27,684 nucleotides of DNA from a virus, in IMG/VR virus record IMGVR_UViG_3300025127_000203, positions 1 to 27,684 of that record. The stretch is one strand, 5' to 3'. A model generated the notes under the pieces. It searched no databases and was not told where the DNA came from. It saw nothing but the letters and a program-made list of their open reading frames with translations. Below are positions 1 through 27,684 of this stretch, piece after piece. The position numbers and the translations under genes were made by a program. Each line of letters starts with the position of its first letter. Position 1 is the first letter of the stretch.

Positions 1-393
1 ATTAACTAAACTCAACATAGCATTTGTTGAAAATTCTGGTAATGCAGCACCAGCAGCATCTGCTAATTGACTTGAAAGTTCTTTAAAATCAGTACCTGCA
101 GATAGCATATTCATAGCTGCAACACCACCAACACCTATATCACTACGTTTATATGCAGGACCATAGGATGTTTGAACCTGTGCAGGTATTGCAATATAAG
201 CAGTATCAGGGTGTTTTACTACCTTTTGTCTGTTGCCTGGTGTTTTTCTAGAGTAGAAAGTTTCGTGATCGTTGTCTTTGTACGCCACTCTTTGACGACG
301 GATCATTATATAATCTGTCGCAGGTGTTGGATGGTCATCAATTCCATGACCATGCTCAACGGGGTTTTTTAATGGATATCTTAATATCGCCAA
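1..393 (-). CDS. Divergent baseplate protein, possibly gp48-like tail-tube cap (N-terminal part)
   Basis: An uninterrupted reading frame of 131 codons runs on the minus strand from a TTG at 393-391 to the window edge, so the C-terminus is missing. TTG is chosen because AGGA (404-401) lies 7 nt upstream and a late-promoter-like ATAAATA lies behind it. The protein begins MAILRYPLKN, carries a polar segment (about residues 25-65), then AYIAIPAQV (65-73) and an Ala/Gly-rich stretch (88-120). The start resembles my recollection of marine T4-like gp48 tail-tube cap proteins, and the neighbouring gp54-like gene makes a baseplate role sensible. The gp48 name is an inference. That the frame is coding is well supported by the absence of stops, the ribosome site, and the lack of any convincing plus-strand gene here. 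Confidence 0.6.
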   Translation of the reverse strand, partial: MAILRYPLKNPVEHGHGIDDHPTPATDYIMIRRQRVAYKDNDHETFYSRKTPGNRQKVVKHPDTAYIAIPAQVQTSYGPAYKRSDIGVGGVAAMNMLSAGTDFKELSSQLADAAGAALPEFSTNAMLSLVN

Positions 394-402
394 GGTTTCG
401 TC

Positions 403-409
403 CTAAATA
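403..409 (+). promoter_or_regulatory. Late promoter CTAAATA upstream of gp4
   Basis: CTAAATAG ends 22 nt before the gp4 start codon. The core TAAATA recurs at similar spacing before several other genes here and matches the late promoter type of T4-like phages, which is read by host polymerase with phage gp55 and gp33. Confidence 0.6.
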
Positions 410-426
410 GAAATAACACTTTTGTA

Positions 427-434
427 TATTTATG
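427..434 (-). promoter_or_regulatory. Late promoter (minus strand) for the divergent gene
   Basis: Read on the minus strand the sequence is CATAAATA, matching the T4-type late -10 element. It lies 33 nt upstream of the TTG start at 393, close to the spacing of the plus-strand late promoters. It overlaps the ATG of gp4 on the other strand. Confidence 0.5.
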
Positions 435-851
435 CGGTATCAAGGAAAATATCGTGCTTCTTTCCCAAGAAAGTATAAAGGTGACCACAATAATATTATT
501 TATAGAAGTTCTTGGGAATATAAGTTCATGAAATGGTGTGATGTAACTCCAACTGTTCAAGAATGGGGTAGTGAAGAGATAATCATTCCTTATATATCAC
601 CTGTAGATGGTAAAAGACATAGGTATTTCCCTGATTTTTATGTAAAAATTCAAGGTAGGAAGTATTTGGTCGAAGTTAAACCATTAAAACAAACAATGGA
701 ACCTAAAACACAGAAAAGACATACTAAACGGTATATCAATGAAGTTGTTACATGGAGTGTGAATAAAGCTAAGTGGAAAGCTGCTACCGAGTTTTGTAAA
801 GATCAAAACTGGGAATTTAAGATAATCACCGAGAAGGAGCTTAAAATCTAA
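432..851 (+). CDS. 4: gp4 head completion nuclease
   Basis: This is the T4 gp4 family, which acts after DNA packaging to finish the head before tail joining. The 139-residue length fits the family. The N-terminal YQGKY...YKGD segment and IIYRSSWEYKFMKW (about 22-35) are hallmarks of the family. A nuclease signature of the PD-(D/E)xK type is visible: P67-D68 on one strand, then E81-V-K83 in the motif VEVKP. The family is related in fold to TnsA-like endonucleases, so a DNA-trimming role is plausible. The stop overlaps the next ATG (TAATG), which suggests translational coupling with the tail-tube-fold protein. A late promoter lies 22 nt upstream. Confidence 0.9.
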   Translation: MRYQGKYRASFPRKYKGDHNNIIYRSSWEYKFMKWCDVTPTVQEWGSEEIIIPYISPVDGKRHRYFPDFYVKIQGRKYLVEVKPLKQTMEPKTQKRHTKRYINEVVTWSVNKAKWKAATEFCKDQNWEFKIITEKELKI

Positions 852-1675
852 TGTCATTAGGACGAATTATAAAGGATTTATTTGCATCTATACCAACACC
901 TACTAATGCAAGTAGTAATTCCCTAAGAGAATTTCAGTCTAAGATGTTTAGAGGGGAGAATAGTCCCTCTTATACAAGTCTGTACTCTGTTAGGTTTTCA
1001 TCTTCACCTTTGTTCATGAGAAGCGGACAATATAGATTAGAAAGAGATGTAAATGCTTTTTTACTAGATTATATGGCACAGTCCATAAACCTTCCTAGTA
1101 AACAAGTTACTACTGCTGCTGTTGTTAATCAGGGTTCTGCAATTAAGTATCCAACTGGAGTTGCATTTAGTCAAATTAATATGACTTTTCAAATGCCTAG
1201 ATCTCAAAGAACTAGATCAATATTTGAAAGATGGATTCAGTTGATAAGTAATGATGCAGATCAATACGTTGATTTCTATGAAGATTATTGCTGCCCTGTA
1301 GTAAGGATATATAAGTTGGAAAGAGGTGGCGGTGATCTCGCTGCTTTAGACTTTGTGTATGGTAGAGGTGTAAGAGACTCTGGATATGATCCTATGAGAG
1401 TAAGACAAAATGATGTGACTGCTTGTTGGGAACTCAGAAACTTATACCCAATGAATATTGGATCTGTTCAATTAAATGGTATGGATTCAAGATTAATGAC
1501 TTTAACTGTTGGATTTAACTTTGAAAGGTATAGATTCTACCCTAAAGGTCAATTTGATTGGAGAGGTGTCTTACCTAATCCAGACATCAACCCAGATGCA
1601 GTTTCTAACCGAAGTACTTACTCATATCCTTCACAACCGAGGGGAGATGAGTCTTGGGTAGACAACTTCAAGTAA
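851..1675 (+). CDS. Baseplate tail-tube initiator, gp54-like
   Basis: The 274-residue protein has the pattern of the tail-tube fold shared by T4 gp19, gp54 and gp48. A strand-rich stretch with INLPSKQVTT (about residues 80-89) is followed by FERWIQLIS (near 125) and a C-terminal part with ACWELRNLYPMNIGSVQLNG and VGFNFERYRF, where tube proteins carry their closing strands. In T4, gp54 and gp48 sit on the hub and nucleate tube polymerisation. It lies between gp4 and gp26. The exact choice of gp54 over gp48 is inferred, partly because the divergent gene at the left edge looks more like gp48. The C-terminus is polar and Pro/Ser-rich. Confidence 0.65.
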   Translation: MSLGRIIKDLFASIPTPTNASSNSLREFQSKMFRGENSPSYTSLYSVRFSSSPLFMRSGQYRLERDVNAFLLDYMAQSINLPSKQVTTAAVVNQGSAIKYPTGVAFSQINMTFQMPRSQRTRSIFERWIQLISNDADQYVDFYEDYCCPVVRIYKLERGGGDLAALDFVYGRGVRDSGYDPMRVRQNDVTACWELRNLYPMNIGSVQLNGMDSRLMTLTVGFNFERYRFYPKGQFDWRGVLPNPDINPDAVSNRSTYSYPSQPRGDESWVDNFK

Positions 1676-1678
1676 CCT

Positions 1679-1686
1679 CATAAATA
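1679..1686 (+). promoter_or_regulatory. Late promoter CATAAATA upstream of gp26
   Basis: CATAAATA lies in the 32-nt gap between two genes and ends 21 nt before the gp26 ATG at 1708. No clear Shine-Dalgarno sequence is visible before that ATG. Confidence 0.6.
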
Positions 1687-1707
1687 AAATTACTGAATTG
1701 AATTTCT

Positions 1708-2418
1708 ATGGCATTACCTAAATTAAATACCCCAAAATTTAAAATGAAACTACCGTCAGACGGTAGAACTGTTAACTTTAGACCATTTCTTGTAAAAGAA
1801 GAAAAAATTCTTCTTATTGCTACTGAAACAGGTGATCAGGATAGCATGGTTAACGCTATCAAAGACATTATTATGGCATGTACTGACATTAAGGACGTGG
1901 ATGCACTTCCTACATTTGATATTGAATTTGTATTCCTACAGATTAGAACAAAATCTGTTGGTGAATCAGTTGAAGTCGGTGTAACTTGCCCTGATGATGA
2001 CGAGACCGAAGTAAAGGTTAATATTCCTTTAGATGAAATTAAAGTGAAGAAAACCAGAGGTCACAGTAAAGAAGTGAAATTAGATGGCGATATTACCCTT
2101 ACAATGGGATATCCTAGTCTTGATACATTTGTTAAAATGAACTTTGCTGGCGAGCAAGTTGGTGTTGATCAAGTATTTGAAATGGCAGCAAGTTGTATTC
2201 AAACTGTAGCAGATGCTGAACAGGTATATGAATGCAAAGACTTACCTAAAGATGACATTATGGCATTTTTGGAGGGTATGACTTCTAACCAGTTCAAAAA
2301 AGTTCAAGACTTCTTTGAAACTATGCCTAAACTAGAGCATACAGTAGAAGTTGAGAATCCAAATACTAAAAAGAAGAGTGAAATCAAACTCGAAGGTCTA
2401 GCGGCTTTTTTCGGATAG
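1708..2418 (+). CDS. 26: gp26 baseplate hub protein (T4_baseplate family)
   Basis: The 236-residue protein matches the T4 gp26 family, Pfam T4_baseplate. It has the family's N-terminal pattern NFRPFLVKEEKILLIA (residues 23-38), a CPDDDE segment that may be a degenerate metal-binding loop, and a helical C-terminal half ending LEGLAAFFG. T4 gp26 is needed for hub assembly, and recent T4 baseplate structures suggest it is not a major component of the mature hub, which would fit a chaperone role. The last codons contain a slippery run just before the stop, and the -1 frame continues into gp51. Two products are therefore expected: this one and a 300-residue fusion. It lies directly before the tape-measure-like genes. 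Confidence 0.9.
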   Translation: MALPKLNTPKFKMKLPSDGRTVNFRPFLVKEEKILLIATETGDQDSMVNAIKDIIMACTDIKDVDALPTFDIEFVFLQIRTKSVGESVEVGVTCPDDDETEVKVNIPLDEIKVKKTRGHSKEVKLDGDITLTMGYPSLDTFVKMNFAGEQVGVDQVFEMAASCIQTVADAEQVYECKDLPKDDIMAFLEGMTSNQFKKVQDFFETMPKLEHTVEVENPNTKKKSEIKLEGLAAFFG

Positions 2419-2443
2419 CACTTCTTCATGCCACTTTGAAGAA
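2406..2443 (+). promoter_or_regulatory. Probable programmed -1 ribosomal frameshift signal (gp26 to gp51)
   Basis: The heptamer T TTT TTC occupies 2406-2412, in phase with the gp26 codons TTT (2407) and TTC (2410), so it fits the X XXY YYZ rule. The gp26 stop TAG is at 2416-2418, two codons later. A perfect 7-bp inverted repeat, TTCTTCA (2422-2428) with TGAAGAA (2437-2443) and an 8-nt loop, starts 9 nt after the heptamer, a usual place for a stimulatory hairpin. After slippage, reading resumes at CGG (2412) and continues to the stop at 2607. All of this is seen directly; frameshifting itself is inferred. Confidence 0.75.
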
Positions 2444-2609
2444 TTATTATGATACAAATTTTGCTCTAATTCATCATCATAAATGGCAAATCGAGTATAT
2501 TGAAAACTTGATGCCTTGGGAAAAGGAAATTTATGTGAATTTATTAGTACAGTTCTTAGAGGAAGAGCAAAAACGCATGAGAGATCAAGAAGCAAAATCA
2601 AATGGCTAG
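2412..2609 (+). CDS. 51: gp51-like hub assembly protein, expressed as a gp26 fusion by -1 frameshift
   Basis: A 65-codon frame, offset -1 from gp26, runs from the slippery site to TAG at 2607-2609 and overlaps the start of the next gene. It encodes a compact helical segment with HHHKWQIEYIENLMPWEKEI and LLVQFLEEEQKRM, typical of the short cyanophage proteins annotated as gp51, the hub assembly catalyst. The only ATG in frame (2511) falls inside the conserved core, and no good alternative start with a ribosome site is visible (TTG 2436 is the best). Expression as the C-terminal extension of gp26, giving about 300 residues in total, is the simplest reading. T4 gp51 is much longer, so homology to T4 gp51 itself is uncertain. 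Confidence 0.7.
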   Translation, partial: RIALLHATLKNYYDTNFALIHHHKWQIEYIENLMPWEKEIYVNLLVQFLEEEQKRMRDQEAKSNG

Positions 2610-5600
2610 AATAAGTGCCTATAAATTTGTTAGTCCCATAGCTGGTGGCAGTAATAAGTCACCTACAGTTGCTGCAGCTTCACGAAATCTTGTTGCACTT
2701 AATAATATTGGATTTTCTTTAACTGGTATAGCCAATACTGTTAACGATTTACATAGAATATCATTATTAACAGTAAAGAATGATAAACTAAGAGAGATAG
2801 CAGAGCGTAGAAGAGCTCAGAGAGAAAAAGATAGATTAGCGGAAGAAGAACTAGAAAATCGTAAAATTTTAAGAGGTTCAGCTAGTGTATATAAGAAGCA
2901 AGGAGAGAAAGGATTAAATAAACTAAAAAGAGCTCCTTGGGTAGATAAGTTACTAGATGGTATATTCGGTCCTTTTAAAGGTTTAGTAACTGCCCTCCTA
3001 GCTTTTGTAGGTAAAATATTTGCTTTTGCTGTCACCAGAGAGTTGATGGTATTTGTAGCAAATCCCGAAAATAAAAAGCAGATGATAACGTTCTTAGAAA
3101 GAACTGCTTTTGTTATACGGAAATTATATGATTTTACAAAATGGTTAGTTAAAGATAAATTTTTAGACGGATTCGCTTCGTTAACAGGAGAAGGTAATAC
3201 ATTTGGAGAAAGATTAAAAGGATTAGGAGATCTTTTAATAGGGATCACAACTTTGGGTGCTTTATTAAATCCATTTGGATTGATTGATGGTATTTTAAGA
3301 CTTCTTGGGATGGATTTCTACAGACCTGATCCAGGTGCGGTAGATGGTTACAATACTTCTAATATTAAAAATAAGAATTCAAAAACGATAAAGAATAAAA
3401 ATATAAAAAATAGAAGTATTAGTAATAAGGTAAATTATAACACAAAAGCTGGTTCTACTTTTAAGTTAGAGGCAACCAGAAAACTTAATATGATGAATAA
3501 GCTCGCACCTGAGGGTTTTAGGTGGGATGCAAAAGCAAACAAATATGTCTCTAAAGGTCCTGCTTTAATAAATGCAAATCAACCTAAAGGAAACATTACT
3601 AGCAAAGGTATAACAAGAATACCTCAAAGAGGTCTTATAAAACTTCTTGGAAAGAACGGTGCAGCGACTGTAAAAAATATCTTTAAGGGTTTCGGACAAA
3701 GAATACCTTGGATGGGTGGTTTATTCACTGCAATATATTCAATGATGAATGGTGATCCCATTGGGATGACCTTATTCAAGTCTTTAGGTTCTCTAGCAGG
3801 TGGAGCTTTAGGAACATTCTTACCTATTCCATTCTTAGGATCAATATTGGGTATGTATGCAGGTGAATATGTTGGTGAATTACTTTATATGGGATTCAAT
3901 GGTAGTTCACCTGGTCAAATTGCAGAAAAAGTTAAAGCAGATTTTGTTGCTGCCTATAAGACTGCACTTCGAGGTGGTCAGATGGCACTTAACTGGATAG
4001 GAGGTACATTCAAAAGATTTTATGCAGGTATACCTAAATGGAAAATACCTGAGTTTCCTGGATGGGCAAAGTGGGCTGACTTTTTAAACATTGGTGGTAG
4101 AGAAATACCTGATCTTTTATGGTTAGCAAGTGGAGCTGTAGGTAACTTAGCTCCATTGAAGATGCTTTTAAAAGCAGCATTTAGTAGTGATCCAATTCCA
4201 AAAGGATCAATGAAAAAATATACCTTACCTAATTTCAATCGTGAGGGTGAAGGTAGTCCTGGAACTACAGGAAGAAGGCAAGAAATAGTTGATAGGAGAG
4301 TTGCAGCTGCAAATGCTCTCACTATGCCATACAGTGATAAGAAAAAATATAAGGCAAATCAGATTGTATATAAATCTGGTTTCATGGGATATAATAAAAA
4401 ATATTATATCTTTGATGGATTTGGGATTGGTGCTGTATCAATGGCAAATCCTCTTACTGCTAAGAACTTTAGAACTGATGCAGAATATGAAGCATTCCAA
4501 GCTGCAGGTGGCACTAAAAGATTGCTTGAAGGTGGTATTACACCAGAAGAAATGGTTACTAAGGGTAGGAAATTACTCAATAAATCAAATATAGTAGCTA
4601 CACCTACAGTTAATGACACTACAAAGAAAGAAGGGACATATAAGGACGGTGTACAAGTTATAAATGGAGAAGTAGTAGAAGTTAAAAATGGAGAAATAGT
4701 AAAGGAACCGATACCAGGTCCTGAAGGAGATGGAACTTATGAGCAAGGATATAATGATGGATACAGAGCAGGTGTTAATGAAACTGCTGCTGGTATTCAA
4801 GCGACCAATGATATGCAGACAGATAATGCTATCAACGCAACAAAATCTGTTCTATCATCTATGGATCCTAGAGATATTCCTCCAGACCATAGTATTCTTG
4901 AGAAAGGATTTTTAAGTCCTACTTTTAAAAATAAAAACAAACCAAGTACCTTTAATCTTAGTTATGCCAACATGCCTTTTGTTCCTAATAGTGAATATAA
5001 AGGTGTAGAAACAGATAACAAAAGATACGGTAACACAATGCCAGAAGGTGCTTTTGGTATAGGATCTAAATCAACAGATTCAAAGAAAAAAGCATGGTGG
5101 GATCCACTTGGTGTCTTTACAGGTAAATCTATTGGAGGCATGGTTCCAGCTAGATTGAAAGGTGCATCTACTGGTAAGAGTTTCTTCTTTGGTGGTATTA
5201 TTAGAGGTATTACTAAGGCAGTTGGTGGTGTATTTAATGGTATTAAAAAGGCAGTTACTGGTATAGTTCAATCTCCTATCTTTAATATTGCTAGTACAAT
5301 ATTATCATTCACTCCTCTTGCTCCTATTGTTGCAGGTGTTCAAGCTGTCGCAGGTTTGGTCTCTGGTAATCCAATGCAAATGCTTAGTAGTGCATTTAGT
5401 CTTGGATCAACATTCTTCCCACAAACATTTTCAAATATTACCAGTGGTATAAACAATACATTTGGTAAGGTTCTTGGTGGTGGTATAAATGGATTCCTCT
5501 CAGGAGGACTACAAGGTGCTATGGGTGGATTGATGGGAGGCATACAAGGAATGTTACCTCAAGGAGTTCAAAACTTCTTTGGTAGAGTCGGTGGGTTTAT

Positions 5601-6060
5601 TGAAAAATTCCCATCAGTAGGTGGATTAATTAATGCGATACCTGGTGTTGCAAACATACCAGGATTAGCAGGTCTATTTGGTTTACAGGATTTTGGTGGT
5701 ATGCAATTTAATCCTATGAACATGTTCCAAGATATGGCTAATAACTTTGGTCTTGGAGGATTGTTTAGATCCATAACTGGTATGATGCAAGGTGAAGGAG
5801 GATTTATGGATGGAATGATTGATATGGCAGCAGAACTTGGTGTTAATCCGTCAGTCTTAGGTGTATCTCGACCTTTAGGAAGCACTCTCGGAAGAAATAT
5901 GGCAGACTCTTCAAGAGAGTATGCTATGCAAACTTCATTAGAATTCATTCCTATTCCTGTAATTATTGAAAAACTAACACCAATTCCTAAGCCAGTTCCA
6001 ATAAATACTCCAGTGCCCGTAAAACAACCAGCACCACCACAGCAACAAGAGAAGAAATAA
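2602..6060 (+). CDS. Tape-measure-like tail protein 1
   Basis: This 1152-residue protein is not recognised by a T4 name. Its place (straight after gp26/gp51, before the hub genes), size and composition suggest a tape-measure or inner-tail protein. The N-terminus has YKFVSP and NNIG, then a charged helix with ERRRAQREKDRLAEEE (about 66-85). Hydrophobic stretches lie near residues 122-148, 209-235 and 390-430, with a long Gly-rich hydrophobic region (about 860-1020) that could insert into membrane. The C-terminus is rich in Pro and Gln (about 1115-1152). The first 240 residues resemble those of the next gene, so the two look like ancient tandem duplicates. The start overlaps the end of the gp51 frame. 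T4's tape measure gp29 is far shorter. Confidence 0.7.
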   Translation: MARISAYKFVSPIAGGSNKSPTVAAASRNLVALNNIGFSLTGIANTVNDLHRISLLTVKNDKLREIAERRRAQREKDRLAEEELENRKILRGSASVYKKQGEKGLNKLKRAPWVDKLLDGIFGPFKGLVTALLAFVGKIFAFAVTRELMVFVANPENKKQMITFLERTAFVIRKLYDFTKWLVKDKFLDGFASLTGEGNTFGERLKGLGDLLIGITTLGALLNPFGLIDGILRLLGMDFYRPDPGAVDGYNTSNIKNKNSKTIKNKNIKNRSISNKVNYNTKAGSTFKLEATRKLNMMNKLAPEGFRWDAKANKYVSKGPALINANQPKGNITSKGITRIPQRGLIKLLGKNGAATVKNIFKGFGQRIPWMGGLFTAIYSMMNGDPIGMTLFKSLGSLAGGALGTFLPIPFLGSILGMYAGEYVGELLYMGFNGSSPGQIAEKVKADFVAAYKTALRGGQMALNWIGGTFKRFYAGIPKWKIPEFPGWAKWADFLNIGGREIPDLLWLASGAVGNLAPLKMLLKAAFSSDPIPKGSMKKYTLPNFNREGEGSPGTTGRRQEIVDRRVAAANALTMPYSDKKKYKANQIVYKSGFMGYNKKYYIFDGFGIGAVSMANPLTAKNFRTDAEYEAFQAAGGTKRLLEGGITPEEMVTKGRKLLNKSNIVATPTVNDTTKKEGTYKDGVQVINGEVVEVKNGEIVKEPIPGPEGDGTYEQGYNDGYRAGVNETAAGIQATNDMQTDNAINATKSVLSSMDPRDIPPDHSILEKGFLSPTFKNKNKPSTFNLSYANMPFVPNSEYKGVETDNKRYGNTMPEGAFGIGSKSTDSKKKAWWDPLGVFTGKSIGGMVPARLKGASTGKSFFFGGIIRGITKAVGGVFNGIKKAVTGIVQSPIFNIASTILSFTPLAPIVAGVQAVAGLVSGNPMQMLSSAFSLGSTFFPQTFSNITSGINNTFGKVLGGGINGFLSGGLQGAMGGLMGGIQGMLPQGVQNFFGRVGGFIEKFPSVGGLINAIPGVANIPGLAGLFGLQDFGGMQFNPMNMFQDMANNFGLGGLFRSITGMMQGEGGFMDGMIDMAAELGVNPSVLGVSRPLGSTLGRNMADSSREYAMQTSLEFIPIPVIIEKLTPIPKPVPINTPVPVKQPAPPQQQEKK

Positions 6061-9000
6061 ATGGCAGTAACTAAAACTACCAAAATCAATATGTATAAAC
6101 TGGTCTCGACGCAAGGCATCCAGACCAGAAATAATGCTACTGCGAGTGCGTTGGTTAAGAATGTACAGGCAATTAATAATATTGGAAAGACTTTAAATTC
6201 TGTATCTCTTGTATTAAAAGATATCAAGAAAATTGAACTTGATAGATTAGATGCAGAAAAGAAAAGAAGAATAAAAGAATCATTCGTTCCTCGATATACA
6301 AAACAAGAAGGAATAGGAGCATCAAAATTTATTAGTGACTTTGTTGCGAAACCCCCTAAGTCTTTTTGGGAATCATTATTACAGACATTCAGTGGATTAA
6401 TTAAATTATTTGTTATAAGACCTATTCTTAAATGGTTATCTAACAAAGAAAACCTTAAAAAAGTTGAAGATGGATTAAAAGTACTCTACAAAGCTATAAA
6501 ATTCCTATTCAATTTATCAAAGAGTATAGTTGGAACGACAATAAATGGACTGTACGATTTGCTGCGAGCAGATGCCAAATGGTATGAACGATTGTCGGGA
6601 TTTGGTAAAGTCTTTGGAATGTTGGGTGGACTATTCCTTGGATTGCGATGGTTAAAGAATCCAGGCAAATTAATTAGAGATGTAAGATTTGTATTAGGAG
6701 GATTCCGTAAAGGTTTACTTCGTTCTCAGAATCAACTAAGAATGCAAAGAGGTATGAAACCTTTACCTGGTGCTGGTAAAGTTAAAGTACCTAGAACTAA
6801 ATTTAGAGGCAGAGGTTGGGCTGGTTTAGTATTCATTAGTGGTATTGGTTTAGTTAATGTTCTTAGTGGTGAATCAGTTGAAGAAACTACACCAGAAATG
6901 GCAAAAGGTGGTTGGATATCTGGTCCTCAAGGAGGTTATCCAGTATCTACCAGAGGTAGAAAAGGAGCTGCTCCTGATTTCATAGGTCATGGAACTGAAT
7001 ATGTTGCAAAGAAAGATACTGGAGAATCATTCGTAATACCATTTGATACACCAGCGACTAGAGTTGCACCTAGCCTAACAATGGCTAACATGCAAACTGC
7101 TTCTATGTTAGGTTTCGATGTTCCCGATTCACCTCCAAGAATTAGCAATAATGGAATGTTCTTGGGTGGAGTATTTAAAGGTATAGGAAATGTCTTTAGT
7201 GGAAAGACATGGGGTGGAATGAATAAAGGGACAGGAAGAGATGGAACTTTTGGATCTGGAACTTGGGGATCAGGAAGACCAAGTGACGGAGATATTGGAA
7301 AATCTACTGGTGGTGGAACAAATTGGCTTAGTGGTCTTGGAAAAGGATTAATAGCTGCTGCACCAGATATAGGACAACTTATTGGTGGAGATAAAGGTGG
7401 TAGTATTGGTAGTATGATAGGTGGCTTTGCAAATCAGATGCAAAGTGGTGAAAAAATGTCATTTGGTAATGTTCTTGGGAATATATTACCTATTGCAGGT
7501 CAGTTCTTAGGTCCTAAGGCAAGTGGAATCATGGGCAATGTTTTGGGCATTGGTAACATGTTCTTTGGTCCGAACGCAGGTAATTACTCGTTTGGCGATA
7601 AGATCATGGGAGTACTGGATGGATTCGGTATGAGTGATAGTCCAATCGGTAGAATTATTGGTAATGTCTCTGGTGCAATGACTGGATTACAAAGTTCAAT
7701 AGCAGGTAGTAGTGGATTTGGAGGGGGAAGCGGTGGTGGTGGAGCTGCAGCTGCTGCAGGTTTATCAGCTACACCAAATGTTGATACTGATGATGAGAAA
7801 AATTATGGAAAAGGAAATCCTGCAGTATCTGGTGGTGGTATCGGAGCAGCGATTAGAGGTGGACAATGGGCATTAGGAAAAGGATTTACAGTAAGTGAAC
7901 ATCGTAATTTTAGAAATAATAAATGGAATAAGTTTACTGCTAACACAGGAAAGGGATTTGTTGCAGGTGGTGGACAAAAAATGGGTAAACATGCTAAAGA
8001 TAGTCTTCATACTAGAGGACTAGCATTAGATGTTACTGATTACAGAGATGGTGATTTTAGAAGTAGAATTGGATCTCTAGCAGGTGAAGCATATGGAATG
8101 AGAAAGGCATTGAATCTTACACAGATCATTCATGATGGTTGGGGTGCATGGTTTGGTGGTAAGAAACGAGGTCCAGGATCATATGGTCATCCTTCACATA
8201 TGCATATGGGATTTGCTGATGAAAAAATACCTGGTGGAGAAGCAGGTGGTATTGGTTTGAGTGGTACTGATATGAATTTATTAGGTCAGTATGTTTCTGC
8301 AGAATCAAAAGGTGCTACTCCTTTAGAATCTGCATTGATTGCTAGATCTGCTGTCAATGCTGGTGGTGCATATGCTTCTGGTCAAAGTCCAAGTTTATTT
8401 GGTGCACCAGGTGCTAGTAGTTTCTTTGATATACTTGATTCGCAGTCAACTAATTCAAATTGGTATGGAGCTCCTTTAGGTGGTGCAGACACAGCAAAGG
8501 CATTTGGAGCTATAAATCTAGGATTGAATACTGATAAGATGTATGATTTCTTAGGAAATGCAGGAATGCCAGATTCATTCTCAAACTTATTCTTAAACTC
8601 TACAGAAGCTAAGAGAGGAACTGGATTAAACAAAGGAACACCTTTTGGCAAATTTACTTTTAGTACTGGTGGTAGCACTTATTATGATAAGGCAGTTAAA
8701 AATTTAGGTGCTGACTTTAATCCATTCGCTAAAAATGATAAAGGTGTTGGATCAGACGCATTTGGTTTTGGTGGTCTTGATATGCCTAGTTTAGCAGGTA
8801 AAGCAGAAGGGACTGCTACATCATATGGTGGAACTCAAGGTGGAACTCAAAAACCAGGTGGTAATCTTGCTGCAATGTATACAGCAAATCAAAAAGGAGA
8901 GAACCATGGTGGTCCTGAAGGAACAAAAGATAAAGGTAGAAATGCATACGCATTCCAAAAGGTAACAAGAGAAAGAGAATATGCTAGAAGTCAATTACAA

Positions 9001-9216
9001 CAAAAACATAGTCAGATGTTGCAACAGACTATTGCACAAGTTCAAGCACATAACGCATCTGTTAGAGCATCAGTAGCACAAGCACAAAGTGCTATAAGTC
9101 AAATTATGGGATCTCAAGCTGCTGCTATGGGAACCATCAGTGGTCTTGGTGGTAAAGTTCAGAGAACTGCTGCTACTCTAACTTCCATAAATTCTACAGC
9201 AGCCTTCTTAGCATAA
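6061..9216 (+). CDS. Tape-measure-like tail protein 2 with M15/LAS zinc-peptidase domain
   Basis: This 1051-residue protein starts directly after the previous stop. Its N-terminus (YKLVS, NNIG, then NKENLKKV and a hydrophobic run near 180-198) parallels the upstream paralogue. A GGWISGPQGGYPVS segment precedes FIGHGTEYVA (about 307-316), and a Gly-rich region covers about 360-560. Residues about 605-720 carry the signature of LAS/M15 peptidases: S648-L-H650-T-R-G653-L-A655-L-D657 matches SxHxxGxAxD, and S712-H713-M-H715 supplies the HxH motif. H650, D657 and H715 are the predicted zinc ligands. Known members cut peptidoglycan peptides (DD-carboxypeptidases, endolysins). The C-terminus (about 970-1025) is a Gln/Ala-rich probable coiled coil. 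A role in opening the host wall during DNA entry is inferred. Confidence 0.75.
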   Translation: MAVTKTTKINMYKLVSTQGIQTRNNATASALVKNVQAINNIGKTLNSVSLVLKDIKKIELDRLDAEKKRRIKESFVPRYTKQEGIGASKFISDFVAKPPKSFWESLLQTFSGLIKLFVIRPILKWLSNKENLKKVEDGLKVLYKAIKFLFNLSKSIVGTTINGLYDLLRADAKWYERLSGFGKVFGMLGGLFLGLRWLKNPGKLIRDVRFVLGGFRKGLLRSQNQLRMQRGMKPLPGAGKVKVPRTKFRGRGWAGLVFISGIGLVNVLSGESVEETTPEMAKGGWISGPQGGYPVSTRGRKGAAPDFIGHGTEYVAKKDTGESFVIPFDTPATRVAPSLTMANMQTASMLGFDVPDSPPRISNNGMFLGGVFKGIGNVFSGKTWGGMNKGTGRDGTFGSGTWGSGRPSDGDIGKSTGGGTNWLSGLGKGLIAAAPDIGQLIGGDKGGSIGSMIGGFANQMQSGEKMSFGNVLGNILPIAGQFLGPKASGIMGNVLGIGNMFFGPNAGNYSFGDKIMGVLDGFGMSDSPIGRIIGNVSGAMTGLQSSIAGSSGFGGGSGGGGAAAAAGLSATPNVDTDDEKNYGKGNPAVSGGGIGAAIRGGQWALGKGFTVSEHRNFRNNKWNKFTANTGKGFVAGGGQKMGKHAKDSLHTRGLALDVTDYRDGDFRSRIGSLAGEAYGMRKALNLTQIIHDGWGAWFGGKKRGPGSYGHPSHMHMGFADEKIPGGEAGGIGLSGTDMNLLGQYVSAESKGATPLESALIARSAVNAGGAYASGQSPSLFGAPGASSFFDILDSQSTNSNWYGAPLGGADTAKAFGAINLGLNTDKMYDFLGNAGMPDSFSNLFLNSTEAKRGTGLNKGTPFGKFTFSTGGSTYYDKAVKNLGADFNPFAKNDKGVGSDAFGFGGLDMPSLAGKAEGTATSYGGTQGGTQKPGGNLAAMYTANQKGENHGGPEGTKDKGRNAYAFQKVTREREYARSQLQQKHSQMLQQTIAQVQAHNASVRASVAQAQSAISQIMGSQAAAMGTISGLGGKVQRTAATLTSINSTAAFLA

Positions 9217-9217
9217 T

Positions 9218-10630
9218 ATGTCAGAATTCAGACAGTCCTTAAATGAATATGGTATTAGACTCATGGTTTTTCGTGATAGAAAAAGACTTGAGAATGATGA
9301 TGGTGCTTTTAACTATATTGAATTTCTTAGAGGATGTGAAATATTTGAATCAATAACACAATCTGCTATTGAAGCATCATTTATATTTGAAGATGCTGCA
9401 GGTATGAGTGGTATCTTTACTGGATCTGAAATAATTAAAATTCAAGTAAGTACACCTAATCTTGATAGAGAATGGGTCTTTAGAAGTTTTAAGATTGGTG
9501 CTCGTGCAAGAACTAAAGAATCAACAGATGTATTTCAAGTTGATGCTGTATCAGAAGAGTTTATCAAGAATGAAACTGTTAATATATTTGGACACAGTGA
9601 AGTAATATTTCAAGGAAAAACAGAAGCAGCTGAAATTGTTGAGATGTTAATGAGAGATGAAAGATATCTTGCTTCTAGAAAAAATCTTTACTTAGAAGAA
9701 ACTGTTAATAAACATTCTTTCCTATCTCCTAACTGGAGACCACTTGATTTAATTAACTGGATGCTCCAAAAAACTGTTCGTAAATCATCTCAAACAGGTG
9801 GATTCCAAAATGGATTTTGTTTTTATGAAAATGATTTAGGATTTCATATGAAATCTTTTGATAAGATGGTTGAAGATGTCAATGAACAACCTCTAGGAAA
9901 AGATACTAATTACAATACTGGTATTCCTAGAATGTATCGCTATAGTTATACAGAAAAAAATATAGATCCTCAATCAGATTTCCTCAACATATCGGGTTTT
10001 TCTTTCCCTAAAGAAAAGGATATGATAGAAGGATTACGTCATGGAGCTTGGGGTGGATATAGTGTAGGTTTTGATCCTGTCACGATATCCTCATCAAAAA
10101 TGGGATTGAGTAAAGATATGTCTACTGATGCTATCACATATAAAATGGATGATGTCTGGTCAAAAATGGCACATTTAGATGGTAAGAAAACTGTCAATCC
10201 TATAGAACAGATGGACAGCGATTACAAACAAATACTTGCAACTCCTAAGAGAGTTCGCTATAGTATGCTTAGTAACCAAGTTTTTGATCCTAAATTTGTT
10301 GATAACCCTCAAGCAAACTACCCAGAACAGGCAGAATTGCAGGCATATCAATGGATGAGAATGGAAACTTTAAAAAATATTCAGATGAATATTACCGTGC
10401 CTGGTAATTTAGATCTTTATATTGGTGCTGGTATCTTAGTTGAAATTCCAACTGCTTACACAACAGGAGAAGGTAAACGATCTGATATGAAATACAGTGG
10501 TAAGTATATGATTAAAAGCATTACTCACTCATTCGTAGGAAATCAGTTCACAACCGAGTGTTCTTTAATCAAAGATTCTATTCTAAGAGACAAAGGTATA
10601 CCAACCCCACCCCCAGTTACTCAAATTTAG
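9218..10630 (+). CDS. gp27-like baseplate hub protein
   Basis: The 470-residue protein has features of tail hub proteins of the gp27/gpD type. These are a β-rich N-terminal half with YIEFLRGCEIFESITQSAIEA (in part, about 32-52), a central SPNWRPLDLINWML (from about residue 170) that marks the switch between the two tube-like domains, and FYENDLGFHMKSFD (about 203-216). In T4 the gp27 trimer joins the gp5 spike to the tail tube. Here gp5 is the next structural gene, with two metabolic genes between. It is longer than T4 gp27 (391 residues). It begins 1 nt after the preceding stop, without an evident ribosome site, so coupling is likely. The name rests on motif pattern and context. Confidence 0.65.
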   Translation: MSEFRQSLNEYGIRLMVFRDRKRLENDDGAFNYIEFLRGCEIFESITQSAIEASFIFEDAAGMSGIFTGSEIIKIQVSTPNLDREWVFRSFKIGARARTKESTDVFQVDAVSEEFIKNETVNIFGHSEVIFQGKTEAAEIVEMLMRDERYLASRKNLYLEETVNKHSFLSPNWRPLDLINWMLQKTVRKSSQTGGFQNGFCFYENDLGFHMKSFDKMVEDVNEQPLGKDTNYNTGIPRMYRYSYTEKNIDPQSDFLNISGFSFPKEKDMIEGLRHGAWGGYSVGFDPVTISSSKMGLSKDMSTDAITYKMDDVWSKMAHLDGKKTVNPIEQMDSDYKQILATPKRVRYSMLSNQVFDPKFVDNPQANYPEQAELQAYQWMRMETLKNIQMNITVPGNLDLYIGAGILVEIPTAYTTGEGKRSDMKYSGKYMIKSITHSFVGNQFTTECSLIKDSILRDKGIPTPPPVTQI

Positions 10631-10631
10631 C

Positions 10632-10638
10632 CTAAATA
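10632..10638 (+). promoter_or_regulatory. Late promoter CTAAATA upstream of cp12
   Basis: CTAAATAG lies just after the hub gene's stop and ends 23 nt before the cp12 ATG. A strong GAGGT ribosome site at 10652-10656 follows, so the cp12-cpeT pair seems to have its own late transcription start. Confidence 0.6.
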
Positions 10639-10661
10639 GTTCTGTATCAACGAGGTACAAT

Positions 10662-10889
10662 ATGAAAACAATAGAAGAACACATCCAAAAAGATCACGAA
10701 ATCTTAGACAATCCAATGGCATCACCTGCAGCACGCAGACATGCTAAAGTCGAATTACATGAACTGGAAGTTTACGCAGAGCATCATCACGATGAAATCG
10801 AAGCAGGAGATCACCATGATCCTAATGCATTAGAACTATTTTGTGAAATGCATCCAGATGAGCCAGAATGTTTAGTGTATGACGATTAG
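10662..10889 (+). CDS. cp12: CP12-like Calvin cycle inhibitor
   Basis: This 75-residue acidic, His-rich protein ends with ELFCEMHPDEPECLVYDD, which closely fits the C-terminal GAPDH-binding motif of cyanobacterial CP12 (Cys-x8-Cys then R/L-x-Y-D-D). C61 and C70 would form the redox disulfide. The N-terminal Cys pair of many host CP12s is absent, as I recall for phage versions. Host CP12 clamps GAPDH and phosphoribulokinase when oxidised and slows carbon fixation; phage CP12 is thought to steer carbon toward the pentose phosphate pathway and NADPH for nucleotide synthesis. It has a GAGGT ribosome site 5 nt upstream, a late promoter, and an 11-nt overlap with cpeT. It points to a cyanobacterial host. 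Confidence 0.85.
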   Translation: MKTIEEHIQKDHEILDNPMASPAARRHAKVELHELEVYAEHHHDEIEAGDHHDPNALELFCEMHPDEPECLVYDD

Positions 10890-11352
10890 CTTTGATGATG
10901 CACTTTTAGGTCATTGGACAAACAGACACCAAGCACAATCTAATCCTTTAGGATTTGCTTCCGTAGAATTAGAATGGGGTATAGACTACAGCGATGTAGA
11001 TCAAATTTGGTATACGTCAAAAAACTATTATAGAAAAGAGGGTCCTAACAAACCTTATCGGAGTGGGAGACACAAAATGTCTCTTATAAGGGGGGACTCT
11101 TTTTTAATGGAAAATTACAGTGAAGATGGAACTAAAAGACAAGGATGCGATATGTTATTTGTCGAGATCAATGGCAAATGGGAAGGCAGATTATTCGCAG
11201 AGGGACAATGTGTTATGGGTGGTGCTATAGTTAGTTCACACATGATACTATTTGGAGATAAATTACACAGTGCGGATCAAGGAAGAGATGAGCATGGTAA
11301 TTTAATTTGGGGTACTGATCATTTTTATAAGTTCACGAGACTTGCTAAATAA
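10879..11352 (+). CDS. cpeT: CpeT-family phycobiliprotein lyase
   Basis: The 157-residue protein carries the ordered motifs of the CpeT/CpcT family: HWTNRHQAQSNP (12-23), the PYR triad (59-61), MENYS (77-81), GCD (89-91), a Cys in GQCVMG (109-114), and a C-terminal DQGRD...WGTDHFYKF. T-type lyases attach bilin chromophores to specific cysteines of phycobiliproteins. Phage-encoded CpeT is known in cyanomyoviruses, though phage copies may bind bilin without full lyase activity. The length is slightly shorter than host enzymes (about 200). It overlaps cp12 by 11 nt, so the two are probably translated together. Its target would be the host's phycoerythrin or other residual phycobiliprotein. Confidence 0.85.
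   Translation: MTISFDDALLGHWTNRHQAQSNPLGFASVELEWGIDYSDVDQIWYTSKNYYRKEGPNKPYRSGRHKMSLIRGDSFLMENYSEDGTKRQGCDMLFVEINGKWEGRLFAEGQCVMGGAIVSSHMILFGDKLHSADQGRDEHGNLIWGTDHFYKFTRLAK
11345..11351 (+). promoter_or_regulatory. Late promoter CTAAATA upstream of gp5
   Basis: CTAAATAA lies within the last codons of cpeT and ends 19 nt before the gp5 ATG, the same geometry as the other late promoters. A second AT-rich element, TATAAGTA (11362-11369), is too close to the ATG to serve. Confidence 0.5.
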
Positions 11353-11370
11353 TAAAAAAACTATAAGTAG

Positions 11371-13740
11371 ATGGCAACTGTCGAAGGTATCTTCAATGAA
11401 CCATCAGTAAACTTTGTCGGAAAAGACGGTTTCTTCTGGTGGGTCGGAGAGATAGAAGACAATGAAGATCCTATGGAACTTGGCAGAGTTAAATGTCGTG
11501 TTCTAGGATATTATACAAATTTTAAAGGAGGAACAGTAGCTGATCTGCCCTCCAAGTTTTTGCCATGGGCTACTGTATTACAACATACATGTCAAGCAGG
11601 TAATGATGGACAAGGTGAATCATCAGGTCAATTACAACCTGGTGCTATTGTCATGGGTTTCTTCATGGATGGTGAAGTTGCACAAATGCCAATAGTAATT
11701 GGTGTTATGAGAGTTCAGAAAGCTACTCAAACAAAAAACGTAAGAGAGTTTTCATTTACAGGATCAACAATGTATCCTGGTACTGCTCCTAACCCTTCTG
11801 CTATTCATCCAGCAGATAACAATACTGCAGATCCAGATAAACCTCAAAGACAAGGAAATACAAACGTTGTTGCTTTCGCAGGTCAACAGAAAACTAAATT
11901 AGGTGGTGATGGATCACCAAAAAATTTAGGATCAGAACCTGGCATACCAGGTAGCAGTATAAATCCAATCAAACCTTTAGATCCTGCAAAACCTATACCT
12001 GTTGCTAACGGTGTTGGAGGTCCTTGGAAGACACTAGAATATAAGTTATCATATTTAATTGAAGATCTTGCCGATACCTCTGCTAATCTAATTCAAGCAG
12101 AAGCATCTGGTTATGTTGATATTGTAATTGGTAAATTAGTAACTAAGGAAGAACTTACTGCTCGTATTCATAACTTCTTGAGTTCTATATTTGCACAGAT
12201 AATATCTGCTATGCGTCAAGGAATGACTCATTTAGCAGATGAGTTACAATTATCAAAAATTATTGTGAGTTCTACAGGAGTTCCTTTTTCTATTCATCAA
12301 AAGATACAAACTTCTGTAAGTACAATTCTATCTTCACTATGCACACTAGACGCTAATATTACCACATACACTGCTGGTCCTTTAAAAGCGGTGACAGATG
12401 CTTTAGATACTCACCTTGCTAGTGCATCTAGTAAATCTACATGGGTAACAAAGACTGTAGATGAAGTTGTTGCAGCAGTTTTATTAGAGGCAGATACAAT
12501 TATAAAAAATATTGGTGATGTAGTTAAAAGTGTTAAAGATATTCTTAAAGATGTAGATGATGCAGCAGGTATTGTTAGTCAATGGGAAGCAGCACAAACT
12601 ATCTTTGGTGTAGATCTTTTTAGTAAAAATTTATCTGATCTTATGAAAGATTTGATAGGTTTCCATACAAGTGGATGTAGTAGAGGATATGATAGTGCAA
12701 AAGATATTTCTGGTTGGTATCCTTTATTTGGTGTAACTCGTTGTGCATTTACAGATTTAGAAAAAATTAATAAAATACGAGGATCAAACCGAGGAGACGG
12801 AAAAGGTAATACGGGTAATGGATTATTTTCTGCACTATACGAAGATGCTGATCCATATTTAACATCTGCTAAGAACTATCCAAATGGTTCATATGATCTA
12901 TGGTTGGGAACACCAGGTCGTCAAGGTGAAGTTCATAAAAATTCTAACGGAACTACACATACATCAATCAAATTTAATAACTCACACTTTGCAGAAAAAG
13001 TTGCTAGGGATGTGTATAGAAAGAATCATCCAAGTGCAACTGAAGAAGAAGTGGCAGCAGCAGTTGAAGAATTTAGAAAGAAACAAGCAACTTCAGATAC
13101 TGGTGCATTGGTTGCAGATCATATATCATATGCAGGTACTCTTACACAGGAAGTTCATGGTGATGATTGTAAATTAATTAATGGAGATAATGCTGTTAGT
13201 ATTGATGGTGATTATTTTTTAAAGGTCACTGGTAATTGTCATATTGAAGTTGGTGGTGGTTTCTTCTTTACTGCTGAAGGTGCACCCAAGTCAGTTAATA
13301 AAAATGGTAAAGCAGTTTCTGATAAGATACAAAAACATGCTATTAAGTTTGGATCTGATGTTGATATGACAGTTGTAGGTGCTAAGTTTGAATTACAAAG
13401 CACAGAAACTAATCTTGCAGCTATATCTACAAAGATTACAGGTACTATATTTGAAAATAATTGTCACCAACAAACTATGAGTGGTATTGAATTACTATTT
13501 TCTGCAGATAGTTCTATAGAACAAGTTACACCACATCTACTACAATTAATAAACACAGAACCAGTTACAACATCTAAGAAAGTTACAGGTATTAGGACAG
13601 TAGTAACAGGTGGTATTGAAACAGTTATCAATCCTCCTGATACTGAAATCTATAAACTAATTACAGGAAACGAATTAGATGCTACAATAAGAAATGGTAA
13701 GTATCGTCTAATTAAAACTACTAACATTACAGACTTATGA
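11371..13740 (+). CDS. 5: gp5-like baseplate central spike protein
   Basis: The 789-residue protein starts with a gp5-type OB-fold (about residues 18-125): FFWWVGEIEDNEDPMELGRVKCRVLGYY (in part), PWATV, GAIVMGFF and MPIVIGVM. A Pro-rich linker (about 145-215) leads to a long helical middle (about 220-430). The C-terminal part (about 585-789) is rich in short β-strands such as VSIDGDYFLKVTGNCHIEVGGG, in keeping with the needle-like β-helix of T4 gp5. T4 gp5 also carries a lysozyme domain between these parts; I see no lysozyme motif here, so wall cutting may lie with the M15 domain of the tape-measure-like protein. It shares ATGA with the next gene. Confidence 0.8.
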   Translation: MATVEGIFNEPSVNFVGKDGFFWWVGEIEDNEDPMELGRVKCRVLGYYTNFKGGTVADLPSKFLPWATVLQHTCQAGNDGQGESSGQLQPGAIVMGFFMDGEVAQMPIVIGVMRVQKATQTKNVREFSFTGSTMYPGTAPNPSAIHPADNNTADPDKPQRQGNTNVVAFAGQQKTKLGGDGSPKNLGSEPGIPGSSINPIKPLDPAKPIPVANGVGGPWKTLEYKLSYLIEDLADTSANLIQAEASGYVDIVIGKLVTKEELTARIHNFLSSIFAQIISAMRQGMTHLADELQLSKIIVSSTGVPFSIHQKIQTSVSTILSSLCTLDANITTYTAGPLKAVTDALDTHLASASSKSTWVTKTVDEVVAAVLLEADTIIKNIGDVVKSVKDILKDVDDAAGIVSQWEAAQTIFGVDLFSKNLSDLMKDLIGFHTSGCSRGYDSAKDISGWYPLFGVTRCAFTDLEKINKIRGSNRGDGKGNTGNGLFSALYEDADPYLTSAKNYPNGSYDLWLGTPGRQGEVHKNSNGTTHTSIKFNNSHFAEKVARDVYRKNHPSATEEEVAAAVEEFRKKQATSDTGALVADHISYAGTLTQEVHGDDCKLINGDNAVSIDGDYFLKVTGNCHIEVGGGFFFTAEGAPKSVNKNGKAVSDKIQKHAIKFGSDVDMTVVGAKFELQSTETNLAAISTKITGTIFENNCHQQTMSGIELLFSADSSIEQVTPHLLQLINTEPVTTSKKVTGIRTVVTGGIETVINPPDTEIYKLITGNELDATIRNGKYRLIKTTNITDL

Positions 13741-14003
13741 TTTTCTTTTCTTTTATACTATCATTATTTGCTAATCATCTTCCTGTGATGTATGTGCAAG
13801 TGCCTCAGTGGGCAGATGATTGGGCAGTGTGTGCTGTAGATATACCTGATGCAAAATGTCATTGGTATGTCATGGCTCCAGACAATACCTTTGGTGAAGG
13901 TTTTGATTGGGAAGAAGCACCTTGGTTTGATGCCAATGGATTGAATGACATAGCACCTATGCAAGCAAAGACAGTTGTAGAAAAACTTCAAGAACAACCT
14001 TGA
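13737..14003 (+). CDS. Small protein with N-terminal signal-like segment
   Basis: Function not recognised. The 88 residues begin with a short hydrophobic segment (about 2-20, MIFFSFILSLFANHLPVMYV) that could be a signal peptide or anchor. A Trp- and Asp-rich body follows, with two cysteines (32 and 41) that could pair in an oxidising compartment. The ATG overlaps the gp5 stop (ATGA), so it is probably translated by coupling to gp5. Its stop codon overlaps the -35 box of the sigma70-type promoter that follows. A possible envelope-located role is inference only. Confidence 0.7.
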   Translation: MIFFSFILSLFANHLPVMYVQVPQWADDWAVCAVDIPDAKCHWYVMAPDNTFGEGFDWEEAPWFDANGLNDIAPMQAKTVVEKLQEQP

Positions 14004-14028
14004 CAACCTTCTTTGTTTATCCTATAAT
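14000..14028 (+). promoter_or_regulatory. Consensus sigma70 promoter
   Basis: TTGACA (14000-14005) and TATAAT (14023-14028) are both perfect consensus hexamers, separated by exactly 17 nt. Transcription should start near 14035, only about 3 nt before the ATG of the next gene. It is the only such promoter I noticed and differs in type from the late TAAATA promoters around it. It would allow host-polymerase transcription of the small genes and oxygenases independent of late factors. Confidence 0.8.
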
Positions 14029-14037
14029 GTTGGATAA

Positions 14038-14265
14038 ATGAAGATTCTAATGACTGACGACGAAACACTTGTAGTAGAACATGTTTTTATTAACCTTTCT
14101 AAAAGGAAAGTGACACTCCTTGATAACGAGGGGTATGAACAGGACATTGACTACAAATTTGATTCAGAAGGATCTGCAGGTTTTACTGAAACTATTGGTA
14201 TGATTCAAGATCAAGTGGAATCTGATCAAATAACTTACGTTCTTTCTGAGGATTTAGAAAAGTGA
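14038..14265 (+). CDS. Hypothetical small acidic protein, probably leaderless
   Basis: Function not recognised. The 75 residues are acidic (MTDDETLVVEHVF near the start; a C-terminal VLSEDLEK) and look like a small α/β protein with no membrane segment. The ATG lies about 10 nt after the -10 box of the consensus promoter, so the transcript would have almost no leader and no room for a ribosome site. A second in-frame ATG at 14050 is also without one. The stop overlaps the GTG of the next gene (GTGA), so the two are likely coupled. Confidence 0.7.
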   Translation: MKILMTDDETLVVEHVFINLSKRKVTLLDNEGYEQDIDYKFDSEGSAGFTETIGMIQDQVESDQITYVLSEDLEK

Positions 14266-14513
14266 ACCATGAACCGATTAGTGTAACACAAGAAGAAGCA
14301 GAAGACAAAATTGGATTTATGATAGACATGTGCTATCGTAATCGTTGTGTCTGGAGAATAGAAAGACCAGACGGTACTGCTGTTTTATTGTCTCCACTTA
14401 TCCAATCTGCACCCCCAATAAATAGTGATGTGATCGACCAAGTAGAAGAATTTAGAAAACAATTTCTAGAAGGACAATCCGATGAAAATCCCGAATTGGC
14501 AGCACCACAGTAG
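14262..14513 (+). CDS. Hypothetical small protein, GTG start
   Basis: Function not recognised. The 83 residues start at GTG, which overlaps the preceding stop as GTGA; the next in-frame ATG is far inside. It has an EEAEDKIGFMIDMCYRN helix near the N-terminus, a short strand CVWRIERPDGTAVLLSP, and an acidic tail. Its 3' end overlaps a small basic gene in another frame. A CAATAAATA element inside it (14416-14424) resembles a late promoter and may serve the genes downstream. Confidence 0.6.
   Translation: MNHEPISVTQEEAEDKIGFMIDMCYRNRCVWRIERPDGTAVLLSPLIQSAPPINSDVIDQVEEFRKQFLEGQSDENPELAAPQ
14416..14424 (+). promoter_or_regulatory. Possible internal late promoter CAATAAATA
   Basis: The element equals the one before the 1319-residue structural gene, but here it lies inside a coding region and 57 nt before the next start (14482), longer than the usual 20-27 nt. 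It could give late transcription of the small basic gene and the oxygenase cluster. Confidence 0.3.
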
Positions 14514-14631
14514 AAAAGAACAAAAGAGGACATTGAAACCTCAAGCACTTCGTCGTGCTAAAAGACGATTACAAGCACTCAAAGCAAAACTTCATTATGG
14601 TAACACCAATCAAAGTAACATCTTTAGATAG
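14482..14631 (+). CDS. Small very basic protein
   Basis: Function not recognised. This 49-codon frame starts at ATG 14482 with GAAGGA (14469-14474) 7 nt upstream, one of the better ribosome sites in the region. The peptide begins MKIPNWQHHSRKEQKR and continues with a Lys/Arg/Leu-rich helix, LRRAKRRLQALKAKL. Such composition suits binding to RNA, DNA or an acidic protein. It overlaps the end of the 83-residue gene and the start of the oxygenase gene, each in a different frame, which fills what would otherwise be a gap. The strong ribosome site and lack of another gene in 14514-14596 support it. Confidence 0.55.
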   Translation: MKIPNWQHHSRKEQKRTLKPQALRRAKRRLQALKAKLHYGNTNQSNIFR

Positions 14632-15253
14632 TACACCTGCACTAGGACAAGAACCATTTAAGAAAGCACTATTCCCAATAAACCCTTTCTTTCATTTTCC
14701 TGCAGTAAACGCAACTGAATTTATAGCAAAAATTAAATCTATTCCAAGAGAACCTCAGAATGAAAAATTTCTGTGGGGAACTAGAAGTAAGTGTGACAAA
14801 TATTTGTGTGAAGATATAGAAGAGTGGGTTCCTTTTTGGAGAGATAATTTAAGATATTTTACGGACAGATTAGGACAAGAAGGTTCTCTTCATTGTGGAT
14901 TTCATTATAGACCATATCAACCTTGGATTAATTGGTATAGTCGTGGAAACTTTCAAGAAATGCACGATCATAACGAACATGATTTAGTTGGTGTATTCTT
15001 TGCTGAAGTACCTGAGGATGGTGCTAAATTTTATTTTGAAGATAGAACTTTCCCCATGCTCTCAATGCCTTGGAGATATATGTTAAACTTAGGTAGTGCA
15101 TTCTTCCCTAAGATTAAAAGTGGTGATATTGTTTTATTTCCTGGTCATATGTTTCATGGAGTCACTCCACATGAGAGTGATGAAGTTAGAATTACAATGT
15201 CTGCCAACTTCGATCTTAAGGTTGAAGATGAACAACCTCTGAATGCTAGATGA
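14597..15253 (+). CDS. 2OG-Fe(II) oxygenase-like protein (2OG-FeII_Oxy_5 type)
   Basis: From ATG 14597 the product has 218 residues. An upstream in-frame GTG (14555) would add 14 residues lying wholly within the basic small gene, so the ATG is preferred. The core pattern of the family is visible: INWYSRGNFQEMHDHNEHD with H123-D-H125 as metal-site residues, GDIVLFPGHMFHGVTPH with H187 as the distal histidine, and R198 in EVRITMSANF as the 2-oxoglutarate carboxylate anchor. Enzymes of this fold hydroxylate proteins, nucleic acids or small molecules using Fe(II), O2 and 2-oxoglutarate. The substrate is unknown. It overlaps the next oxygenase gene by 4 nt. Confidence 0.75.
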   Translation: MVTPIKVTSLDSTPALGQEPFKKALFPINPFFHFPAVNATEFIAKIKSIPREPQNEKFLWGTRSKCDKYLCEDIEEWVPFWRDNLRYFTDRLGQEGSLHCGFHYRPYQPWINWYSRGNFQEMHDHNEHDLVGVFFAEVPEDGAKFYFEDRTFPMLSMPWRYMLNLGSAFFPKIKSGDIVLFPGHMFHGVTPHESDEVRITMSANFDLKVEDEQPLNAR

Positions 15254-15846
15254 CAGTAAAACTTAAAATCGTTGATAATTTTCTACCTAGTGGTGATTAT
15301 CATCAAATCAAAGAACATTTAATAGACAAACCAGACATTCCTTTTAATTTTTATGAGGGAAAAGTATATGGGAAAGATGCAAATAAAAATTTGCAAGACT
15401 CTCACATGTGTCATGCTTTTTATCATTTGAATAGGTTTCCAGCAGAACCTACAGCAAGTCAATATTTGGGTCTTTTGTTACCTATTATTGCTCGTTGTAG
15501 AGTCCTTGCTATTCATAGGATTAAATGTAATCTTGAATTACATGGAGGTAGTGAACCATATCAAAGTGAATATCATGTTGATTGGGAAAATGAGGAAGAT
15601 ATAAAATCCAATATGCAAGCAGGAATATATTATGTCAACACTAATAATGGTTATACAGAGTTCAAGGATGGAGAAGAAGTAAGAAAAGTTGAATCAGTTG
15701 CAAATAGAATGGTATTTTTTGATGCAGAACTTTCACATAGAGGAGTCTCAGCAACTGATACTAGATATAGATGTGTAATAAATTTTAATTGGTTTACTTG
15801 GTCAAACTATTATAAATTTGATCAGAATTTCGATACCTACTACTAA
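15250..15846 (+). CDS. 2OG-Fe(II) oxygenase (prolyl-hydroxylase-like)
   Basis: The 198-residue protein carries a clear HxD...H facial triad: YHVDWE with H109 and D111, and ELSHRGVS with H163; R174 in RYRCVINFNW is the likely 2-oxoglutarate anchor. The double-stranded β-helix strands LELHGGSEP, QAGIYYVNTN and NRMVFFDAE surround these. It is closer to P4H-like phage oxygenases than to the preceding gene, so this is not a simple duplication of that one. It overlaps the upstream gene by ATGA. The substrate is unknown; protein or structural-component hydroxylation is a guess. Confidence 0.8.
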   Translation: MTVKLKIVDNFLPSGDYHQIKEHLIDKPDIPFNFYEGKVYGKDANKNLQDSHMCHAFYHLNRFPAEPTASQYLGLLLPIIARCRVLAIHRIKCNLELHGGSEPYQSEYHVDWENEEDIKSNMQAGIYYVNTNNGYTEFKDGEEVRKVESVANRMVFFDAELSHRGVSATDTRYRCVINFNWFTWSNYYKFDQNFDTYY

Positions 15847-15859
15847 CCTACATAAAAAC

Positions 15860-15899
15860 GAGGGAGTACAAAAGATCTCTACTTAGAAAGAGTGCCCTC
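15860..15899 (+). other. Imperfect stem-loop in the leader of the third oxygenase gene
   Basis: In the 72-nt gap between two oxygenase genes, GAGGG (15860-15864) can pair with CCCTC (15895-15899), and inside it CTCT (15877-15880) with AGAG (15889-15892). The two short stems are separated by unpaired bases. There is no U-tract, so it is not a typical terminator. It may be leader structure or an RNA processing site, or chance. Confidence 0.3.
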
Positions 15900-15918
15900 C
15901 ATACATATTATTTTCATT

Positions 15919-16527
15919 ATGTTTCAACCTATTATTCAAGAAAATTTTCTCGATAAATTTTACTTCCAATACCTAGATGATTGGGTTCATAGTTATGCTA
16001 TCGAGTGGAAATTTAACAAAAACGTTTCTAAGCACCTCGCTACAATAGGTGAGTTAAAGGAAAACGATTTATATAAAATTGGATGCAGTAGAGGTTTATA
16101 TGACCCATCTAAAGGATTAGGATTCAATGGTAGTGAATCTGAAATGCTCATACCTGCTATTCTTAAAATGGAAGAAACATTTGTTGGTGTGCCTGCATCT
16201 TGCTGTAGAGCAAGATTAGATATGACATTCGTAACACATCATGGGGTGAAACATAATCCACATACAGATCACCCAATGCCTCATTGGACTGCCATACTAT
16301 ATTTTTCTGATACTGATGGCGATACTATCATATATAATGAAAGGAGAGATGGGATTACAAGGCATAGTCCCAACTTAGATAATGATGATGACTTGACAGA
16401 ACTGGTAAGAATAACTCCAAAGAAAAATCAACTCGTATTTTTTGATGGATTACACTATCATACAGGTCATTCCCCAACTACAACCAGTAATAGAATTTTA
16501 CTAAACGTGAATTTTAATAAGGTATAA
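15919..16527 (+). CDS. 2OG-Fe(II) oxygenase-like protein
   Basis: From ATG 15919 (MFQPIIQENF) the product has 202 residues. A GTG at 15892 would add 9 hydrophobic residues within the leader stem, so ATG is preferred, although neither has a good ribosome site. H115-T-D117 in NPHTDHPMPHW and H181 in LHYHTGHSP form the HxD...H triad, with R192 the probable 2-oxoglutarate anchor. The strand AILYFSDTDGDTIIYNE is typical of the fold. It differs clearly in sequence from the two preceding oxygenases. The stop shares bases with the next ATG (TAATG). Confidence 0.75.
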   Translation: MFQPIIQENFLDKFYFQYLDDWVHSYAIEWKFNKNVSKHLATIGELKENDLYKIGCSRGLYDPSKGLGFNGSESEMLIPAILKMEETFVGVPASCCRARLDMTFVTHHGVKHNPHTDHPMPHWTAILYFSDTDGDTIIYNERRDGITRHSPNLDNDDDLTELVRITPKKNQLVFFDGLHYHTGHSPTTTSNRILLNVNFNKV

Positions 16528-17198
16528 TGGCATTCTTAGTACACCCTCTTCCTCCTATACCTGTATTCGTTAAGAAAGAATTTCTTTACGATCATCAAAA
16601 AGGGCATGGAGAATTGACACCTGGCATTTGGATCTCAGTTAAAAGTGTTCAAGCAAAAGCACTTTACTTTGAAACTATGTTAACTGATTACGGTGCATTA
16701 TATGATAAACTACCTCTTAGTGCTTTTGTATGGACAGAAGACTTTGATAAAGATAATCAATTAGAACTAGATGTTCTTGAACTCTGGGATTGTTTTGATT
16801 ACAATATAACAGTTCTCCGTAAACCTATCTTAGGTAGATGCGAGTTCTTTGGCAAAGATAAAAAAATGCACGCTGGTGAATATGAATTTACGATTGACAC
16901 TGGGCATCCTGATCAGTCAGTTATTGATACTAACTTTTCTGAGTTGGACCCCGAACATAAGTCCTTTAATGTCATTGCCCTCGACAACGGACAATATGCA
17001 GCTCAACCAAACAACCGAGTAATTTGGAGGGATTGTAGTTTAATCCCAGATAATTTGAAGAAACCTGACTTCAAAGTTTGCACTCAGAACTACGCTGTAG
17101 AAACTGAACCTAAATGGTGGACAGTTGGACATACAGATGAGTGGCAATATAAAACAAAAGAGGAAGAGGAAGAAGAAATCGATCTTACAGGCGGTTAA
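16527..17198 (+). CDS. Conserved cyanophage protein of unknown function
   Basis: The 223-residue soluble protein is of a type I recall from many cyanomyoviruses, without known role. Features: PPIPVFVKKEFLYDHQKGHGEL near the N-terminus, GALYDKLPLSAFVW, LELWDCFDYN, and a QPNNRVIW segment, together suggesting a compact β-rich fold. The C-terminus ends in a run of Glu (KTKEEEEEEI). It follows the third oxygenase with a 1-nt overlap and precedes the structural block. No catalytic motif is evident. Confidence 0.75.
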   Translation: MAFLVHPLPPIPVFVKKEFLYDHQKGHGELTPGIWISVKSVQAKALYFETMLTDYGALYDKLPLSAFVWTEDFDKDNQLELDVLELWDCFDYNITVLRKPILGRCEFFGKDKKMHAGEYEFTIDTGHPDQSVIDTNFSELDPEHKSFNVIALDNGQYAAQPNNRVIWRDCSLIPDNLKKPDFKVCTQNYAVETEPKWWTVGHTDEWQYKTKEEEEEEIDLTGG

Positions 17199-17205
17199 CT
17201 TTCTT

Positions 17206-17213
17206 TATAAATA
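17206..17213 (+). promoter_or_regulatory. Late promoter TATAAATA
   Basis: This is the exact T4 late consensus TATAAATA, ending 27 nt before the GTG start of the next structural gene. It is the best match to the T4 motif in the window. Confidence 0.75.
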
Positions 17214-17240
17214 GACCTGTAGCCATAAGTGTAATTATTC

Positions 17241-18566
17241 GTGGGAACCCGTAAAATATCACAGTTAGATACAATATCCGATTCAAACTTGTCGGGAGAG
17301 GCAATTCTTCCTATCGTAGTTTCGGATCCATTGATCCCTAACAGAAAAGCAAAAGTCAATCAGTTGTTTAAAGGTCTTACTCAAGGATCAAAAACAGATC
17401 CTGGTCTAGCTTTTGATTTGGACAGAAATACTGGGTTGTATCAAAATGCCTACGATCAAATTGGACTTGCCTTTGGTACAGGTGGACTATATTTCTCTAG
17501 AATAGCAGGTGCTGGTGGCAGTGCTGCTCTTTATATGACTGCAGTTGATGATACTGCTAGTAACGCTGACATAGTATTAGCACCAAAAGGTGCAGGTGCT
17601 GTTAAAGTTACAGGACAATTCTCAATTACAGATGAATCATTTATACTTGAAGACTCACAAGGTCCTAAAGCAAGATTTGAGATAGGTAATATAGGAACTG
17701 GAACAAATACAAGAATTTTCACACTACCTGCTATCACTGCAGGCAATGGAACTACATTTGTTGGAGACGATACCACTCAAACTTTAAGAAATAAAACTAT
17801 TCTTATTGACGAAGATAACTTTGTTATCGTAGATGGTCAAGAAGAAGCAGTGTTTCAAATCAACTGGGCAACTACAAATGATGCTCGTAGGAGATATTTC
17901 TTACCAGACGCAGGTGCTGTAACAACAACAGTTGAACCTACAGCGACAGATTCCACACTTTTAGATACAAAGACAGAGCAAACTGTTCTATCTAAAACTT
18001 TGGTTAATCTCAAACTTGCTGCAAACGCTGAAGTTGCAACAAATTGGGCACAGTTCAATACCTCTTTATTAGATGCAAATAGAATCATAACTGTTCCTAA
18101 TCAGAGTTTTACTTTGGTTGGAGAAGATTCTACTCAGATTCTTAAGAACAAGAACATTGAAACTCTAGTTCTTCAAGACCCTACAGATGTTACTAAGAAG
18201 ATTACCTTTAGTGTTGCTAACCAAAATACAGGAACTAACAGAACCTTTGAACCTCCCTCTTCTGGGATACTAAATACTTCGGGTAACAGCACTTTTGTCA
18301 CAGCGAGTGCTATACAAACATTAACAGACAAGACACTACAGCAACCTAAACTTAAGGAGAATGAGTTATCAAGCTCCTATACTGTTACGTTTAGAACTGA
18401 TAATGTTACTGCTGATAGGGTTATTAGATTCCCTGATGCTGACGCAACACTTCTTTCAACTGAAAACGTAACGGTTGATGATGTTACATTTGGTGCAGGT
18501 CTTGCTGCAGCGAACTTAACTGGTCGAACCAGACTACAACAATACTTCTATTCTGGATTTAATTAA
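17241..18566 (+). CDS. Structural protein with about 60-residue repeats, fibre or baseplate-associated
   Basis: The 441-residue protein starts at GTG (MGTRKISQL), as no ATG lies near. A KISQLDT opening and Gly/Thr-rich β composition are usual for phage fibre and baseplate-rim proteins. Four degenerate repeats start near residues 173, 237, 290 and 352, each with a core like TQTLRNKTI, EQTVLSKTL, TQILKNKNI or IQTLTDKTL. The C-terminus ends GRTRLQQYFYSGFN, a likely interaction tail. The following gene starts directly after its stop. No T4 counterpart is recognised; the late promoter and gene context support a virion role. Confidence 0.7.
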   Translation: MGTRKISQLDTISDSNLSGEAILPIVVSDPLIPNRKAKVNQLFKGLTQGSKTDPGLAFDLDRNTGLYQNAYDQIGLAFGTGGLYFSRIAGAGGSAALYMTAVDDTASNADIVLAPKGAGAVKVTGQFSITDESFILEDSQGPKARFEIGNIGTGTNTRIFTLPAITAGNGTTFVGDDTTQTLRNKTILIDEDNFVIVDGQEEAVFQINWATTNDARRRYFLPDAGAVTTTVEPTATDSTLLDTKTEQTVLSKTLVNLKLAANAEVATNWAQFNTSLLDANRIITVPNQSFTLVGEDSTQILKNKNIETLVLQDPTDVTKKITFSVANQNTGTNRTFEPPSSGILNTSGNSTFVTASAIQTLTDKTLQQPKLKENELSSSYTVTFRTDNVTADRVIRFPDADATLLSTENVTVDDVTFGAGLAAANLTGRTRLQQYFYSGFN

Positions 18567-20057
18567 ATGGCAACTCAAGGTCAACTAGCAAATTCAAAGC
18601 CTGCAGCGAACACTAATACGTTACTGTATAGTTCGCCTATAGACTCATCCGCAAGCACAGTGTTGACTGTTGCTAATGACGGTACTGGATCAACATGGGC
18701 AGCAGCAATAAAACATTACGATCAAAGATTGGTATTAGATGCAAGCACATATAAACTTCATAAAGGAGATTTAGTATCTAATTATAGATTTCTTTTAAAC
18801 GCAAATTTCGATAACACTGCTAGTATTACTGCTGGTACAGTTCTTACTTCTTCAGATAGAGAAAAAACTGCAAAGTTTGAATCTTTTTATGTTCCTGATT
18901 TTACGGAAGTATTTGTAAAGTCATTCTCAATGAGAATAGTTACACTTCAATCAGTCAGTGGTGGTGCATTTGCAGTCGGTAATACACTTACGATTGGAAC
19001 CGCACCTAACACATCTACCGCAGTTGTATATGATGTAACGACTGATGAAGAATTAAACACAACTACAGTAAAAATAGGTCCTACTACACTTAATGGAACT
19101 GGTGGTGGATCAGGAACTTCTGGTGAGTTCGCAGATGGTGACTCATTAAGTAATGGAACTGCATCTGGAACTATTGCTTCTGGTGGTATTGGAGCAGCAA
19201 ATCCAGAATTTGTTTTTTCCACTACAACTTCTGGTGGCACATATCAAATGGCAAGTTATACACAACTGTCATTTTTCGCTGATAGAGCATATCGTTATAA
19301 CGTATCAGACACAACTATGAGTGGTAGAGATTTTAAGTTATCTACTACAACTAATGGAGAATATGGTCCTGACGGAGACGCAGCAACAACTGCTGACAAC
19401 GGAACCGAATTTACTACAGGTAAAACAAGTAACGGAACTGCAGGTTCTAGTGGTGCATATGTTCAGTATAACTTTGGTGCAGCAGCAGATGTAACACTAC
19501 TTTATTTCTATGATGGTGGAACTGGAACTGCATCTAACGCTAACTATGGTGGTGCTGACAGATATTTCCAAATTAGTGATAGTGTTGAGTATAGTGGTAT
19601 TTACGTTTATGACGTAACAGGAACTTGGACAACCTCAGATACTTTTACAGTTGAAGGAACTACTTACACTACTAGCACAGTTACTACAGGTCAATATGGT
19701 TATGTGTATGCATACTCATCAACCAATTTAGATATTATTCTCGGACCTGGATCGGCAGTATTCTCTGGATCGGAAACATTCTTTGATGTTCCTGCCTTAG
19801 GTGGTGCAACCCGAACTAAAGTAACTGTTAGTTCTATTGGGGTAGCACAAACCGCACTTGAAGGAGATGAATATCTTGCTCAAGGTGCTGCTAACGCTAA
19901 TAGTGCGATTAGTAAAATTACATCATTGGTTGTAGGACCTGGTGAAAGAGTAATCGTCAACAGTACTACACAAAACAATACTTTCACACTGATGGGATTT
20001 GAAGATATTGCAACTTCATTCCCTGTCAAGAAATATGATAGAGTTGCACCAACCTAA
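18567..20057 (+). CDS. Virion structural protein, baseplate or fibre-linked
   Basis: The 496-residue protein is rich in Thr, Ser, Gly and short β-strands, with no cysteine seen and no membrane segment. The N-terminal quarter (ANSKPAANTNTLLYSSPI; STYKLHKGDLVSNYRFLLNANF) is less repetitive and may anchor it, while residues about 125-420 look like stacked β-sandwich or β-helix modules with insertion motifs such as GGGSGTSGEF. It starts directly after the preceding stop, so the two are probably made together. Function is assigned only by composition and context. It is of a class common next to the large structural gene in cyanomyoviruses. Confidence 0.65.
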   Translation: MATQGQLANSKPAANTNTLLYSSPIDSSASTVLTVANDGTGSTWAAAIKHYDQRLVLDASTYKLHKGDLVSNYRFLLNANFDNTASITAGTVLTSSDREKTAKFESFYVPDFTEVFVKSFSMRIVTLQSVSGGAFAVGNTLTIGTAPNTSTAVVYDVTTDEELNTTTVKIGPTTLNGTGGGSGTSGEFADGDSLSNGTASGTIASGGIGAANPEFVFSTTTSGGTYQMASYTQLSFFADRAYRYNVSDTTMSGRDFKLSTTTNGEYGPDGDAATTADNGTEFTTGKTSNGTAGSSGAYVQYNFGAAADVTLLYFYDGGTGTASNANYGGADRYFQISDSVEYSGIYVYDVTGTWTTSDTFTVEGTTYTTSTVTTGQYGYVYAYSSTNLDIILGPGSAVFSGSETFFDVPALGGATRTKVTVSSIGVAQTALEGDEYLAQGAANANSAISKITSLVVGPGERVIVNSTTQNNTFTLMGFEDIATSFPVKKYDRVAPT

Positions 20058-20076
20058 TTGGGGTGGTTCTATTGAC

Positions 20077-20085
20077 CAATAAATA
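20077..20085 (+). promoter_or_regulatory. Late promoter CAATAAATA
   Basis: The element ends 20 nt before the ATG of the 1319-residue gene. It partly overlaps a weak inverted repeat (ATTGG...CCAAT, 20057-20080) that could limit read-through from upstream. Confidence 0.55.
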
Positions 20086-20105
20086 CTAAAAAAGCAGCGT
20101 AAGTA

Positions 20106-23100
20106 ATGTCATTAACTAGACTAAAGAACATTATTACGTCCAGAACAGGACGTATTATATACGTCAACCCTGACGACTTTGATGCCTCTGATGCGATTGA
20201 TAACAGAGGTAACTCTGCCTTGCGACCTTTTAAGTCAATACAAAGAGCATTTTTAGAGGTAGCAAGATTTTCATATAGAGTTGGTTTAAGTAATGACGAA
20301 TTTGATGCCTTCAGCATCATGTTATATCCTGCTGCATATATTGTTGACAATAGACCTGGTGATGTTTTATATACAAACGTCGCACCGATTGATGAAAACT
20401 CAAATTTAGATTTAACTTCACCTAATAACGTATTATATAAGTATAACTCAGTTGAAGGTGGTATCATAGTTCCCAGAGGTTGTTCTCTAGTTGGAACTGA
20501 CTTACGTCGTACAAAAATTATTCCTAAGTATGTTCCATATCCTACAGTCTATGCTGCAAAAGGCATTAACACAGAAAGCCAAGTCCCTCCAAGAACAGCA
20601 GTCTTCAAAGTTACTGGTGGTACTTATTTCTGGCAATTCTCTTTCTTCGACGGTGCTGAAGAAGGTGTATTCTTCAAACCTGATAGCGTAGAAACTATAC
20701 CTCCTAAGTTTTCACACCATAGACTTACTTGTTTTGAGTTTGCTGATGGTTTGAATTCATTATCAACTCTTATTACAAATGGCACAGTTCCTAATGCAGA
20801 TTACTCTGCAGTTGCAAATATTTTAGAAAGAACTGACTTAGAAATATACTATCAAAAGGTATCAAAAGCATTCGCAACAATTCCTGATACATCTGGAGAT
20901 CCTTCTGTTGACCAAATACAGGCAAGAGTTGAGGAAAACAGAATTGTTGGTCCTATATCTGATGAATATAGAGTACTACAAATCACTCGTAATGGTAATA
21001 CAGCGACTGCAGTTACAGTTGATGAATTCGACAACCCAAGAAATCACGGGTTCTCTGTTGGTGTAAACATCAATATTAGTGGTGTAACTGGTTCGACAGG
21101 TCCTCAGTCTGAAGTTGACGCTAGTTTATACAACGGGTCATTTACTGTTACTTCTGCATCTGGTAACGTATTTACATATCAAATGGCATCTGAACCAACT
21201 GGTAATGCAGTCGGTTCAAATATTACGGTGAAGACTGAGATTGATACTGTTGACTCTGCATCACCATACGCATTCAACCTATCACTAAGAAGTGTATGGG
21301 GTATGAACGGTATGCACGCTGATGGTAGTAAGGCAACTGGTTTCAAATCAATGGTTGTTGCTCAGTTTACTGGACTGTCACTACAAAAAGATGATAGAGC
21401 ATTTGTAAGATATAACGCATCAACTGGTAACTATGACGTTGCAACATCTGGTGATGGTGCACATTTAGATGGTTTCGCTGAATATAGAAAAGGATGGGGT
21501 CACGAGCATATCAAGTGTTCAAATGACTCATTCATACAGGCGGTTTCGGTGTTCGCTGTTGGATACTTTGGTCACTTTACTGCATTAAGCGGTGGTGATA
21601 TGTCAATCACCAACTCTAACTCTAACTTTGGTAATACTGCATTAAGATCAGCAGGTTTCAAAGCAAAAGCATTCTCAAAAGATAAAGCAGGTGCATTAAC
21701 ACATATCATACCCCCTAAAGCACTTAATGTTATTTCCACGACTGCAACTGGAACTAACGGAGCATCTACGATAACACTTACAAATGATGGTAGTGTTAAT
21801 GGTGTCATTGAAGGTATGACTGTATCAGGAACTAATATTGGAGTAGGAGCTATAGTTGGGTCAGTCAACACAAATACTAGAGTTGTTACACTCACAGCAA
21901 CTAACACAAACACAGTCAATGGAAACGTAATCTTTGGAGAAGAGACATCTATTAACTGGGTTAACATTGATATTCAAAGAACTAAAGTAATTAACGCTGC
22001 ACTTGCAGGTCAAGGTGGCACACCAGGTACAAGATTATACTTATATGGTTATACTGTTGAAGCATCTGCACCAACTACAAGAGTACAGGGTTTTGCAGTC
22101 GGAGCAAGACAAGACGGAACTGGTGCTGGAGCTATAGCAGATAAGATTAACTGTTTACTTGTAGCACAAGGAGCAACATCTGCAACAGTCCAATCAGCAA
22201 GCATATCCCCTTATGGACCTAGTGTTTCTGGTTTATCTGCTGGCACAACAGGTTCTCCTATTCAATATGATAGTAATACATATACAATTAATGGTGTAGC
22301 AGGTAGAGTTGGTGGGTGGTATCTATCAGTCAGCTCAGTTGATAATGGAATCTATACTACACTATCAACTAACACACAATACAATACTGTAAACTTCACA
22401 CCTACAACATTCTTAAAGAGGATCCCCGATCCAAGAGACTTACAAGATAGAACATATAGAGTTCGCTATGTAATTGATAAGAATAAAACTAATCCGTTAC
22501 CTAGAGACCCTATCTCTGGTTATGTAATGCAACCATTGAATACAGATGCAACTGCATATAATCTACAAAGATGTTTCTACATCTACGATATTGAGGTAGT
22601 TCAACCATTTGTAAGAGGTGTAGATGACGGAATCTATTATATTACTCTATTGTGTGGGTCGATTGCACCTACAACTTCTAACTTTGATGATAGAAAATTC
22701 TCACAGAACGTCAATGAAGTATATCCTACATTTGATAGAGATAATCCACTTGCAGACCCAGACGCTGCTGTATCAGTAGCAGATAACGAAGTAATTGGAT
22801 TGGTGAACGCTACAGATGGAGCATCACCGACACCAAATAAAGATCCAAAACGATCTATTACTAAGGAAGCGATTGAGTTCTTACTAGCAGATACAGGTTG
22901 GACACAACCAGGTACTACACCTAACTATGACTCTGTTAACAAGAGACTGTCTGGTGTTAGATTGACTGCACAGGCAGGTGAAGAAGAAGTTAGAAAGATT
23001 AATATTAGAGAGGACAATACAGGAACAGTCGCACCGATTAATGTAGAGTTTAGAAGACACTCAATTCTAAGATCAGGTAACCATACGTTTGAATATCTTG

Positions 23101-24065
23101 GTTTTGGTCCAGGTAACTACTCAACTGCATTCCCTCAAACACAGGTAGAGACATTATCACAGAACCAGATCAGATTTTCACAGTCAATTAAAGAAGAAGG
23201 TGGAGTTTCATTCTACTCAGGACTGAACTCAAATGGAGACTTATTTATTGGTAACCAAGTTATCAACCCTGTTACAGGTCAGATCACTAACGAAGATATT
23301 GCACAGTTGAATGTTGTTGGAGAAGAGAACACAACTATCGAAACCTTCTCTGAATTGGTATTGACTGATAAACTGACTGTAATTGGTGGAGCATCAAACC
23401 AATTAGAATCAATATTTGCAGGTCCTGTTACATTCCAAGGATTAACAACCTTTACAAATAATATTCAAGCAAGAAAAATATCTTACTACAACCAAGATGG
23501 TACTGTTATTAAGACAACTTTACTAGCACCTGAGGACGCAACTGGACTACCAAACTTTACAAATATTACGGGTTATACAACACCTGCTGACGGGGATTTA
23601 GTTTACAACATTAACTGGACACCAGGTAAATCACTTGGTTGGATTTACTATAATGGAGCATGGAAAGAGTTTGGACTAACAGATACAGCAGACATCAATA
23701 TTGACTCTTATAACAATAGTACAATTATTGGTATTGGAGTTGCACCTAATAACCTTTATAGAGTGAATGTCAATGGTAATGTAAGGATTGATGGAGACGT
23801 TGTTGGAACTGGTCGAGGTGTTGTAGGTCCTGACAAGTATATTACTAGAACTTATACAGGAGACGGAACTCAATTAACCTTTAATATTACAACCTACTCA
23901 GGTATTCAACATACAGATGACTCTGTATTAGTATTCTTAAATGGTGTAGCACAAATTGCTGGCACCAATTATACAGTAGATGCTGGTGGTGCTAACATTG
24001 TATTTGCATCTGGAGACGCACCTCTAGCTGCTGATACAATTCATATTATTGAACAACCTATCTAA
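20106..24065 (+). CDS. Large virion structural protein, β-helix fibre/baseplate type
   Basis: The 1319-residue protein is of a large class in cyanomyoviruses, usually annotated only as structural. The N-terminus has GRIIYVNPDDFDASD and RPFKSIQRAFLEVARFSY (about 37-54), a pattern seen in pectate-lyase-like β-helix proteins, with a following strand-rich region (HADGSKATGF, FIQAVSVFAVGYFGHF) in keeping with β-helix turns. About residues 545-616 form a Thr/Val/Asn-rich module (STITLTNDGSVNGVIEGMTV) that resembles an Ig-like insertion. The C-terminus (about 1215-1319) has YRVNVNGNVRIDGDVVG and a β-sandwich-like end. It may be a gp10-like baseplate or fibre-connector protein, but this is not shown by sequence. 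Confidence 0.7.
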   Translation: MSLTRLKNIITSRTGRIIYVNPDDFDASDAIDNRGNSALRPFKSIQRAFLEVARFSYRVGLSNDEFDAFSIMLYPAAYIVDNRPGDVLYTNVAPIDENSNLDLTSPNNVLYKYNSVEGGIIVPRGCSLVGTDLRRTKIIPKYVPYPTVYAAKGINTESQVPPRTAVFKVTGGTYFWQFSFFDGAEEGVFFKPDSVETIPPKFSHHRLTCFEFADGLNSLSTLITNGTVPNADYSAVANILERTDLEIYYQKVSKAFATIPDTSGDPSVDQIQARVEENRIVGPISDEYRVLQITRNGNTATAVTVDEFDNPRNHGFSVGVNINISGVTGSTGPQSEVDASLYNGSFTVTSASGNVFTYQMASEPTGNAVGSNITVKTEIDTVDSASPYAFNLSLRSVWGMNGMHADGSKATGFKSMVVAQFTGLSLQKDDRAFVRYNASTGNYDVATSGDGAHLDGFAEYRKGWGHEHIKCSNDSFIQAVSVFAVGYFGHFTALSGGDMSITNSNSNFGNTALRSAGFKAKAFSKDKAGALTHIIPPKALNVISTTATGTNGASTITLTNDGSVNGVIEGMTVSGTNIGVGAIVGSVNTNTRVVTLTATNTNTVNGNVIFGEETSINWVNIDIQRTKVINAALAGQGGTPGTRLYLYGYTVEASAPTTRVQGFAVGARQDGTGAGAIADKINCLLVAQGATSATVQSASISPYGPSVSGLSAGTTGSPIQYDSNTYTINGVAGRVGGWYLSVSSVDNGIYTTLSTNTQYNTVNFTPTTFLKRIPDPRDLQDRTYRVRYVIDKNKTNPLPRDPISGYVMQPLNTDATAYNLQRCFYIYDIEVVQPFVRGVDDGIYYITLLCGSIAPTTSNFDDRKFSQNVNEVYPTFDRDNPLADPDAAVSVADNEVIGLVNATDGASPTPNKDPKRSITKEAIEFLLADTGWTQPGTTPNYDSVNKRLSGVRLTAQAGEEEVRKINIREDNTGTVAPINVEFRRHSILRSGNHTFEYLGFGPGNYSTAFPQTQVETLSQNQIRFSQSIKEEGGVSFYSGLNSNGDLFIGNQVINPVTGQITNEDIAQLNVVGEENTTIETFSELVLTDKLTVIGGASNQLESIFAGPVTFQGLTTFTNNIQARKISYYNQDGTVIKTTLLAPEDATGLPNFTNITGYTTPADGDLVYNINWTPGKSLGWIYYNGAWKEFGLTDTADINIDSYNNSTIIGIGVAPNNLYRVNVNGNVRIDGDVVGTGRGVVGPDKYITRTYTGDGTQLTFNITTYSGIQHTDDSVLVFLNGVAQIAGTNYTVDAGGANIVFASGDAPLAADTIHIIEQPI

Positions 24066-24067
24066 TT

Positions 24068-24076
24068 TAATAAATA
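24068..24076 (+). promoter_or_regulatory. Late promoter TAATAAATA
   Basis: TAATAAATAG lies just after the large structural gene and ends 24 nt before the ATG of the next gene. Confidence 0.55.
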
Positions 24077-24100
24077 GATTTGGAAGACTCTAAGTAAAAT

Positions 24101-25033
24101 ATGGCAGTTACAAGAATTAGTGGTAATCAGATTGCCACTTCAACTCAAGCGATTATTACAACACTATCATTCTTAAATACGAATAGTATTTTTAGACTGC
24201 CTAGTGGAGATACCGCAAGTAGACCAACTGGTGTTTCTGTTGGAACTATTAGATTTAATAGTCAAGAGGACTCTGCAGAAATTTATAAGGCAGATGATGG
24301 AACAGGAAGTGCAGGTTGGACTGAAGTAGCAGGTGGAGGACCTTCTGTTGGTAATGATGCGATCATTAGAACTAACGGAGTGACTCTTACTGAACCAACT
24401 ACAGTTGGACCTACTGCAAATGGAGATGAAAAATTCACTCATGGTTTTCATTTTGGAACTTTAACTTTAGGTGCAAGTGCAAACCTAACAGTTGAAAGTG
24501 GTGCAGGTCTTCAAATCGTTGCAACGGACAAATTACTTGCCTATCAATCTGATATTAATCAACCTGGTAGAATTTTACAAGTAGTAAAAGGTTCTGAAGT
24601 TGCAACTGGTAACTCAACACCACTAGAAAATGAATATAGAGAGATCAATACTGCATATAGAACAACTTTCAACTTAAAATCAACTAATCCCCAACTCAAA
24701 GTTACATGGGTATGTAATGGAGAATTGGACGGAACTATGCCAAGAACCGCTTGTAGATTTTATGCTTCTGTTGGTTTTAGTTCTGTTACAGCATATGGAA
24801 GACCTATGTTCTTTGGTTCTCCAAATGATGCTGACATACAACAAGCAGCATCTTCTACTGTAACCAATATGTTTCCTGTAACTGCTGTTGGTGGATCAGA
24901 GGTCACAGTAACAATATACTGGTCTGCTGAAAATGATGCAACAGGTTCTAATATAAACTTTGGTCAAACATGGGCTCAGTTTGGTAATGTGCCTATGGCA
25001 TCATTCCTCATAGTCGAGGAAATTGCTACTTAG
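24101..25033 (+). CDS. Putative tail fibre protein
   Basis: The 310-residue protein begins AVTRISGNQIATST and contains a fibre module at about residues 41-77: RPTGVSVGTIRFNSQEDSAE, then IYK and GWTEV, a pattern (RP..G.iRfN....E.Y...W..V) found in many phage fibres and also in the next gene. Two glycine- and threonine-rich segments follow, then a C-terminal β-rich domain (about 190-310) with VCNGELDGTMPRTACRF and VTIYWSAEND that could be the head. It has its own late promoter. Receptor contact is plausible but unproven. Confidence 0.65.
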   Translation: MAVTRISGNQIATSTQAIITTLSFLNTNSIFRLPSGDTASRPTGVSVGTIRFNSQEDSAEIYKADDGTGSAGWTEVAGGGPSVGNDAIIRTNGVTLTEPTTVGPTANGDEKFTHGFHFGTLTLGASANLTVESGAGLQIVATDKLLAYQSDINQPGRILQVVKGSEVATGNSTPLENEYREINTAYRTTFNLKSTNPQLKVTWVCNGELDGTMPRTACRFYASVGFSSVTAYGRPMFFGSPNDADIQQAASSTVTNMFPVTAVGGSEVTVTIYWSAENDATGSNINFGQTWAQFGNVPMASFLIVEEIAT

Positions 25034-25040
25034 CAATCTT

Positions 25041-25068
25041 CTAAATAGTCTTAGTGACTAAATAAATA
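25041..25068 (+). promoter_or_regulatory. Tandem late promoter elements
   Basis: CTAAATA occurs at 25041-25047 and again at 25058-25064, the latter running on into AATAAATA (25061-25068). The second ends 26 nt before the next ATG, the usual distance; the first lies 43 nt away. Two start sites are possible. Confidence 0.55.
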
Positions 25069-25090
25069 CATACAACAAGGATAAACTAGG

Positions 25091-26056
25091 ATGGGAACCC
25101 TCAATTGTACAAATGTTAATGCCACACAGGTGACTGTCGGAACTGGTGGTGTTGCTTTCCAAGATGGCTCCAGTATGACTTCTGCTCAGACAGGAACTTT
25201 GAATGATCTGAACAACGTATCTGCTGGTTCGCCCTCAACTGGACAATTCCTTCAATGGAATGGTTCAAATTGGGTCAATGCAACAGTTCAGCAAGGTATT
25301 GAATCTGGAACTAGGTCTCAAAGACCTTCAAGTAATCAGTTAACAACTTTCCGTTGGAATACTGAAACTCAAGTTCATGAATCATACTTTGATTATGGTG
25401 GAGAAAACAACGTAGCAGGTTGGCACGCTGTTGGTGGTCGTCAACTAATTGCACACGCACAAAGAAAGGATGCTTGGAGTAGTTTTGACTTATTTTGGGG
25501 TCAATCAGTAAGTAGAACCTCTGGTAGATACGCTGGTTATGAGATCATGATCTCATTATTTGAACCCAATGGTGGTAACGGAGAATATTATATGCGTTTC
25601 ATTCGTGGTAATGGTAGCGTAGATAATGGTGGAAGATACTACCATACTGTTAGATCACACCATATTAATGATGGTTTCCCAAGAAACAACGAAAACGGAC
25701 AAGACCTAATTAGACTTATCAACTCTGATAACTCATATGACTTAGGTTCAAACGGAGAATCCTCATTCGTTTATCGTATGTTTGTTGGTAATACACCCAA
25801 CAGTAGTACATGTAACTACTGGGCATATTGTATTGAGGGTGGTGGATACTCAAACCAAGGTGGACAGAGAATCCATATTGGTGGTAACTGGAGATGTGAC
25901 CACGCAGAATCAAACTCATACCCAATTAACGGAATCCAAATGATTTGTAATAGAAACATGAGGAACGTTGGTCAAGGTGTGAACTGTATAATTAGTGTCA
26001 TGGGAGTTTCTGGATTTGAAGGTGCAGAACTTTATGACTCATATATGCAACCATAA
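25091..26056 (+). CDS. Putative distal tail fibre / receptor-binding protein
   Basis: The 321-residue protein opens MGTLNCTNVNATQVTVGTGG, a form shared by phage fibre proteins. Residues 37-66 (LNDLNNVSAGSPSTGQFLQW, then NGSNWVNA) match the common fibre repeat with a W/Y-x-NG-x-x-W ending, and 78-116 (RPSSNQLTTFRWNTETQVHE, then GWHAVGG) repeat the module of the previous gene. The rest is an aromatic, Asn/Gly/His-rich domain with cysteines (YWAYCIEGGGYSNQGG; GGNWRCDHAE; MICNRNM; NCIISV), a composition fitting a host-contact tip. An AAGG ribosome site and two late promoter elements lie upstream. Confidence 0.65.
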   Translation: MGTLNCTNVNATQVTVGTGGVAFQDGSSMTSAQTGTLNDLNNVSAGSPSTGQFLQWNGSNWVNATVQQGIESGTRSQRPSSNQLTTFRWNTETQVHESYFDYGGENNVAGWHAVGGRQLIAHAQRKDAWSSFDLFWGQSVSRTSGRYAGYEIMISLFEPNGGNGEYYMRFIRGNGSVDNGGRYYHTVRSHHINDGFPRNNENGQDLIRLINSDNSYDLGSNGESSFVYRMFVGNTPNSSTCNYWAYCIEGGGYSNQGGQRIHIGGNWRCDHAESNSYPINGIQMICNRNMRNVGQGVNCIISVMGVSGFEGAELYDSYMQP

Positions 26057-26070
26057 CGAGGTATTAATCA

Positions 26071-26499
26071 ATGTCTATTCAAGTAGTTGAAGGAAACGTA
26101 ACAGGTCTGAGAGAAGTCTCAGATGAAGAAAAACTCGCATGGTGGCGAGAAAATATTGGGGGTCCTGAAGCATATGAGCATATTGCTGTTGATGGAACTA
26201 ATCCAGACACAGACTCTAACCTCATGGAAAAGAGAACTTGGTCAGAAGAAGAGTGGAAAACTTTTGTATTGAAGCATGGACACCACCCAGACACATATAA
26301 GTATGATTTATCTTATGTCGCTAATAGAAGAGCAGAATATCCTGATGAAACAGATCAAATGGGTGTCATATGGGACGTAATAAAAAAAATATCAGAGAGT
26401 GGAGTTGATATTGGACAAAGTGGAAAAGATATGCTACAATTATTTGAGGATATAAAAGCTAAATATCCTAAACCAGAAATACCAGACTCAACAGAGTAA
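26071..26499 (+). CDS. Small acidic protein, possibly fibre-associated chaperone
   Basis: The 142-residue acidic protein is preceded by a strong GAGGT site (26058-26062) and lies directly after the presumed fibre tip gene, where phages often encode fibre chaperones or caps. Residues 82-101 (YVANRRAEYPDETDQMGVIW) and 119-135 (KDMLQLFEDIKAKYPKP) fit a recurring pattern in tail-fibre-associated proteins, R..EYP...DQ.. .iW plus a terminal helix ending YPKP. The N-terminal part has a Trp-rich segment (LAWWRENIGG). Chaperone function is inference from position and pattern; homology is not certain. Confidence 0.6.
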   Translation: MSIQVVEGNVTGLREVSDEEKLAWWRENIGGPEAYEHIAVDGTNPDTDSNLMEKRTWSEEEWKTFVLKHGHHPDTYKYDLSYVANRRAEYPDETDQMGVIWDVIKKISESGVDIGQSGKDMLQLFEDIKAKYPKPEIPDSTE

Positions 26500-26505
26500 T
26501 CCTTT

Positions 26506-27186
26506 ATGGATCTATTTGCGACATATATTCATAGATTTCAAATCTATGATGATGATTTAGTGACCCAAATCATACAACACATTAAAAAACAACAAGAAGT
26601 TTCTGAAGCACAGAAACTTGAAGGCTCATGTAATAACGTATCAGGAGAGTATTCTGTACGTGGACATGGGTCTTTTCATTCTAAGGACGATCTTGCTGAA
26701 CTAGATACAGAGTGGTCAAAAAAACTTAGAGCATTATTGTATCAAGTTAGTTGTGATTATTGGTATCATTTTACCAACGCAACATTTTCGCCAGTTCCCT
26801 CAGAAGATGAATGTTCTATTCAATGTTGGGGAGTTGTTCTCAACAAAGGAGGAATATCACAGGTTCATTCACACCCCTGTTGTAAAATGGCAGGTGTTAT
26901 GTGGTTAGATGTTCCTGAGAGAATAGGTAAGAAAAGTGACAACGGACAGTTTCATGATGAAGGAACATTTTGTGTAAGAGACCCAAGACCTGCTGCTCAC
27001 ATGGATATTGCCATTGGTGGAGAGGTGTGTAGGTTCGTACCATCAGCAATGAAAGGTATGGTTTTTCCTAACTGGTTAGATCATTATGTTAATCCTCATT
27101 ATGGAGACGAAGATAGAATTTCTATCGCATGGAATACTGAGTGGAATCTCAAAAACAACTTTGGACTCATTAAATCAAACAACTAA
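26506..27186 (+). CDS. 2OG-Fe(II) oxygenase-like protein (2OG-FeII_Oxy_5 type)
   Basis: The 226-residue protein carries the family core: QVHSHPCCKMAGVMWLDVP with H121 and H123 as metal-site residues, a RDPRPA strand, NWLDHYVNPH with H193 as the distal histidine, and R204 in EDRISIAWN. An N-terminal helical part (to about residue 90) includes DTEWSKKLRALLYQ, shared with the gene that follows. Both begin MDLF, so they are tandem paralogues, more similar to each other than to the three oxygenases at 14597-16527. The substrate is unknown. Its place just after the fibre genes allows a role in modifying virion or host-surface components, which is speculation. Confidence 0.75.
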   Translation: MDLFATYIHRFQIYDDDLVTQIIQHIKKQQEVSEAQKLEGSCNNVSGEYSVRGHGSFHSKDDLAELDTEWSKKLRALLYQVSCDYWYHFTNATFSPVPSEDECSIQCWGVVLNKGGISQVHSHPCCKMAGVMWLDVPERIGKKSDNGQFHDEGTFCVRDPRPAAHMDIAIGGEVCRFVPSAMKGMVFPNWLDHYVNPHYGDEDRISIAWNTEWNLKNNFGLIKSNN

Positions 27187-27192
27187 TTTACT

Positions 27193-27684
27193 ATGGACTT
27201 ATTTCATACTCATGTGCATGAGATACAATTACAAGAAGCAGATACACTTTGGGATAATATCATCACTCATGTAAAAGAGGAACGAGAAAAAACCCCTCAT
27301 ACAAAACGAAATAGGTATTCTCTTACAGGAGAGAATTCATATCATTCAGAAGATAATTTATGTCAATTAGACACAGAGTGGTCGAAACAACTTAAATTGT
27401 TATGTTATAAAGCAACTGAAGATTTTGCACAAACAGAGAAGAAACCTTTATTGGCAATAGATAAAGTTTTTATAAATTGTTGGTGTATGATTATGGGTAG
27501 AGGTGCATACTCTATTCAACACTCACATCCTGGTGCCATTTATAGCGGTGTATTTTGGTTGCAAGTGCCTACTGAAATGCCAAGAGATCAAGGACAATTC
27601 GTAGTTGTTGACCCAAGACAAGGAGCAAGGTTATCAATGTATAATCCAGAGGGATTTGATGTTGCACCAACGAGGTCTCATGTT
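27193..27684 (+). CDS. 2OG-Fe(II) oxygenase-like protein, 3' end outside window
   Basis: An open frame from ATG 27193 (7 nt after the preceding stop) runs to the window edge, giving 164 residues without a stop. It parallels the upstream gene: MDLFHTHVHEIQL at the start, SYHSEDNLCQLDTEWSKQLK in the helical part, and QHSHPGAIYSGVFWLQVP with H110 and H112 at the metal site, then VVVDPRQGARL. The distal His and Arg lie beyond the window, so activity cannot be judged. It is a tandem duplicate, and further copies could follow. Confidence 0.75.
   Translation, partial: MDLFHTHVHEIQLQEADTLWDNIITHVKEEREKTPHTKRNRYSLTGENSYHSEDNLCQLDTEWSKQLKLLCYKATEDFAQTEKKPLLAIDKVFINCWCMIMGRGAYSIQHSHPGAIYSGVFWLQVPTEMPRDQGQFVVVDPRQGARLSMYNPEGFDVAPTRSHV

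Follow-up and report, generated by a model that had tools for sequence, protein, structure and literature searches.

A conserved slippery site predicted to join gp26 and gp51 by −1 frameshifting in T4-like cyanophages

The gp26 and gp51 coding frames of T4-like cyanophages appear to be joined by a programmed −1 frameshift at the heptamer U UUU UUC, a reading to which we assign a probability of about 0.93. The junction was analyzed in a 27.7-kb virus record from a T4-like cyanophage (the whole stretch is called the window here) and in related loci. The original prediction had proposed a −1 frameshift joining the two genes. It is supported by conservation of the slip site, the lack of a gp51 start upstream of it, purifying selection on the −1 frame, and the architecture of T4 gp51, which is a single open reading frame. 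The architecture of the junction, its conservation, and the coding selection are read from sequence comparison, and the features are listed in Table 1.

Table 1. Features at the gp26–gp51 junction, in window coordinates.
Feature	Position	Strand	Details
gp26-like short chaperone (TAC-N)	1708..2418	+	236 aa; ATG start; TAG at 2416–2418
Candidate SD-like 5′ stimulator, GAAGG	2392..2396	+	9 nt upstream of the heptamer; GAGGG in most relatives
Slippery heptamer T TTT TTC (U UUU UUC)	2406..2412	+	Kept in 168/171 loci
Zero-frame stop TAG ending the short form	2416..2418	+	One codon past the slip
−1 frame extension, gp51 C-terminal domain (TAC-C)	2412..2609	+	65 sense codons (2412–2606) and stop (2607–2609); phrog_634, 4.9e-29
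Stem-loop, candidate 3′ stimulator	2422..2443	+	7-bp stem, TTCTTCA (2422–2428) with TGAAGAA (2437–2443); 8-nt loop

The gp26 product of the window matches PF12322 (T4_baseplate, 2.9e-76) and phrog_150 (5.6e-87) and falls into one family with T4 gp26 and the N-domain of T4 gp51. Its best relatives among the GenBank phage matches listed are from Prochlorococcus phages such as P-SSM4 (74%). An AlphaFold2 model of gp26 (pLDDT 86) has hub proteins of other phages among its fold matches. A comparison of gp26 with solved structures gave no match by sequence and no significant match by fold; the HK97 tail assembly chaperone 2ob9 is among the fold matches of the model, weakly (E 2.1, prob 0.38).

Neighbors of gp26 in the window include head closure, tail tube, and baseplate hub/lysozyme genes. 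The gene directly upstream (851–1672) matches phrog_45, a tail tube family (7e-53), and from this match the succession of tail tube and chaperone is the usual gene order. The product of the same gene is labeled a cyanophage-only structural protein in other annotations. A tail-tube gene also lies immediately 5′ of gp26 in KVP40, phiM19, and DSL-LC03, which is a siphophage-type order. The downstream gene (2602–6060), whose ATG is overlapped by the −1 frame, encodes a protein of 1152 aa with a tape-measure-like composition. Its identity as the tape measure gene is plausible and goes no further because the family match is weak (phrog_1272, 7.9e-5) and its counterparts differ in length between relatives. 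Two long genes adjoin in this part of the window (2602–9216; 1152 and 1051 aa), and their N-termini match overlapping PHROG families. Both are glycine-rich and tape-measure-like, carry an "endolysin" label in records, and either is a candidate tape measure. The 1051-aa product contains SLHTRGLALDV, which we take to resemble an M15/VanY peptidase motif. Auxiliary metabolic genes for a CpeT-like antenna protein (10879–11352) and a ferredoxin (16527–17198) occur amid the structural genes. Three neighboring genes at 14555–16527 each match phrog_274, which is labeled DNA endonuclease V, and two of the three also match 2OG-Fe(II) oxygenase families; they are probable paralogues, and the phrog_274 label is doubtful.

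The 3′ end of gp26 reads GAA GGT CTA GCG GCT TTT TTC GGA TAG, which sets T TTT TTC in X XXY YYZ phase. Direct reading confirmed, base for base, the phase and position of the heptamer and the position of the gp26 stop as originally described. Loci were gathered from IMG/VR (n = 160) and reference phages; 171 cyanophage-type loci were counted, with 119 representatives below 95% identity. These loci share ancestry, so that counts are not independent events, and all such statistics are inflated by relatedness. Aligning the junction across relatives had been proposed as a check, and the alignment shows TTTTTTC at the matching position in 168 of 171 loci. Two others have at least seven T. The sole locus without a slip site (L140, 1480–1520) is missing about 40 gp26 codons before the junction, likely through a deletion or an assembly join or error. 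A zero-frame stop lies 4 nt past the slip site in 164 of the 171.

All six T at bases −6 to −1 are invariant in the representatives (119/119). The conservation of the slip site indicates selection at the nucleotide level, not the protein level, because the amino acid preceding TTT varies (Ser, Ala, Asn, or Asp), yet the third base of its codon is T in 119/119 (baseline 53%). Likewise, the first Phe codon is TTT in 119/119 and the second is TTC in 117/119, whereas other conserved Phe columns use both codons. The frequency of the heptamer by itself was rejected as evidence: the two strands of the window together hold 13 copies of bare TTTTTTC against 11.3 expected, which is chance level. The probability that a particular gene carries an in-frame T TTT TTN among its final 10 codons is ~0.012. 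Taken alone, the window sequence is not beyond chance; together with its relatives it clearly is, and conservation is what decides.

The −1 frame extension matches phrog_634, a family whose annotation, baseplate hub assembly catalyst, denotes gp51, and at least 80% of the gp51 domain is present in 459 GenBank phage records. Fusion of gp26 residues 1–235 with the 65 codons of the extension would give a TAC-NC protein of 300 aa, and the sizes first proposed for the short and long forms (236 and 300 aa) are right. The 65-codon frame was also correctly described as having gp51 content with no ATG before its core. The first ATG in the window is codon 34, inside the core, and a TTG at codon 9 is the sole start-like codon before it. 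Upstream of the slip, no ATG, GTG, or TTG occurs in the −1 frame of any of the 171 loci, and a stop closes the frame a short way upstream. In the window's clade, pN/pS for codons 1–19 of the −1 frame is 0.25, compared with 1.35 and 2.37 for the other frames and 0.34 for gp26 itself. By these values, purifying selection acts on the −1 frame right from the beginning of the extension.

An alternative is that gp51 is translated on its own as a small protein, through termination-reinitiation at the gp26 stop or from an internal start, and that the T run is incidental. GenBank records are consistent with this reading in that they list gp51 as a gene in its own right that begins at a start codon farther downstream. 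Those starts differ in position among the records inspected, some of which omit gp51, and they cut off conserved residues; purifying selection also acts on codons that precede any start. The predicted absence of a gp51 start holds upstream of the slip in all loci; downstream of it, ATG is codon 4 in 68 of 115 representatives, nearly all from the sister clade. TAATG or TGATG overlaps are likewise found at the junction in KVP40, phiM19, Marzo, and RHph_Y68. Because the codon-4 ATG lies 2 nt after the stop, an extra, reinitiated gp51 product could also arise in the sister clade. Reinitiation does not suit the window, with its late first ATG, or the 31 of 115 representatives that have no ATG, GTG, or TTG among the first 10 codons of the −1 frame, and it leaves the nucleotide conservation of the slip site unexplained. 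We consider a solely separate gp51 improbable.

Two other explanations would join the frames by different means. Transcriptional slippage on the T6 run, in place of ribosome slippage, would draw on a homopolymer, and two relatives do have at least seven T. A run longer than six T would favor polymerase slippage, though it is found at only 2 of 170 sites, and the bacterial cases in a review use ~9 A or T (PMC5009743). The codon phase, the third-base C, and the downstream hairpin instead fit ribosomal slippage, and slippage by the polymerase is very improbable. A sequencing or assembly indel that split one continuous gp26–gp51 gene is less probable still. The continuous open reading frame of T4 gp51, which carries both domains, would make such a gene conceivable, but the frame break recurs in ~160 IMG/VR contigs and in independent isolate genomes (e.g., P-SSM4, Syn33, S-SSM7, and KVP40). 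The indel artifact was rejected as already refuted by these independently sequenced genomes. A −1 ribosomal frameshift at U UUU UUC is therefore the reading carried forward here.

The perfect 7-bp inverted repeat proposed to begin 9 nt downstream of the heptamer is present exactly as described. The hairpin in the window has a minimum free energy of −6.8 kcal/mol, whereas synonymously recoded versions give −2.1 (sd 1.2). Stems of this kind turn up in 3.6% of 42-nt segments of the sequence and in 0.27% of synonymous variants of the hairpin region, and the stem of the window alone is weak evidence. As a conserved stimulator, the exact 7-bp stem was rejected beyond close relatives. Among 115 representatives, 8 retain six or seven of its seven pairs, all of them near relatives; the stem shows no covariation, and the RNAalifold consensus is empty. 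A longer alternative stem in the window's clade (columns 17–29/39–51 of A6) was unconvincing, with 63% of cells paired and little covariation. Covariation analysis and RNAalifold supported no single stem in this clade.

Folding stability was also scanned across 85 loci, dereplicated at 85%, against a synonymous null. Stability beyond the null peaks in windows starting 3–9 nt past the slip, with mean differences at the peak of −3.0 in the window's clade and −6.8 in the sister clade. The sister clade has a stem of 10–11 bp (AGTATGGCTC...GAGTCATACT) that begins ~5 nt past the heptamer. Its pairs covary (GCT/GAG, GCA/GTG, and GCG/GCG): one side changes synonymously, the other changes an amino acid, and the pair is kept. 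Changes on both sides of this stem were found in 20 cells, compared with 7.1 in shuffles. The comparison indicates that a hairpin is selected at this place, though the exact stem differs. The expectation of a conserved hairpin thus stood for its location, with covariation in the sister clade, and failed for the exact stem, which is confined to near relatives and does not covary. Three sister-clade loci (L109, L114, and L144; +6 to +36 from the slip) have a mid-stem mismatch, with GGCACA opposite GAGTC or GCGTC. In these loci, one partner of a covarying pair may have changed recently without the other.

A Shine-Dalgarno (SD)-like element is a likely but unproven selected stimulator on the 5′ side. 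Across 115 loci, the strongest anti-SD pairing within the last 180 nt of gp26 occurs 9–10 nt before the heptamer and exceeds the synonymous null (z = −11.5, a statistic inflated by relatedness). GAG is preferred at this site (78/114 versus a 29% baseline), as are GGA and GGG. The preference for GAG is marked outside the window's clade (64/80 versus 30%) and modest inside it (14/35 versus 25%). In the window itself the effect is weak, with a duplex of −3.5 kcal/mol. The element is graded only as likely because one other among the 22 conserved Glu columns outranks it in GAG preference.

Comparison with T4 helps to explain the arrangement. T4 gp26 (208 aa) corresponds to the short form, and T4 gp51 (249 aa) is a single open reading frame with a gp26-like PF12322 N-domain followed by the gp51 C-domain (phrog_150, 13–280). 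Since T4 gp51 has both domains in one frame, T4 encodes directly what cyanophages appear to make by frameshift. T4 differs from cyanophages in having two separate, divergently oriented genes and no frameshift. Sullivan et al. 2010 (PMC3037559) described the gp51 of cyanophages and marine vibriophages as lacking about 200 residues at its N-terminus. A frameshift would explain this absence, the absent part being gp26, and the sequence evidence gives good support to reading cyanophage gp51 as the C-terminal portion of a protein fused by frameshifting. T4 gp51 is required, yet is not in the particle, and gp26 and gp51 are listed as hub assembly chaperones (PMC3004832). Beyond cyanophages, TTTTTTC also precedes the gp26 stop in KVP40, Aeromonas phage AS-zj, Stenotrophomonas phage Marzo, and Variovorax phage V45v66. 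Close variants of the heptamer occur in phiM19 and RHph_Y68, and shorter T runs in the Ackermannviridae phage SFP10 and Vibrio phages K452 and D504.

We infer the slip itself, its rate, the roles of the stimulators, and the chaperone function as follows. Most ribosomes would translate gp26 to its TAG and release the 236-aa short chaperone. On a fraction of ribosomes, tRNA-Phe in the P and A sites on U UUU UUC would re-pair one base upstream, and translation would continue for 65 codons in the −1 frame, yielding the 300-aa protein, with gp26 residues 1–235 followed by the gp51 domain. The downstream hairpin, together with the SD-like element ~10 nt upstream in most relatives, would probably make slipping more frequent. 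If the short and long forms act as gpG and gpGT do in lambda, they may cover the tape measure protein and bring in tail tube protein in a fixed ratio, readying the tape measure protein for tail tube polymerization. We tentatively suggest, with somewhat less than even confidence, a three-part dnaX-type cassette in which the heptamer is fixed, the stem-loop turns over in position and sequence, and slip efficiency is tuned per lineage.

The lambda heptamer, G GGA AAG, differs from U UUU UUC, and lambda is not known to use an SD-like element or a hairpin as stimulator. The cyanophage junction resembles lambda gpG/gpGT in that a −1 slip near the 3′ end of the short chaperone frame gives a C-terminally extended form (PMC5009743). 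Its layout resembles that of E. coli dnaX, which combines a 5′ Shine-Dalgarno stimulator, a slippery heptamer, and a 3′ stem-loop (PMC5009743), although the 5′ element of the cyanophage site is a candidate and is weak in the window. In dnaX, a slip on A AAA AAG yields a shorter product, whereas the cyanophage slip on U UUU UUC would yield a longer one. In Vandenendeviridae and Andersonviridae (Pseudomonas phage Adele, PMC12846349), GTTTTT is similarly conserved at the 3′ end of TAC-N with an uninterrupted −1 frame. These are other phage families, and their T run is shorter than that of the cyanophage site.

Frameshifting in tail chaperones is widely known. Vladimirov and colleagues reportedly identified the tail assembly chaperone genes of T4-like phages as the gp26/gp51 families. 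Frameshifting is said to be conserved in several T4-like groups in that work, with T4 using genes 26 and 51. As represented in papers that cite it, the study (Vladimirov, Gautam, and Davidson 2022, Virology 566:9–15) is a source for poly-T frameshift signals in T4-like TAC-N genes (PMC12846349) and for a strategy of separate short and fused genes in some T4-like phages (PMC10885494). The frameshift idea is not new, since these citations credit poly-T signals in T4-like phages to that study. A literature search that covered that study through papers citing it returned no paper on this slip site in cyanophages. Within the same scope, the analysis of stimulators is the part for which no earlier description was found. 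Here the frameshift signal is mapped and is found to be conserved in almost all of the cyanophage relatives compared. The cyanophage slip site would offer a conserved place for measuring ribosomal frameshifting in cyanobacteria.
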